Shown here piece by piece: positions 1-64,000 of a stretch of DNA of 64,000 bases. The notes beneath the pieces are model-generated. The model was not told where the DNA came from and searched no databases. It saw only the letters and a program-made list of their open reading frames with translations. Each line of letters begins with the position of its first letter. The stretch's first letter is position 1. The DNA comes from Rhizomicrobium sp. Lineage in GTDB: Bacteria; Pseudomonadota; Alphaproteobacteria; Micropepsales; Micropepsaceae. The stretch covers positions 1,240,001 to 1,304,000 of the forward strand of contig JBBCHM010000001.1 of the NCBI GenBank assembly GCA_037200045.1. The letters run 5' to 3'. A program made the translations under genes and the position numbers.

Positions 1-1942
1 GCCGATCCTGTCGAACTTCAAGGAAGGCCTCACCGTGCTCGAGTACTTCAACTCGACCCACGGCGCCCGCAAGGGCCTGGCCGACACCGCGCTGAAGACC
101 GCCAATTCCGGCTATCTGACGCGCCGCCTTGTCGACGTCGCCAACGACTGCATCATCACCACCGAGGATTGCGGCACCAAGAAGGGCGTCTACGTCCAGG
201 CCGAAATCGACGGCGGCACGATCGTGTCGTCGCTGCCGGAGCGCATCCTGGGCCGCACCGCGGCCGAGGACGTGAAGCATCCGGACACCGGCGAGATCAT
301 CATCAAGCGCGGCAAGGAAGTCACCGAGGACATCGCCGACAAGATCGAGCAGTCGCACATCCAGCGGGTTCGCGTCCGCTCGGTGCTGACCTGCGAGCTC
401 AAGGACGGCGTGTGCGGCAAGTGCTATGGGCGCGATCTGGCCCGCGGCACTCCGGTCAATATCGGCGAGGCGGTCGGCGTGATCGCGGCGCAGTCGATCG
501 GCGAGCCGGGCACCCAGCTCACCATGCGCACCTTCCACATCGGCGGCGCGGCCCAGGTCGCGGGCCAGTCCAAGATCGAGGCGTCCTATGACGGCAAGAT
601 CAAGCTGGTGAACCGCAACATCGTCAAGAACTCCGACGGTGAGCTGATCGCGATGGGCCGCAACATGCAGGCGGTGATCACCGATCCCAAGGGCCAGGAG
701 CGTGCCTCGTACCGCATCGTGTACGGCGCGCGCCTCAAGGTCGACGAGGGCGCCACGGTCAAGCGCGGCGACCGCCTCGCGGAGTGGAATCCGAACTCGC
801 TGCCCGTCCTCACCGATGTCGACGGCACGGTGAAGTACGAGGAGCTGATCTCGGGCGTCTCCTTCCGCGACGTGTCGGACGAGAAGACCGGCGTGTCGAA
901 CAAGGTGGTGATCGACAGCCGCACCGGTTCCGGCGCCAAGGCGACGGAGCTGCGGCCGACCATCGTCATCGTCAACAAGCAGGGCAAGACCGTGCAGGTG
1001 CCGGGGGGCGGCGAGGCGCGCTACGCGCTTTCCGTCGACGCCATCCTGTCGGTCGAGGACGGCTCGGAGGTCCGCGCCGGCGACGTCGTCGCGCGCATCC
1101 CGACCGAGGGCGCCAAGACCCGCGACATCACGGGCGGCCTGCCGCGCGTGGCGGAGCTGTTCGAGGCGCGCAAGCCCAAGGAAGCCGCGGTGCTCGCGGA
1201 AGCCGACGGCTTCGTCGAGTTCGGCAAGGACTACAAGAACAAGCGCCGCGTCATCGTACGTCCCAAGAACGAGAAGCTGGAGCCGACGGAATATCTCATC
1301 CCGAAGGGCAAGCACATCTCGGTGCGCGAGGGCGACTATGTGGAGAAGGGCGACTACATCGTCGAAGGCAACCCGTCTCCGCACGACATCCTGCGCATCA
1401 AGGGCATGGAGGAGCTGGCGACCTATCTCGTGAAGGAGATCCAGGACGTCTATCGTCTCCAGGGCGTGAAGATCAACGACAAGCACATCGAGGTGATCTG
1501 CCGCCAGATGATGCAGAAGCTGGAAGTCACCGAGGGCGGCGAGACCACGCTGCTCGCCGGCGAACAGGTCGACCAGCTCGAGATGGACGAGGCGAACCAG
1601 AAGGCGACCGACGAGGGCCTCAAGCTCGCCGAAGGCCGTCCGGTCCTGCTGGGCATCACCAAGGCGTCGCTGCAGACGCGTTCGGTGTTCTCGGCGGCGT
1701 CCTTCCAGGAGACCACCCGCGTGCTCACCGACGCCGCCGTCAACGGCAAGGTCGACACGCTGGAGGGCCTGAAGGAGAACGTGATCGTCGGCCGTCTCAT
1801 CCCGGCCGGCACCGGCGGCGCCATCGCGCGCCTGCGGCACGTCGCGACGGAGCGCGACCGGGCGATCCAGGAGGAGCAGGCGAAGGCCAACGTGCCGGTT
1901 CCCCAACTCGAAGGTCCCGCCCCGCAGGAAGCGGCGGAGTAA
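1..1942 (+). CDS. rpoC: RNA polymerase beta' subunit, 3' part (5' end outside window)
   Basis: About 646 C-terminal residues of the beta' subunit, the catalytic large subunit of DNA-dependent RNA polymerase. The visible part begins at the bridge-helix region ([20 protein letters not shown]). It continues through the second zinc-binding cysteines (TTEDCGT, then [11 protein letters not shown]) and the trigger loop ([19 protein letters not shown]). Next comes the barrel-sandwich insert usual in proteobacteria, and then the conserved C-terminal region with GRLIPAGTG. The reading frame is open from base 2 and stops with TAA at 1940-1942. A strong intrinsic terminator follows, so rpoBC transcription appears to end here and does not run into rpsL. 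Confidence 0.98.
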
Positions 1943-1963
1943 ACCGCGGCCTCAAGCAATCCG

Positions 1964-1998
1964 AAAAGGGCCGCTGGCGACAGCGGCCCTTTTTGTTT
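1964..1998 (+). terminator. Intrinsic terminator of the rpoBC operon
   Basis: A 13-bp perfect stem (AAAAGGGCCGCTG paired with CAGCGGCCCTTTT) with a GCGA tetraloop, running into a T-rich tail, 21 bp after the rpoC stop. It is the clearest intrinsic terminator in the window. Confidence 0.93.
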
Positions 1999-2022
1999 TC
2001 CGTCATGTCTCAACAAAAAGGG

Positions 2023-2150
2023 TGTCATGGCCCGCGAATGCGGGCCACCCAGCTGACATCGGCGCGCTCTCGCGTTTTCAGGGCTCTCTCCCACAATGGC
2101 CTATCCAAACATTGGATCACCTGAATGGCCCGCATTTGCGGACCATGACA
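2023..2150. repeat. Palindromic intergenic element, copy A (partly decayed)
   Basis: Begins TGTCATGGCCCGCGAATGCG and ends in the inverted form TGGCCCGCATTTGCGGACCATGACA. Two local hairpins face each other. The right-hand stem carries mismatches, so this copy is older. It lies in the rpoC-ogt gap. Confidence 0.8.
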
Positions 2151-2185
2151 GCAGAGGCAGTGACGGCGCGCCTGCGCGCCAAAGT

Positions 2186-2250
2186 TTCACGCGGAGCCGC
2201 GGAGAACGCGGAGGTTCGCTCAACTCCGCGCCTCCGCGTCTCCGCGTGAA
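2186..2250. repeat. CGCGGAG-type long hairpin repeat
   Basis: An imperfect inverted repeat. The left arm starts TTCACGCGGAG and the right arm ends CTCCGCGTGAA, with tandem CGCGGAG-like units inside. It is distinct from the TGTCATGG element just before it. Together these repeats fill the 378-bp space between rpoC and ogt, and I see no gene there. Confidence 0.7.
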
Positions 2251-2319
2251 AATTACGGCGTCCGAAAACAGCGCAAGAACCGGGTGGCACTCCGCCGCGC
2301 GCGGAGTCACTCTCCCGCC

Positions 2320-2829
2320 ATGACCGACGCACACCGCTGGGCCGCCTTCGACACGCGTTTCGCGCGCTTCGCCGCCGCGATCGATGCAAGCGGCCGCGTC
2401 GTGCGCTTCTGGCTGCATGCCGACAAGGCAAACCCGCGCGGCATCGAAGACGCCGCCGCCCTCGCGCCAATCCGCGCCCAGGTCGAGGAATATTGCGCCG
2501 GCACGCGCCGCGGCTTCGATCTCGACATCCACGCGGAAGAGGGCGGCGATTTCGAACGCGCCGTCTGGGCCGCGATGTCGCGAATTCCGTTCGGCGAGAC
2601 CGTCTCCTACGGCGCCATCGCCAGGCAGTTCGGCGATCCGAACGCCGCGCGCGCCGTGGGCCTTGCCTGCAACGCCAATCCGATCCCGCTGATCGTTCCC
2701 TGCCACCGCGTCATCGGCGCCGATGGCGCGCTGGTCGGCTTCGGCGGCGGGCTTGCGCTGAAGCGCGCGCTGCTCGATTTCGAAAGCGTGATCGTGGGAC
2801 GGCCGCGCGACCTGTTCGCGAGCATATAA
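2320..2829 (+). CDS. ogt: Methylated-DNA-[protein]-cysteine S-methyltransferase
   Basis: A 169-aa suicide DNA repair protein that moves alkyl groups from O6-alkylguanine (and O4-alkylthymine) in DNA to its own cysteine. The signature PCHR is at residues 127-130 with acceptor Cys128. The helix-turn-helix recognition segment (FGETVSYGAIARQFG) precedes it, and GFGGGLALKRALLDFE closes the domain. The longer open frame from 2284 adds 12 residues without family resemblance, so ATG 2320 was chosen. No strong Shine-Dalgarno is visible. It stands alone, convergent with the iron operon. Ogt-type is preferred over Ada because there is no Ada N-terminal domain. Confidence 0.93.
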   Translation: MTDAHRWAAFDTRFARFAAAIDASGRVVRFWLHADKANPRGIEDAAALAPIRAQVEEYCAGTRRGFDLDIHAEEGGDFERAVWAAMSRIPFGETVSYGAIARQFGDPNAARAVGLACNANPIPLIVPCHRVIGADGALVGFGGGLALKRALLDFESVIVGRPRDLFASI

Positions 2830-2847
2830 CGCAACACATAATACAGT

Positions 2848-2978
2848 TGTCATGGCCCGCGAATGCGGGCCACCCAGTTGACTTCTGCACTCTGCGACTC
2901 GCTTAAGGGCAGCTGTCGCGAGAACTCGTGATCGACGCCGGGATCACCTGGGTGGCCCGCATTCGCGGGCCATGACAC
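2848..2978. repeat. Palindromic intergenic element, copy B
   Basis: Starts TGTCATGGCCCGCGAATGCG and ends CCCGCATTCGCGGGCCATGACAC. Both halves have the GGCCCGC/GCGGGCC stem. It sits between the convergent stops of ogt and the Sel1 gene. Confidence 0.88.
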
Positions 2979-2995
2979 CGGGGATGTTGGAAAAC

Positions 2996-3733
2996 CTATC
3001 CCACCACCAACGCCCGCACCCGCGCGTCGCGATGCTTGCGCAGCGCCGCCGCGATGTTGCTCCGCGTCGGCTCGGGCGCGGTGTCGAGCGCCTCCTTGAA
3101 CCAGCGCAGCGCGCCGGTGACGCAGCCTTCGGCGCAGAGGATCGTCGCGTAATTGTAGGCGCCGCGGAAATAGCCCGCCTCGGCCGACCGGCGATACCAC
3201 ACCCGCGCCGCCGCCGGGTCGCGCGGGCAGCCCCAGCCTTCCTCGTGACAGCGCGCGACGAGGTTCATCGCCCGCTCATGGCCCTGCGCCGCCGCCGCGA
3301 AGTACCAGCGGAACGCCGCCGCGCGGTCGCGCGCCACGCCGTTCCCGTCCAGCAGCAGATGCCCCAGATTGTATTGCGCCCAGGCCAGCCCCGCCTCGGC
3401 CGCCACCGCGTAGTGCCGCGCCGCACGCGTGAAATCGCGCGCCGTGCCCCAGCCGTTCTCGTAAGCGCGCCCCAGCATGTTCGCGGCATCGCTGTCGCCC
3501 GCCTTGGCGGCGCTGAGGAAGCAGGCGAACGCCGCCCGCTCGTCCTTGGCCGTGCCCTGGCCCTCCAGCAGCATCCGCCCCAGACGCACCTGCGCCGCAG
3601 CGATGCCGCACGCGGCCGCCGCCGCGACCCACGCCGCCGCGTCGCCGCCCGCGAGCAGCGCCCGCAATTCCGCCGGCGGCATCATCGTGAGCGCCGCGAC
3701 GCGCCAGGCATCGGCGGAGGTCGGCGCGTTCAT
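2996..3733 (-). CDS. Sel1-repeat (TPR-like) protein of the iron-uptake operon
   Basis: A 245-aa protein with four or five Sel1-like repeats recognisable by motifs such as [52 protein letters not shown] and [19 protein letters not shown]. These repeats form alpha-solenoids for protein-protein contacts. No signal peptide is seen. The ATG at 3733 overlaps the TGA of the upstream hydroxylase (ATGA), so translation is probably coupled. That start was preferred to one 15 bp upstream. The order TonB receptor, PiuC, Sel1 protein resembles the Pseudomonas piu region, which suggests an iron-uptake role, but its exact function is unknown. Confidence 0.88.
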
Positions 3734-4407
3734 GCCGGCTCGCCCCATTTGCGCACCAGATTGTGATAGAGCGCGGTCAGCCGCAGCACCGGCGCGCTGT
3801 CGGGCGCGCCCGTCTCGATGATGGCGCGGTCGAGTTCGAACAGCATCTGCCGCTCGGCGTCGTCCTTCACCATGCTCTGCACCCAGAAGAACGAGGCGAC
3901 GCGCGCGCCGCGCGTCACCGGCGCCACGCGGTGCAGGCTGGTCGCGGGATAGAGGATGAGGTCGCCCGCCGGCAGCTTGGCGCTGTGCGTGCCATAGGTG
4001 TCCTGCACGATCAGCTCGCCGCCGTCATAGTCGTCCGGCTCGCTCAGGAACAGCGTCCCCGACACGTCGGTGCGCAGCCGGCGCTGCGTGCCCGGCACCA
4101 GCCGGATCGCGTTGTCGACATGGGCGCCGAAATTCATCCCCGCCTCGTATTTGTTGAACAGCGGCGGATAGACCAGGGCGGGCAGGGCGGCCGACATGAA
4201 AAGCGGGCTGCGCTCCAGCGCCTTCAGGACGAGCGCCCCCAAGGCACGCGCGTCCGCGCCGGTCTCGGCGAGCTGCAAATTCTCCTTCACGCGCACCGAT
4301 TGGTGCCCGGCGGTCACCTTGCCGTCGCCCCATTGTGCCGACGCCAGCCGCGCCTGGACCGCGTCCAGCTCGTCCGCCGTCAGCACCTTGGGAACATGCA
4401 GCAGCAT
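3730..4407 (-). CDS. piuC: Fe(II)/2-oxoglutarate-dependent PKHD-type hydroxylase
   Basis: A 225-aa protein with the length usual for the PiuC/YbiX family of iron-regulated dioxygenases. The iron triad is visible: His96 and Asp98 in GAHVDNAIR, and His159 in [11 protein letters not shown]. Arg169 is a candidate 2-oxoglutarate ligand. The family is found beside TonB siderophore receptors, and the substrate is unknown. The start at 4407 is preferred over longer open frames because AAGGA lies upstream and the family begins MLLHVPKVL. It lies 8 bp after the receptor stop and overlaps the Sel1 start by 4 bp. Confidence 0.93.
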
Positions 4408-4415
4408 CGCGGTCC

Positions 4416-6686
4416 TTAGAGCGACGCCGTCGCGGTCAGGAGGACCGTCCGCCCGGGACCGGGCACGACATGGTTCTCGCCCGGACGCGTGAAGTAAGAC
4501 GTCGCGTAATAGAACTCGTCGGTCAGGTTGTAGGCGTTGAGCTGCAGACCGAACGTGTCGTTGAGCCGGTAGCCGATCATCGCATCCCAGGTGACATAGC
4601 CCGGCGCGGTGGCGGTGACGATCAGGCCGGGCACGGTCATGTTGTCCGTGCCGGCGCGGCGCATGCCGGTGTAGTTGAGGCCGGTGCCGATCTTCAGGCC
4701 GCTGTCGAAATCGTAGGTCGTCCACAGATTGGCCTGGTTGTGCGCCGTGTTCGGGATCGGGCCGTGCACGCCCACGCCCGCCAGTCCGACCGCCGTCGGA
4801 TCGAGATAGGTGTAGCCCAGGATGACTTCCCAGTTCGCGGTGAGGCGGCCCTGCGCGCCGAACTCGAAGCCGTTCACGCGCTCCGTGCCGGCCAGGGTCT
4901 GCAGCGTCGGGTTGGTGGGGTCGGAGATGCGGGCATTGGTCATCTCCGTGTTGAAGATGGCCGCCGTGACCGACAGCATGTCGTCCAGCACCTGCGCCTT
5001 GGCGCCGAGCTCGAAGGTGCGGTCCTTCTCGGGCGGCAGCGACTGGTTGCTGGCTGACAGCGACAGGCTTTCCGCCGACGGGTTGAACGAGGTGCCGTAG
5101 GAGAAATAGACGCTGGTCTTGTCGGTCGGCTTGTAGACGAGGGCCGCGCGCGGGCTCCAGATGTCGTCGGTGTGGCTGAAATGCGAGGGCGTCCTTCCGA
5201 CGGCCTGGTCGAAGCGCACGCGGAAATCGTCATAGCGGATCGAGCCGGTCAGGAACCATTGCGAATCCAGGCTGACCGTGTCGGTGACATAGAGGCCGGT
5301 GGTGTTCGTCTTGGTGACGGGCTGCTGGTTGATCGTGGTCTGCGTGCCGGGGAACGCCTCGAGCGGATTGGGCGCGAGGATCGGCTGCGGCAGGATCGAG
5401 ACGTCCTGGTTGACGAACCGCGTCAGGTCGGCGCTTTCGTTGTCGTATTCCGTGCCGAAGGTCAGCACGTGATCGAGCGCGCCGGTGGAGAAGCGCGCCG
5501 TGAAGCCCAGATCGTTCATCGCGGTGGCGATGGTGCCTTTCGAGCTCGGCCGGTCGCGCAGCACATAGATCGCGCTCACCGGCGTGCCGACGACGGGATA
5601 ATAGGGATTGTACGAGCCCGGCGTCCACGACACCGGCGTCGGCTTGGCGACGCCGGCGCAGAGCGGCGCGCCGGCGAAATAGCCCTGCGTCGCCGCCGAC
5701 GCGAAGCAGTTCGCCGTGCCGTAGATCGATGCGGTCTGGCGCGAATCGAACCAGTAATGCCCGTAGCGGATCGTGTCGCTCATCGACCAGGTGTCGTCGA
5801 ATTTATGCTCGAAGCGGCCGGTCACGACGTCGACCTCGGTCTTGAAGCGGTCGTCGTCCGCCAGGCCATAGAACGTATCGCGCGGCACGGGCGCCGGCTT
5901 GTCGAACAGGAACGGGATGCCGTAATCGGGGATGTTGTCTTCCTGCTGGTGCAGGTATTTCAGCGTGAAGGTCGTGTCGGTGCCGATGCCGAAGGCGATC
6001 GCCGGCGCGACGCCGAAGCGCTGGTTGCGCGAGAACGGCCTTCCGTCCTGGTTGTTGCGCTGGCCCATCAGGTTGACGCGGATGGCCGCGTCGTCGCCCA
6101 GCACATAGTTCACGTCGGCCGTGCCGCGGATTTCCGCGTTGGTGCCGCCGGTCACCGCGAAATCGTCGATCGGATAAAGCTCCGGCGTCTTCAGCACCTG
6201 GTTGATCACGCCGCCGGTCGAGCCGCGGCCGAACAGCGTCGAGGCCGGTCCCTTGTAGACCTCGATGTTCTGGTAATCGAAGGTGTCGCGGTCGTAGAGG
6301 CCGGTGTCGCGCAGCCCGTCCATGAAATAGTCGTCGCCGGCGGAGAAGCCGCGCAGGTTGATGAGATCGCCATGCGTGCCGCCTTCGCCCGCGTTCAGCG
6401 TGATGCCCGGCACGTTCTTCAGCGCGTCGGCAAGATTATTGACGCCCTGCTGCTTGATCACTTCCGCCGGGATCACATTTATGGACTGCGGCGTGTCGAG
6501 GATCTTTTCCGGCAATAGATCGACGTTCGTGCGCTGCGCGGTCACGACGACGGTTTCGACCGTGGCGTTGGCGGTTTCGTTCAGCGCGACCTGCTGTCCA
6601 TGCGCGGCGGTGATGGACGAGATGCCGGCCCCGGTGAGGCCGATGGCGGTGCGTACGAGCCGGTCGCTCGATTTGGCGGATAGCAT
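4416..6686 (-). CDS. TonB-dependent siderophore receptor
   Basis: A 756-aa outer-membrane receptor for ferric siderophores. It has an N-terminal export signal and a TonB-box/plug start ([10 protein letters not shown]). The plug is typical: [37 protein letters not shown], and [21 protein letters not shown] long beta-barrel follows, with TonB-receptor features such as ATYSF-like strands and a final LLTATASL rather than an aromatic last residue. The ATG at 6686 follows GAGGGG; the open frame reaches 6815 but the added 43 residues look untranslated. It leads a three-gene operon with piuC and the Sel1 gene, and Fur-like boxes lie upstream. The ligand cannot be told from sequence. Confidence 0.94.
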
Positions 6687-6709
6687 TGATTCCCCTCGGG
6701 TTCTGAAAC

Positions 6710-6724
6710 TGATAATCGTTCGCA
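6710..6724 (-). promoter_or_regulatory. Candidate Fur box upstream of the siderophore receptor
   Basis: On the plus strand it reads TGATAATCGTTCGCA, a 15-bp 7-1-7 site. One arm (TGATAAT) equals the classical Fur half site and the other is degenerate. It lies 24 bp upstream of the receptor ATG, where bound Fur would block transcription or initiation. Confidence 0.55.
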
Positions 6725-6763
6725 ACTTATGGGGGAACATACAGTCCGTCGCCGGCCTGTCAA

Positions 6764-6778
6764 TGCGAATTAGTTGCA
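6764..6778 (-). promoter_or_regulatory. Second candidate iron-regulator box
   Basis: TGCGAATTAGTTGCA, an imperfect 7-1-7 inverted repeat of the TGCAAAT...TTGCA kind used by alphaproteobacterial Fur/Mur-type regulators. It lies 40 bp upstream of the first box. Together they could set iron repression of the operon. Confidence 0.4.
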
Positions 6779-7016
6779 GACAACCAGCACCGCCTGATGG
6801 AACAGCCGACGGCATTTTATGCGCTGGTTTCTACATCGTGCTGGCCGGCCCACCGATGTGCCGCGCGAGGATCTGGCCTGGGGCCATGTCGGATTGCGCG
6901 TGGCGCATTCGCTGATCCCGAACACGACCAACCGCGTGATCTCGCGCTTTCGCGTCTTCGCCGCGTCTATCCTGGTCCTGATGGCGATGGCGGGTGCAGG
7001 AAGTGCCGGCGTCGTC

Positions 7017-7298
7017 TTAGAGATCGAGTTCGCTGTGTGAACCGAGCCGCACGAGACGCAACACATCCGCCCCGAGCTTTTGATATATCAGGACGAGATC
7101 GGGTCGGATGTGACAGTCGCGAAAATCCTTCCATTCGCCAGTCAGCGGATGATCGCGGTATTTTTCCGGAAGCGGTTGATCCGTCACGAGGAATGTGATG
7201 ACCGCCCGCAGGTCGCGTTCGAGTGTTGCCCGGTGCAGACCCTTGGCTTCGCGCTTATAGTCCCGTCTGAACCTTGTCGTGCGGTCAATCGTCCGCAT
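7017..7298 (-). CDS. yafQ: YafQ-family mRNA interferase toxin (RelE/ParE fold)
   Basis: A 93-aa endoribonuclease toxin of the type II DinJ-YafQ system, which cleaves mRNA on the translating ribosome. Residues matching the catalytic set of E. coli YafQ are all present: His50 (YRDHPL), His63 and Asp67 (CHIRPD), and His88 (GSHSELDL). The toxin is therefore probably active. Its ATG lies inside the antitoxin gene with a 14-bp overlap, the usual coupled arrangement. Confidence 0.93.
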   Translation of the reverse strand: MRTIDRTTRFRRDYKREAKGLHRATLERDLRAVITFLVTDQPLPEKYRDHPLTGEWKDFRDCHIRPDLVLIYQKLGADVLRLVRLGSHSELDL

Positions 7299-7548
7299 TC
7301 AGGTCGGCCATCAAACCATCGATATCGCCGACCACCTTTACATCTCCGGCACGCGCCGCTTTCATGGCCTCGATGGTTTCCGCGTTCGGAATGAGCGGAT
7401 CGAAGGGCAGGGCCTTTTCGGCCACCGTGCGCATCAGCATCAGCCGAACGGCATCCGACACGGTTAATCCGATCGTCTCGAGAATAGCGGTCGCTTCTTT
7501 CTTCACGCGTGCATCAATTCGGGCGCGAACTACGGCGTTTGCAGTCAT
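7285..7548 (-). CDS. dinJ: DinJ/RelB-family antitoxin
   Basis: An 87-aa antitoxin. The N-terminal ribbon-helix-helix (NAVVRARIDARVKKEATAIL, then IGLTVSDAVRLML) binds DNA as a dimer. The middle EKALPFDPLIPNAETI matches DinJ, and the acidic C-terminus should wrap the toxin. The ATG lies 12 bp downstream of a perfect palindrome that is the likely operator. It overlaps yafQ by 14 bp. Confidence 0.93.
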   Translation of the reverse strand: MTANAVVRARIDARVKKEATAILETIGLTVSDAVRLMLMRTVAEKALPFDPLIPNAETIEAMKAARAGDVKVVGDIDGLMADLNADD

Positions 7549-7560
7549 GGCGATATCTCC

Positions 7561-7583
7561 GGTGAGCTACATTGTAGCTCACC
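7561..7583 (-). promoter_or_regulatory. Perfect operator palindrome of the dinJ-yafQ operon
   Basis: GGTGAGCTAC, then ATT, then GTAGCTCACC: ten-base perfect arms around a 3-base centre, 12 bp before the dinJ start. Position and symmetry fit conditional autoregulation by the DinJ ribbon-helix-helix dimer and the DinJ-YafQ complex. Confidence 0.85.
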
Positions 7584-7658
7584 GGCTGCCATACCTCAAC
7601 CTGTCTCCCTCCGTCAGGGTCGTGGCCGCCCGCCGCGAAATTTCCTGTCTTTCCGTGC

Positions 7659-7687
7659 TTGACGCCCCCATGCCCCCCGAATATAAG
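7659..7687 (+). promoter_or_regulatory. Sigma-70-type promoter of the str operon
   Basis: TTGACG, a 17-bp spacer, then TATAAG. It lies 224 bp upstream of rpsL, giving a predicted leader of about 215 nt. It is the only strong promoter-like sequence seen in the 362-bp dinJ-rpsL gap, and it should drive rpsL onward. Confidence 0.75.
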
Positions 7688-7693
7688 GCGCGA

Positions 7694-7910
7694 CCTTTCA
7701 GGGACAGGTCGTTGGGCCCAAATCGCCCAAAACGCTGTCGGAAAGCCAGTTTAGAGCGTTAAACGCGCGACTCAGGGCAAACCCCTCAGTCCTCCGCGCT
7801 CAACCGGGGCGGGCCTTCAGGCCGGCACCGGATATTTGTTTCGGCTTTGGCGATGGTCGCCAGGGCTCATCGAAGCCGGGCGGCGAAAACCGCCCAAGTT
7901 GGGAAGAAGC
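7694..7910 (+). other. Long 5' leader of the str operon mRNA
   Basis: About 215 nt of untranslated leader between the predicted start point and rpsL. A 6-bp hairpin (GGGCGG, CGAAAA, CCGCCC) at 7878-7895 lies just before the rpsL ribosome binding site (GGGAAG). Other GC-rich inverted segments are present. A regulatory role is possible but not shown, and no gene is supported. Confidence 0.4.
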
Positions 7911-8282
7911 ATGCCGACGATCAATCAGTTGATCCGCAAGCCCCGCGGCGAGAAGCCCAGGCGCAACAAGGTGCCGGCGCTCCAGGAGTGCCCGCAGAAG
8001 CGCGCGGTCTGCACCCGCGTCTATACCGTGACGCCCAAGAAGCCGAACTCGGCGCTGCGCAAGGTGGCGAAGGTTCGCCTGACCAACGGCTATGAAGCCC
8101 TCTCTTACATCCCCGGCGAAGGCCACAATCTGCAGGAGCACTCGGTCGTGCTGATCCGCGGCGGCCGCGTGAAGGACCTTCCCGGCGTTCGCTACCACAT
8201 CATCCGCGGCGTGCTCGACACGCAGGGCGTCAAGGACCGCAAGCAGCGCCGGTCCCTGTATGGCGCCAAGCGTCCCAAGTAA
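7911..8282 (+). CDS. rpsL: 30S ribosomal protein S12
   Basis: A 123-aa decoding-centre protein, the usual length. It has the start [12 protein letters not shown], the streptomycin-relevant loops [11 protein letters not shown] and [13 protein letters not shown] with wild-type lysines, and [18 protein letters not shown] shows Ala where Gly is common. It is first in the str operon, preceded by GGGAAG, and 13 bp before rpsG. The ATG at 7911 was chosen because the family starts there; an upstream open extension has no similarity. Confidence 0.98.
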
Positions 8283-8295
8283 GGAGCACCGATAG

Positions 8296-8770
8296 ATGTC
8301 ACGCCGCCGCCGCGCCGACAAACGCGAGATCACCCCGGACGCCAAGTTCGGCGACCTCGTCCTCGCCAAGTTCATGAACAGCCTGATGTATGACGGCAAG
8401 AAGTCCGCCGCCGAAGGCATCATCTATGGCGCCTTCGATACCATCCAGCAGAAGACCAAGACCGATCCGATCCAGGTCTTCCACGAGGCGCTGCGCAACG
8501 TCGCCCCGGCGATCGAGGTGAAGTCCCGCCGCGTCGGCGGCGCCACCTATCAGGTGCCGGTCGAGGTTCGCACCGACCGCGCCCGGGCGCTCGCGATCCG
8601 CTGGCTGATCACCGCCGCGCGCGGCCGCAACGAGCCGACCATGACCGGCCGGCTCTCGGGCGAGCTGATGGACGCCGCCAACAACCGCGGCACCGCCGTC
8701 AAGAAGCGCGAAGACACCCACAAGATGGCGGACGCCAATCGCGCGTTCTCCCACTACCGCTGGTAAAGAA
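8296..8770 (+). CDS. rpsG: 30S ribosomal protein S7
   Basis: A 156-aa primary 16S rRNA-binding protein of the 30S head, the normal length (stop at 8764-8766). It has the start [12 protein letters not shown], the core [24 protein letters not shown], and the C-terminal segment AFSHYRW. A good AAGGAG precedes the ATG. It lies between rpsL and fusA, and in other bacteria S7 is the feedback regulator of this operon. Confidence 0.97.
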
Positions 8771-8784
8771 GCAAAGAGTCTCCC

Positions 8785-10857
<2,073 letters not shown>

Positions 10858-10885
10858 TCACGCGCCACATCGACCGGAGAATAAA

Positions 10886-12076
<1,191 letters not shown>

Positions 12077-12105
12077 GCGGAATACGGATCGAAGGTCTAA
12101 AAGAC

Positions 12106-12414
12106 ATGCAAAATCAGAACATCCGCATCAGGCTGAAGGCCTTCGATCACCGCATCCTCGACAATTCGACGCGGGAAATCGTCAACACGGCCAAGCGCAC
12201 CGGCGCCCAGGTTCGCGGTCCCATACCGCTGCCCACCGGCATCGAGCGCTTCACCGTGAACCGGTCCCCGCACATCGACAAAAAGAGCCGCGAGCAGTTC
12301 GAAATCCGGACCCACAAGCGTCTCCTCGACATCATCGACCCCACGCCGCAGACCGTCGACGCTTTGATGAAGCTCGACCTCGCGGCCGGCGTCGACGTCG
12401 AGATCAAGCTTTAA
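12106..12414 (+). CDS. rpsJ: 30S ribosomal protein S10
   Basis: A 102-aa 30S head protein that also serves as NusE in antitermination. It shows [15 protein letters not shown], the tRNA-proximal loop GPIPLPT, and the C-terminal [15 protein letters not shown] 12106 gives the family length; the longer open frame from 11296 is the out-of-frame shadow of tuf. It opens the S10 cluster, 29 bp after tuf, and AAGGAG for rplC overlaps its stop. Confidence 0.98.
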
Positions 12415-12426
12415 GGAGTGAGCGCG

Positions 12427-13140
12427 ATGCGCACAGGCGTCATCACGCAGAAGGTCGGCATGACCCGTCTGTTTCTGGACGATGGACGGCACGTGCCCGT
12501 CACCGTCCTCAAGCTGGACGGCTGTCAGGTCGTCTCCACGCGTACGGAAGACAAGGACGGCTACACCGCGGTGCAGCTCGGTTCCGGCTTCGCCAAGGCG
12601 AAGAACCTGACCAAGGCCGATCGCGGCAACTTCGCGAAGGCCGAAGTGGAGCCCAAGCGCAAGCTTGCGGAATTCCGCGTCGACGCCGGCAATATGCTGG
12701 AGGTCGGTGACACTTTGAAGGCGGACCACTTCGTGCCCGGCCAGAAAGTCGACGTCACCGGCGTTACCATCGGCCGCGGCTTCACCGGCGCGATGAAGCG
12801 GTGGAATTTCCGCGGCCTCGAAGCGTCGCACGGCGTGTCGATCTCGCACCGCTCGCTGGGCGGCACGGGCGGCCGCCAGGACCCGGGCAAGACCTTCAAG
12901 AACAAGAAGATGCACGGCCATTACGGCGTGGACAACGTCACGACGCAGAACCTCGAAATCGCGAAAGTCGATGTCGAGCGCGGCCTGATCATGGTTCGCG
13001 GCGCGGTGCCGGGCCACAAGGGCGGCTGGGTCATGGTGCGCGACGCGGTCAAGCGTCCGCACAAGGACGTGCCGATGCCGGCTTCGGTCGCCAAGCGCGC
13101 CGTTGCGGCGAAGGCGCCCGAAGCAAAGGTTGGGGGCTAA
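12427..13140 (+). CDS. rplC: 50S ribosomal protein L3
   Basis: A 237-aa early-assembly protein whose loop reaches the peptidyl transferase centre ([31 protein letters not shown], and MHGHYG). The glutamine in GGRQDPG is the site methylated by PrmB in other bacteria. ATG 12427 ([14 protein letters not shown]) is preferred over a GTG 9 bp earlier because AAGGAG lies 8 bp upstream. It lies 1 bp before rplD. Confidence 0.97.
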
Positions 13141-13141
13141 G

Positions 13142-13762
13142 ATGAAGACCAAGGTCCTCAAACTCGACAACACCTCGGGCGGCGACGACGTCGAGCTCAA
13201 CGACGCCATTTTCGGGCTTGAGCCGCGCGCCGATCTGATCCAGCGCGTCGTCGTCTGGCAGCTCGCCAAGCGCCGCTCCGGCCAGCACAAGACGCTGACC
13301 CGCGCCGAGATCAACCGAACCAAGCACCGCTTCGGCAAGCAGAAGGGCGGCGGCACCGCCCGTCACGGCGCCCGTTCGGCTCCGCTGTTCGTCGGCGGCG
13401 CCAAGGCGATGGGTCCGGTCAGCCACAGCCACGAATTCGACCTGCCCAAGAAGGTCCGCGCGCTCGGCCTGCGCCACGCGCTGTCGGCCAAGGCGAAGTC
13501 CGGCTCGATCGTCGTGCTCGACGAGGCCAAGTCCGCCGCGGTCAAGACCGGCGCGCTGGCCAAGCAGTTCGCCGGCCTCGGCCTCACGAAGATGCTGATC
13601 ATCGATGGCACGTTCGACAAGAATTTTGAACTGTCGGCGCGCAATCTCAGCCATGTCGCGCTGCTGCCGGCCGCCGGCCTCAACGTCTACGACATCGTCC
13701 GCAACGACAAGCTGGTCCTGACCAAGGCCGCCTTGACCGCGATCGAGGAGAGGCTCGCATGA
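13142..13762 (+). CDS. rplD: 50S ribosomal protein L4
   Basis: A 206-aa protein lining the nascent-peptide exit tunnel. The loop [26 protein letters not shown] is the tunnel extension, and the globular part ends [17 protein letters not shown]. In E. coli L4 represses the S10 operon. The start is one base after the rplC stop, and the gene overlaps rplW by ATGA. It is in the canonical L3-L4-L23 order. Confidence 0.97.
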
Positions 13763-14046
13763 CCTATCACCACGACGTCATCCTCTCGCCGGTGATCACC
13801 GAAAAGGCGACCAAGCTGACCGAGACCAACCAGGTCGTGTTCCGCGTGCCGTTGAACGCCACCAAGCCGAAGATCGCCGCCGCGGTCGCCGAGCTGTTCA
13901 AGGTCAAGGTCAAGGCGGTGAACACGGTCACGGTCAAGGGCAAGAAGAAGCTCGCCCGCGGCAAGCCGTACAAGCGCAGCGATTTCAAGAAAGCGATCGT
14001 GACCCTCGAGCCGGGCCACCAGATCGACATCACGACGGGACTCTGA
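13759..14046 (+). CDS. rplW: 50S ribosomal protein L23
   Basis: A 95-aa protein at the exit-tunnel rim, where trigger factor and SRP dock. It has the start [17 protein letters not shown], the beta loop [18 protein letters not shown], and [13 protein letters not shown]-like ending [14 protein letters not shown]. It overlaps rplD by 4 bp and precedes rplB by 1 bp, so the three genes are translationally coupled. Confidence 0.97.
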
Positions 14047-14047
14047 G

Positions 14048-14884
14048 ATGGCGCTGAAACAATACAAGCCCACGACGCCCGGCCAGCGCCAATTGGTGCT
14101 GATCGACCGCTCCGGCCTGCACAAGGGCGGACCGGTGAAGGCGCTGACCGAGGGCAAGCATTCCCATGGCGGGCGCAACAACACCGGCCGCGTCGTCGTG
14201 CGCTGGCAGGGCGGCGGCCACAAGCAGCGCTATCGCATCGTCGATTTCAAGCGCCGCAAGTTCAACGCGCCCGCGACGGTCGAGCGCCTGGAATACGATC
14301 CCAACCGCACCTCCTTCATCGCCCTCATCAAGTACAAGGACGGCGAACTGGCCTACATCCTGGCGCCGCAGCGCCTCGCCGTCGGCGACAGCGTCGTCTC
14401 GGGTGAGAAGGTCGACGTGAAGCCGGGCAATGCGATGCCGCTCTCGGCCATGCCGGTCGGCACCATCGTGCACAATATCGAGATGAAGCCGGGCAAGGGC
14501 GGCCAGATCGCCCGCTCCGCCGGCACCTATGCGCAGTATCTCGGCCGCGACGCCGGCTACGCGCTGATGCGCCTGAACTCGGGCGAAGTGCGCAAGGTCG
14601 CGCTGACCTGCATGGCGACGGTGGGCGCGGTGTCGAACCCAGACCACATGAACGAAGTGATCGGCAAGGCCGGCCGCAACGTCTGGAAGGGCAAGCGCCC
14701 GTCGGTGCGCGGCACCGCGATGAACCCGATCGACCATCCCCATGGCGGCGGCGAAGGCCGCACCAAGGGCGGCCGTCATCCGGTCACCCCCTGGGGCAAG
14801 GGCACCAAGGGCAACAAGACCCGCACGAACAAGCGCACCACGAAATTCATCGTGCGTACGCGCAAAGGCAAGGCACAGGGCTAG
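14048..14884 (+). CDS. rplB: 50S ribosomal protein L2
   Basis: A 278-aa primary 23S rRNA-binding protein needed for subunit joining and peptidyl transferase assembly. It starts [14 protein letters not shown], has the RNA-binding core [19 protein letters not shown], and the conserved [14 protein letters not shown] with the histidine near the catalytic centre. The length is normal. It lies 3 bp before rpsS. Confidence 0.98.
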
Positions 14885-14887
14885 GCA

Positions 14888-15172
14888 ATGACGAGATCTG
14901 TTTGGAAAGGCCCGTTCGTCGACGGCTATCTGCTGAAGAAGGCGGAGACCGCGCGCAATTCCGGCCGCAAGGACGTGATCAAGACCTGGTCGCGCCGCTC
15001 GACGATCCTGCCGCAATTCGTCGGCGTGACCTTCGGCGTCTACAACGGCAAGAAGCACATCCCGGTGCTGGTGACGGAAGACATGGTCGGCCACAAGCTC
15101 GGCGAGTTCTCGCCGACCCGCACCTTCTCCGGCCATTCCGGCGGCGGCGACAAGAAAGCGAAGAGGGGCTAA
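14888..15172 (+). CDS. rpsS: 30S ribosomal protein S19
   Basis: A 94-aa 30S head protein contacting S13 and A-site tRNA. It shows [37 protein letters not shown] and [14 protein letters not shown]. Its TAA shares one base with the rplV ATG (TAATG). Confidence 0.97.
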
Positions 15173-15635
15173 TGGGCAAGCAATCCCGCGCGCGCGTTCT
15201 GCCGGATACCCACGCCAAGGCGGTGGGCCTGATGATCCGCACCAGCCCGCGCAAGCTGAACCTCGTGGCGCAGACGATCCGCGGCCAGAAGGTCGAGAGC
15301 GCGCTGAACACGCTCACCTTCTCGCCCAAGCGCGTCGCCAAGGTGGTCAAGAAGGTCCTGCAGTCGGCGATCGCCAACGCGGAGAACAATCACGATCTCG
15401 ATGTCGACGATCTCTTCGTCTCGGAGGCATCCGTCGGCAAGAACCTCGTGATGAAGCGCTTCATGGCCCGCGCGCGCGGCCGCGGCGCGGGAATCCAGAA
15501 GCCGTTCTCCCAGATCACCATCGTGGTCCAGGAGAAGCGCGAAGAAGCCGAAGACAAGACAGCGAAGGGCAAGGGCAAGAAGAAGCCCGCCGCCAAGAAG
15601 CCCGTGGCCAAGGCCGCGGCTGAGGAGACCGCCTA

Positions 15636-15636
<1 letters not shown>
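15172..15636 (+). CDS. rplV: 50S ribosomal protein L22, with basic C-terminal tail
   Basis: A 154-aa exit-tunnel protein. The conserved domain covers roughly residues 15-125, including [20 protein letters not shown] and [20 protein letters not shown]. About 30 Lys/Ala/Glu residues follow ([20 protein letters not shown]), a low-complexity tail longer than E. coli L22 (110 aa) and common in alphaproteobacteria. It overlaps both neighbours by 1 bp (TAATG at each end). Confidence 0.96.
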
Positions 15637-16364
<728 letters not shown>

Positions 16365-16376
16365 GTAGAGAGCGCC

Positions 16377-16790
16377 ATGCTTCAACCGAAACGCACCAAG
16401 TTCAGAAAGCAGTTCAAGGGCCGCATCCACGGCGCCGCGAAGAAGGGCACCGCGCTCAACTTCGGCGCCTTCGGATTGAAGGCGCTGGAGCCGGAGCGCA
16501 TCACCGCGCGCGAGATCGAGGCGGCCCGCCGTGCCATCACGCGCCAGATGAAGCGCGCCGGCCGCGTGTGGATCCGGGTGTTCCCGGATGTGCCGGTGTC
16601 GAAGAAGCCGGCCGAAGTCCGCATGGGCTCGGGCAAGGGCGCGCCGGAATTCTGGGTCGCCAAGATCAAGCCCGGCCGCATCCTGTTCGAGGTCGACGGG
16701 GTCGATCACGCGACCGCGAAGGAGGCGATGCGCCTGGGCGCCGCCAAGCTTTCGATCGCGACCAAATTCGTCGCACGCGTGGGTGCTTGA
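16377..16790 (+). CDS. rplP: 50S ribosomal protein L16
   Basis: A 137-aa protein near the A site, needed for tRNA accommodation. Conserved parts are [37 protein letters not shown] and [20 protein letters not shown]. The arginine in KGRIHG corresponds to the region hydroxylated in E. coli L16. The length is normal. rpmC starts 1 bp after the stop. Confidence 0.97.
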
Positions 16791-16791
16791 G

Positions 16792-17043
16792 ATGGCCAAG
16801 GCGAAGAAGACCGCGAAGAACCAGAAGCTGACGGCGAAGACCTCGTCGAAGGCCGACGACATCCGCGCCAAGACGCCCGACGAACTCGGCACCGAGCTGG
16901 TGAAGCTGAAGAAGGAGGCTTTCAACCTCCGCTTCCAGCGCGCCAACGGCCAGCTCGAGAAGACGCATCGCGCCCGGGTGGTCCGCCGGACCATCGCGCG
17001 CATCGAAACGGTTTTGACGGAGCAGCGCCGCAAGGCCGGCTGA
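16792..17043 (+). CDS. rpmC: 50S ribosomal protein L29, N-terminally extended
   Basis: An 83-aa protein at the tunnel exit. The L29 helix-hairpin ([28 protein letters not shown], then [14 protein letters not shown]) starts around residue 22. About 20 basic residues ([20 protein letters not shown]) precede it, which many L29 proteins lack. The start at 16792 is 1 bp after the rplP stop, and I see no better internal ATG. Confidence 0.94.
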
Positions 17044-17065
17044 CGGGAATAGAGGACTAAGGGTT

Positions 17066-17305
17066 ATGCCAAAGCGCGTGCTGCAGGGTGTCGTGGTCAG
17101 CGACAAGAACAAGAAGACGGTGGTGGTGAAGGTGGAACGCCGCTTCACCCATCCCGTGATGAAGAAGACCGTTCGTCGGTCGAAGAAATACCACGCCCAT
17201 GACGAGACGGGCGAATACAAGTTGGGCGACATCGTGCGCATCCGCGAGTGCCGGCCGCTTTCCAAGCTGAAGACCTGGGAAGCGTTCGAGCGCGTGGCCA
17301 AGTAA
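17066..17305 (+). CDS. rpsQ: 30S ribosomal protein S17
   Basis: A 79-aa OB-fold primary 16S rRNA-binding protein. It shows [39 protein letters not shown] and [18 protein letters not shown]. The length and order (L29-S17-L14) are standard. It closes the S10 operon in the E. coli sense, with the spc genes 25 bp on. Confidence 0.97.
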
Positions 17306-17330
17306 GCGCCCAGGACCGGAGTTTTTCACA

Positions 17331-17699
17331 ATGATTCAGATGTCCACCGAACTCGACGTCGCCGACAATTCCGGCGCGCGCCGTGTCATGTGCATCAAGG
17401 TGCTCGGCGGCTCGCACCGCCGCTATGCCGAGGTCGGCGACATCATCGTCGTGTCGGTCAAGGAAGCGATCCCGCGCGGGCGCGTGAAGAAGGGCGAGGT
17501 CTTGAAGGCCGTCGTCGTGCGCACCGCTCATGGCGTGCGCCGTCCCGACGGCTCGCTGATCCGCTTCGACGGCAACGCCGCGGTGCTGATCAACGCCCAG
17601 GGCGAGCCGATCGGCACGCGTATTTTCGGGCCGGTGACGCGAGAGCTGCGCTCCAAGGGCCAGATGAAGATCATTTCGCTCGCGCCGGAGGTGCTGTGA
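17331..17699 (+). CDS. rplN: 50S ribosomal protein L14
   Basis: A 122-aa intersubunit-bridge protein and the target of RsfS silencing in other bacteria. It has [54 protein letters not shown] and [10 protein letters not shown]. First gene of the spc segment. Its TGA shares a base with the rplX ATG (TGATG). Confidence 0.98.
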
Positions 17700-18016
17700 T
17701 GGCTGCGAAAATCAAGAAGGGCGACCGCGTCGTCGTGACGGCGGGCCGCGACAAGGGCAAGAAGGGCGAAGTGCTCAAGGTGTTCGGCGAGGAGAACCGT
17801 GCATTGGTCTCCGGCGTGAACATGGTCAAGCGCCACACCAAGCAGACCCAGCGCGAGCAGGGCGGCATCGTGTCGAAGGAATCGCCGGTGCATATCTCGA
17901 ACCTGTCGCATGTCGATCCGAAGGACGGCGGCGCGACGCGGATCGGCTGGAAAGCCTTGAACGACGGACGGATGGTGCGTTTCGCCAAGAAGTCCGGTGA
18001 GGTCATCGATGTCTGA
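17699..18016 (+). CDS. rplX: 50S ribosomal protein L24
   Basis: A 105-aa assembly-initiator protein with a KOW motif ([25 protein letters not shown]), then [10 protein letters not shown] and [15 protein letters not shown]. It overlaps rplN by 1 bp and rplE by 8 bp (ATGTCTGA), an unusually long overlap inside this operon. Confidence 0.97.
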
Positions 18017-18692
18017 CGCAGGCAGCAAGAATCCGCGCGAGCGGGAAAAGGCCGAGGCGAAAGCCGCCAAGGCCGACAAGAAGGGCGCCAAGCGCGAGGT
18101 CAACGCCGGCACCAAGGTCGCCGTCGGCGAGCACGCGCGCGACGCGAACTACGTGCCGCGCTTCAAACAGCGCTACACCGAGGTCATCCGCCCCGAGCTG
18201 ATGAAGAAGTTCGGCTACACGAACCTCTTGCAGGTTCCGCGGGTCAACAAGGTGGTGCTGAACATCGGCGCCGGCGAGGGCAGCCAGGACACCAAGAAGA
18301 TCCAGGCCGCGCTCAACGACCTGACGGCGATCGCCGGCCAGAAGGCCGTCATCACCCGGGCCAAGAAGGCGATCTCGACCTTCAAGATCACCGCCGGGCG
18401 TCCGGTCGGCGTGAAGGTCACGCTGCGCCGCGACCAGATGTACGAATTCCTCGACCGCCTGATCACCATGGCGCTGCCGCGCGTGCGCGATTTCCGCGGC
18501 ATCAAGGCGACCAGCTTCGACGGCAAGGGCAACTACGCCATGGGCCTGAAGGAGCACATCGTGTTCGTCGAGATCGACTACGACAAGACCGAGACGGTGT
18601 GGGGCATGGACATCATCGTGAACACGTCTGCGAAGACCGACGCGGAGGCGCGCGCGCTTCTCGAAGGCTTCCAATTCCCGTTTGTGAAATAA
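18009..18692 (+). CDS. rplE: 50S ribosomal protein L5 with N-terminal extension
   Basis: A 227-aa 5S-rRNA-binding protein contacting P-site tRNA. The family core begins around residue 46 ([24 protein letters not shown]) and includes [37 protein letters not shown] and [15 protein letters not shown]. The first 45 residues are Lys/Ala/Glu-rich and absent from the ~180-aa family norm. No other in-frame ATG before the core explains them. The start at 18009 lies inside rplX. Confidence 0.94.
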
Positions 18693-18703
18693 GGACGAGC
18701 CCC

Positions 18704-19009
18704 ATGGCGAAAACCAGCCAGATCAACCGGAACAAGAAGCGCGAGAAGCTTGTGGCGCAGTTCGCCGTCAAGCGCGCGGCGCTGAAGTCGACGGCCGAGA
18801 ACATGAAGCTGCCGGCCGAGGAGCGTTTCGCCGCAAGGCTGAAGCTGTCCAAGCTGCCGCGCAACTCGTCCAAGGTGCGCATCCATCACCGCTGCGACCT
18901 CTCGGGGCGCCCCAAGGGCTATTATCGCAAAGTAAAGCTGTCGCGCATCGCGCTGCGCGATCTGGCGAATTTCGGCCAGATCCCCGGCATGACCAAGGCG
19001 AGCTGGTAA
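18704..19009 (+). CDS. rpsN: 30S ribosomal protein S14 (zinc-free long form)
   Basis: A 101-aa 30S head protein. It lacks the CxxC...CxxC zinc motif of short S14 and matches the long form, with [23 protein letters not shown] and ISRIALRD-like [11 protein letters not shown]. The ending IPGMTKASW is typical. It lies 11 bp after rplE and 14 bp before rpsH. Confidence 0.97.
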
Positions 19010-19023
19010 GGAGAACGATCGAC

Positions 19024-19422
19024 ATGGCAATGACAGATCCCGTCGGCGATCTCCTGGCCCGCATCAGGAACGGCCAGCTTCGCGGCCTCGGCAGCATCAA
19101 GTCGCCGAACTCGCGCCTGCGCGTCAGCGTGCTCGACGTCTTGAAGGAAGAAGGCTTCATCCGCGGTTACACCGAGGTCGAGCTGGCCACCGGCAAGCGC
19201 GAGATCGAGATCGAATTGAAATATCACGAAGGTCAGCCCGTGATCCGCGAACTCAAGCGCGTGTCCACCCCGGGCCGGCGCGTCTACACCTCGGTGAAGG
19301 ATTTGAAGCCCCATCGTCAGGGTCTCGGTGTCTCGATCGTCTCCACGCCCCAGGGCGTGATGACCGACACCCATGCCCGCGAGAAGAATGTGGGCGGCGA
19401 AGTCCTCTGCCAGGTGTTCTAA
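19024..19422 (+). CDS. rpsH: 30S ribosomal protein S8
   Basis: A 132-aa central-domain 16S rRNA-binding protein and, in E. coli, the spc operon repressor. It shows [47 protein letters not shown] and [10 protein letters not shown]. The TAA is embedded in AAGGAG, the Shine-Dalgarno for rplF. Confidence 0.97.
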
Positions 19423-19432
19423 GGAGCGAATG

Positions 19433-19966
19433 ATGTCTCGTATCGGCAAGAAGCCGGTTCCGCTGCCGAAGGGCGTCACCGCCACGGTCACCGGCAGGAC
19501 CGTGTCCGTGAAGGGCCCCAAGGGCGAATTGAAGGTCAACCTCGTGGCCGAGGTCGACGCGTCGGTCGGCGCGGACGGCATCACCGTCACGCCGAACAAG
19601 GGCATGGACCGCGCCCCCGCGATGTGGGGCATGAGCCGCACGCTGGTGAACAATCTGGTGGTCGGCGTGACCACGGGCTTCACCTCCAAGCTGGAGATCC
19701 AGGGCGTCGGCTATCGCGCCGCGGTGCAGGGCAAGAACCTGAACCTGCAGCTCGGCTTCAGCCATGACGTGGCCTATCCGATCCCGGCCGGCATCACGAT
19801 CACCGCCGAGAAGCCGACGCTGCTGACCGTCGCCGGCATCGACAAGCAGCTCGTCGGCCAGGTCGCGGCCGAGATCCGCGCCTACCGCAAGCCGGAGCCC
19901 TACAAGGGCAAGGGCGTGCGCTACGAAGGCGAGTATGTCCGCCGCAAGGAAGGCAAGAAGAAATGA
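19433..19966 (+). CDS. rplF: 50S ribosomal protein L6
   Basis: A 177-aa protein near the factor-binding site. It has [36 protein letters not shown], and the C-terminal signature [18 protein letters not shown]. Two ATGs are adjacent (19430 and 19433). The second is preferred since AAGGAG at 19421-19426 is then 6 bp away and the length matches the family. ATGA overlap with rplR. Confidence 0.97.
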
Positions 19967-20313
19967 CGAAGGACCTGTTCGGCCGCCGCAAGTCGCGGAC
20001 CCGCTTCAAGCTCACCAGCCATGCCTATGGCCGGCCGCGGCTGTCGGTGTTCCGCTCGGGCAAGCACATCTACGCCCAGGTCATCGACGACCGCGCCCAG
20101 GCGACGCTCGCCGCCGCCTCGACCAACGAGAAGGAAGGCAAGGCGCCGAAGACCTACAACATCGACGCGGCCTCCAGCGTCGGCAAGAAGATCGCCGAGC
20201 GCGCGATCGCGGCCGGCGTCAAGCAGGTCGTGTTCGACCGCGGCGGCTACATCTATCACGGGCGCATCAAGGCGCTGGCAGACGCGGCCCGCGAAGGCGG
20301 CCTGGAATTTTGA
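19963..20313 (+). CDS. rplR: 50S ribosomal protein L18
   Basis: A 116-aa 5S rRNA-binding protein. It has a basic N-terminus ([36 protein letters not shown]) and the conserved C-terminal part [26 protein letters not shown]. It overlaps rplF by 4 bp and lies 11 bp before rpsE. Confidence 0.97.
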
Positions 20314-20324
20314 GGACCTGAGAT

Positions 20325-20924
20325 ATGGCACGTGAAGAAGGCAGTGAGGGCGGCGGACGCGAGCGCCGCGGTCGGCGCGAACACCGCAACGACCGCGAGG
20401 AGCGCGACAACGAGTTCGTCGACAAGCTCGTCCACATCAACCGCGTCGCGAAGGTCGTGAAGGGCGGTCGCCGCTTCGGCTTCGCCGCTCTCGTGGTCGT
20501 CGGCGACCAGCGCGGCCGCGTCGGTTACGGCCATGGCAAGGCGCGCGAGGTGCCCGAGGCCATCCGCAAGGCGACCGAAGAGGCCAAGAAGTCCCTGATC
20601 CGCGTGCCGCTGAAGGACGGGCGCACGCTGCATCACGAAGTGCGCGGCCATCACGGCGCCGGCAAGGTGATCGTGCGTCCGGCGCCGGCCGGTACCGGCG
20701 TGATCGCCGGCGGCCCGTTGCGCGCGGTGTTCGAGGCGCTCGGCGTCGGCGACGTGGTGTGCAAGTCGATGGGTTCCTCGAACCCGTACAACATGGTGCG
20801 CGCGATCTTCGACGGCCTGATGAACCAGCAGTCGCCGCGCATGGTCGCCCAGCGCCGCGGCCGCAGCGTGACGGAAATCCTGGCCCGCCGCGAAGGCAGC
20901 AAGGCCGAACAGGCGAGCGCCTAA
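20325..20924 (+). CDS. rpsE: 30S ribosomal protein S5
   Basis: A 199-aa 30S protein with roles in accuracy and mRNA entry. A charged N-terminal extension ([22 protein letters not shown]) precedes the double-stranded-RNA-binding domain ([24 protein letters not shown]). [15 protein letters not shown], the loop [13 protein letters not shown] and [14 protein letters not shown] follow. It is longer than E. coli S5 (167 aa) because of both tails. Confidence 0.97.
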
Positions 20925-20935
20925 GGAACAAGACG

Positions 20936-21139
20936 ATGGCTGAGAAGAAGACAGGAAAGACGGTAACGGTCCGCCAGGTTCGCAGCGCGGCCCGCCGCCC
21001 CGCGATCCAGACCGCGACCCTCAAAGGCCTCGGCCTGGGCAAGATGCATCGCGTCCGCACGCTGGAGGATACGCCTTCGGTGCGCGGCATGATCAAATCG
21101 ATCGGTCACCTCGTGGAAGTGGTCGAGGAAGGCAAGTAA
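20936..21139 (+). CDS. rpmD: 50S ribosomal protein L30
   Basis: A 67-aa protein with the L30 pattern [42 protein letters not shown] and a C-terminal VVEEGK. It is in the standard place between rpsE and rplO; the longer open frame from 20759 is a shadow. It lies 1 bp before rplO. Confidence 0.96.
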
Positions 21140-21140
21140 G

Positions 21141-21695
21141 ATGAAGCTCAACGAAATCGCCAACAATCCCGGCGCCCACAAGCGCAAGGACAAGGTCGGG
21201 CGCGGCTCGTCCTCCGGCCTCGGCAAGACGTCCGGTCGCGGCGTCAAGGGCGCCAAGGCCCGCACGGGAAACCAGGTGCATGGCTTCGAAGGCGGCCAGA
21301 TGCCGCTGCACATGCGCATGCCCAAGCGCGGCTTCAACAACATCTTCGCCAACGATTTCGCGGAGCTGAACCTCGGCCGCCTGCAAAAGGCGATCGACGA
21401 CAAGAAGCTCGATATCTCCGCCAAGATCGACGGCGAGGCGCTGCGCAAGGCCGGCATCGTGCACAAGAGCCGCGACGGCGTGCGCCTGCTCGGCAAGGGC
21501 GAGTTCACCGCCAGGCTGGACATCGAAGTCGCCGGCGCCTCGGCTTCCGCTAAGGAAGCCATCGAGAAGGCGGGCGGCACGCTGACCACGACCTTCAAGA
21601 AGGCCAATTACATGAACAAGAAGGGCCAGCCCGGCAAGCGCAAGGTCCGCCGGGCCGAGGCCGCGGAAAAGCGCGCGGCGCGGAACGCCAGCTGA
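21141..21695 (+). CDS. rplO: 50S ribosomal protein L15
   Basis: A 184-aa late-assembly protein. The Gly-rich N-terminus [28 protein letters not shown] is characteristic, with [17 protein letters not shown] and a conserved [10 protein letters not shown] near residue 135. About 35 extra C-terminal residues are basic and Ala-rich. A small hairpin separates it from secY. Confidence 0.97.
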
Positions 21696-21700
21696 TCTGT

Positions 21701-21725
21701 GGCATCCCTGCCACGCGGGGATGCC
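21701..21725 (+). promoter_or_regulatory. Hairpin between rplO and secY
   Basis: GGCATCCC, an 8-base loop, then GGGGATGCC: an 8-bp stem in the 104-bp rplO-secY space, the largest gap of the operon. There is no T-run, so a classic terminator is unlikely. A processing or attenuation role is possible. Confidence 0.4.
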
Positions 21726-21799
21726 CAATGGCCGCACTTGCGCTTGTCGCGGAGCGAGGGCGACCAGATATAGAGTCGACCCCGAACCGGGAGTGAGAC

Positions 21800-23131
21800 A
21801 TGGCTTCAGCAGCCGAACAATTGGCCGCCAATTTCAATTTCAGCAATTTCGGCAAGGCGACCGAGTTGCGCCAGCGCCTGCTGTTCACGCTCGGCGCGCT
21901 GGTCGTCGCGCGGCTGGGAACCTACATCCCGATGCCCGGGATCGATCCGGCGGAACTCGCGCGGCAGCTGACGCAGCAGAGCGGCGGCCTGCTCGATGTG
22001 TTCAACGTGTTGGCGGGCGGCGCGATCAGCCGCATGGCGATCTTCTCGCTCGGCATCATGCCCTACATTTCCGCCTCGATCATCATCCAGCTGATGACGA
22101 CGGTCATCCCCGAGCTCGATAACCTGAAGAAGGAAGGCGAGGCCGGCCGCAAGATCATCAACCAGTACACCCGCTACGGCACGGTGGGCCTGGCGGCGAT
22201 CCAGGCCTATGGCATCGCGCTCGGCCTCGAACATTGGGGCCATGTCGTCATCGCGCCCGGATTGTTCTTCCGCCTGTCGGCGGTGATCACGCTGACCGGC
22301 GGCACCGTCCTTCTGATGTGGATCGGCGAGCAGATCACCTCGCGCGGCGTCGGCAACGGCATCTCGCTCATCATCTTCGCCGGCATCGTGGCGCGCTTCC
22401 CACAATATATCGGCCAGGCGTTCGAATCGCTGCGCACCGGCGCCATCGGCCCGATGACGCTCATCCTCGGCACCGCCGCGGTCGTCGCCCTCGTCACCGG
22501 CATCGTGTTCATGGAGCGCGCCCAGCGCCGGCTCCTGGTCCAGTATCCCAAGCGACAAGTCGGCAACAAGATGTATGGCGGGGAATCCTCGCATCTGCCG
22601 CTGAAGCTCAACGTCTCCGGCGTCATCCCGCCGATCTTCGCGTCCTCGATCCTGCTCTTGCCGACCACGGTCGCCGGCTTCAACGCGCAGAACATCCCCG
22701 ACTGGCTGCAGACCATCGTGCAGTATCTCAGCCACGGCCAGCCGCTCTATCTCATCCTCTACGCGCTGATGATCCTGTTCTTCTCGTTCTTCTACACCTC
22801 GATCGTCTTCAATCCGGAGGAGACGGCGGACAATCTGAAGAAATATGGCGGCTTCATCCCCGGCATCCGGCCCGGCAAGAAGACGGCCGAGCACATCGAC
22901 TATGTGCTGACGCGCATCACGGTGATCGGCGCGCTCTATCTGACGGTGGTCTGCCTGATCCCCGAGATCACGACGACCTATTACGCCATTCCGTTCTATC
23001 TCGGCGGCACGTCGATCCTGATCGTGGTCAGCGTGACCATGGACACGGTTGCGCAGATCCAGAGCCATCTGATCGCGCAGCAATATGAGGGCCTCATCAA
23101 GAAGGCCAAGCTACGGGGAGCGCGTCGTTGA
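21800..23131 (+). CDS. secY: Preprotein translocase subunit SecY
   Basis: A 443-aa channel subunit of the SecYEG translocase with ten predicted membrane helices. It shows RLLFTLGALVVARLGTYIPMPGID, the plug region AGGAISRMAIFSLGIMPYISAS, and FFSFFYTSIVFNPEETADNLKKYGGFIPGIRPG. The N-terminus has about 20 extra residues. Its TGA overlaps the TTG start of adk. Confidence 0.98.
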   Translation: MASAAEQLAANFNFSNFGKATELRQRLLFTLGALVVARLGTYIPMPGIDPAELARQLTQQSGGLLDVFNVLAGGAISRMAIFSLGIMPYISASIIIQLMTTVIPELDNLKKEGEAGRKIINQYTRYGTVGLAAIQAYGIALGLEHWGHVVIAPGLFFRLSAVITLTGGTVLLMWIGEQITSRGVGNGISLIIFAGIVARFPQYIGQAFESLRTGAIGPMTLILGTAAVVALVTGIVFMERAQRRLLVQYPKRQVGNKMYGGESSHLPLKLNVSGVIPPIFASSILLLPTTVAGFNAQNIPDWLQTIVQYLSHGQPLYLILYALMILFFSFFYTSIVFNPEETADNLKKYGGFIPGIRPGKKTAEHIDYVLTRITVIGALYLTVVCLIPEITTTYYAIPFYLGGTSILIVVSVTMDTVAQIQSHLIAQQYEGLIKKAKLRGARR

Positions 23132-23706
23132 ATATCGTTCTGTTCGGGCCTCCGGGCGCCGGCAAGGGGACCCAGGCCAAGATCCTCCAGGAGAAGCGCG
23201 GCCTGCCGCAGCTTTCGACCGGCGACATGCTGCGCGCCGCGGTGAAGGCCGGCACGCCGCTCGGCAAGCAGGTCGACGTGATCCTGACCAAGGGCGACCT
23301 CGTCCCCGACGAGATCGTCATCGCCATCATCGCCGAACGCTACGACCAGAAGGACTGCTTCGCCGGCGGCGTGTTCGACGGCTTCCCGCGCACCATCCCG
23401 CAGGCCCAGGCGCTCGACGCCATGCTGGCCGCGCGGGCCAAGAAGATCGACGTCGTCCTCGAACTGAAGGTCGACGACAAGGTGCTGCTGCAGCGCGTCG
23501 AGCAGCGCATCAAGGCGGGCGGCATCCTGCGCTCCGACGACACGCCGGAGACGCTCGCCCGGCGGCTTGAGGTCTATTACGCCAACACCGCTCCATTGCT
23601 CGACTATTACGGCAAGCAGGGCAAGGTCGTGACGATCGACGGCATGCTGCCGATCGCCGACGTGACCAAGGCCATCGCCGCCGCGCTCGACGCCAAGGCC
23701 CATTGA
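23128..23706 (+). CDS. adk: Adenylate kinase (short-LID form), TTG start
   Basis: A 192-aa enzyme converting AMP + ATP to 2 ADP. The P-loop GPPGAGKGTQ is at residues 7-16, with the AMP-binding STGDMLRAAV and DGFPRTIPQAQALD. The LID is short (IKAGGILRSDDTPETLARRL), as in other alphaproteobacteria, and has no zinc cysteines. The start is TTG at 23128, overlapping the secY stop (TTGA), with GGGGAG 7 bp upstream. The rare start and overlap imply coupling to secY. Confidence 0.96.
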   Translation: MNIVLFGPPGAGKGTQAKILQEKRGLPQLSTGDMLRAAVKAGTPLGKQVDVILTKGDLVPDEIVIAIIAERYDQKDCFAGGVFDGFPRTIPQAQALDAMLAARAKKIDVVLELKVDDKVLLQRVEQRIKAGGILRSDDTPETLARRLEVYYANTAPLLDYYGKQGKVVTIDGMLPIADVTKAIAAALDAKAH

Positions 23707-23713
23707 TCCGGCG

Positions 23714-24613
23714 ATGAGAAGGGTCTGGCGCGGCGGTATCCTGCTCGCGCTGCTGTCCTGCCTGTCGTCGCCCGCGTTGGCCGGGGCGCTCGCCGCGCGT
23801 CTCGACGGCGTGGTCCAGGCGGCGGATGGCCGCTTCTCCGGCGCCATTCTGATAGAGCGGGACGGCGCCATCGTCTTCGACAAGGCCTATGGCATGGCGA
23901 ACGCGGCCGCCGGCCTCGCGAACCGCTCCTCGACCAGCTTCCACATCGGCACCCTGTCGATGCAGTACACCGCCGTCACGATCCTGCATTTGGTGGAGAC
24001 CCGCCGGCTCGCGCTCGACAACACCGCCGACCAGTTCGTGCCCGGCGCGCCCGCCGTCACGCTGCAGGCGCTTCTGGCCACCGCTCCCGAGGCGCCGGAC
24101 GCGGTCGCCAATTACGAGCTGCTCGCCCGCATCGCGGCGGCGGCGACCGGCAAATCCTTCGCCGAGGTCGAGGACGCCGCGGCCTTCGGCTCGGTCTGGC
24201 TGACCGGCACCGGCCTCGACGACGGTGTGCCCTCCAACGAAAGCCGTTTTGCCAAGGGCTATGTCCTGGCCGACGGTCAGTTGAAACCGGTCGCGGCCGA
24301 TTGGGCCGCGCTGACCGGCGCCGCCTCGGCCTACACCACGACGCGCGACGAGCTGCACTGGCTGGACCGCTTCTTCGGCGACGAACTCGTTACGGCCGAT
24401 ACGCGCAAGGCGATGACGCCGGCCGGCCATGGCTGGCACCAGGGCGGGCGCTTCGGCGCGGATTCCCATTGGGCGGCGGGCACCGCGCCCGGCTTCTCGT
24501 CCTTCGTGCTGCGCCGGCCCGGCCTGACCGTCATTGTGCTGGAAAACATCGGCGCCGCGCCGGCCGAGGCGCTCGCCGGCGATCTGATCGCCGCGCTCGA
24601 CGCGCGCGAATAA
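23714..24613 (+). CDS. Beta-lactamase-like (S12 serine hydrolase family) pseudo-enzyme
   Basis: A 299-aa exported protein with signal peptide GGILLALLSCLSSPALAGA. The fold pattern of class C beta-lactamase/DD-peptidase-like proteins is clear: GAILIERDGAIVFDKAYGMAN, FHIGTLSMQYTAVTILHLVE, and APGFSSFVLRRPGLTVIVLEN. The catalytic SxxK, normally in IGSxxKxxTA, reads TLSM, so Ser is Thr and Lys is Met. The YxN region reads VANYELL. Hydrolysis by the usual mechanism is therefore unlikely, and a binding role is possible. It lies 7 bp after adk and may be cotranscribed with the spc operon. It is convergent with the next gene, with 3 bp between the stops. Confidence 0.8.
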   Translation: MRRVWRGGILLALLSCLSSPALAGALAARLDGVVQAADGRFSGAILIERDGAIVFDKAYGMANAAAGLANRSSTSFHIGTLSMQYTAVTILHLVETRRLALDNTADQFVPGAPAVTLQALLATAPEAPDAVANYELLARIAAAATGKSFAEVEDAAAFGSVWLTGTGLDDGVPSNESRFAKGYVLADGQLKPVAADWAALTGAASAYTTTRDELHWLDRFFGDELVTADTRKAMTPAGHGWHQGGRFGADSHWAAGTAPGFSSFVLRRPGLTVIVLENIGAAPAEALAGDLIAALDARE

Positions 24614-24616
24614 TCG

Positions 24617-26746
24617 TCAGCGCTTCAGCGTGACGAGATCGATATTGGTGTCGCGGGCCACGGCGGCGACATAGGCGATCCCGCCGGTCTTGGGATCGAC
24701 CGCGAAGGTGCTTTGCGGATCGGCGCCGGGCGCATAGGCGAGTATCCGGTCGGGACCGCCCGTCACCGGCCGCGCCAGGATCCGCGGGCTCCGGCTCGCC
24801 GCGAAGTCCGGTATCAGGACGTCGGCGCCCAGGAACTGCAGCGGCTGGGCGCTGGTTCCCGGATATTTGTCGTCGATGCGCGTCACGCCACCATCGATCC
24901 GCCAGATGCCCGGCGTGTCGGCGCGGGTCGCGAATGTCCCGTTGCTCAGGATCGTGACACCGTCCCATTGGTGGGCCGCCGCCGGCGTCCGCCGCTTCAG
25001 GTCGGGCAGATCGAGCCGGAAGGTGTGCAGCGCAAACCTGTCGAAATAGATCAGCCCGTTGCCGTCCGGCGTCCAGGTCGGCATGCCGAAGCCCATGCTC
25101 GGCAGGTCGATCGATGCGATGCCGGCGCCCTGGGCCGTCAGCACCCGCAACGTCACGCCGGTGCGTCCGCCCGCGATCACGAGCGCCAACCGGGTCCCGT
25201 CCGGCGACCAGCGCAGGCGCGAAAATGGCGTGAGGCCGCCGGCAAGAAGCTGCACCGGCGCCGCTCCGGGCTTCATCGTCCAGACGGCGTTTTCGCCGGA
25301 CCGGTTCGACAGGAAGGCGAGCGTCCCGTCGGGCGCATAGGTGACGGCCCAGGTCTGGCCGTTCGCCGGATCGATGATGTCCGGATCGGCGCGCGGGATG
25401 GGGCTCGCCCGCGCCAGGTTCGTGCGCCCGACATCGGTTTCGATGGCCAGCAATCCGCCGGCGCCGGCGGCGATGTCGCGGCTTCTGACCGCCGTCGCGT
25501 AGACCAGATAAGGGGTCCGTCCGTCGCGCGGATAGGCCCAGATTTCGCTGCCGACGTCGCTCGATCTGTCCACCAGGACGGTCTGCGAATCGTCCGTCCA
25601 GCTTATGGCGGACAAAATCCCGACCTTGCCCAGCGTTTGCTCGGTGCCGTCCGCGAGATCGCGGACGACGATGTCGAGACGGGAGTAGCCCTCCTCATGC
25701 AGATACGAAAGCTGCTTTCCGTCGGGGGAGGTGGCCAGCGAGGGAATGATCTGCAGCGTCTTTCCGGATGTCGATGAAGGGTTCTGCGCGACAACGGAGT
25801 CCCGCGTGCCCGTATCGACATTCAGCCGCCATATTCCGTCGCCGCCCGATGCCGTTCTGTCGGTGTAGTAGATGAACGGGCTGTCGGCCTGCCAGGAGAT
25901 CGACGCGGTCGGCGCGTCCTTGCATCGCCCGGCCTCCCGCGCGACGCCGGCCGGAACCGTCGTGATCATGATCCGGCAGGGCTGTCCCGGCTCGGCCGCG
26001 ACATAGGCCAGGCGCGCGCCGTCCGAGGACCAGCTCGGCGACTGATCGTCATAGGCATCGTTGGTGATCCGCAGAGCTTCGCCGCCCAGGATGCTGCGCA
26101 CATAGATCTCGCGCGATAGCAGGTCGGGCCCGGCCGAATAGGCCAGCATCGCGCCATTGGGCGAAAACGCCGGGTCGCCCTCGAGCGCCAGGGTCGAGAT
26201 GAAGGCGCGGACCTGTTCGACGTGCCAGTGCCGTACCGGCCAGGCCAGCCAGACCAGATACGCCGCCAGGCCGACCACCAGCACGGCCGTGCCGATGGCC
26301 AACCCGATGATCGGCCGCATCCGCGACGCGCTCCTGGCTTGGAATTGTCGGGGCGCGGGATCGGCGATGGCCGAGGTCCGGCCGGCCGGCGGCGGCGTCT
26401 TGGCGCGCAGTCGATAGCCGATGCGCGGGATCGTATCGATGGCGAAGCTGGCGCCGTCATCCAGCTCGGACAGCCGCCGCAGGCGGCCGATGGCGCGGTT
26501 GATCGCGTCCTCGCCGACGATCCGCCCCTCCCAGCAGCGCGCGATCAGGTCGTCGCGCGATACCACCGCGCCGCCGGCGTCGGCCAGCGCGACCAGGACC
26601 TGCATGATGCGCGGTTCGAGGGTCTCGCGGCCGCCGGGATGTTCGACCTCTCGAATCGACGGCCGCACCGTCATCCGGCCGAGCGGGAAGTCCCGGGCAT
26701 GCGCCAGGTCGATCTCGCCCGTCGGGGGATTGGCCTGATCGCTCAC
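24617..26746 (-). CDS. CadC-like transmembrane transcriptional regulator with TolB-type beta-propeller
   Basis: About 709 aa. The N-terminus carries an OmpR-type winged helix (TLEPRIMQVLVALADAGGAVVSRDDLIARCWEG, then DAINRAIGRLRRL and IDTIPRIGYRL). One membrane helix (IGLAIGTAVLVVGLAAYLVWLAW) follows. The periplasmic part has repeated WD40/PD40-like blades (DPAFSPNGAMLAYSA, SPSWSSDGARLAYVA, LRWSPDGTRLALVI, PTWTPDGNGLIYFD). This suits a one-component sensor that binds DNA from the membrane, as CadC does. GTG 26746 was chosen because the domain begins before the first good ATG (MTVRPS, about 26665). The start is uncertain and the open frame reaches 27142. It is divergent from urcA. Confidence 0.85.
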   Translation of the reverse strand: MSDQANPPTGEIDLAHARDFPLGRMTVRPSIREVEHPGGRETLEPRIMQVLVALADAGGAVVSRDDLIARCWEGRIVGEDAINRAIGRLRRLSELDDGASFAIDTIPRIGYRLRAKTPPPAGRTSAIADPAPRQFQARSASRMRPIIGLAIGTAVLVVGLAAYLVWLAWPVRHWHVEQVRAFISTLALEGDPAFSPNGAMLAYSAGPDLLSREIYVRSILGGEALRITNDAYDDQSPSWSSDGARLAYVAAEPGQPCRIMITTVPAGVAREAGRCKDAPTASISWQADSPFIYYTDRTASGGDGIWRLNVDTGTRDSVVAQNPSSTSGKTLQIIPSLATSPDGKQLSYLHEEGYSRLDIVVRDLADGTEQTLGKVGILSAISWTDDSQTVLVDRSSDVGSEIWAYPRDGRTPYLVYATAVRSRDIAAGAGGLLAIETDVGRTNLARASPIPRADPDIIDPANGQTWAVTYAPDGTLAFLSNRSGENAVWTMKPGAAPVQLLAGGLTPFSRLRWSPDGTRLALVIAGGRTGVTLRVLTAQGAGIASIDLPSMGFGMPTWTPDGNGLIYFDRFALHTFRLDLPDLKRRTPAAAHQWDGVTILSNGTFATRADTPGIWRIDGGVTRIDDKYPGTSAQPLQFLGADVLIPDFAASRSPRILARPVTGGPDRILAYAPGADPQSTFAVDPKTGGIAYVAAVARDTNIDLVTLKR

Positions 26747-26999
26747 GGCCACCCGCTCTCGGCTCTGGTCCGCATGGAAGAAGTCATCGCCCGCCGCCGT
26801 CGATAGGTAGTGCCCAATCGCCAGGACTTCTACCGCGTTCCCCCGCCCGGACGCATCGCCTGGCGCGATTTGCCCCCATCGGCAAGGCATCGGCGGCGGA
26901 TCGGCGATCCATCGGCCCGCCCACCAAGCGGCGGGGGCAGGGCGCGGCGTACCTGGTGCCCGCCGACGCAAGTCCAACCGAACCCACGGAGTTCCGCCC

Positions 27000-27329
27000 A
27001 TGATCCGTCCTCTCGCTTCCGCCGCCCTGGCGCTCGCCCTCTGCGCCACCGCCATCCAGGCCCAGCCGCGCCAGACCAGCGTCTCCCTGGCCGGGCTCAA
27101 CCTCTCCAGCCTCGCCGATGCCCGGACGCTGGACAGCCGCATCCACGACGCCGCCGTGCAGGTCTGCGGGCCGGCCGGCTACCAGCCGGGGCAGGGCATT
27201 GCCCAGTTCATGGAGGCGCGGGAGACCGCCGCCGCCTGCGTCCGCCAGGCCGAAGCGGCGGCGCGGCTGCAGCTCGCCGGCCTGCGCAAGACGCCCGCCC
27301 CCTACAGCGTGGCGGCTTCGGGCAACTAG
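27000..27329 (+). CDS. UrcA family protein
   Basis: A 109-aa exported protein. The signal peptide ASAALALALCATAIQA is followed by the UrcA pattern VSLAGLNLSSLADARTLDSRIHDAAVQVCG, a second cysteine in AACVRQAEAAARLQLA, and a short tail. UrcA proteins occur in Sphingomonadales, Caulobacterales and relatives; their function is unknown, and the two cysteines may form a disulphide. ATG 27000 has GGAG upstream. It is divergent from the CadC-like gene, 253 bp away, and is a plausible target of it. A strong hairpin follows. Confidence 0.82.
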   Translation: MIRPLASAALALALCATAIQAQPRQTSVSLAGLNLSSLADARTLDSRIHDAAVQVCGPAGYQPGQGIAQFMEARETAAACVRQAEAAARLQLAGLRKTPAPYSVAASGN

Positions 27330-27360
27330 CCTCCCTCATGGCTTGTTGCTAGGAGTCGTC

Positions 27361-27396
27361 TCCGCGGGCGCCCGATGGCACTCGGGCGCCCGCGGA
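27361..27396 (+). terminator. Perfect 15-bp hairpin after urcA
   Basis: TCCGCGGGCGCCCGA, loop TGGCAC, TCGGGCGCCCGCGGA, followed by a T-containing stretch (CCTTGGTTTTCC). It lies 31 bp after the urcA stop and just before the rpsM promoter, so it probably insulates the alpha operon. Confidence 0.65.
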
Positions 27397-27436
27397 ACCT
27401 TGGTTTTCCGCGGCAAAAATAAGCCGTCCCAGCCTG

Positions 27437-27464
27437 TTGACTGAGGGGGGTGCATTAATATACT
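27437..27464 (+). promoter_or_regulatory. Sigma-70-type promoter of the alpha (rpsM) operon
   Basis: TTGACT, a 16-bp spacer, then TATACT: a close consensus match, giving a leader of about 135 nt before rpsM. It makes the rpsM-rpsK-rpoA-rplQ segment an independent transcription unit, separated from spc by the three inserted genes. Confidence 0.75.
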
Positions 27465-27606
27465 CCGCGCCCTCGCGGCAGAACTCCTGTCCAATTTGGC
27501 GGCTTTGGGTCCTTTTTCGATAAAGGGCGCGCTGGCGGTTTGGAGCGGCTCTGACGCCATTCAATTGTGTAGGCCTCAAAAAGGCTTACGGAACGCGGAG
27601 CACAAC

Positions 27607-27984
27607 GTGGCACGTATCGCCGGCGTCAATATTCCCACCCAGAAGCGGGTCGAGATCGGCCTTCGCTACATCCATGGCATCGGCCCGGCCAAGGCCAAGG
27701 AAATCATCGAGAAGGTCGGCATCGCGCCGAGCCGCCGCGTCCACGATTTGACCGACGCCGAGATCATCCAGATCCGCGAGGCGATCGACCGCGACTATCT
27801 CGTCGAGGGCGACCTGCGCCGCGAAGTGGCGATGAACATCAAGCGCCTGATGGACCTCGGCTGCTATCGCGGCCTGCGCCACCGCAAGGGCCTGCCGGTC
27901 CGCGGCCAGCGCACCCACACCAACGCACGCACGCGCAAGGGCCCCGCGAAGGCCATCGCCGGCAAGAAGAAAGTGACCAAGTAA
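27607..27984 (+). CDS. rpsM: 30S ribosomal protein S13, GTG start
   Basis: A 125-aa 30S head protein contacting P-site tRNA and bridging to the 50S. It has [53 protein letters not shown] and a basic tail. The family's ARIAGVNIP starts at GTG 27607 with GGAG upstream. The open frame upstream to 27496 has no similarity. rpsK starts 4 bp after the stop. Confidence 0.97.
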
Positions 27985-27988
27985 ACCG

Positions 27989-28399
27989 ATGGCTACTCCC
28001 GCAGCGGCAGACAAGAAGGGTGCCGGCCGCACCCGCAAGAAGGAAAAGAAGAACGTCGTGGTCGGCGTGGCGCATGTCGCCGCGACCTTCAACAACACGA
28101 TCATCACCATCACCGACCAGCAGGGCAACGCCATCTCGTGGTCGTCCGCCGGCATGATGGGCTTCAAGGGCTCGCGCAAGTCGACGCCCTACGCCGCCCA
28201 GGTCGCCGCCGAGGACGCCGCCAAGAAGGCCGTCGATCACGGCATGCGCAGCCTCGAAGTGGAAGTCTCGGGCCCCGGCTCGGGCCGCGAATCCGCGCTG
28301 CGCGCGCTCCAGGCCGTCGGCCTGATCGTCACCTCGATCCGCGACGTGACGCCGATCCCGCACAATGGCTGCCGGCCGCCCAAGCGCCGCAGAGTCTGA
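27989..28399 (+). CDS. rpsK: 30S ribosomal protein S11
   Basis: A 136-aa platform protein binding 16S rRNA near the mRNA exit. It has [44 protein letters not shown] and [16 protein letters not shown]. The start lies 4 bp after rpsM. No rpsD follows, as is usual in alphaproteobacteria. Confidence 0.98.
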
Positions 28400-28494
28400 G
28401 GCCGGAAGAAGAATTCGAGAGCTGTCCCCAAGAACCCTTCGTCGCAAGAATGGGCGCGCGCTCTCCGCGTCCGGGACACGATGAGGAAAAAGAT

Positions 28495-29511
28495 ATGTTT
28501 CAGAAGAACTGGCAAGAACTGATCAAGCCGGGAAAGTTGAAGATCGAGACCGGCCACGATGTCGGCCGCTCCGCGACGATCACGGCCGAACCCCTCGAGC
28601 GCGGCTTCGGCCTGACGCTCGGCAACGCGCTGCGCCGCGTGCTGCTGTCCTCGCTGCAGGGCGCGGCCGTGACCTCGATCCAGATCGAGGGCGTGCTGCA
28701 TGAATTCTCCTCGATCCCCGGCGTCCGCGAGGACATGACCGACATCGTGCTGAACGTGAAGCAGCTCGCGCTGCGCATGCACGCCGAAGGCCCCAAGCGC
28801 CTGTCGCTGCGCGCGCAAGGTCCGGTCGAAGTCACCGCCGGCATGATCGCCGCCACCGCCGACATCGATATCCTGAACCCCGAGCTCGTGATCTGCACGA
28901 TCGACGAGAAGGTCGAGTTCCGCATGGAGCTCACCGTCGCGACCGGCAAGGGCTATGTCCCGGCCGACCGCAACCGCCCGGAAGACGCGCCCATCGGCCT
29001 CATCCCGGTCGACTCGCTGTTCAGCCCGGTCAAGAAGGTCTCCTACAAGGTCGAGAACACCCGCGAGGGCCAGATCCTCGACTACGACAAGCTGACGCTG
29101 ACGGTCGACACCAACGGCGCGGTCACGCCGGACAACGCGGTGGCCTATGCCGCGCGCATCCTGCAGGACCAGCTCCAGGTCTTCATCAACTTCGAGGAGC
29201 CGCGCGAGCGCGTCGCCGAGGAAGCCAAGCCGGATCTCGCGTTCAACCCGGTGCTGCTGAAGAAGGTCGACGAGCTCGAACTGTCGGTCCGTTCGGCGAA
29301 CTGCCTGAAGAACGACAACATCGTCTATATCGGCGACCTCATCCAGAAGACGGAGGCGGAAATGCTCCGTACACCGAACTTCGGCCGCAAGTCGCTGAAC
29401 GAGATCAAGGCGGTGCTCGCCGAGATGGGCCTGCACCTCGGCATGGAAGTGCCGGGCTGGCCGCCGGAGAACATCGAAGACCTCGCCAAGCGGTACGAAG
29501 ACCAGTACTGA
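28495..29511 (+). CDS. rpoA: RNA polymerase alpha subunit
   Basis: A 338-aa protein. The N-terminal dimerisation domain carries [29 protein letters not shown], and the C-terminal domain (about 250 onward) carries [22 protein letters not shown] and [22 protein letters not shown] for UP-element and activator contacts. ATG 28495 follows GAGGAAA; the open frame from 28138 is a shadow. It lies 95 bp after rpsK and 22 bp before rplQ. Confidence 0.99.
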
Positions 29512-29533
29512 TCAACTCGAAAGCAGAACTGCC

Positions 29534-29950
29534 ATGCGCCATCGCAACCAAGGCCGCAAGCTGAACATCACCTCGTCGCATCGCACCGCGATGTTCGCGA
29601 ACATGATGGCGGCCCTCATCAAGCACGAGCAGATCAAGACGACGCTGCCCAAGGCCAAGACCATCCGTCCGGTGATGGAGAAGCTCGTCACCCTGTCGCG
29701 CCGCAACAACCTGCACGCGCGCCGCCAGGCGCTCGCGCAGATCCGCGACGAGGACCAGGTGCGCAAGCTGTTCGAGGTGATCGGCCCGCGCTACGCCTCC
29801 CGTCCGGGCGGCTACACCCGCGTGCTCAAGGCCGGCTTCCGCTTCGGCGACAACGCGCCGATGGCCTTCATCGAGTTCGTCGACCGCGACGAGGACGCCA
29901 AGGGCAAGGATTCCGGCCCGGTGGAAGTCGCCGGCGACGACGAGGAGTAG
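29534..29950 (+). CDS. rplQ: 50S ribosomal protein L17
   Basis: A 138-aa protein near the tunnel exit. It has [24 protein letters not shown], the [20 protein letters not shown] core and [27 protein letters not shown]. It ends the ribosomal cluster and is followed by a palindromic element. Confidence 0.98.
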
Positions 29951-29968
29951 TCCTCGGGCCCGCGATCT

Positions 29969-30132
29969 GGTGTCCTGAATCAGAAATTCGCTGAATTCAA
30001 AATTAAAATGTCATGGCCCGCGAATGCGGGCCATCCAGGTGAAATCTGTCGCGGCGGTGCAGGTTTCACCTGGGTCCGCCGCATTCGCGGCGGATGACAC
30101 CGAGTGTTGCGAACTTCTGACTCGGGACACTA
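29969..30132. repeat. Palindromic intergenic element, copy C (near full length, with terminal inverted repeats)
   Basis: Outer ends read GGTGTCCTGAATCAGAA and TTCTGACTCGGGACACTA, forming imperfect terminal inverted repeats. The core runs from TGTCATGGCCCGCGAATGCG (30009) to CGGCGGATGACAC (30100). The left stem is GGCCCGC/GCGGGCC and the right stem is CCGCCGC/GCGGCGG. It fills the space between the convergent genes rplQ and the gene at 30138. Confidence 0.85.
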
Positions 30133-30137
30133 GAGCC

Positions 30138-31454
30138 CTACGACTCTGAAACCGCCTGTTCGGCGTGAACCGTCCGCGCCACGGTCCGCACCAGCGAATC
30201 CGCCGCCAGCCGCATCATCCGCCGCGGCACCCGCATCGGCGCGGCGACCGCGGGGCCGTGCAGCAACTGGTAGTCCGACGCGAGCGCGATCGCCAGGGTC
30301 TGCGGATCGGACACGTTCAGGATCAGCGGCCCCAGCCTTGTCGCCTGTCCCGCGCGCCCGACGCGGCGGATGCGCGTGCGCGTCAGGTCCTCGCCGCCGG
30401 TCTCCTTGCTGGGATCGAAGGCGAAGGCGGTGAAGCCGTTGCCGTCATAGGCGCTGAAATTGCGGCAGCCGCCCGAGACGCCGGCGATGACGTGCCCGAA
30501 GGGCCGCATGATCATGGCGAGGTCCGTCATGCGCGACTGGGTCACGCCGACCGGCAAATCGGTGAGCACGAACATGATATAGGGCCGGTAGATCGCCGGC
30601 AGGCCGCGGCAGGTGCGGCCGAATTCCGCCCGTCCGTTGGGCGTGCACACCGTCTCGAACGAGATCGGAACGCCGAGCAGGAAACGGTCGCCGGATTCCA
30701 GGCTGCGGCTGAGCTGGCCGACGCCGGAGCGCAGGCACGACAGCTCGATCGTGGTGCGCTCGCCCTGCGACAGGTCGGCGACGTTGAGTTCCTCGCCCGG
30801 CGCATCGCGGCTCTCGATCGATTGCGGCGTGCACAGATAGGTCGAGATGACCTCGTTCTTGGCGTCCCAGACCGGCTCGAACTGATGGACGATCTCCAGG
30901 CCCGAGCGGCGCTTGCTCGGCCGCTTGGCGTGCCGCCGCCGGTCGGCGCGGCCCGAAAGGCCTTGCCCCGCCTGGGAGGGATCGTCGGCGTCGAAGATCT
31001 GGCCGCGCTGCGCCAGGAGGCTCAGTTGTTCGGGCCAGATGCGGTGGCTCTTCATCCGGTACGGGCTGTCGAAGATCGCTTCCTCGATATGGATGCGGTC
31101 CAGGTCGCAGCGCCCGTTGAGCGTCATTTCGAGTTCCGCCCCGATGCGCAGCGTGCTGATCGCCCCGCCGTCGTTCTGCGTCAGCGGCGTGACGATGACA
31201 TAGCGCGTGTCGCTCACCCGCTCGTAGGAGCATTCCGGCGTCAGCCGGGCGCGCAGGATCGATTCCAGCCGGGCGCGGATGGAGGCCGCGATCTCTTCCC
31301 ACAGCGGCCCCGACGACGAGCGGATGATGCACAGATCGAAGATGTGCACGCAGCGCCGCGCGAACAGCTCCGGCGCTATTGCCCTTTTGACGGTGGTCTC
31401 TATCTCTCGCTGCACAGCACTCGTACCGAAGGATGCCGATGACGCCCGTGTCAT
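30138..31454 (-). CDS. Degenerate GGDEF-EAL-like protein (tentative)
   Basis: A 438-aa cytoplasmic protein not confidently recognised. The N-terminal third resembles a decayed GGDEF domain: CVHIFDLCIIRSS, a helix, then ERVSDTRYVIV where the active-site loop would be. The C-terminal half resembles an EAL domain: IVHQFEPVWDAKNEVISTYLC in place of the EAL motif strand, LLGVPISFETV, MFVLTDLPVG, and a last SDYQLLHGPAVA like QGYxxGxP. A basic linker (RRRHAKRPSKRRSG) separates them. If correct, neither c-di-GMP synthesis nor hydrolysis is possible. ATG 31454 lacks a close Shine-Dalgarno. It is divergent from the Do-type protease. Confidence 0.6.
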   Translation of the reverse strand: MTRASSASFGTSAVQREIETTVKRAIAPELFARRCVHIFDLCIIRSSSGPLWEEIAASIRARLESILRARLTPECSYERVSDTRYVIVTPLTQNDGGAISTLRIGAELEMTLNGRCDLDRIHIEEAIFDSPYRMKSHRIWPEQLSLLAQRGQIFDADDPSQAGQGLSGRADRRRHAKRPSKRRSGLEIVHQFEPVWDAKNEVISTYLCTPQSIESRDAPGEELNVADLSQGERTTIELSCLRSGVGQLSRSLESGDRFLLGVPISFETVCTPNGRAEFGRTCRGLPAIYRPYIMFVLTDLPVGVTQSRMTDLAMIMRPFGHVIAGVSGGCRNFSAYDGNGFTAFAFDPSKETGGEDLTRTRIRRVGRAGQATRLGPLILNVSDPQTLAIALASDYQLLHGPAVAAPMRVPRRMMRLAADSLVRTVARTVHAEQAVSES

Positions 31455-31576
31455 GGGGGGAGATTGAAATCTCCGCCTTAATTTTGGTTTAGTTGAGCCC
31501 GAGGTTCCCCCGTCAACTCCGCCAATCGGTAAACATGCGTTCACCGCATTGCTTAAAACTTGGAGAATTCCCCCCG

Positions 31577-32968
31577 ATGCTGCCCTGGCGTGCCCTCGTA
31601 TTGAGCATCTGCGCCGCGTTCGCGGCCGCGCCCGCCGGCGCCGAGCCGCCCCGCGCGGTCCCGTCGTCGCTGCCGCAGGTCCAGCTCACCTTCGCGCCGA
31701 TCGTCAAGCGGGTCGCGCCGGCGGTGGTCAACGTCTACGCCCGCTCCATCGTCCAGGCGCCGATGAACCCGTTGTTCTCCGATCCCCTGTTCGCCCAGCT
31801 GTTCGGCAATCCCGGCCTGCGCCAGCGCGTGCAGCAGTCGCTCGGCTCGGGCGTCGTGGTGCGTGGTGACGGCGTGATCCTGACCAACAACCATGTCGTC
31901 ACCGGCGGCACCGACATCGTCGTGGCGCTGTCCGACAAGCGCGAGTTCAAGGCCAAGGTCCTGCTCGCCGATCCGCGCACCGACCTCGCCGTGCTCAAGA
32001 TCGACACCAGGGGCGAGACGCTGCCGACCGTGCCCTTCGCCGACAGCGACCGCGTCCAGGTCGGCGATCTGGTGCTCGCCATCGGCGATCCGTTCGGCGT
32101 CGGCCAGACGGTGACGATGGGCATCGTCTCCGCGCTCGCCCGCACCCAGGTCGGCGCCTCCGACTACCAGTTCTTCATCCAGACCGACGCGGCGATCAAT
32201 CCGGGCAATTCCGGCGGCGCCCTGGTGACGACCGACGGCAAGCTCGCCGGCATCAACACCTCGATCCTGTCGCGCACCGGCGAATCCATCGGCATCGGCT
32301 TCGCGATCCCCGCGAACCTGGCGCGCCGCGTGCTGGAAGGCGCGCTGGGCGGCGGCGTCAAGCTCGCCTGGATCGGCGCCGACGGCCAGCCCGTCACCGC
32401 CGACATCGCCGCCAGCCTCGGCATCCCTGTGCCCAACGGCGTCCTCATCAAGAGCGTCTATCCCGGCAGTCCCGCCGCCAAGGCCGGGCTGCACACCGGC
32501 GACGTGATCTTCTCGGTCGACGGCCAGAGCGTCGACGACATGCAGTCGCTCAACTACCGCATCGCCACCAAGAAGGCCGGCGACACGGTGAAGATGCATG
32601 TCCATCTCGGCCGCCAGGCCGCCGACATCGCGGTCACGCTGGCGCTGCCGCCGGAAGACCCGCCGCGCGAATTGCAGACCATCGGCGGGCGCAACCCCTT
32701 CACCGGCGCGCGGGTCGAGAATCTGTCGCCCGCGGTCGCGACCGAGCTGCAATTGCCGCTGCTGACCAAGGGCGTCGTCATCGTCGCGGTGGCGGCCGGC
32801 ACGCCGTCCGGCGGCTATGGCTTTCAGGCCGGCGACATCGTGCGCGGCGTCAACGGCGTGGCGATCAACCGCGTCGGCGACCTGCAAAGGGCGCTTGCCG
32901 CCGCCAATGCCTGGTCGCTCGTGATCGACCGCGGGCCCCAGCGCTTCACGCTCAACGTGCAAGGCTGA
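31577..32968 (+). CDS. Do/Deg-family periplasmic serine protease with two PDZ domains
   Basis: A 463-aa trypsin-like protease/chaperone for periplasmic quality control. The signal peptide is MLPWRALVLSICAAFAAAPAGA. The triad is complete: His106 (LTNNHVV), Asp136 (RTDLAVLKI) and Ser212 (NPGNSGGALV). PDZ1 spans about 290-370 (YPGSPAAKAGLHTGDVIFSVDG) and PDZ2 about 385-460 (FQAGDIVRGVNGVAI). ATG 31577 follows GGAG and starts the signal peptide; the open frame from 31493 was rejected. It is DegP/DegQ-like, and the exact ortholog is unclear. Divergent from the GGDEF-EAL-like gene, 122 bp away. Confidence 0.93.
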   Translation: MLPWRALVLSICAAFAAAPAGAEPPRAVPSSLPQVQLTFAPIVKRVAPAVVNVYARSIVQAPMNPLFSDPLFAQLFGNPGLRQRVQQSLGSGVVVRGDGVILTNNHVVTGGTDIVVALSDKREFKAKVLLADPRTDLAVLKIDTRGETLPTVPFADSDRVQVGDLVLAIGDPFGVGQTVTMGIVSALARTQVGASDYQFFIQTDAAINPGNSGGALVTTDGKLAGINTSILSRTGESIGIGFAIPANLARRVLEGALGGGVKLAWIGADGQPVTADIAASLGIPVPNGVLIKSVYPGSPAAKAGLHTGDVIFSVDGQSVDDMQSLNYRIATKKAGDTVKMHVHLGRQAADIAVTLALPPEDPPRELQTIGGRNPFTGARVENLSPAVATELQLPLLTKGVVIVAVAAGTPSGGYGFQAGDIVRGVNGVAINRVGDLQRALAAANAWSLVIDRGPQRFTLNVQG

Positions 32969-33127
32969 CGCCGGTTCGGGAACACCGGTTCCCCCGATGA
33001 ATGTCGCGCGCGGTCCCAGGCCGGGACTATGCGCAACACTTTGACATATCTGCCGGATTCGATTGCGACGTTTCTCTCGCAACCGCGTTAGCTGATCGGT
33101 GGGGGATTTAAAAAGAAGAGGCCCCAC

Positions 33128-33697
33128 ATGAAATCCCGTTTAATTCTCGCTGCCATGGCTGCGACCCTTGTCGGAACCGCCGCCCAGGCCGAAGGCTGGA
33201 ACGCTTCGATTCTCGGCGGAACGACCTGGTCGCCGCATTTGTCCGTAGGCGGAATTCCCAACGCCATGGACAACGGTTTCAACGCCGGCGGCCGGATCGG
33301 CTATGACTGGGGCGACGAGCTCTACGTGCCGAACCTTTCGACCGATCTCGATGTCTTCTACACACAGTCGCATTTCACCGGCACGTCGGCGCGGCTGTCC
33401 TCGCTGAGCTTCATGGGCGATCTCATCTACCGGGTCGATCTGGGCCTGCCGGTCGGCGTCTATGGCGGCGCCGGCGCGGGCGCGGTGCGCACGATGGTCG
33501 ACAGCAATGCCTTCAGCGGCGGGAGCACGGTGTTCGGCTGGCAGGCGCTCGGCGGCATCGATTACCAGTTCACGCCGGAAGCGAAACTTTTCGCGGAATA
33601 CCGCTACCTGAACGCCCATGACGCCAATGTCGGCCCCCTTCGCGGGGTCGGCGACACCTCCAACAACGTCTCGGTGGGCGTGAAATTCGATCTGTGA
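33128..33697 (+). CDS. Outer-membrane beta-barrel protein (OmpA-like/porin family barrel)
   Basis: A 189-aa protein with signal peptide MKSRLILAAMAATLVGTAAQA and about eight amphipathic strands (GWNASILGGTTWSP, GGRIGYDW, DLDVFYTQSHFTG, VGVYGGAGAGAVRT, AKLFAEYRYLNA, NNVSVGVKFDL). It ends in a hydrophobic residue after FD. This is the small opacity-type barrel fold; the role is unknown and may be structural or adhesive. It follows the protease gene by 159 bp, a space with a TTGACA at 33041 but no clear -10 match. Confidence 0.82.
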   Translation: MKSRLILAAMAATLVGTAAQAEGWNASILGGTTWSPHLSVGGIPNAMDNGFNAGGRIGYDWGDELYVPNLSTDLDVFYTQSHFTGTSARLSSLSFMGDLIYRVDLGLPVGVYGGAGAGAVRTMVDSNAFSGGSTVFGWQALGGIDYQFTPEAKLFAEYRYLNAHDANVGPLRGVGDTSNNVSVGVKFDL

Positions 33698-33720
33698 CCG
33701 CTCCGGCGCTATAATGCGCC

Positions 33721-35028
33721 ATGAGCGATTTGTTCGAAGCCGGAGGATTGGCCGACGACGCGCCCCGGCCGCTGGCCGACAGGCTGCGGCCGAAGACGCT
33801 TGCCGAGGTCGTGGGCCAGGACCACATCATCGGGCCGGAGGGCCCCATCGGACGGATGATCGCGACCGGCAGGCCGCATTCCATCGTCCTGTGGGGGCCT
33901 CCGGGCACCGGCAAGACCACCATCGCGCGGCTGCTCTCGACCGCGTTCAAGCTGCATTTCGAGCAATTGTCGGCGGTGTTCTCCGGCGTCGCCGACCTCA
34001 AGAAGACCTTCGAGGCGGCGCGCCAGCGGCGCAAGATGGGGCAGGGCACGCTGCTCTTCATCGACGAGATCCACCGCTTCAACCGCAGCCAGCAGGATTC
34101 CTTCCTGCCCGTGGTCGAGGACGGCACCGTCGTCCTGGTCGGCGCGACCACCGAAAATCCGTCCTTCGAACTGAACGGCGCGCTGCTGTCGCGCGCCCAG
34201 GTCCTCGTCCTGCGCCGGCTGGACGACGCCGCGCTGGAGGAACTCCTCAAGCGCGCCGAGGCGCATTACGGCGAAAAGCTGAAACTGACCGACGACGCCC
34301 GCGCCAGCCTGCGCGCCATGGCCGACGGCGACGGCCGCTATCTGCTCAACCTCGTGGAGGAGCTGGCGACGATCAAGACGGTCAAGCCGCTGGACACGGC
34401 GGGGCTCGTCAACGCCGTGCAGAAGCGCGCCCCGCTCTACGACAAGAGCCGCGAGGAGCATTACAACATCATCTCGGCGCTGCATAAGTCGATCCGCGGC
34501 AGCGATCCGGACGCGGCGCTGTACTGGCTGGCCCGCATGCTGGTGGGCGGCGAGCAGCCGCTCTACATCGCTCGCCGCCTGGTGCGCGCCGCGGTGGAGG
34601 ACATCGGCCTCGCCGATCCCCAGGCGCTGGTCCAGGCGCTGGCCGCCAAGGACATGTTCGATTTCCTGGGCAGTCCCGAAGGCGAGATCGCCTTGGCGCA
34701 GACGGTTCTCTATCTCGCCAGCGCCCCCAAATCGAACGCGGTGTATGTCGCGCTCGGCGCCGCCAAGCGCGCCGCCCGCGATCACGGCTCGCTGATGCCG
34801 CCGGCGCACATTCTCAACGCGCCGACCAAGCTGATGAAGAATCTCGGCTACGGCGCCGGCTACGAATACGACCACGCGACGGAAGAGGGCTTTTCCGGCC
34901 AGAACTACTTCCCCGACGCGATGCCGCGCGAACAGTTCTACACGCCCAAAGACACCGGCTTCGAACGCGAGATCGGCAAGCGGCTCGACTATTGGGCGAA
35001 GCTCAGGGCGAAGCGGGCGCAGTCTTAG
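33721..35028 (+). CDS. rarA: Replication-associated recombination protein A (AAA+ ATPase)
   Basis: A 435-aa clamp-loader-like ATPase (MgsA/WRNIP1 family) acting at stalled replication forks. It has Walker A GPPGTGKTTIARLL near residue 60, Walker B FIDEIHRFNRSQQD, and sensor I GATTENPSFELN. The tetramerisation and C-terminal parts carry SIRGSDPDAALYWLARM, EDIGLADPQAL and GYGAGYEYDH. The length is normal. ATG 33721 follows the barrel gene by 23 bp. It is convergent with crcB. Confidence 0.96.
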   Translation: MSDLFEAGGLADDAPRPLADRLRPKTLAEVVGQDHIIGPEGPIGRMIATGRPHSIVLWGPPGTGKTTIARLLSTAFKLHFEQLSAVFSGVADLKKTFEAARQRRKMGQGTLLFIDEIHRFNRSQQDSFLPVVEDGTVVLVGATTENPSFELNGALLSRAQVLVLRRLDDAALEELLKRAEAHYGEKLKLTDDARASLRAMADGDGRYLLNLVEELATIKTVKPLDTAGLVNAVQKRAPLYDKSREEHYNIISALHKSIRGSDPDAALYWLARMLVGGEQPLYIARRLVRAAVEDIGLADPQALVQALAAKDMFDFLGSPEGEIALAQTVLYLASAPKSNAVYVALGAAKRAARDHGSLMPPAHILNAPTKLMKNLGYGAGYEYDHATEEGFSGQNYFPDAMPREQFYTPKDTGFEREIGKRLDYWAKLRAKRAQS

Positions 35029-35060
35029 CGCGCGGAACAGACCTCACGATTTAAATCAAG

Positions 35061-35184
35061 GTGTCATGGCCCGCGAATGCGGGCCACCCAGGTGACATCC
35101 GCGCCGACCGCGCAGGCTTCATCTGGGTCCGCCGCATTCGCGGCGGATGACACCGAGTGTTGGAATTTCCGACTCGGGACACTA
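35061..35184. repeat. Palindromic intergenic element, copy D
   Basis: Core from GTGTCATGGCCCGCGAATGC to GGCGGATGACACC, with the right terminal repeat TTCCGACTCGGGACACTA. The left outer end is decayed. It carries the GGCCCGC left stem and the CCGCCGC right stem, and lies between the convergent rarA and crcB. Confidence 0.85.
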
Positions 35185-35628
35185 ACCATCGGCAATATCG
35201 GCCTCTTCCTCGATCGGAAGCTGCGCGACCTGCGGCGCACGGCCGTTCAGCCCCGCCGCCAGGAAATGCCCCGTCGCCACGGCCGCGACGCACAGCGCCA
35301 CCGACAGCACGATGTTCAGTCCGGCGCGCAACGCCGCGCCGCTCCGCAGCAGATCGAGCGTCTGCAGGCTGAACGACGAGAACGTCGTGAACCCGCCGCA
35401 GATGCCCACCATCACGAACAGTCGCATGTTCTCGGACACCGGGAAGCGGCCCTGTGCCAGCGTCAGCGTGCCGAAGAACCCGATGACGAAGGAACCGGCG
35501 ATATTGATGCCGATGGTGCCCCAGGGCAGGTCGCGGCTGACCGGCAGGGCCAGCACCGATACCAGATAGCGCGCCAGCGATCCCAGCGCGCCACCGATCA
35601 TCACATAGATACAGGTGGCGAAAGACAT
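35182..35628 (-). CDS. crcB: Fluoride channel CrcB/Fluc
   Basis: A 148-aa dual-topology fluoride exporter with four membrane helices. Motifs are [33 protein letters not shown] with the conserved Asn, and [20 protein letters not shown] with the phenylalanine box. About 20 extra acidic C-terminal residues follow the last helix. It has AGGAG before the ATG and is preceded by a fluoride riboswitch, so the gene should be switched on by fluoride. Confidence 0.96.
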
Positions 35629-35633
35629 CGGCT

Positions 35634-35646
35634 CTCCTTATAGGAG
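35634..35646 (-). promoter_or_regulatory. crcB: Shine-Dalgarno hairpin of crcB (possible riboswitch expression platform)
   Basis: CTCCTTATAGGAG: the AGGAG ribosome binding site of crcB can pair with a CTCCT three bases away. Next to it lies an AGGCGG/CCGCCT-type hairpin (35643-35665 region). These could form a translational switch controlled by the aptamer upstream. Confidence 0.5.
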
Positions 35647-35706
35647 GCGGCACGGAAACCGCCTTGCGGAGGGCGTCGGGAAGACGGAGTCCTGCCGCGG
35701 TGATTG

Positions 35707-35775
35707 CGGTAGGAGTCATCAGCCATCTGGCTTTTCGGGCCGCCTGGCGGTTAAAGGGGGAACCCCATCCCCTGT
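35707..35775 (-). ncRNA. Fluoride riboswitch (crcB motif)
   Basis: On the minus strand the RNA reads GGGGATGGGGTTCCCCC, then AACCGCC, then an AGGCGG/GCC helix, then GGCTGATGACTCCTACC. These are the conserved blocks of the crcB-motif fluoride aptamer, in order and spacing. It lies about 80 nt upstream of crcB, its usual target. The aptamer is known to bind fluoride with magnesium and turn expression on. Confidence 0.92.
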
Positions 35776-35829
35776 CAGGAAACGCTAAGTGACTCCGCCC
35801 GCCCCGTCAACAATGCCAGGCTCTCGCGC

Positions 35830-36828
35830 ATGACCGACACCGCCCGCATCGCGCATGAGGAAGACGGCGTCCGCGTCGACCGCTGGTTCAAGCGGCACTA
35901 CCCGGCGCTGACCCATGGCCGGCTGGAGAAGTTGCTGCGCACCGGCCAGGTCCGCCTCGACGGCAAGCGGGTGAAGGCCGCCGACCGCGTCGCCTCCGGC
36001 CAGACCGTCCGCCTGCCGCCCCAGATCGTCCACGGCGCTCTGGAGGAAAAGCCCCGGGCGAAGCCGCAGCAGAAGGTGAGCGGCAGCCTCGAGGACTACG
36101 TCATCTACATGGACAAGAACGTCATCGTGCTGAACAAGCCGTCGGGCCTGGCGACCCAGGGCGGCAGCGGCCTCACCGCCCATGTCGACGGCATGCTCGA
36201 TTCCATCGCCTTCGAGAAGAACACCCGGCCGCGCCTCGTCCACCGCCTGGACCGCGACACCTCCGGCGTCCTCGTCGTGGCGCGCACCGTCCCCGCTGCC
36301 GCCGAACTGTCGCGCGCGCTGGCCACCCGCGACGCGCAGAAGATCTATTGGGCACTCGTGAAAGGCGTGCCGAAGGTCAAGCGCGGCACGATCAAGGCGG
36401 CGCTCGCCAAGGAAGGCGGCCACGGCCCGCGCGGCCGCGACGAACGCATGACCACCGTCGACGCGGCCGACGAAGGCGCCAAGGACGCCGTGACCGATTT
36501 CGTCGTGATCGACACCGCCGGCGAGGAATTCGCCTGGCTGGCGGTCAAGCCGCTGACCGGCCGCACCCACCAGATCCGCGTGCACCTCGCCTCCATCGGC
36601 ACGCCGATCGTCGGCGATTTCAAATATGGCGGCACCGATGTGCGCGGCAAGGGCGAGATCGAGAACCGCCTGCATTTGCATGCCCGCTCCATCGACATCG
36701 CCCGCCCCGACGGCGGGCGCCTGCATGCCGACGCGCCTCTGCCGCCGCACATGCTGAAGACGTGGGAATTGCTCGGCTTCGACCCGAATGACGACCGCAA
36801 TCCGTTCGAGCGGAAAAAGAAGAAATGA
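35830..36828 (+). CDS. RluC/RluD-family 23S rRNA pseudouridine synthase
   Basis: A 332-aa enzyme converting uridine to pseudouridine. The N-terminal S4 domain (VRVDRWFKRHYPALTHGRLEKLLRTGQVRLDG) is followed by the catalytic domain with HRLDRDTSGVLVVART (catalytic Asp in RLDRDTSG), VLNKPSGLATQG, LTGRTHQIRVHLASIGTPIVGD, and ending LPPHMLKTWELLGF. RluC-like by architecture; the target sites cannot be told. It is divergent from crcB and followed by the ATP12 gene 10 bp later. Confidence 0.93.
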   Translation: MTDTARIAHEEDGVRVDRWFKRHYPALTHGRLEKLLRTGQVRLDGKRVKAADRVASGQTVRLPPQIVHGALEEKPRAKPQQKVSGSLEDYVIYMDKNVIVLNKPSGLATQGGSGLTAHVDGMLDSIAFEKNTRPRLVHRLDRDTSGVLVVARTVPAAAELSRALATRDAQKIYWALVKGVPKVKRGTIKAALAKEGGHGPRGRDERMTTVDAADEGAKDAVTDFVVIDTAGEEFAWLAVKPLTGRTHQIRVHLASIGTPIVGDFKYGGTDVRGKGEIENRLHLHARSIDIARPDGGRLHADAPLPPHMLKTWELLGFDPNDDRNPFERKKKK

Positions 36829-36838
36829 AGCCGCGTCG

Positions 36839-37534
36839 ATGAAGCGTTTCTACAAGATCGTCGGCATCAAACACGTCGGCGCCGCTTTCGGCATCGCGCT
36901 GGATGAGCGGCCGGTGAAGACACCCGGCGGCGCGTCGCTGGCTCTGCCTTCGCGGGCGCTCGCCGAGGCCATCGCCGCCGAATGGGCGGGGCAGGGCGAC
37001 GCCATCGACCAGCGTTCCATGCCGCTGACCGCGCTCGCCAACACCGCGCAAGACCACGTCGCGCGCGACCGCGACGCGACGCTCGGTCAGGTCGAGACCT
37101 TCGCCCGCCACGATCTGGTCTGCTATCGCGCCGCCGACCCGCCCGCGCTCGCCGCCCGCGAAGCCCATGCCTGGGACGCCCCGCTCGCTTGGGCGCGCAC
37201 GCGTTACGGTCTCGATCTGAAAGTGACCCACGGCGTCGCCTCGATCGATCAGCCGGCGGTATCCCGTGACGCCATCGCCCAGGCGTTGTCCCGCTTCGAC
37301 GCTTTCGCGCTGACCGGCCTGGTGACGGCGGCCGGGATCATGAAATCGCTGGTCCTCGCCCTGTCGCTGGCCGACGGCCGGCTCGACGCGGCCGCCGCCC
37401 ACGCCGCCGCCCATGTCGACGAGCACTTCCAGGCCGAGAAATGGGGCCGCGATTCCGAAGCGGAAAGCCGCCTCAAGGCGCTGCTCCGCGAGCTGGAAGA
37501 TGCCGAACGCTTCATGCGGCTCGCGGCCGCTTGA
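36839..37534 (+). CDS. ATP12-family F1-ATPase assembly chaperone
   Basis: A 231-aa protein of the ATP12 family, which in mitochondria chaperones the F1 alpha subunit; alphaproteobacteria share it. It shows [78 protein letters not shown] and [23 protein letters not shown] 36839 fits the family; the open frame from 36788 overlaps the previous gene. The last part of the operon is followed 59 bp later by pccB. Confidence 0.92.
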
Positions 37535-37593
37535 CCCTCGCCGCGCCGCCCCACACTCTCCCGCCATCGACATTTCCAAGAGCCAAGCACCCG

Positions 37594-39126
37594 ATGAAAC
37601 ACGTCCTGACCGAACTCGAATCCCGCCGCGCCAAGGCAAGGCTGGGCGGCGGCGAGGCCCGCATCGCGGCCCAGCACGCCCGCGGCAAGCTGACCGCCCG
37701 CGAGCGCATCGAGCTTCTGCTCGACGCCAACTCCTTCGAGGAGTTCGACATGTTCGTCGAGCACCGCAACACCGATTTCGACACCGACAAGAACCGCATC
37801 CCGGGCGACGGCGTGGTCACCGGCTGGGGCACGATCAACGGCCGCATGGTCTATGTCTATGCCAAGGACTTCACCGTGTTCGGCGGCTCGCTGTCGGAGA
37901 CCCATGCCAAGAAGATCGTCAAGATCGTCGAGATGGCGATGCAGAACGGCGCCCCCGTGATGGGCCTGCTCGATGCCGGCGGCGCGCGCATCCAGGAAGG
38001 CGTCGGCAGCCTCGCCGGCTATGGCGAAGTCTTCCAGCGCAACGTGCTGGCCTCCGGCGTGGTGCCGCAGATCAGCGTCATCATGGGCCCCTGCGCCGGC
38101 GGCGACGTCTATTCGCCGGCGATGACCGATTTCATCTTCATGGTGCGCGACACCTCCTACATGTTCATCACCGGCCCCGACGTGGTGAAGACGGTGACGC
38201 ATGAGGACGTGACGCCCGAACAGCTCGGCGGCGCCAAGGTGCACTCGACCAAATCCTCCGTCGCCGACGGCGCTTACGACAACGACGTGATCTGCCTCGA
38301 AGAGATGCGCCGGCTCTACGATTTCCTGCCGCTGAACAACCGCGACAAGGCGCCGTCCTGGCCGACGCAGGACGATCCGCGCCGCGAGGAGCTCAGCCTC
38401 GACACGCTGGTGCCGGAGAATCCCAACAAGCCCTACGACATGAAGGAGCTGATCCATAAGGTCGCCGACGAGGGCGATTTCTTCGAGATCGGCGAGGCCT
38501 TCGCCCGCAACATCATCACCGGCTTCGGCCGGATCGAGGGCTCGACGGTCGGCTTCGTCGCCAACCAGCCGATGGTGCTGGCCGGCGTGCTCGACAGCGA
38601 CGCGTCGCGCAAGGCGGCGCGCTTCGTGCGTTTCTGCGACTGCTTCAACATCCCGCTGATCACCTTCGTCGATGTGCCGGGCTTCCTGCCCGGCGTGGCG
38701 CAGGAGCATGGCGGCATCATCAAGCACGGCGCCAAGCTGTTGTTCGCCTATACCGAGGCGACGGTGCCGAAGGTGACGGTGATCACGCGCAAGGCCTATG
38801 GCGGGGCCTATGACGTGATGGCGTCCAAGCACATGCGGGCCGACGTGAACTACGCCTGGCCGAGCGCCCAGATCGCGGTGATGGGCGCGAAAGGCGCGGT
38901 GGAGATCATCTTCCGCAACGAACGCGGCAACCCCGACGCGATCGCCGAGCGGACCAAGGAATATGAGGACGCGTTCCTGAACCCCTTCGTGGCGGCGAGC
39001 CGCGGCTACATCGACGACGTGATCCGCCCGCATTCGACGCGCTGGCGGATTGCGCGGTCGCTAAGGATGCTCCGCAACAAGCAGGTCGCGCAGGTGTGGA
39101 AGAAGCACGATAATATTCCGCTTTAA
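37594..39126 (+). CDS. pccB: Propionyl-CoA carboxylase beta subunit (carboxyltransferase)
   Basis: A 510-aa carboxyltransferase moving CO2 from biotin to propionyl-CoA to give methylmalonyl-CoA, using the biotinylated alpha subunit. It has [46 protein letters not shown], the oxyanion region [16 protein letters not shown], and the second oxyanion pocket [26 protein letters not shown] is typical of PCC. ATG 37594 gives the family length. The partner alpha gene lies 6 kb away on the same strand. Confidence 0.95.
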
Positions 39127-39147
39127 CTTACCTCCTCGCGGGGCCGC

Positions 39148-39311
39148 TAGTGTCCCGAGTCAGAAGTTCGCTCCACCAGGTGTCATCCGCCGCGAATGCG
39201 GCGGACCCAGGTGAAACCTGCGCGGTCGGAACAGATATCACCTGGATGGCCCGTAGTCGCGGGCCATGACACCTTTGTTTTGAATCCAGCGGACTTTTGG
39301 TTCGGGACACT
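39148..39311. repeat. Palindromic intergenic element, copy E (full length, inverted orientation)
   Basis: Outer ends TAGTGTCCCGAGTCAGAA and GGTTCGGGACACT form terminal inverted repeats. Core stems are CCGCCGC/GCGGCGG (left) and a slightly decayed GGCCCG/CGGGCC (right). Compared with copy C it is in reverse orientation. It takes up most of the 317-bp gap between pccB and the gene at 39444. Confidence 0.87.
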
Positions 39312-39443
39312 GGCGGCAGCGTAGCGGCCCCCACGAGGGAGGAGAGTCTTAGTTCGTTTTTGCAATCTCTTGGTCTATAAAGACGAAAAATCCGGGCGGG
39401 AAGTATTCGGGAAGGTTTCGCGGTCTCGAACCCAGGAGCCATC
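39312..39443. other. Remainder of the pccB-39444 gap
   Basis: About 130 bp after the element. It holds an AT-richer stretch (TTTTTGCAATCTCTTGGTCTATAAAG) that could carry a promoter for the small gene downstream. No clear -35/-10 pair or gene is seen. Confidence 0.3.
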
Positions 39444-39767
39444 ATGTCCGATTTCACCATGCCGCTCGGCGGCGCCGTTACGCAGTCGATCCTGCCCTGG
39501 AGCTGGGCGTTCGGCGGCTCGAACAACCAGTACGGCCTGTTCAACATCTATCTCGGCCAGTCCTCGAACCCCGATGTCGAGCGCGAGGCGCTGGACGTCG
39601 CGAGCTACGGCAAGCAGCTCGGCCGCATCGAGGACGCGCTGGCGGTGGTGATCGACCGGCTGCTGCCCAAGGACCTGCCGCCCGGCCCCGACAAGGACGC
39701 CATCGACGATCTCAAATCCATGCTGCACGAGATCGCCATCGTGAAGAAGCGCCACAAACCGGCCTGA
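39444..39767 (+). CDS. Small conserved-looking protein of unknown function
   Basis: A 107-aa protein I do not recognise. The N-terminal 45 residues are Gly/Trp/aromatic-rich (GGAVTQSILPWSWAFGGSNNQYGLFNIYLG). The rest is helical and charged (DVEREALDVASYGKQLGRIEDALAVVIDRLL, then DAIDDLKSMLHEIAIVKKRHK). There is no signal peptide or membrane helix. AGGAG lies just before the ATG, and codon use fits the genome. It stands alone between a palindromic element and a hairpin. Confidence 0.7.
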   Translation: MSDFTMPLGGAVTQSILPWSWAFGGSNNQYGLFNIYLGQSSNPDVEREALDVASYGKQLGRIEDALAVVIDRLLPKDLPPGPDKDAIDDLKSMLHEIAIVKKRHKPA

Positions 39768-39867
39768 CGAACCTCGCGCGGCTCGCTCCGCGCTGCCGTT
39801 CCCGAAGGTGCCGGCGCCGTCGCGAAGCACGAGATTCGACACTTTCGACGACGTCTGAAAGACATGG

Positions 39868-39890
39868 ACGTCCCTAGGCGGGAGGGACGT
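39868..39890. repeat. Small hairpin in the 39768-39967 gap
   Basis: ACGTCCCT, a 7-base loop, AGGGACGT. It lacks a T-run. It lies between the small unknown gene and the TPR-like gene; a terminator role is possible but weak. Confidence 0.35.
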
Positions 39891-39967
39891 TGCAGGCTGT
39901 GGATGAATTCGCGCCGGTCCTTTCAAATTTCGGCGCCCTTGCGGAAATTCTCGTCCGGAGGTGACTC

Positions 39968-40783
39968 ATGACGAGCCCAACGCCTGCCGCGCTCGACCGG
40001 CTGGAACAGGCACAGGACATTGTCTTCCGCGCATGGGAAGCCTCCTCGGAAAAGAAGGCGAAGCAGCTTGCCGAAAAGGCGTTGAAGCTGAGCCCTCTCT
40101 GTGCCGACGCCTATGTTCTTTTGGCGGAGTGTGCGCCGACGGCGGATGAGGCGCTCGATCTGTGGCGCCGGGGCGTGGAGGCCGGCGCGGCGGCGCTCGG
40201 GCGGGACGCGTTCGAGGAAAGCGCCGGCGATTTTTGGGCAATTCTGGAGACCCGGCCCTATATGCGTGCGCGCGCCGGCTTGTCGGTTGCGCTATGGCGC
40301 TCCGGTCGAGCGGACGAGGCAATCGCGCATCAGCGCGAGTTGCTGCGTCTCAATCCCAACGACAATCAGGGCAACCGCTACATTCTTGCGGCTTGGCTCG
40401 CCGAGCGCGGCCTCGATGCGGAACTCGAGAAACTGCTGAAGCGATATCGCAAGGACGCAAGCGCGGTGTGGACATGGCTGTCGGCGCTGCTGGCGTTTCG
40501 CCGGGACGGCGGCGACGCACCGAAGAGTCGCAAGGCGCTAGATGTGGCATTCAAGGAAAATCCATATGTCGCCCCATACCTGCTGGGTGACAAGGCCCTG
40601 CCGGACGAACTTCCCCCCTATTACGCGCCCGGCGAAGACAGCGAAGCGATAATCTATGCCGAGGACATCGCAGCCGGTTGGAAACGGACGCCCGGCGCGC
40701 TCGATTGGCTTCGCGCGCGCGAGGGCGGAGTTCGGCTCACCCCTCCGCGACGCACTCCATCTCCACCCGCGCGCCGAGGATGA
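39968..40783 (+). CDS. TPR-like (ST7-type) protein
   Basis: A 271-aa soluble protein with helical repeats typical of tetratricopeptide/ST7-like proteins: AEKALKLSPLCADAYVLLAECA, ARAGLSVALWRSGRADEAIAHQRELLRLNPND, and ILAAWLAERGLDAELEKLLKRY. The middle EESAGDFWAILETRPYMRAR matches bacterial ST7-like proteins. The function is unknown. The Shine-Dalgarno CGGAGG precedes ATG 39968. Its last 47 bp overlap the end of ridA on the other strand, coding a Pro/Arg tail (TPPRRTPSPPARRG) that looks like readthrough of antisense sequence. Confidence 0.75.
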   Translation: MTSPTPAALDRLEQAQDIVFRAWEASSEKKAKQLAEKALKLSPLCADAYVLLAECAPTADEALDLWRRGVEAGAAALGRDAFEESAGDFWAILETRPYMRARAGLSVALWRSGRADEAIAHQRELLRLNPNDNQGNRYILAAWLAERGLDAELEKLLKRYRKDASAVWTWLSALLAFRRDGGDAPKSRKALDVAFKENPYVAPYLLGDKALPDELPPYYAPGEDSEAIIYAEDIAAGWKRTPGALDWLRAREGGVRLTPPRRTPSPPARRG

Positions 40784-41117
40784 GCTGGCGCGCGCCGATC
40801 GCCGTCCGCGCCGGAAAACGGCCCGCCGCGAAATAGGGCACATACACCGCGTTGAACGCCCCCCACTCAGCCATGTCGGCGAGATAGACGGTGCATTTGA
40901 CGATCCGGTCGAAGCCCGAACCCGCCTCCGTCAGCACGGCGGCGATGTTCTCCATCGTCTGGCGGCTCTCCGCCGCGATGCCGCCCGGCACCAGCTCCAT
41001 CCGGCCCGGAATGTTGCCGATGCAACCCGACAGATAGAGCAGGCCGCCGGCCCGCACCGCCTGGCTGAACGGCAGGTTCGCCGCCTTCGAAGCGGCGCTG
41101 TTGATGAAATCGATCAT
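40737..41117 (-). CDS. RidA (YjgF/YER057c/UK114) family protein
   Basis: A 126-aa member of the Rid family, which hydrolyses reactive enamines/imines formed by PLP enzymes. It has GGLLYLSGCIGNIPG, ETMENIAA-like SRQTMENIAAVLTEAG, KCTVYLADMAEWGAFN, FPARTAIGARQLILGARVEMECVA with the arginine that binds the substrate carboxylate. It belongs to one of the Rid subgroups; the deaminase activity is inferred. ATG 41117 has GGAG. It is convergent with and overlaps the TPR-like gene. Confidence 0.88.
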   Translation of the reverse strand: MIDFINSAASKAANLPFSQAVRAGGLLYLSGCIGNIPGRMELVPGGIAAESRQTMENIAAVLTEAGSGFDRIVKCTVYLADMAEWGAFNAVYVPYFAAGRFPARTAIGARQLILGARVEMECVAEG

Positions 41118-41185
41118 CGAAAATCTCCGGGTGACGGATCGGCGACAAGCCGTATGATAGCCCATCGTCATTTTCCGAGGGATAC

Positions 41186-42865
<1,680 letters not shown>

Positions 42866-42994
42866 CCTCGCCCGCTCGCGGGAGAGGTCGAAATTCGCGG
42901 AGCGGAGCGAAGCGAATTTCGGGTGAGGGCATGCGGCGGGCCCTCACCCGGCTCGCTCCGCTCGCCGACCTCTCCCGCAGGCGGGAGAGGTTTT
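42866..42994. repeat. Long imperfect palindrome between convergent genes
   Basis: Outer arms CCTCGCCCGCTCGCGGGAGAGG and CCTCTCCCGCAGGCGGGAG, inner arms GGTGAGGGC and GCCCTCACC. It differs in sequence from the TGTCATGG family and resembles CTCCCGC-type repeats widespread in proteobacteria. It fills the whole gap between the M28 peptidase and FUSC stops. Confidence 0.75.
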
Positions 42995-42996
42995 CT
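42969..42996 (+). terminator. Terminator of the M28 peptidase gene
   Basis: CCTCTCCCGC, AG, GCGGGAGAGG then TTTTCTT: a 9-10 bp perfect stem with a T-run, forming the right end of the palindrome above. Confidence 0.75.
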
Positions 42997-45081
42997 TCAC
43001 TCCGTCACGTCCTTCGCCAGCCCCGCGACGCGTCTCGCCGCGTGCTCGATATGCACCAGCCGTCGCTTCAGCACCGACATCCCGTTCGGCTGGTAGAGAT
43101 CGTCCCGCGGCGTCTTGCTCAGCCGCGGCGGCGCCTTTTCCGCCGGGGCGGAGCCCAGGATCTCCAGCACCCGCCCGCGCATTTCGGCGGTCAGCGCCTC
43201 CGCCTGGGGATTTTTGTCCAGCTCGGCGCCGCGCATCGCATACAGCACCTGCATCGACGTCAGATCCGACAGCAGCAGATAATTCGCGGCCAGCAGCGCG
43301 TTCAGCCGCCCCAGCAGCGCCTTGCCGGTGTTCGGCTCGTCGGCCAGCCGCCGTACCGCGCCGGACAGCGCCGCCACCGCCTCGAACAGCTTCTTGCGCC
43401 CCAGCCGGTAGCTCTGCTCCACCCGCGTGCGTGTCATCGCCTGGACCGCGAAATCGCGGTCGGCCTTCAGCAGCGCGGCGATGGTGCGCGGCAGCTCGTT
43501 GCGCTCCCAGGTCGGCAGCAGGAAGCTGAAGACATAGCTCAGCGCCGCGCCGATCAGCGTGTCACCGACCCGCTCGGCCAGCGCGTGATGCGCATAGGGC
43601 TGCAGGAAATGCAGCAGCAGCAGCGCCGACACCGAGGCCGAGGCCGCCGTCACGCGATAATTCACCGCCCCGAAGGCATGGCTCACCCCGGTCGCCAGCG
43701 CCACGAACACCAGAAGGTACTCGACCGGCACGAAGCCCTGCAGCCCCGCCGCCAGCACGCAGCCCGCCAGCGTGCCGATGATGCGGTCGGCGCGGCGCTG
43801 GCGCGTCACGCTGTAATTGGCGCGCATGATCAGCGCGATGGTGAGCAGGATCCAGCTCGCATGCGCGAAGCGCGGAAAGGCCACGGTGAGCGCCAGCCCC
43901 GCGGTCATCGCCAGCGCCAGGCGGATGGCATAGCGGAACGCCGGCTTGCCGAAGCCGAGCTGCGCCTTCAGGTGCCCGAAGCCGCGCGGCCCCTGCTGGC
44001 GGAACAGGTTGAGGTCGGCATGGGGCTGCGGCGGCTCCTTGGCCCCGATGGCGGCGATGCGCAGCGCCGATTGCGCCAGCTTGTCCGCCGTCGAGCGGAA
44101 CGCCGCGATGGCCTGCAGCTCCTGCTCGTCGCCGGCCGCCGAGGGGGCGACGCGGGCGATCTCCGCCGCGATGGCGTCGCGTTCGCGGGCATGCGGCTCG
44201 ATCTCGACCACTTGCGCCGGCGCCAGCGCCAGCCGGTCGGAGTCCCGCGCCAGCGCCAGCGTCATGGCGCGCAGCCGGCGCATAAGGTGGCGATGCCGCG
44301 ATGTCTGCAGGATCTCGATATCGGCGTCGCTCGACAGGATGGTCTCGAACGCGTCCAGCAGGGCGATCAGCGCCCGCGCCTGGCGGTGCTGCCAGGGCGT
44401 GGCGGTGCGCGCATAGATCGCGTCGCGGGCGATCTGCATCCGCTCGACCGCCGCCGCATGGGCCTCGATCATCGCCGCGAAGGCCGCGGCCCCGTCGCGC
44501 TCGATCTCGAACAGTTCCGCCTTGGCGCGCAGATAGCCGGCGAAGCTGCGCAGCGCCTCCGCCATCAAAAGGCGCCGCACCCGGGAATCGAACACCCAGG
44601 CCACGCCGAGCGCATAGGCCGCATAGATCGCCGCGCCGGCGGCGAACAGTGTCATATGCGCGACCGCCTCGGTCGCGTTGTCGATCTGGGCCGCCAGCGC
44701 CAGCACGAAGGCGAGCACGGTCACGACGCCGAGCCCGACCGCCCGCTTGCCATAGGCCGAGATCAGCCCCGCCCACAGCGCCACGACCGCCGTCACGACG
44801 AATTCGCCCCACACCGAGCCCTTCGCCGCCAGCGTCGCCGCCGTCGCCAGGCACGCCATCGCCACCGCCGCCGCCAGCACCCGGGGCTTCTCGTTCAGGG
44901 GATCGGGCTGGTCGGCGATCGAGACGCAGAGCGCGCCGGTCGCCGCCGCGATGCCGGCCGCGAGCCCTAGCGGCACCCCCGCCGCCAGCCCGGCCAGGGA
45001 CACGCCCACGCTCACCGAAAGACCGCTTTCGAAGTGCGGCCGGTAGAGCAGGGGGTGGAAGGTGCGGCTGAGGCGCGACAT
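42997..45081 (-). CDS. FUSC-family inner-membrane protein (YccS/aromatic acid exporter type)
   Basis: A 694-aa protein with two blocks of about five to six membrane helices: residues 18-180 (VSVGVSLAGLAAGVPLGLAAGIAAATG) and about 370-510 (RLALAMTAGLALTVAFPRFAHASWILLTIALIM). Each is followed by a helical cytoplasmic domain. NYSVTRQRRADRIIGTLAGCVLAAGL is the FUSC signature. The family includes AaeB-type efflux pumps; the substrate is unknown. It is divergent from pccA across a 99-bp region with an operator-like palindrome. Confidence 0.9.
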   Translation of the reverse strand: MSRLSRTFHPLLYRPHFESGLSVSVGVSLAGLAAGVPLGLAAGIAAATGALCVSIADQPDPLNEKPRVLAAAVAMACLATAATLAAKGSVWGEFVVTAVVALWAGLISAYGKRAVGLGVVTVLAFVLALAAQIDNATEAVAHMTLFAAGAAIYAAYALGVAWVFDSRVRRLLMAEALRSFAGYLRAKAELFEIERDGAAAFAAMIEAHAAAVERMQIARDAIYARTATPWQHRQARALIALLDAFETILSSDADIEILQTSRHRHLMRRLRAMTLALARDSDRLALAPAQVVEIEPHARERDAIAAEIARVAPSAAGDEQELQAIAAFRSTADKLAQSALRIAAIGAKEPPQPHADLNLFRQQGPRGFGHLKAQLGFGKPAFRYAIRLALAMTAGLALTVAFPRFAHASWILLTIALIMRANYSVTRQRRADRIIGTLAGCVLAAGLQGFVPVEYLLVFVALATGVSHAFGAVNYRVTAASASVSALLLLHFLQPYAHHALAERVGDTLIGAALSYVFSFLLPTWERNELPRTIAALLKADRDFAVQAMTRTRVEQSYRLGRKKLFEAVAALSGAVRRLADEPNTGKALLGRLNALLAANYLLLSDLTSMQVLYAMRGAELDKNPQAEALTAEMRGRVLEILGSAPAEKAPPRLSKTPRDDLYQPNGMSVLKRRLVHIEHAARRVAGLAKDVTE

Positions 45082-45091
45082 GGCTTCCCTC

Positions 45092-45117
45092 CCGTAAACG
45101 AGGTTGGCCGTTTACGG
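45092..45117. promoter_or_regulatory. Operator-like inverted repeat between the FUSC gene and pccA
   Basis: CCGTAAACG, 8 bp, CGTTTACGG: nine-base perfect arms, 11 bp from the FUSC start and 64 bp before pccA. Its symmetry and spacing suit a dimeric regulator (TetR/GntR type). It is closer to the FUSC gene, and no regulator gene is adjacent. Confidence 0.6.
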
Positions 45118-45180
45118 CAAGCGCCGCCTCGCCTAAAACCTTGGTCCGTCAGGCCAAATCAACGGCCGTTCTGGGGTTCG

Positions 45181-47178
45181 ATGTTCAAGAAAATTCTGAT
45201 CGCCAATCGCGGCGAGATCGCCTGCCGCGTCATCAAGACCGCCCGCAAGATGGGTATCGCGACGGTTGCCGTCTATTCCGACGCCGACCGCGACGCGCTG
45301 CATGTCGAGATGGCCGACGAGGCCGTCCATATCGGCCCGGCGCCCTCGGCCCAGTCCTATCTGGTGATCGACCGCATCGTGCAGGCCTGCCGCGAAACCG
45401 GCGCCGAGGCGGTGCATCCCGGCTACGGCTTCCTGTCGGAGCGCGAGGCCTTCGCCGAGGCGCTGGCCCGCATCGGCGTCGCCTTCATCGGCCCCAATGT
45501 CCGCGCCATCGCCGCGATGGGCGACAAGATCGAATCCAAGAAGCTCGCCCAGGCCGCCAAGGTGAACACCGTGCCCGGCTTCATCGGCGAGATCGAGGAC
45601 GACGCCCATGCCCGCCGCATCGCCAAGGAGATCGGCTATCCGGTGATGGTGAAGGCCTCGGCCGGCGGCGGCGGCAAGGGCCTGCGCATCGTCCACAAGG
45701 AGGACGAGCTGGTCCAGGCGATCAAATCCTCCCAGCACGAGGCCAAGGCCGCGTTCGGCGACGACCGCCTGTTCATCGAGAAATTCGTCACCGAGCCGCG
45801 CCATATCGAAATCCAGGTGATGGGCGACAAGCACGGCAACGTCGTCTATCTCAACGAGCGCGAATGCTCGATCCAGCGCCGCAATCAAAAGGTCATCGAG
45901 GAGGCGCCGTCCCCCTTCCTCGACGCCGCCACGCGCAAGGCGATGGGCGAGCAGGCGGTGATGCTGTCCAAGGCGGTCGGCTATGACAGCGCCGGCACCG
46001 TCGAGTTCATCGTCGACAAGGACCGCAAATTCTACTTCCTCGAAATGAACACGCGCCTGCAGGTCGAGCATCCGGTGACGGAACTCACCACCGGCCTCGA
46101 TCTCGTCGAGCTGATGATCCGCTCCGCCGCCGGCGAGAAGCTGCCGATCGCGCAGAAAGATGTCGGCCTCAACGGCTGGGCGGTCGAGGCGCGCGTCTAT
46201 GCCGAGGATCCCTATCGCGGCTTCCTGCCCTCGACCGGCCGCCTGGTGCGCTACCGCCCGCCGGCCGAAGGCGATTATGGCGACGTCACGGTGCGCAACG
46301 ACACCGGCGTCTATGAGGGCGGCGAGATCTCGATGTTCTACGATCCGATGATCGCCAAGCTCTGCACCCACGCGCCGACCCGGCTCGAAGCGATCGACGC
46401 CATGGCCAAGGCGCTGGACGAATTCCGCATCGAGGGCATCAACCACAACATCGCCTTCCTGACCGCCATCATGCACAATGCGCGCTTCCGCTCCGGGGCG
46501 CTCACCACCGCCTTCATCGCGGAGGAATTCCCCGACGGTTTCCACGGCCTTCCCCTCGACGGAGGCGACAAGCGCCGCTTCGTCGCCGCGGCGGTCGCGG
46601 CGCGGCTGACGCGCGGCCTGCGCGCCAGCGGCATCACCGGCACGCTGAACGGCGCCCATCGCCTGGCCGGCGATTTCGTGGTGTCGCTCGACGGCGAGGC
46701 CTTCGCGGTCGCCCATGCCAATCTCGCCGCCGGCAATCTCAGCCTCGTGATCGACGGCAAGCCCTATGACGCGCTGACCGAATGGATGCCGGGCCAGCCG
46801 ATCATGCACCTGGCCGGCTGCGACGGCGAGCACGCCATCCAGCTCAGCCGCATCCAGGGCGGCTACAAATTGGGCCAGGGCGGCCGCACCGTCACCGCGA
46901 TCGTGCGCTCGCCGGAAGGCGCGCGGCTGGCCGCGCTGATGCCCAAGAAGGTCGCGGCCGACACGTCCAAGATGCTGCTTTGTCCGATGCCGGGGCTGAT
47001 CGTGTCGGTGAACGTCGCGGTCGGCCAGGAGGTCAAGGCGGGCGAGACCCTCGCCGTGGTCGAGGCGATGAAGATGGAGAACGTGCTGACCGCCGAGCGC
47101 GACGGCACGATCAAGAAGATCAACGCCGCGAAAGGCGACAGCCTCGCGCTGGACGACGTGATCCTCGAATTCGCGTAA
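45181..47178 (+). CDS. pccA: Propionyl-CoA carboxylase alpha subunit (biotin carboxylase + BCCP)
   Basis: A 665-aa protein. The biotin carboxylase domain is at about 1-445: FKKILIANRGEIACRVIKTA, ATP-grasp KASAGGGGKGLRIV, FLEMNTRLQVEHPVTE. A PCC-type BT linker follows, then a biotinyl domain near the end with EAMKMENVL, the lysine being biotinylated. It feeds carboxybiotin to the pccB product. The length equals typical PccA. Methylcrotonyl-CoA carboxylase alpha is a less likely alternative. ATG 45181 is preferred; the upstream open frame from 45034 overlaps the FUSC start. Confidence 0.94.
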   Translation: MFKKILIANRGEIACRVIKTARKMGIATVAVYSDADRDALHVEMADEAVHIGPAPSAQSYLVIDRIVQACRETGAEAVHPGYGFLSEREAFAEALARIGVAFIGPNVRAIAAMGDKIESKKLAQAAKVNTVPGFIGEIEDDAHARRIAKEIGYPVMVKASAGGGGKGLRIVHKEDELVQAIKSSQHEAKAAFGDDRLFIEKFVTEPRHIEIQVMGDKHGNVVYLNERECSIQRRNQKVIEEAPSPFLDAATRKAMGEQAVMLSKAVGYDSAGTVEFIVDKDRKFYFLEMNTRLQVEHPVTELTTGLDLVELMIRSAAGEKLPIAQKDVGLNGWAVEARVYAEDPYRGFLPSTGRLVRYRPPAEGDYGDVTVRNDTGVYEGGEISMFYDPMIAKLCTHAPTRLEAIDAMAKALDEFRIEGINHNIAFLTAIMHNARFRSGALTTAFIAEEFPDGFHGLPLDGGDKRRFVAAAVAARLTRGLRASGITGTLNGAHRLAGDFVVSLDGEAFAVAHANLAAGNLSLVIDGKPYDALTEWMPGQPIMHLAGCDGEHAIQLSRIQGGYKLGQGGRTVTAIVRSPEGARLAALMPKKVAADTSKMLLCPMPGLIVSVNVAVGQEVKAGETLAVVEAMKMENVLTAERDGTIKKINAAKGDSLALDDVILEFA

Positions 47179-47197
47179 CTCTCCGCCCCACCACCGC

Positions 47198-47288
47198 TGT
47201 CATCCGCCGCGAATGCGGCGGACCCAGGTGAAACAGCACGGCCGGCGCAATCATCAACTGGGTGCCCCGCATTCGCGGGGCATGACAT
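47198..47288. repeat. Palindromic intergenic element, copy F
   Basis: Core only: TGTCATCCGCCGCGAATGCG to CGCATTCGCGGGGCATGAC. The left stem is CCGCCGC/GCGGCGG and the right stem is GCCCCGC/GCGGGGC, a third stem sequence in the family. It lies between the convergent pccA and the TonB receptor gene. Confidence 0.87.
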
Positions 47289-47293
47289 CCGTC

Positions 47294-49303
47294 TCAGAAC
47301 GTCCGTCGTATCTGAAAATCGATCTGCGGCATCGAATGCGCCCGGTATTCGTCGATGTTCGCCACCGGAAACGTGTTGCGCGGCCCGGCGTAATTGAACT
47401 TCTTGTCGTCGTAGATGTAGCTCGTGATGTCGTCGCCCTCGATGTGGAACGTCCATTCCGCGCTCGGCTTGTAGTCCCAGAACAGCGTGAAATAGGGCGG
47501 CGCGACCTTGCGCTGGCGCACCTGTTCGAGGCGGAAGGACTCCTCGTACCAGCCATTGTAGTAGGAAACGCCCCAGGTCGATCTCAGGCTGTTGATGTCC
47601 TGGGTGAAGTTCACGCGGATGTTCTGCGGCCGCTGGCTGGAGATCACGCGGTTGGTGCCGGTCACCGGATCGCGCACCGAGGTCAGGTCGAAGATGCTGG
47701 TCGTGGTCAGCAATCCGTTCGGGATGAAGAACCGGTCGAGCGGCAGCGTCGCCTGCACCGTGATCTGGTTGTTCTGCCCGTTGCCGATATTGCCCGGCGC
47801 ATCGAACACCCCGCTCGGGCTCGCGACCGGCACGAAATCGACCACGTCCTTGATCTCCTCGTGCATGAAGGTCAGCACGAAGGCGCCCTTGCCCCAGAAG
47901 TGCCGCTCGAACGAGGCCTCGTATTGCGAGCGCTGGTCGGGCCTAAGGTTCTCGTTGCCGGCCGTGATGCCGGTGGCCGACAGATTGGCGCTGGCGATGA
48001 AATTGTTGAAATCGAGCTGGCCGACCACCTTTTCGTAGCGCAGCCGGATCTGGGTGTCGGCGTCCGGCGACCAGGTGAGCACCGCGCGCGGCTTGGGATA
48101 GAAGAACGACCGGCCGAGGCTGACCGAGCCGCTTTCGGTGATGGTGGAATATTCGGCGCGCACGCCGGCCTCCAGCATCCACTGCGCCGAATATTTCCAC
48201 GTGCCTTGCGCGAACACCTCGCCGCGCCGCTCCTCGACCCGCGCATCGGCCGCCGGCAGGGGCTGGTTCACATTGTCGACGAAGAACGCGGTCGTGCCGT
48301 CGAGGAAATTGAACGCGCCCTCCGCGCCGGTCTCCAGCGTCAGTTCCGGCAGCGGCAGATAGCGCAGCGTCGCCCGCGCGATGGTCTCGCCGGTGTCGGA
48401 CTTCGACACGAAATGCTGCAGCGTGGTGCCGTCGTCGGAATCCGAGCTCGCGGCGTTATGGTCGTAGCGCTGGAGCACCAGCGTCTCCAGCTCGGTGCCG
48501 CCCAGCTTGCCCTTCCAGTGCAGGCCGAGTTCGGCGATGTTGTCGCGGTTGTCGTCCTTGAACAGCTCGTAGAAGCCCGGCCGCGCATAGGACAGGCTGT
48601 CGACGAACGGGATGTTCTGCAGCGCCAGATTCGCCTTGAACTCGCCGCCCCACAGCGGCACCAGTGCCGTGCTCTTGGCCGACAGGCCGGTGCCGAGCCC
48701 GTGGCTGATCGCCTGGTCCTGCGTCAACAGCTTGCCCGTGCCGTCGAACACGTTGTGGATGCCGTGGCCGACGGAATCGTCATAGCCCTGGGTCAGCGCC
48801 AGCGAGCCTTCGTAGATCGCCGGCCCCGCATGGCGCGTGAACACGAGCGAGGCATAGGGCGCCATGTGGCCGTCGATGAAGATAAGGTCCTCGGCCGTGG
48901 CCACGATGTGGGTCGAATCCCCCTTCTTCAGGATGATATTGGCGACCACCGTCTGGCCCTGCATGTCGATGCCCGGCGCGCCGCCGCGGATCAGCTCGAT
49001 ATGATCGACATCGGCCGCGTTGATGCGGCCGAGCACCGCCTGCAGCGAATCGTTCTTGGAGGTCGGCCGCTGGCCGTTGATCAGGACGTTGCCTGCGGTT
49101 CCCGCGAAGCCGCGCGCCGACCCGACATCGGCGAAGCTGAAGCCGGGCAGGCGGTTGACCATGTCATAGGCGGTGTTGGGCCGGGAATCGGCGAAGAACG
49201 CCGTGTCGTAGTTGAGGACGCTGCTGGCGTCCGTCTGCGCATGGGCGGCCGAAAACACCGGCACCGCCATGACCGCCAAGGCGGCCATCCAAACCAATTT
49301 CAC
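47294..49303 (-). CDS. TonB-dependent outer-membrane receptor
   Basis: About 669 aa. The signal peptide KLVWMAALAVMAVPVFSAAHAQ is followed by a plug (VNRLPGFSFADVGSARGFAGTAGNVLINGQRP, IELIRGGAPGIDMQGQTVVANI) and a barrel ending IDFQIRRTF with the terminal Phe typical of outer-membrane barrels. I see no classic TonB box. GTG 49303 with GGGGA upstream was chosen; a TTG at 49318 is in frame. The ligand is unknown, and the absence of iron-box motifs suggests a sugar or other substrate. It is divergent from the acylphosphatase gene, 229 bp away. Confidence 0.88.
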   Translation of the reverse strand: MKLVWMAALAVMAVPVFSAAHAQTDASSVLNYDTAFFADSRPNTAYDMVNRLPGFSFADVGSARGFAGTAGNVLINGQRPTSKNDSLQAVLGRINAADVDHIELIRGGAPGIDMQGQTVVANIILKKGDSTHIVATAEDLIFIDGHMAPYASLVFTRHAGPAIYEGSLALTQGYDDSVGHGIHNVFDGTGKLLTQDQAISHGLGTGLSAKSTALVPLWGGEFKANLALQNIPFVDSLSYARPGFYELFKDDNRDNIAELGLHWKGKLGGTELETLVLQRYDHNAASSDSDDGTTLQHFVSKSDTGETIARATLRYLPLPELTLETGAEGAFNFLDGTTAFFVDNVNQPLPAADARVEERRGEVFAQGTWKYSAQWMLEAGVRAEYSTITESGSVSLGRSFFYPKPRAVLTWSPDADTQIRLRYEKVVGQLDFNNFIASANLSATGITAGNENLRPDQRSQYEASFERHFWGKGAFVLTFMHEEIKDVVDFVPVASPSGVFDAPGNIGNGQNNQITVQATLPLDRFFIPNGLLTTTSIFDLTSVRDPVTGTNRVISSQRPQNIRVNFTQDINSLRSTWGVSYYNGWYEESFRLEQVRQRKVAPPYFTLFWDYKPSAEWTFHIEGDDITSYIYDDKKFNYAGPRNTFPVANIDEYRAHSMPQIDFQIRRTF

Positions 49304-49532
49304 GCCGGGAATCCCCAATGTCTGTCGTGTGTTGCTCTTGCCGTCAAACTGGCGTCCGCTTTCCTAATCGGACAATGCGCGCCCCGCGCATGGCTCGATT
49401 GCGCGGCTGATGTGATTGCTGACTAGCGGGCCGGGGGCAATCGCCGGTGTTATGGTTCCCGCCGCCGTCACGCGAACGTGACCGCGCGGCCGCCCACTGG
49501 AACTGCGGCGAGGCATCGTCCATATCTTGGCC

Positions 49533-49823
49533 ATGAGCGACGACGACTTCACCCATCTGCGCCTTCGGATCGAAGGCTTCGTCCAGGCCGTGGGCTATCG
49601 CAACTATGTGATCGGCGAAGCGGCGCGCCTCGGCGTCGACGGCTGGATCCGCAATCGCTCCGACGGCACGGTCGAAGTCCTGGTCTCCGGTCCCAACAAG
49701 ATCGTCGAGGCGCTGATCGGCCTATGCATGAAGGGCCCGCCCGGCTCGACGGTGCGCAATGTCGAGATGCACAAGGCCGATCCGGCCGAGGAAAAAGGCT
49801 TCAAGCGCCGTCCGTCGGTTTAG
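49533..49823 (+). CDS. acyP: Acylphosphatase
   Basis: A 96-aa enzyme hydrolysing acyl phosphates. The catalytic Arg23 (GFVQAVGYRNYV; VQAVGYR for the usual VQGVGFR) and Asn41 (DGWIRNRSDGTVEV) are present. The ATG at 49533 is used. The gene stops 4 bp into the end of the next gene on the other strand. Confidence 0.94.
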   Translation: MSDDDFTHLRLRIEGFVQAVGYRNYVIGEAARLGVDGWIRNRSDGTVEVLVSGPNKIVEALIGLCMKGPPGSTVRNVEMHKADPAEEKGFKRRPSV

Positions 49824-50209
49824 CCGCGCCTGCGGAAGAGTTCGCGGAACACCGCGACCGCGAACAGCGCCATGCCGAGCCCGGTCAGGGCATTGCCCGC
49901 CTTCATGACGGGCACATAGACGGGGTCGTTTCCGTTCGCCAGGAAAAGCGCCAAGGCGGGAAAGAACACCACGATGCCCGCCGTCAGGATCGCGTAGTTG
50001 ATCCAGGCGAACCGCACCGACATCGTCTCGCGCGTCAGGGCGTAGAACGTGCCGCACAGCCCCATCGTCGCCCAGCCGACCAGGTTGAGATGCACATGGA
50101 TCTGGGCGTAGGCGCCGTTGCCGCCGTCGGCGATGTAGATCCCGAGGCCCCCGCCCACCAGGATGCAAAGAACGCCGGTCGCGAAAAACGCGGCAGCCAC
50201 GCGCGGCAT
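49820..50209 (-). CDS. Small four-helix membrane protein resembling part of heme-copper oxidase subunit I
   Basis: A 129-aa protein with four membrane helices. The second carries AQIHVHLNLVGWATMGLCGTFYAL, like the histidine-bearing helix of cbb3-type oxidase subunit I and NnrS-like proteins (HxHxNLxGW). The protein is far too short to be an oxidase (about 450 aa or more). AGGGGG precedes ATG 50209. It could be a heme-binding or assembly protein; the function is unknown. The open frame to 50560 was rejected. Confidence 0.72.
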   Translation of the reverse strand: MPRVAAAFFATGVLCILVGGGLGIYIADGGNGAYAQIHVHLNLVGWATMGLCGTFYALTRETMSVRFAWINYAILTAGIVVFFPALALFLANGNDPVYVPVMKAGNALTGLGMALFAVAVFRELFRRRG

Positions 50210-50254
50210 GACGAATCCCCCTTGCAGATGGCTTGCGATCCGGTCCTGTGAACC

Positions 50255-50304
50255 CAGTTCGCTGAACGAATTCAAAATACAAGGTGTCATGGCCCGAGAC
50301 TGCG
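50255..50304. repeat. Palindromic intergenic element, copy J (left half only)
   Basis: CAGTTCGCTGAACGAATTCAAAATACAAGG followed by TGTCATGGCCCG: this matches the left outer part and first stem of copies C and I. The rest is lost. It supplies the stop codon of the RES toxin gene. Confidence 0.65.
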
Positions 50305-50931
50305 GCCGTCCGGATCGCCGCTGTCGACGACAAATTTGTTCCGATCGTTGTTCCAGCGGTACTCGACCGTGCTGCCCGTGCTCAAATGCTGCGGAAAGAC
50401 AATCAGATTGCGATGGTGGGAGAGCCTTGCCGAGACGGTGAGGAACCCCTCGAGTAGTCGTCCGTCGCGATGCAGGGCTTCGCCAAGCAGTTGGGTCGGC
50501 GCCGTTCCCACCGGCGCCGAAACCTGGGTGGCGGCAGAGCGTTGGCGGTAGCCGTGCCAATCGCCCGTCAATTCCTGCGCGCTCACGTCCAGATGAGCCT
50601 GCGCGGCGACATCGGACAAATCCACGATACGTTGCAGGTTCACATGGGCGGTGAGGACGATCCAGGTGCCTTTGGGCTTCGGCACCACGCCGCCAGGCTT
50701 GAGCGGCGAGCCAAACAGGATTTGCGCCTCGAACATCGCCACCATCGGATCGTCCGACAGATAGAGCGACGGAAACTGCGGGCTGGCGCTCAGCGGATCA
50801 AAGAAGCGCGACGGTACGACCCTCGTATGCGAGGTCGAAAGCGCCGTCGTAAGGAACTGCGAGTCGACCGCTCTATACCAGGGGCGGGTCTCGGCGGCGA
50901 CGCCAAGCAGAGAAACCGCCGCAAGGTTCAC
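50287..50931 (-). CDS. RES-domain toxin (NAD+-targeting)
   Basis: A 214-aa toxin of the RES-Xre type II system, whose studied members degrade NAD+ or ADP-ribosylate. Key features are TRPWYRAVDSQFLTTALST with the conserved Arg, SRFFDPLSASPQFPSLYLSDDPMVAMFEAQ with the Tyr and Glu of the RES site. GTG 50931 overlaps the antitoxin TGA (GTGA), so the two are coupled. The last residues (DPDGRSLGP) and the stop lie within a truncated repeat, so the tail may differ from its ancestor. Confidence 0.88.
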   Translation of the reverse strand: MNLAAVSLLGVAAETRPWYRAVDSQFLTTALSTSHTRVVPSRFFDPLSASPQFPSLYLSDDPMVAMFEAQILFGSPLKPGGVVPKPKGTWIVLTAHVNLQRIVDLSDVAAQAHLDVSAQELTGDWHGYRQRSAATQVSAPVGTAPTQLLGEALHRDGRLLEGFLTVSARLSHHRNLIVFPQHLSTGSTVEYRWNNDRNKFVVDSGDPDGRSLGP

Positions 50932-51155
50932 GATTGGCCGACGAATACGATGCCGCGCAAAAGATCGCGCACCGCCTGTCCGTCGTCGGCATCGATGCAG
51001 TCCTGGGGGCTGCGTCCGCCAAGCAAGGGATGTTCTTGCATCAGCCACTCGTTCGGATTGTCGAATATCCTGGCGACCTCCTCCAAAACGCTACCCTCGC
51101 CGGGCAGCGGAGAGGCCGGATCGGTACGGTGCAATTTGGTGTCGCGCGAATTCAT
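50928..51155 (-). CDS. Xre/MbcA/ParS-family antitoxin (truncated form)
   Basis: A 75-aa antitoxin. The C-terminal toxin-binding domain is clear (LEEVARIFDNPNEWLMQEHPLLGGRSPQDCIDADDGQAVRDLL). The N-terminal helix-turn-helix usual for the family is missing, so DNA binding may be lost or supplied otherwise. ATG 51155 has no Shine-Dalgarno, and a TAATAT lies 8 bp before it. It is 22 bp after the lipB stop. Confidence 0.85.
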   Translation of the reverse strand: MNSRDTKLHRTDPASPLPGEGSVLEEVARIFDNPNEWLMQEHPLLGGRSPQDCIDADDGQAVRDLLRGIVFVGQS

Positions 51156-51177
51156 AGCATTACATATTAGCACGGTC

Positions 51178-51858
51178 TCAGGGCCGGCCAAATACCTCGG
51201 CGAACGCATCGCGCATCGCCACGTCCACGTCCGCCATCGAGGCGAGAATTCCGAGATCGTGCAGGCTGGTCACGCCGTGCTCGCTGATGCCGCAGGGCAC
51301 GATGCCGGAGAAATGCGTCAGGTCCGGATCGACGTTCAGGCTCACGCCATGGAACGTCACCCAGCGCCGTACCCTGACGCCGATCGCGGCGATCTTGTCC
51401 TCGCGCGTCCCGCGCGCCACCCAGATGCCGACGCGCCCCTCGCGCCGCTCGCCCTTCACGTTGAACGCGGCCAGCGTACGGATCAGCCACTCTTCGAGGT
51501 TGTGCACGAAGGCGCGCACGTCCGAGCCGCGCTGCTTCAGATCGAGCATGACATAGCCGACGCGCTGCCCAGGTCCGTGATAGGTGTACTGCCCGCCGCG
51601 TCCGGTCTTGAACACGGCAAAGCGCGCATCGAGCAGGTCGGCCTCCTTCGCGCTGGTGCCGGCGGTGTAGATCGGCGGATGCTCGACCAGCCAGACCAGT
51701 TCGGGCCGCGTGCCCGCCGCGATCGCCGCCGCGCGCGCCTCCATGAACGCCACCGCCTCGGGGTAGGGCGTCAGGCCGGGCGCGATCCGCCACTCGACCG
51801 CCGGCCGCGTTAACGCCTCCGAAAGCATAACCGCCGGAGACTGTGTGCCGTCATCCAT
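51178..51858 (-). CDS. lipB: Octanoyl-[acyl-carrier-protein]:protein octanoyltransferase
   Basis: A 226-aa enzyme that transfers octanoyl groups from ACP to lipoyl domains, the first step of lipoate synthesis. It has [41 protein letters not shown] with the His, the catalytic Lys in [11 protein letters not shown], and Cys in [11 protein letters not shown]. The open frame is longer; ATG 51858 was used, with an alternative at 51870. It overlaps the divergent FliN-like gene by about 14 bp. Confidence 0.93.
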
Positions 51859-52105
51859 GGGCTCCTTCATGTCCTCCAATATCTCCGGCGTCAAAGTCGA
51901 AATCTCCGTCGTGCTCGGCAGTTCCACGATACCGATGCACCAGCTCCTGCGCATGGGCCGCGGCGCGGTGATCGAGCTCGACTCCAAGCAGGACGATCCC
52001 GTGACGATCCTGGCCAACGACAAGCCGGTGGCGAAGGGCGAGATCATCATCCATGGCGACAAGATCGGCGTCTCGATCACCGATATCCTGAAAGGCTACC
52101 AGTAA
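51845..52105 (+). CDS. Orphan FliN/SpoA-domain protein
   Basis: An 86-aa protein with the FliM/FliN C-terminal (SpoA) domain: [63 protein letters not shown]. In flagella FliN forms the C-ring switch, and no other flagellar gene is nearby. GTG 51845 has GGAG 5 bp upstream; ATG 51857 or 51869 are alternatives. Its start overlaps the divergent lipB start. It could be a displaced fliN or a stand-alone regulator. Confidence 0.85.
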
Positions 52106-52217
52106 TCCCACCGCAATCGGTGTAATTCATCTCATTCCCCACCAAGTTCTTGCATTTTAGGGGCGGGATGCGTACCTCTCCTGTACAATCGGTCTTGTGA
52201 CCGGGGCGGAGGTCCTT
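52106..52217. other. Leader before the siroheme gene
   Basis: A 112-bp gap with TACAAT at 52184 (a -10-like element about 30 bp before the start). No matching -35 and no riboswitch fold was recognised. Confidence 0.3.
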
Positions 52218-52715
52218 TTGCTTCCCATTCTGCTCAATCCCGAGACGGTCCGCATCGGCCTTGCCGGCGCCGGCGAGGGCTATGTCCGCCGCGCCGCCCT
52301 CCTGGCCGAGGCCGGGATCGAGGCCATCCCGGTCAGCCTGTCGGGCGCCCTGCCGCGCCTGGACGTTCTGTTCGTCGCCGGCCTCGACCGCGACGCCGCC
52401 GAGGTCCTCGCCTCCGAAGCCCGCGCCGTCGGCATCCTGGTCAATGTCGAGGACGTGCCCACGCTGTGCGATTTCCACGTCCCCGCCATCGTGCGGCGCG
52501 GCGACCTCGTCCTCACCGCCTCGACCGGCGGCCAAGCGCCGGGCCTTGCCCGACGGCTGCGCGAATGGCTGGAGAGCCGTTTCGGCCCCGAATGGACGTC
52601 GCACATGGCCGATGTCGGCTCGGCCCGCGCGGTGTGGCGCGCCAGCGGCCTTGCCCCCGACGAAGTCTCCCGCCGCACCCGTGCCCTGGTGTCGGAGAAG
52701 GGCTGGCTCTCGTGA
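52218..52715 (+). CDS. Siroheme synthase N-terminal-type protein (precorrin-2 dehydrogenase/ferrochelatase-like)
   Basis: A 165-aa protein resembling the first half of CysG or Met8p: the Rossmann start IGLAGAGEGYVRRAALLAEAG, LFVAGLDRDAAEVLASEARAVGILVNVED, and RGDLVLTASTGGQAPGLARRLREWLESRFG. It lacks the methyltransferase half, so it would act on precorrin-2 for siroheme. TTG 52218 with GGAGG 5 bp upstream gives the family start; the open frame starts at GTG 52197. GTGA overlap with cysH points to sulfate assimilation. Confidence 0.82.
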   Translation: MLPILLNPETVRIGLAGAGEGYVRRAALLAEAGIEAIPVSLSGALPRLDVLFVAGLDRDAAEVLASEARAVGILVNVEDVPTLCDFHVPAIVRRGDLVLTASTGGQAPGLARRLREWLESRFGPEWTSHMADVGSARAVWRASGLAPDEVSRRTRALVSEKGWLS

Positions 52716-53500
52716 GCGCCACCGTCACCATCATCGACCGCGCCCGCGGCATCGCTCCGCGCGCCTTCGACCGGGCAGGGGCGGGCGCGCCCGACCCGCT
52801 CATCCTCGCCAAGCTCGGCCAGCTCCAGGACGCCTCGCGCGGCCAGGGCGCGCATGGCATCCTGGAACTGGCGCTCGGCGGCGAGTTCAAGGGCAAGAGC
52901 GCCGTCGTGTCGTCCTTCGGCGCCGAGTCCGCCGTGCTGCTGCATCTGGTGGCCGAGATCGATCCGGCGACGCCGATCCTCTTCCTCAACACCGGCAAGC
53001 TGTTCGGCGAGACGCTGCGCTATCGCGACCGGCTGCAGGACGTGCTCGGCCTCGGCGACATCCGCTCGCTGGCGCCCAATCCCGTCGACCGCGACCGGTT
53101 CGATCCGGAAGGCACGCTATGGTCGCGGGATACCGAGGCCTGCTGCAATTTCCGGAAAGTCATGCCGCTGAAGCGCGCACTCGAGCCCTTCGCGGCGCAG
53201 ATCACCGGCCGCAAGCGCTTCCAGACCCGGGAGCGCGCCGAGATGCAGGCGGTGGAGTTCTTCGACGGCCGCTTCCGCTTCAACCCGCTGGCCGACTGGT
53301 CGCTCGCCGACCTGGAGGACTACACGGTCAAGCACGACCTGCCGCGCCATCCGCTGGTGGAGGACGGTTATCCCTCGATCGGCTGCATGCCCTGCACGCG
53401 CCGCGTCCAGGCCGGCGAGAGCTACCGCGACGGCCGCTGGTCGGGCCTCGACAAGGACGAATGCGGCATCCACATCGGCGTGGACGGCGAGGGGATTTAG
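52712..53500 (+). CDS. cysH: Phosphoadenylyl-/adenylyl-sulfate reductase, FeS type
   Basis: A 262-aa assimilatory reductase making sulfite from APS/PAPS. The [4Fe-4S] cysteines are Cys144-Cys145 (TEACCNFRK) and Cys225/Cys228 (GCMPCTRR), the arrangement of APS reductases. The catalytic Cys251 is in KDECGIH. It has SSFGAESAVLLHLV and TGKLFGETLRYR at the nucleotide site. The GTG start overlaps the siroheme gene. No sulfite reductase is in the window. Confidence 0.93.
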   Translation: MSATVTIIDRARGIAPRAFDRAGAGAPDPLILAKLGQLQDASRGQGAHGILELALGGEFKGKSAVVSSFGAESAVLLHLVAEIDPATPILFLNTGKLFGETLRYRDRLQDVLGLGDIRSLAPNPVDRDRFDPEGTLWSRDTEACCNFRKVMPLKRALEPFAAQITGRKRFQTRERAEMQAVEFFDGRFRFNPLADWSLADLEDYTVKHDLPRHPLVEDGYPSIGCMPCTRRVQAGESYRDGRWSGLDKDECGIHIGVDGEGI

Positions 53501-53537
53501 GCGGTTTCGCCTTGGCTTGAATCGCCCCAGCAAAAGC

Positions 53538-53619
53538 CGTCATCGCCCGCTTCATGCGGGCGATCCAATTTGGCCGCGCGAGAAATTGGATTGCCTGAAC
53601 AACAAGCCGGGCAATGACG
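53538..53619. repeat. Palindromic intergenic element, copy G (variant)
   Basis: CGTCATCGCCCGCTTCATGC to GCCGGGCAATGACG. It has the same layout as the other copies with a different stem, CGCCCGC/GCGGGCG, and inner arms CCAATTT/AAATTGG. It is more diverged than the others. It lies in the cysH-tRNA gap (53501-53748), where no gene is seen. Confidence 0.65.
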
Positions 53620-53748
53620 CCTTTTTTGCATGAGCAACCTCAAGCCGAAACATCGGGAAAACGAGCCGTCTCGGCCGCTGGAAAGATCGCCTTTTCAACC
53701 CGATCCGCCTCTGCTAAACCCCCGCGCCTACCTGTGAATCCCTGACGT

Positions 53749-53833
53749 GCGGTCGTGGCGGAATTGGTAGACGCACTACCTTGAGGTGGTAGCGGGGCAA
53801 CCCGTGGAGGTTCGAGTCCTCTCGACCGCACCA
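53749..53833 (+). tRNA. tRNA-Leu (anticodon GAG)
   Basis: An 85-nt type II tRNA with encoded CCA. The acceptor GCGGTCG pairs with CGACCGC. The anticodon stem CTACC/GGTAG encloses the loop TTGAGGT with GAG at 53783-53785. The long variable arm and the T arm GGTTCGAGTCC are typical. Confidence 0.97.
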
Positions 53834-54080
53834 GACTGTCATTTTAAGTATTTGAAAATGGCCTTTATTGTGAGGCAGGCTCTTTCCCTAAGAGCTGGAC
53901 TTGAACATCGCCAAAGGAGTCGTGCGATGTTTGGTTTAATTCGCCCGGCAACCAAGTCGCGGCCGGTTTGGTGGAGCATAACGGCCACGACTTGATTGCC
54001 GCATCACGCTCGTAAGCAGCGCGTTGACGACACGAACCTCGTGAACTTCCACGGTGTCCTATAGCTGGAGGATTTTGGCG
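53834..54080. other. Gap after tRNA-Leu with a possible micro-ORF
   Basis: Contains an AT-rich hairpin (CATTTT...AAAATG, 53841-53861), perhaps the tRNA terminator. It also contains a 22-codon open frame (53927-53995, MFGLIRPATKS...) with AAGGAG 8 bp upstream. The micro-ORF could be a remnant of a larger gene. I find no repeat of the tRNA 3' end nearby that would mark an attachment site. Confidence 0.35.
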
Positions 54081-56045
54081 ATGAGAAAATTGCTTCTTCC
54101 GCTTCTCTGGATGGCAATCCTATTTGCTGCGCCAACCCCGACGCTGGCGGCTCCTGCTCCGCAGATATGGCCTATACTTTCCGATATTCCATGCACGACC
54201 GATATGCAGTGTGCCACGTCGCAGCCGAACGTCACTGTCCTGTCGGTCACCTTCGGCGGCGTCACCCGCGAGTATGACTACGCATGGATTGGAACTTGTC
54301 CGGCATCACCTGACGGCGCATTTTATTTCCGCCCGACCGGCGTGACGACTGGTTGCTACGGCATGCTCAATCCGATCGGACCAGCCGTCGCGACCGTTTC
54401 GGCGCTCACGACTCTTCCAAACCCGGCCGCCATCGGTGCTGCAAATCTCGTTTCCTACAATGGCGGGAATTGGGGCGGCGGCGCTGTCACCTATTTTTCG
54501 GCATGCCCGATCGCAGTGGACGGCGGTGTCGCCTATTCGACCTCTGCTGGCGGCTCGTCATGCTGGAAGAGGCACACTCCAGGAAAGCTGGTCTATCCGG
54601 AATGGTATGGTGCCGATCCGACAGGAAATACGAGCGCCGAGACAGCGACAACGGCAGCATTCAACGCGATGCAATCAAGCATCGCGACGAACCATTTTGC
54701 GGTCGATCATGCGGGTTGCGGCGCTACTTATGCCATTAATGGGTGGATTTATATTCCCGACGGCGGTGCGACTTGGCATGAGGTCTTTTGCGGTCCAGGC
54801 GAGACGATCTTCATGCAGTACAACACCGGCAATGTCGGCATATTCCAGGCGGCTTGGACATTTCCTTACGTCAACGCCTTCGACTTCGGTAATTTTGACG
54901 GCGATTTCACCGCCCTAACCGCAGACATCACCAAGACGCAGCGCGTGGATTTCTCGGATATGGGCGCCAGCTGCTCCGGCGGTTGCGGCTTCTTCAACGG
55001 TACGATTGAACCATTGAAGCAGAGTGGCGGCTATACGATGATTTCGTATGGAAGTTTCGACGACTGGGGCATCCATTATGAAGATCTCGAAGCGAACAAC
55101 GTATTCTGCGGTTGGATACAAGACACGGGAAGTAGTATCGGAAAACCCAGTATCGTGTTCGACAAACTCTACATAAACAATGGTTTTAGCGGATCGGTTA
55201 ACAGTGCTGGGTGCCCGTTTCTCAGGGGAAACAATTATTCTGCTTCCATAACTAGCTTGGAAACAAATGGAGGAGATAATTTTCAGGTGATTCTGGATCT
55301 TTCGGGGACCGCGAAATACACAATCCCTGGTAATACGAATGTTGAAAATGGAAGTTGGGATAATGGAAGCGCCTCAGTATTTCTCTATCAGATAAAAGGC
55401 CGTTTTGTCGTAACGGGTATATTGGGCGCCGGCGACGATTGCTCTCCGCCGCCCGCAGCGGAATGTGCCATTTCCAACGGTACAAGGGTCTATGTCGTGA
55501 AGGCCGAGGATCCCTACCTGGATGACGGAGGTGGCGCGCTAATCAATAGCGGTGTTATCGCAACTGCCAATATCACCACCTCGGGGGGATTCTTCTTTAG
55601 TGCTTGTGGCGTTGGGTCAACATCCGTCACCAGCTTCAACGATACCGATACAGATTCTGTTGGTTCTCACGGTCTCGTGGACAATGACGACACGGGTTCG
55701 GCGGAATGTACGACGGTGACCTCCCGGATCAGTATCGATCGCCCCATATGGGAGCCTGACGCAAATCTGGCGCTGACCGGAACAGAGCAGGGCGCCGAAA
55801 TCGGTTTCACTACGGTGGCGACGGGCGACACGATCACGCTGCCATCACGTACCGGCAACGAGTTGTTCAGCGGTCGATTTTACAAGATTTTCAGCCTGTC
55901 CGGCGTGTCGGCCAATCTTACGGTCAAGGACGGCAGCACGACGCTCGCCACGGTAACACCTGGAAACGCCGTATGCGTGGCCTGGAACCGAGGTGCTCCA
56001 AATGGGCCCGGTTTTAAAGTATGGTACGCAAGGCCGTGCCCGTGA
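54081..56045 (+). CDS. Secreted beta-helix protein (pectate-lyase-3/tailspike-like)
   Basis: A 654-aa protein with signal peptide LLLPLLWMAILFAAPTPTLAA. The region YPEWYGADPTGNTSAETATTAAFNAM matches the start of pectate-lyase-3/tailspike beta-helices (FGAxGDGxTDDTxA). Long low-complexity Gly/Asn/Thr/Ser stretches of beta-helix character follow, and a C-terminal part with RTGNELFSGRFYKIFSLSG and many Cys. Substrate and role are unknown; it could be an adhesin or polysaccharide depolymerase. The base composition is visibly lower in GC than its neighbours, with codons such as ATA and TTT, suggesting transfer. ATG 54081 has GGAGG about 9 bp upstream; it lies just after tRNA-Leu. Confidence 0.72.
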   Translation: MRKLLLPLLWMAILFAAPTPTLAAPAPQIWPILSDIPCTTDMQCATSQPNVTVLSVTFGGVTREYDYAWIGTCPASPDGAFYFRPTGVTTGCYGMLNPIGPAVATVSALTTLPNPAAIGAANLVSYNGGNWGGGAVTYFSACPIAVDGGVAYSTSAGGSSCWKRHTPGKLVYPEWYGADPTGNTSAETATTAAFNAMQSSIATNHFAVDHAGCGATYAINGWIYIPDGGATWHEVFCGPGETIFMQYNTGNVGIFQAAWTFPYVNAFDFGNFDGDFTALTADITKTQRVDFSDMGASCSGGCGFFNGTIEPLKQSGGYTMISYGSFDDWGIHYEDLEANNVFCGWIQDTGSSIGKPSIVFDKLYINNGFSGSVNSAGCPFLRGNNYSASITSLETNGGDNFQVILDLSGTAKYTIPGNTNVENGSWDNGSASVFLYQIKGRFVVTGILGAGDDCSPPPAAECAISNGTRVYVVKAEDPYLDDGGGALINSGVIATANITTSGGFFFSACGVGSTSVTSFNDTDTDSVGSHGLVDNDDTGSAECTTVTSRISIDRPIWEPDANLALTGTEQGAEIGFTTVATGDTITLPSRTGNELFSGRFYKIFSLSGVSANLTVKDGSTTLATVTPGNAVCVAWNRGAPNGPGFKVWYARPCP

Positions 56046-56292
56046 GATCGCGGCGAAGAATGCCATAAGGCCCAGTTCCGGCGACGTCTGCATGGCGCTT
56101 GGACGCGAAGAGGCTGTCATCTCCCGAACCGCGAGCGCGGCAGACGTCCGCAATCGCTTGAGCGCGCGCATAGAGACTTCATCACCGTGGTGGCCATGGG
56201 CCAGCCCAACGCGATATCGGCCGCGGCGGACGGGACCGGGAAGACCGTGTGCATCACGCGCCGTCGCCGGCCTCGCGAATCCGGCCGCCCCC
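56046..56292. other. Gap after the beta-helix gene
   Basis: A 247-bp space with GC-rich sequence. Open frames run through it on both strands but none has a family match or ribosome binding site. It may hold gene debris linked to the transferred gene. No repeat or RNA was recognised. Confidence 0.3.
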
Positions 56293-57498
56293 TCAGCACG
56301 TCGCGTCCGGCACATCCTCGCCGGTCGGGCTCTGGATGATCATGCGGTAGCACAGCATCTCGCGCCGCGCGAAGGCCGCCGCCGCGCCCCACAGATAAAG
56401 CCGGAAGCGGCGGAAATTGTAGTCGCCGAAACGGCTCACCACCTGCTCGCGATTCTTGTCGAGGTTCTTCGCCCATTGCATGAGCGTCAGCATGTAGCTC
56501 TTTGAATCGTTGTAGATCTCGATCGCCTGCATCTGCGTCTTGGCGAGCTTGTCGAGCAGGTCGGGCAGCACCAGGAAGGAATGGTTGCCGCCGTAAATAT
56601 GGCGCACCATGAAGGAGTTCAGCTCGAACTTCTTGTTGGCGGCGCTGCCGTCCAGGAAGATGCGGCCTCCCGGCTTGACCAGCTTGGCGAATTTCTCGAA
56701 CACGCGCTGATAGTCGGGCAGGTGCTCGATCACCCCCATGATCACGATGGCGTCGTAGCGCGTGTCGGTCTGGTATTCGAGCAGGTCCGAGAAGATCAGC
56801 TCCCAGTCATAACCCAGCACCTTGGCGCGGCCGTTCAGGTAGTCGATCGATTCCTGGCTGATCGAGATGCCGGTGCACTTCACGCCGCGCGCGCTGGCAT
56901 ATTCGAACCACGCGCCCCAGCCCGGCCCGATCTCCAGGATGTGGTCGCCGGGCTTCAGCTTGAGCTGGCGGAAGGCGTATTCGAACTTGCGCGTCGTGGC
57001 GACGTCGAGCGTCTCCTCGTCCTTCTCGTAGACGCCCTGGGTGTAGCAGGGGGTCTTGGGATCCAGGAAGCTCAGGAAGAAGCCGGGATCGATGTCGTAA
57101 TGCGAATGGATCGCCTGCTTGTTGGTGCGCACCTGGCCGAACAAAAGCGGCTGGATGTGGCGCCAGGCCTGGGTCAGGGGATGGACGTCCTTCATCGAGG
57201 CCTGGAGCTCGAACGGCTTCATCATGTCGCCCTCGATCTCGAAATCGCCGGCGAGGTAGGAATCGGCGACCTTGCCCTCGTCCAGGCTCATGGCGGCGCG
57301 CAGCGCGCGCTTGTTCTTGAGGGTGACGAGGAAATTGGGCGTGCCCTGGCCGATCCGCCGCTTGGTGCCGTCGGGGAAGACGGCCTCGAACGGCGTCGCG
57401 AAGCAGGAATAGCGCGCCAGGAGACGGTCGAGCAGCGACGAGGTTTTGCCGCCGGCCTCGGGCAGCATATCGGTCTGGATGTTCACGGAATCGCTCAT
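56293..57498 (-). CDS. Cyclopropane-fatty-acyl-phospholipid synthase-family methyltransferase (copy 1)
   Basis: A 401-aa SAM-dependent enzyme modifying unsaturated acyl chains of membrane lipids. It has the substrate-domain signature [29 protein letters not shown] motif [40 protein letters not shown], and a C-terminal [29 protein letters not shown] 57498 gives the start shared with the upstream paralog. Both are transcribed in the same direction, with a palindromic element in between. It may be CfaS or a relative with altered specificity. Confidence 0.9.
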   Translation of the reverse strand: MSDSVNIQTDMLPEAGGKTSSLLDRLLARYSCFATPFEAVFPDGTKRRIGQGTPNFLVTLKNKRALRAAMSLDEGKVADSYLAGDFEIEGDMMKPFELQASMKDVHPLTQAWRHIQPLLFGQVRTNKQAIHSHYDIDPGFFLSFLDPKTPCYTQGVYEKDEETLDVATTRKFEYAFRQLKLKPGDHILEIGPGWGAWFEYASARGVKCTGISISQESIDYLNGRAKVLGYDWELIFSDLLEYQTDTRYDAIVIMGVIEHLPDYQRVFEKFAKLVKPGGRIFLDGSAANKKFELNSFMVRHIYGGNHSFLVLPDLLDKLAKTQMQAIEIYNDSKSYMLTLMQWAKNLDKNREQVVSRFGDYNFRRFRLYLWGAAAAFARREMLCYRMIIQSPTGEDVPDATC

Positions 57499-57624
57499 CG
57501 TGCCCTCCAACGGTGAGAGGCCGCAAACGGTTCCCGCGCACAGCCACGCGATACCGACGCGGCCCCAAGACATGGGAACACTAAGCGAAAACCGCGGCGA
57601 TTGCCATCTGGTCTTGCTGCTCGC

Positions 57625-57715
57625 TGTCATCCGCCGCGAATGCGGCGGACCCAGGTGAAACCCGCGCTGTCAGTGCGAGTTCACCTGGGTGGCCCGCAGT
57701 CGCGGGCCATGACAC
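57625..57715. repeat. Palindromic intergenic element, copy H
   Basis: TGTCATCCGCCGCGAATGCG to GCAGTCGCGGGCCATGACAC, between the two methyltransferase genes. The left stem is CCGCCGC/GCGGCGG and the right one is GGCCCGC/GCGGGCC (one mismatch). Confidence 0.85.
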
Positions 57716-57749
57716 CGGTGTGTGTGTGTCAGCCCGAAAACAGCCGACC

Positions 57750-58940
57750 CTAGCCCGCGTCCTCCGGCATCTGCAGGATCAGCCGGTAGCAGTCCAGGCT
57801 GCGGCTCAGGAATTCATAGGCCGCGCCCCACAGATAGAGCCGGAAGCGGCGGAAGTTGAACTCGCCGAACTTGCCCACCAGGAAATCCTTATGGGCGTCG
57901 AGGTTCTTCGCCCACTGGATGAAGGTGTAGCAATAGCTCATGCGGTCGTTGAACACTTCCTCGACCTGGAACGGCGTCTTGGCGACCTTGTTGAGCAGAT
58001 CGTCCAGCACCAGGAAGGAATGGTTGCCCGGATAGATGTACTTCACCATGAAGGACGACAGCTCGTACTTCTTGATGCAGGCGCTGCCGTCCAGGAACAC
58101 GCGCCCGCCCGGCTTGATCAGCGACTGGAATTTCTTCACCACGCGCAGGTAGTCGGGCAGGTGCTCGATCACGCCCATGATGACGATGGCATCGTATTTG
58201 ACGCCCGGATTGTAGTCGAACAAATCCGACTCGATCAGTTCCCAATCGTGCCCCAGCTTCTTGCCCTTCTCGGTCAGGAAGCGGATCGATTCCTTGGAGA
58301 TCGAGATGCCGGTGCATTTCACGCCGCGCGCGGCGGCATATTCGAACCACGCGCCCCAGCCCGGCCCGACCTCCAGGATATGGTCGCCGGGCTTCAGCTT
58401 CAGCTTCTGGAAGCAATAGTCGAACTTGCGCAGCGTCGCGACGTCCAGGCCCTCGTCGGGGCTTTCATAGACGCCTTGCGTGTAGCAGGGCGTCACCGGA
58501 TCGAGGAAGGCGAGGAAGAACGACGAGTCGATGTCGTAGTGGTGCGAGATCGCCTGCTTGTTGGTGTGCACCTGGCCGAAGAACAAGGGCTGGATGTAGC
58601 GCCAGGCCTCGGTCACGAGGTGGAAATCCTTCATCGAGCCGCGCAGCTCGAACGGCTTCATCATGTCGCCCTCGAGGTCGATGTCGGCGGCCAGATAGGC
58701 CTCGGCGATCTTGCCCTCGTCCAGGCTGGTGACGGCCTTCAGGCCCCGGTCGTTGTTGATGGTCATGGTGAAGGTGGGGGCGCCCTGGCCGAAGCGCTGG
58801 CGCGTCCCGTCCGGCATGACGACCTCGAAGGGGGTCGAAATATTCGCGTACTGCGCCGCGAAACGGCCCAGGAGCGTGGTTTTCGCGGGTTTCGCCTCGG
58901 GCGTCTTGGCGGTCGTCGGCAGGTTAAGCGTGTCCGTCAT
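57750..58940 (-). CDS. Cyclopropane-fatty-acyl-phospholipid synthase-family methyltransferase (copy 2)
   Basis: A 396-aa paralog of the gene at 56293, with the same order of motifs: [68 protein letters not shown], and [25 protein letters not shown]. It sits upstream of copy 1 and is divergent from isovaleryl-CoA dehydrogenase. The two copies differ at many positions, so the duplication is not recent. Function as in copy 1. Confidence 0.9.
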
Positions 58941-59139
58941 CCAGTCCCCCAGAACCTCATTTTGGGCAGCCCCAAACCCTCGGGAGCCGCGAATTGTCCG
59001 GCAGATTAGGGGCTGGCGGCGGATTTGTCATGATCCGTCAATGTCCCTCCGGTCCGCCGCGGCGGCAAGGGTTCCGGCGTCGCGGTCGCGGCGGATCGCG
59101 GCTAGGATCGCGCCCCGTCCTGCCGGAGCCCCGTTCTTC
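58941..59139. promoter_or_regulatory. Divergent promoter region of the methyltransferase and acyl-CoA dehydrogenase genes
   Basis: A 199-bp space with the divergent starts at both ends. No -10/-35 pair or operator was convincing. It contains GC-rich inverted segments only. Confidence 0.3.
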
Positions 59140-60312
59140 ATGGCCAATGATTACCGTTCGCTCGACCACGATCTGGGCGACACCGCCAACATGATCCGCG
59201 ACACCGTGCGTCCCTTCGCGGACGAGCAGATCGCGCCCATCGCCGACGAGATCGACCGCACCAACACCTTCCCGCGCCATCTGTGGCCGCGGATGGGCGA
59301 ACTCGGCCTGCATGGCATCACGGTGGAGGAGGAGTTCGGCGGCCTCGGCCTCGGCTATCTCGAACACGTCATCGCGATGGAGGAGGTCAGCCGCGGCTCG
59401 GCCTCGGTCGGCCTGTCCTATGGCGCCCACTCCAATCTCTGCGTCAACCAGATCCGCCGCAACGGCACGCGCGAACAGAAGCGCCGCTGTCTGCCCAGGC
59501 TGATTTCCGGCGAGCATGTCGGGGCGCTGGCGATGAGCGAGCCGGGCGCCGGCTCCGACGTGGTGTCGATGAAGCTGCGCGCCGACCGCAAGGGCGACCG
59601 CTTCGTCCTCAACGGCACCAAGATGTGGATCACCAACGGCCCGCATGCCGATACGCTGGTGGTCTACGCCAAATCCGATTCCGCCGCCGGCTCGCGCGGC
59701 ATCACCGCCTTTCTGATCGAGAAGACCTTCAAGGGCTTTCGGACGGCGCAGAAGCTCGACAAGCTCGGCATGCGCGGCAGCGACACCGCCGAACTGGTCT
59801 TCGAGGACTGCGAAGTGCCGGAGGAGAACATCCTGGGCGGCCTCGGCAAGGGCGTGAACGTGCTGATGAGCGGGCTCGACTACGAGCGCGCGGTGCTCGC
59901 CGCCGGCTCGCTCGGCATCATGCAGGCCTGCATGGACGCGGTGGTGCCTTACGTCCACGACCGCAAGCAGTTCGGCGAGTCGATCGGCGCGTTCCAGATC
60001 ATGCAGGCCAAGCTGGCCGACATGTATGTCGCGCTCAGCGCGACGCGTTCCTATGTCTACGCCGTGGCGCGGGCCTGCGACCGTGGCCAGACCACCCGCA
60101 AGGACGCCGCCGGCGCGATCCTCTACGCGGCGGAGAAGGGCACCTGGATGGCGCTGCAGGCGATCCAATGCCTGGGCGGCAACGGCTACATCAACGACTA
60201 TCCGACCGGGCGGCTGTTGCGCGATGCCAAGCTCTACGAGATCGGCGCCGGCACGAGCGAGATAAGACGCTGGCTGATCGGCCGCGAATTGTTCGAGGAA
60301 AGCGGGAATTAA
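59140..60312 (+). CDS. ivd: Isovaleryl-CoA dehydrogenase
   Basis: A 390-aa FAD enzyme of the acyl-CoA dehydrogenase family, third step of leucine breakdown (isovaleryl-CoA to 3-methylcrotonyl-CoA). Motifs are [21 protein letters not shown], and [12 protein letters not shown] with catalytic Glu249. The MCAD-type C-terminal Glu is absent ([14 protein letters not shown]), as in IVD. The ending [10 protein letters not shown] fits. ATG 59140 was chosen from the family start; the open frame from 58711 is a shadow. A Shine-Dalgarno is weak. Confidence 0.93.
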
Positions 60313-60344
60313 GAATCGGAAACCCGCCGAATTCAAAACAAAGG

Positions 60345-60471
60345 TGTCATGGCCCGCGAATGCGGGCCACCCAGTTGACGCTCACTCCGGCGGTGCAGGA
60401 TTCAACTGGGTCCGCCGCATTCGCGGCGGATGACACCGAATGTTGTTGCGAACGTCTGCCTCGGGACACTA
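60345..60471. repeat. Palindromic intergenic element, copy I
   Basis: Core TGTCATGGCCCGCGAATGCG to GCGGCGGATGACACC, with the right outer end CGTCTGCCTCGGGACACTA and left outer sequence from about 60315 (GAAACCCGCCGAATTCAAAACAAAGG) like copy C. Left stem GGCCCGC, right stem CCGCCGC. It lies between the convergent ivd and CBS-domain genes. Confidence 0.85.
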
Positions 60472-60483
60472 GCCCCACCGCGC

Positions 60484-61284
60484 TCACGCCCCCGTCGCGG
60501 TCAGTGTCAGCACGCTCTGCTTGTCGAGCACGCCGATCGGCTTGGCTCTGCGGCAGACCACGAGCGCCTGGATCTTCTCGTTCAGCCACATCTTCCGCGC
60601 CGCGTCGCGGATGTCGACCGATTGTTCGACCGTGTCGTCCTGCGCCGCGCCCTTCAAGGCGCGCAGGCTCTCGCTCTTCTTCGGGTCCGCCAGCACCTCG
60701 ACGATGTACTTGGTGATCTTGGTCTCGGCGTTTTCGCCGGTGAAGTCCTTCTTGCAGCCCTCGACCGGGATATAGCCGACATACTCGTCCTTCTCGCTCA
60801 TCAAAAGGACATGATAGAAGCCGCGGAACGCGAGCAGCTTGGCGAACACGCTCTTGATCTCCAGCGGGTTGAACGTCTTGCGCCCGGCCTTCAGCACGAG
60901 GAAGAAGCGCTTGTCCGCGGCCTGCTCGGGATTCTTCAGCGCCTCGGCATGGCGCGCGAGAAGGTCGCCGGCCAGATCGCCGGGCGTCGCCGTGACGGTC
61001 ACGGTCGCAATTTCGGGATCGCGGAACAGCGCGATGAACGGCAGCACGGGCGGCTCGTTGAGCGGCGAATAGGTGCTCGCCCGGCCGCCCTGGCCATGGC
61101 CCGACGGGTTCATCGCCATGAAGACCAGCACCGCCAGCGACGCGCCCGCGGTCAGGATCACGCCGATCGCCAGCACCTTGGCCGGCTCGACCGCCACGCC
61201 CAGATAGGGCGGCGCGAAATAGGCGGCGGCCAGCAGCACGGCGGCGACGATGCCGACCAGCGGTGCCACGATCTCCGCTTTCAT
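60484..61284 (-). CDS. Membrane-anchored CBS-domain protein
   Basis: A 266-aa protein with two N-terminal membrane helices (APLVGIVAAVLLAAAYF; AIGVILTAGASLAVLVFMAMN). Two CBS-like modules follow, at about 85-180 (HVLLMSEKDEYVGYIPVE) and about 205-262 (TVEQSVDIRDAARKMWLNEKIQALVVCRRAKPIGVLDKQSVLTL). Such domains bind adenosyl ligands; the regulatory target is unknown. GGGG precedes the ATG. It separates ivd from the thiolase gene. Confidence 0.75.
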   Translation of the reverse strand: MKAEIVAPLVGIVAAVLLAAAYFAPPYLGVAVEPAKVLAIGVILTAGASLAVLVFMAMNPSGHGQGGRASTYSPLNEPPVLPFIALFRDPEIATVTVTATPGDLAGDLLARHAEALKNPEQAADKRFFLVLKAGRKTFNPLEIKSVFAKLLAFRGFYHVLLMSEKDEYVGYIPVEGCKKDFTGENAETKITKYIVEVLADPKKSESLRALKGAAQDDTVEQSVDIRDAARKMWLNEKIQALVVCRRAKPIGVLDKQSVLTLTATGA

Positions 61285-61404
61285 GCCCCCATTCCCCTGC
61301 GCCAGCTTGGCCCGCTTATCGGTTGATGATAACTCAGGGGCCCGCTGCGGTCATGGCCTTTGTGCCATTGCGAGACAGGCGCGTAACCTAGGGATTTCAA
61401 GGAC

Positions 61405-62586
61405 ATGGCTAACACCGACATCGTCATCCTGGCCGGCGCCCGCACGCCGATGGGCGGATTCCAGGGCGAGCTTTCCGCGCTGGCCGCGCCCGCTTTGGGC
61501 GCCGCCGCGATCGGCGAAGCGATCAAGCGGGCCAAAATCGCCGCCGCCGACATCGACGAGACGGTGATGGGCTGCGTCCTGCCGGCCGGCCTCGGCCAGG
61601 CCCCGGCGCGCCAGGCGGCGGTCTTTGCCGGCGTGCCGTTCGACGTGCCGGCCACGACCGTCAACAAGATGTGCGGCTCCGGCATGAAGGCGGTGATGAT
61701 CGCCGCCGACCAGATCGCCGCCGGCCGTTCCGTGCTCGCCATCGCCGGCGGCATGGAGAGCATGTCGAACGCGCCCTACCTCCTGCCCAAGGCCCGCGCC
61801 GGCCTCAGGCTCGGCCATGGCGAGGTCAAGGATTCGATGTTCCTCGACGGCCTGGAGGACGCCTATGAGCACCGTCTGATGGGCAGCTTCGCCGAGGACG
61901 CGGCGCGCCACTATCAATTCACCCGCACCGAGCAGGACGCCTACGCCACCGAATCTCTGATGCGCGCCAAGCGCGCGCAGGACTCGGGCGCCTTCGCGGC
62001 GGAGATCGTCGCGGTGAAGGTCCCGACCCGGGGCGGCGAGACCAATGTCGCGCTCGACGAGCAGCCCAAGACCGCCAAGCCCGAGAAGATCCCGACCTTG
62101 AGGCCGGCCTTCGCCAAGGACGGCACGGTGACGGCGGCGAATTCCTCCTCGATCAGCGACGGCGCCGCGGCGCTGATCCTGTCGAGCGCCGCCGAAGCGC
62201 AGAAGCGCGGGCTGAAGCCCATCGCCCGCATCGTGGCGCAGGCGAGCAATGCGCATGAGCCCAAATGGTTCACCACCGCGCCGGTCGGCGCGATCCGGAA
62301 GGTGCTCAAGGCCGCCGGCTGGAGCACGGACGATGTCGACCTGTTCGAGATCAACGAGGCCTTCGCCGTCGTGGCGATGATCGCGATGCGCGACCTCGCC
62401 CTGCCACATGACAAGGTGAATGTGAACGGCGGCGCCTGCGCCCTGGGCCATCCGATCGGCGCCAGCGGCGCGCGCATCATCGTGACGCTGCTGAACGCGC
62501 TGGAAGCGCGCGGCAAGACGCGCGGCGTCGCCGCGCTCTGCATCGGCGGCGGCGAAGCGACGGCGGTGGCGGTGGAGCGGTTGTGA
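61405..62586 (+). CDS. Acetyl-CoA acetyltransferase (thiolase)
   Basis: A 393-aa thiolase catalysing condensation or cleavage of acetoacetyl-CoA, the last step of leucine breakdown. The acyl Cys90 is in VNKMCGSGMKAV. NEAFAVV, ALGHPIGASGAR with the His, and CIGGGEATAVAVER with the second Cys are present. Its length is typical of phaA/atoB-type enzymes. GTGA overlap with the next gene. ATG 61405 was used. Confidence 0.94.
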   Translation: MANTDIVILAGARTPMGGFQGELSALAAPALGAAAIGEAIKRAKIAAADIDETVMGCVLPAGLGQAPARQAAVFAGVPFDVPATTVNKMCGSGMKAVMIAADQIAAGRSVLAIAGGMESMSNAPYLLPKARAGLRLGHGEVKDSMFLDGLEDAYEHRLMGSFAEDAARHYQFTRTEQDAYATESLMRAKRAQDSGAFAAEIVAVKVPTRGGETNVALDEQPKTAKPEKIPTLRPAFAKDGTVTAANSSSISDGAAALILSSAAEAQKRGLKPIARIVAQASNAHEPKWFTTAPVGAIRKVLKAAGWSTDDVDLFEINEAFAVVAMIAMRDLALPHDKVNVNGGACALGHPIGASGARIIVTLLNALEARGKTRGVAALCIGGGEATAVAVERL

Positions 62587-62834
62587 CGGAACAGAAGTCG
62601 AAATATCTGGTTTGCTATGATTACGGCCAGGGAGGACTCTGGGCCTTCGTTTGTGCGCATTCCGTGGCCGAAATCACGGCCAAATATCCCGAATTGCTCA
62701 TCTTCCCCGAGCCGCCGCTTTTTTACGACAAGTCGCAACTGGATATGATTGCGGCTCAGTTCACCACAGACATCGACGATGAACCGACCGAATGGCTGGT
62801 GCAATTGGTCAGCGAGAGAGACAAGGACTTGTGA
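62583..62834 (+). CDS. Small protein of unknown function in the leucine cluster
   Basis: An 83-aa protein not recognised. It has [42 protein letters not shown] and an acidic C-terminus ([21 protein letters not shown]). No signal peptide or membrane helix. GTG 62583 overlaps the thiolase stop, and its own TGA overlaps the next GTG start, so it is tightly coupled in translation to thiolase and mccB. This suggests a role in the pathway. Confidence 0.75.
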
Positions 62835-64000
62835 CCGCTATTAAATCCTCCATCTCCAGCACCGCGCTCGGGTTCAAGGCGAATGCCGAGGCGATGAGGA
62901 AACTTATCGAAGAATTGAAATCTCGCCAGGCCATAGCCTCCCTCGGCGGCGACGAGCGTTCGCGCAAGCGGCATACCGAACGCGGCAAGCTGCTCCCCCG
63001 CGAGCGGGTCGAGCGCCTGATCGATCCCGGTTCGCCCTTCCTCGAACTGTCGCCGCTCGCCGCCTTCGGCATGTATGACGGCGACATCCACGGCGCTGGT
63101 CTCATCACCGGAATCGGCCGCGTCAGCGGCCGCGAATGCGTCATCGTCTGCAACGACGCGACCATCAAGGGCGGCACCTATTATCCGATCACCGTGAAGA
63201 AGCATCTGCGGGCGCAGGAGATCGCGCAGCAGAACCGGCTGCCCTGCATCTATCTGGTCGACTCGGGCGGCGCGAACCTGCCGAACCAGGCCGAGATCTT
63301 CCCCGACCGCGACCATTTCGGCCGCATCTTCTTCAACCAGGCGAACATGAGCGCGGCGGGCATTCCGCAGATCGCTTCCGTGATGGGCTCCTGCACTGCG
63401 GGCGGCGCTTACGTGCCGGCGATGAGCGACGAGACCATCATCGTCAAAGGGCAGGGAACGATCTTCCTCGCCGGCCCGCCGCTGGTGAAGGCCGCCACCG
63501 GCGAGATCGTCACGGCGGAGGATCTCGGCGGCGCCGAGGTGCACGCCCGCCAGTCCGGCGTCGCCGACCACTACGCCAATGACGATCTCCATGCCCTCGC
63601 CATCGTCCGCCGCATCGTCGCCGGTCTCAACACGACCAAGCAGCCGAAAATCCCGCTCGCCCCACCCAGGCCGCCGGCCTACGAGACCGCCGAGCTCGAC
63701 GGCATCGTGCCGCCTTCGCTGGCGGTGCAATACGACGCGCGCGAGATCATCGCGCGGCTGGTCGACGGCTCGCAGTTCGACGAGTTCAAGAAGCTCTACG
63801 GCACGACCATCGTCACCGGCTTCGCCCATCTGGAGGGCGTGCCCGTCGGCATCATCGCCAACAACGGCATCCTGTTCTCCGAGAGCGCGCTCAAGGCGGC
63901 GCATTTCATCGAGCTGTGCTGCCAGCGCAGGATCCCGCTCCTGTTCCTGCAGAACATCGCGGGCTTCATGGTGGGCCGAAAATACGAGGCCGGCGGCATC
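62831..64000 (+). CDS. mccB: Methylcrotonyl-CoA carboxylase beta subunit, 5' part (3' end outside window)
   Basis: The first 390 codons of a carboxyltransferase that carboxylates 3-methylcrotonyl-CoA. It has [107 protein letters not shown], and [16 protein letters not shown] with the oxyanion glycines. It is typical of MCC beta rather than PCC beta. GTG 62831 overlaps the upstream stop. Its alpha subunit is probably downstream. Confidence 0.93.

Follow-up and report, generated by a model that had tools for sequence, protein, structure and literature searches.

Palindromic repeats of a Rhizomicrobium genome: probable IS630-type MITEs with a captured pair of CGTC-type REP hairpins

What are the palindromic repeats scattered between the genes of this Rhizomicrobium sp. 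genome, and does anything move them? In the window, the whole stretch of 64,000 nucleotides analysed here, the motif TGTCATGG occurs 11 times against 1.43 expected, and none of 100 shuffled sequences reaches 11. A first-pass annotation had assigned ten intergenic sites to a single family of MITEs with a shared core and, on the fuller copies, shared outer ends. The MITE reading holds for the copies bounded by terminal inverted repeats (TIRs), which are non-coding, 161 bp long and have ends in common with IS630, but it does not extend to all ten sites. The explanation that we favour, with a probability of roughly 0.8, is that the fuller copies are MITEs of the IS630/Tc1-mariner type with a captured pair of CGTC-type REP hairpins in their interior.

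Scanning 304 kb of the genome that contains the window (G000; 4.73 Mb in three contigs, 96% complete) for hairpin arms yielded 9 class 1 pairs, 9 class 2 pairs and 3 single arms. Class 1 pairs combine one GGC-stem and one CCG-stem arm and span 91 bp in the TIR-bearing copies, and class 2 pairs combine two GGC- or CGC-type arms and span 95-130 bp. The repeats of the window, named according to the favoured reading, are as follows.

2023..2150, no strand assigned: class 2 REP pair, two GGC-type arms with a long variable spacer; a related pair stands at the orthologous place in G028
2848..2977, no strand assigned: class 2 REP pair, two GGC-type arms with a long variable spacer; not seen in G028, where the flanks align poorly
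29970..30130, plus strand: full 161-bp REP-carrying IS630 MITE, flanked by TG (left) and TA (right)
29970..29991, plus strand: its left terminal repeat GTGTCCTGAATCAGAAATTCGC, IS630 left-end type, 1 mismatch to the end pattern
30009..30099, plus strand: its 91-bp REP heterodimer core, predicted cloverleaf; GGC arm at 30009-30038, spacer, CCG arm at 30070-30099
30109..30130, minus strand: its right terminal repeat GTGTCCCGAGTCAGAAGTTCGC, IS630 right-end type, 0 mismatches to the end pattern
35062..35182, plus strand: MITE copy, right end intact, left end lost; the orthologous place in G028 is also occupied
39150..39310, minus strand: full 161-bp REP-carrying IS630 MITE of opposite polarity, flanked by TA and TG as read on the plus strand
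47198..47287, minus strand: bare 90-bp REP heterodimer, no TIR trace; common to G028, arms identical, spacer diverged
50243..50314, plus strand: MITE left-end fragment with one arm, limits set by eye
53538..53632, no strand assigned: other CGTC-type palindrome outside this family, limits set by eye
57625..57714, minus strand: bare 90-bp REP heterodimer, no TIR trace; a different sequence at the G028 place
60345..60469, plus strand: MITE copy, right end intact, left-end remnant at about 60313-60344

Repeats are thus present at all the places first listed, but they are several different things rather than ten copies of one core. The core originally proposed, TGTCATGG...CCATGACA, does not describe the TIR copies, which are asymmetric and join a GGC-stem arm (TGTCATGG..) to a CCG-stem arm (..GGATGACA). 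The outer ends had been recognised in part: the left form AGTGTCCCGAGTCAGAA is unaltered in the copy at 39148, as is the right form TTCTGACTCGGGACACT in the copy at 29969, and the opposite ends of these two copies are variants (GTGTCCTGAATCAGAA; TTTTGGTTCGGGACACT). Among the four copies described as fuller, those at 29969 and 39148 deserve the name, the copy at 35061 has the right end only, and at 57625 there is no TIR trace (p 0.91), nor is there one at 47198 (p 0.58); the copy at 60345 is TIR-bearing as well. The sites at 2023 and 2848 (128 and 130 bp) had to be separated as a different kind of pair, 50255 is a truncated left end with one arm and not a core, and 53538 is another palindrome, GTCATCGCCCG..CGGGCGATCC. 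No known RNA family was found for the repeats, Rfam gathering scores being reached in the window only by a fluoride riboswitch and one tRNA. The riboswitch (RF01734, 56.9 bits) lies at 35703-35781 on the minus strand, the 35061 element being about 500 bases away. A cyclopropane-synthase-like (CMAS) gene (56293-57630, minus strand) and an adjacent ORF (57750-58940, minus strand) which repeats that gene, with 73-79% DNA identity in three stretches, stand on either side of the bare core at 57625.

The first-pass annotation had seen no matching transposase in the window and had proposed a search for one with the same terminal repeats; such a gene exists outside the window, in the same genome. Matches to the end GTGTCCCGARTCAGAA with at most 3 mismatches numbered 42 in G000 against 22 for a reversed-pattern control, so that single weak matches mean little. 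Two facing matches 1.2 kb apart, at positions 2464290-2465500 of contig C1, mark a complete 1,211-bp element of the IS630 type, CTA-GTGTCCTGAACCAGAAGTTCGC ... GCGAACTTGTGACTCAGGACAC-TAG. Its single gene encodes 376 aa with a DDE_3 match (E 4.6e-20), in which we take D192, D275 and E311 to be the DDE triad. This is the only full-length copy matched in G000. The nearest relative, G028, has a 100% identical transposase protein, and the DNA of the two elements aligns exactly from CTAG to CTAG with 6 mismatches (our own count), at a different chromosomal place. Among 37 genomes of the genus the transposase is near-identical in these two only; four others have distant matches of at most 52% identity. 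In a scan of named genomes, relatives of this IS were found in Bradyrhizobium and other bacteria. Of 80 named relatives of the transposase, both ends were recognised by our filter in 31 (49 were dropped); 30 of these are flanked by TA/TA and one by TG and TA. The closest of the 31 have the same pair of unlike ends, GAGTCACAAGTTCGC before the gene and GAACCAGAAGTTCGC after it, and close relatives have CTAG flanks. The 22-bp terminal repeats of the MITEs also stand on the transposase-coding element of G000, and the MITEs keep the difference between its two ends, GAACCAG on the left and GAGTCA on the right. As judged from sequence, a shared end of about 22 bp is compatible with mobilisation by this IS, and is no proof that the MITEs were moved by this particular element. 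The G000 copy of the IS (L061:1289-2503, C1:2464288-2465502) lies in a CTAG from which two convergent reading frames each take a TAG stop, and the insertion has left the two stops in place.

The end is unevenly distributed in the genus. With at most 3 mismatches to the 22-bp form, G000 has 24 matches and G028 has 4; the IS accounts for two per genome, and there is no control match in either. The other 35 genomes of the genus have 0-2 matches, except G030 with 8; eight of these 35 have one control match each, so that one or two matches are near chance. Besides the IS, the 24 matches of G000 mark 14 elements, and the REP core is present in every one of the 14, of which one is truncated. The end matches examined in G030 (L297, L298 and L299) belong to a different IS630-like MITE of about 75 bp without the REP core, in which 6 of 8 junctions read CTAG by eye. 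Arms of the core were matched in 30 of 61 genomes searched, all 30 in this genus. A search across the class covered 289 genomes and gave matches at E <= 1e-8 in 3, which again belong to the genus, but it is weak since only two candidates per genome were scored; likewise, 40 of 196 candidates were scored in the search for G000 copies, and the number found is a lower bound. One locus of contig C2 (L062, at 501098) nearly duplicates MITE copy L011 in truncated form, and has the unusual arm insertion of the latter as well. In L011 and L232 an extra palindrome in one hairpin loop makes the hairpin longer while the stem is kept.

If the elements are mobile, related genomes should differ in their positions, and the first-pass annotation had held that copies at the same place in all relatives, with no empty sites, would argue against mobility. 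A comparison of 304 kb of G000 against 280 kb of G028, whose aligned parts agree at about 91% of positions, and of some further sites showed that copies are polymorphic. Class 1 elements are absent from the G028 place at 29969, 39148 (no arms at the place corresponding to 39150-39310), 57625, 1171226, L006, L007 and L011, and are common to both genomes at 35061, 47198, 60345 and L017; conversely, L230 of G028 is absent from G000. Class 2 pairs are absent from G028 at 1034607, 1188303 and, with poor flanks, 2848, and common to both at 2023, 1178577, 1213250 and 1217591. One empty site, that of L007, is clean to the base, reading GTGCTAGCGTCG in G028 against GTGC-TA[element]TG-GCGTCG in G000, and indicates that the insertion target was CTAG. 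At L003, L004, L008 and L012 no alignment of the flanks across the insertion could be obtained. CTAG is also the target reported for IS630 in the title of a 1991 paper by Tenzen and Ohtsubo, cited in PMC2170065.

The flanks of the elements are less simple. Twelve copies have two ends (eleven in G000, and L230 in G028), leaving aside L232, which is the same insertion as L017, L233, whose ends are degraded, and the one-ended copies. No copy among the twelve has TA at both borders: in eleven a single flank is TA and the opposite one TG or CA, and in one the flanks are TG and CA. In contrast, the IS is flanked by TA/TA in 32 of 33 cases (31 relatives and the G000 and G028 copies; Fisher p 4.5e-10), and under independent decay the probability that at least 11 of 12 copies have exactly one changed flank is 0.003. 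The degraded G028 copy L233 is TA/TA by eye, which counts against a strict one-TA rule. The check for target-site duplications recommended at first pass therefore gives a mixed answer: the clean empty site shows CTAG, no two-ended copy is TA/TA, and the standard TA duplication is visible only through that one empty site. As our preferred guess, copies with TA/TA flanks would excise and those with a damaged flank would survive; mutation of CTAG to CTGG or CCAG and a different insertion chemistry were also considered as candidate explanations. That the kept TA is, as a general rule, part of a TAG stop codon was rejected, as it is contradicted by the short open frames at L004 (67 open codons), L005 (7), L011 (43) and L012 (37). 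The TAG-stop reading does hold at both borders of the IS, with 299 and 206 open codons in scans of about 900 bases each, and perhaps for L230 (254), L002 (181) and L001 (104). PMC2170065 states TA duplication for the IS630 family and gives it for 34 of 39 ISY100 products obtained in vitro; in 3 of the 39, one flank was TA and the opposite flank had the A alone.

The interior of the elements is of another nature. CGTC-type REPs are defined, in the sections of PMC3733652 consulted, by a CGTC or TGTC tag, an 8-9-bp stem starting with AT, a 4-5-base loop and a CCA tail, TGTC being given as a common variant of the tag; the arm found here, TGTC-ATGGCCCGC-GAAT-GCGGGCCAY-CCA, agrees with this definition. 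In most copies the outermost A-T pair of the arm is A-C, and the stem is then 8 bp. Variation in the arms is 4-10 times lower than in the transposon ends: across the 12 two-ended copies, mismatches to the majority base amount to 2.5% and 1.4% for the arms, as against 11.0% and 13.3% for the TIRs, 13.6% and 21.3% for the subterminal parts and 15.1% for the spacer. With TIR divergence of 11-13%, none of the 12 copies looks recent. The 37 class 1 cores that could be aligned (41 pairs minus the four of class 2; the arm pattern missed L011, L230 and L232) have a predicted cloverleaf fold, made up of a central stem, the hairpins of the two arms and a stem TGTCAT/ATGACA that closes the structure. In it, eight pairs show two-sided changes, in 37 cells against a shuffled mean of 21.5 (sd 3.7); none of 500 shuffles is as high and slid controls give 2-6, although counts of this sort can be raised by relatedness among the copies, and the structure itself comes from the same sequences. 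Two of the five covariation measures were weaker, 4 of 500 shuffles being as high for pairs changed on both sides and 37 of 500 for further pair types. Pairs 31-68 and 35-64 were added to the predicted structure by hand and are broken in 13 and 18 of the 37 rows.

Slowly changing arms might reflect selection or a copying process. Homogenisation by template switching in hairpins or by gene conversion, which is compatible with the reading of the elements as IS630-type MITEs, is a serious possibility to which we give somewhat less than even odds. It would account for the G028 core orthologous to 60345, in which the two arm types are exchanged, for a paired C-G/G-C swap at 1213250 (CGC/GCG for GGC/GCC), and for five orthologous sites of G000 and G028 in which arms are identical at 277 of 300 positions and spacers at 100 of 178 aligned positions (2023, 1217591 and L017/L232 are left out of this count). 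It would, however, be unusual for conversion tracts to cover about 30 bp and leave the spacer untouched, and the elements lie at the 3' ends of genes, as expected if they act on transcripts. The class 2 pair at 1217591 is near-identical in arms, spacer and flanks, so that the contrast is not seen there. This pair and its flanks (C1:1217540-1217770) are almost identical between G000 and G028, far above the average of about 91%.

Are the copies that consist of the core only decayed MITEs or something separate, as the first-pass annotation asked? Both appear to exist. TIR traces at p <= 0.01 (300 shuffles each) surround 22 of 31 class 1 cores examined in G000, 4 of 6 in G028 and none of 12 in G029, another member of the genus; the G000 figure is an upper one, since most of those cores had been retrieved with the full MITE as query, and copies whose arms are ruined may have escaped the search. 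No trace was seen around any of the four class 2 pairs examined. A single old MITE family comprising all class 1 copies, with each core-only copy a decayed member, is in our view quite unlikely. Such a history would fit the graded traces of G000, which run from intact to barely visible and indicate that some copies have indeed decayed. It fits poorly with the 12 cores of G029, bare despite intact arms and a length of 91-92 bp, which show that the 91-bp dimer exists without a shell, with the different length and arm type of class 2 pairs, and with a 22-bp end frequent only in G000, a related but different end being found in G030. The data do not support simple decay of all core-only copies; the dimer is also an independent REP-type repeat.

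Very unlikely, finally, is that the elements are REPINs moved by a RAYT, with incidental IS630-like ends: class 2 pairs, as inverted REP doublets with a variable spacer, do resemble REPINs as presented in the part of PMC3116915 used, and Y1_Tnp genes occur in 12 of 37 genomes of the genus, but there is no Y1_Tnp match in G000, G028 or G029, an arm-like motif is present at only 1 of 10 RAYT loci scanned, 6 of 9 such loci printed are flanked by GGGTCAGAGT-type repeats instead, and the TIRs match IS630, a different class of transposase. RAYT-driven movement was rejected as a candidate, PF01797 having 0 matches in the 96% complete G000 against 5 of 14 control genomes positive. The GGGTCAGAGT / ACTCTGACCC repeats near those six RAYT-like loci of the genus (L235 and L237-L241) resemble the GGGGWSAS ends of 'TIRYT' genes, as these are described in the excerpts of PMC3733652.

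The position of the elements suggests what an insertion can do. With genes called by a simple codon model and gaps above 60 bp considered, none of 21 elements in 304 kb lies between divergent genes, against 31 of 127 gaps that are divergent, and 5 of 9 class 1 elements lie in convergent gaps. The element at 29970-30130 stands between rplQ (29534-29950, plus strand, Ribosomal_L17), with RpoA domains just upstream, and a convergent ORF (30138-31544, minus strand). Ten rplQ loci of relatives were printed, of which four ran the other way and were not read (G001, G021, G006 and G002). All six readable ones (G028, G034, G030, G015, G025 and G016) have a G+C-rich hairpin followed by T's after rplQ; in G000 this terminator is missing and the MITE is there instead, a terminator scan from rplQ to its neighbour finding none. 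The RNA of this MITE has a predicted fold of -99.7 kcal/mol (z -11.9). We infer that the insert may end or protect the rplQ transcript, and it probably acts as a 3'-end structure there, which suggests how a MITE can replace the terminator of a ribosomal protein operon.

The reading of the fuller copies as IS630-type MITEs with a REP cargo leads to the following scenario. The transposase of a full-length IS630 element, the one found here or an earlier copy, would bind the 22-bp ends GTGTCCYGA..AGAAGTTCGC, cut the element out and paste it into CTAG with duplication of TA; such mobilisation in trans is what the sequence comparisons suggest. The REP dimer would be older than its shell, bare in the genus at large and captured between IS630 ends in the G000/G028 lineage, which is the simplest order and one deduced from few genomes. 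After insertion, usually at the 3' ends of genes, the shell would decay while the hairpin arms persist, so that many core-only copies would be dead MITEs and others REP dimers that never had a shell. A wider proposal, which we regard as unlikely, is that CGTC-type REPs in general spread by riding in unrelated cut-and-paste transposon shells. In that case a Tc1/mariner-type enzyme would move the composite, and decay of the shell with retention of the arms for their action at transcript ends would leave bare dimers; on this view, one capture after another by different IS shells would have left behind the REP dimers that are widespread in Alphaproteobacteria.

The shell of these elements is that of an ordinary IS630-type MITE, and it is the cargo that is unusual and informative: the combination, and not the kind of element, sets them apart. 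In the open-licence PMC literature, no report of CGTC REPs inside IS630 ends was found among the matches listed. The IS630-derived MITEs known as Correia elements and RUP are, as far as the part of PMC2817692 compared goes, similarly short, non-coding and intergenic, with TIRs of the IS630 type and TA at the insertion; in contrast to them, the interior here is a REP dimer that is also an independent repeat of the genus, and the 12 two-ended copies are flanked by TA/TG(CA) rather than TA/TA. REPINs (Bertels and Rainey 2011, PMC3116915, in part) share with our class 2 pairs the inverted REP doublet and the less conserved spacer, but no RAYT match was found in this genome and the arms carry TGTC, whereas Pseudomonas REPs are GTAG-tagged according to the sections of PMC3733652 compared. 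The CGTC REPs of Di Nocera et al. (2013, PMC3733652, same sections) are the closest match, with the TGTC tag, the stem starting with AT, the CCA tail, dimers including heterodimers, a location downstream of genes and no attached RAYT; they differ from the repeats described here in that some of our dimers lie inside IS630-type TIRs with a matching transposase gene. The same source describes REP dimers within longer palindromes in A. variabilis (GTAG-15) and H. neapolitanus (CGTC-1), its section 7 naming no transposase for them; by analogy, these may be similar composites. It gives CGTC REPs as having no dedicated transposase and leaves open, in the portion cited, whether other transposases move them. 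REP hairpins are common in bacteria, and the elements described here are a concrete case bearing on how the CGTC type moves: the ends are defined, the IS630 transposase gene is intact and there is an empty site, so that the question becomes testable by transposition in the laboratory.
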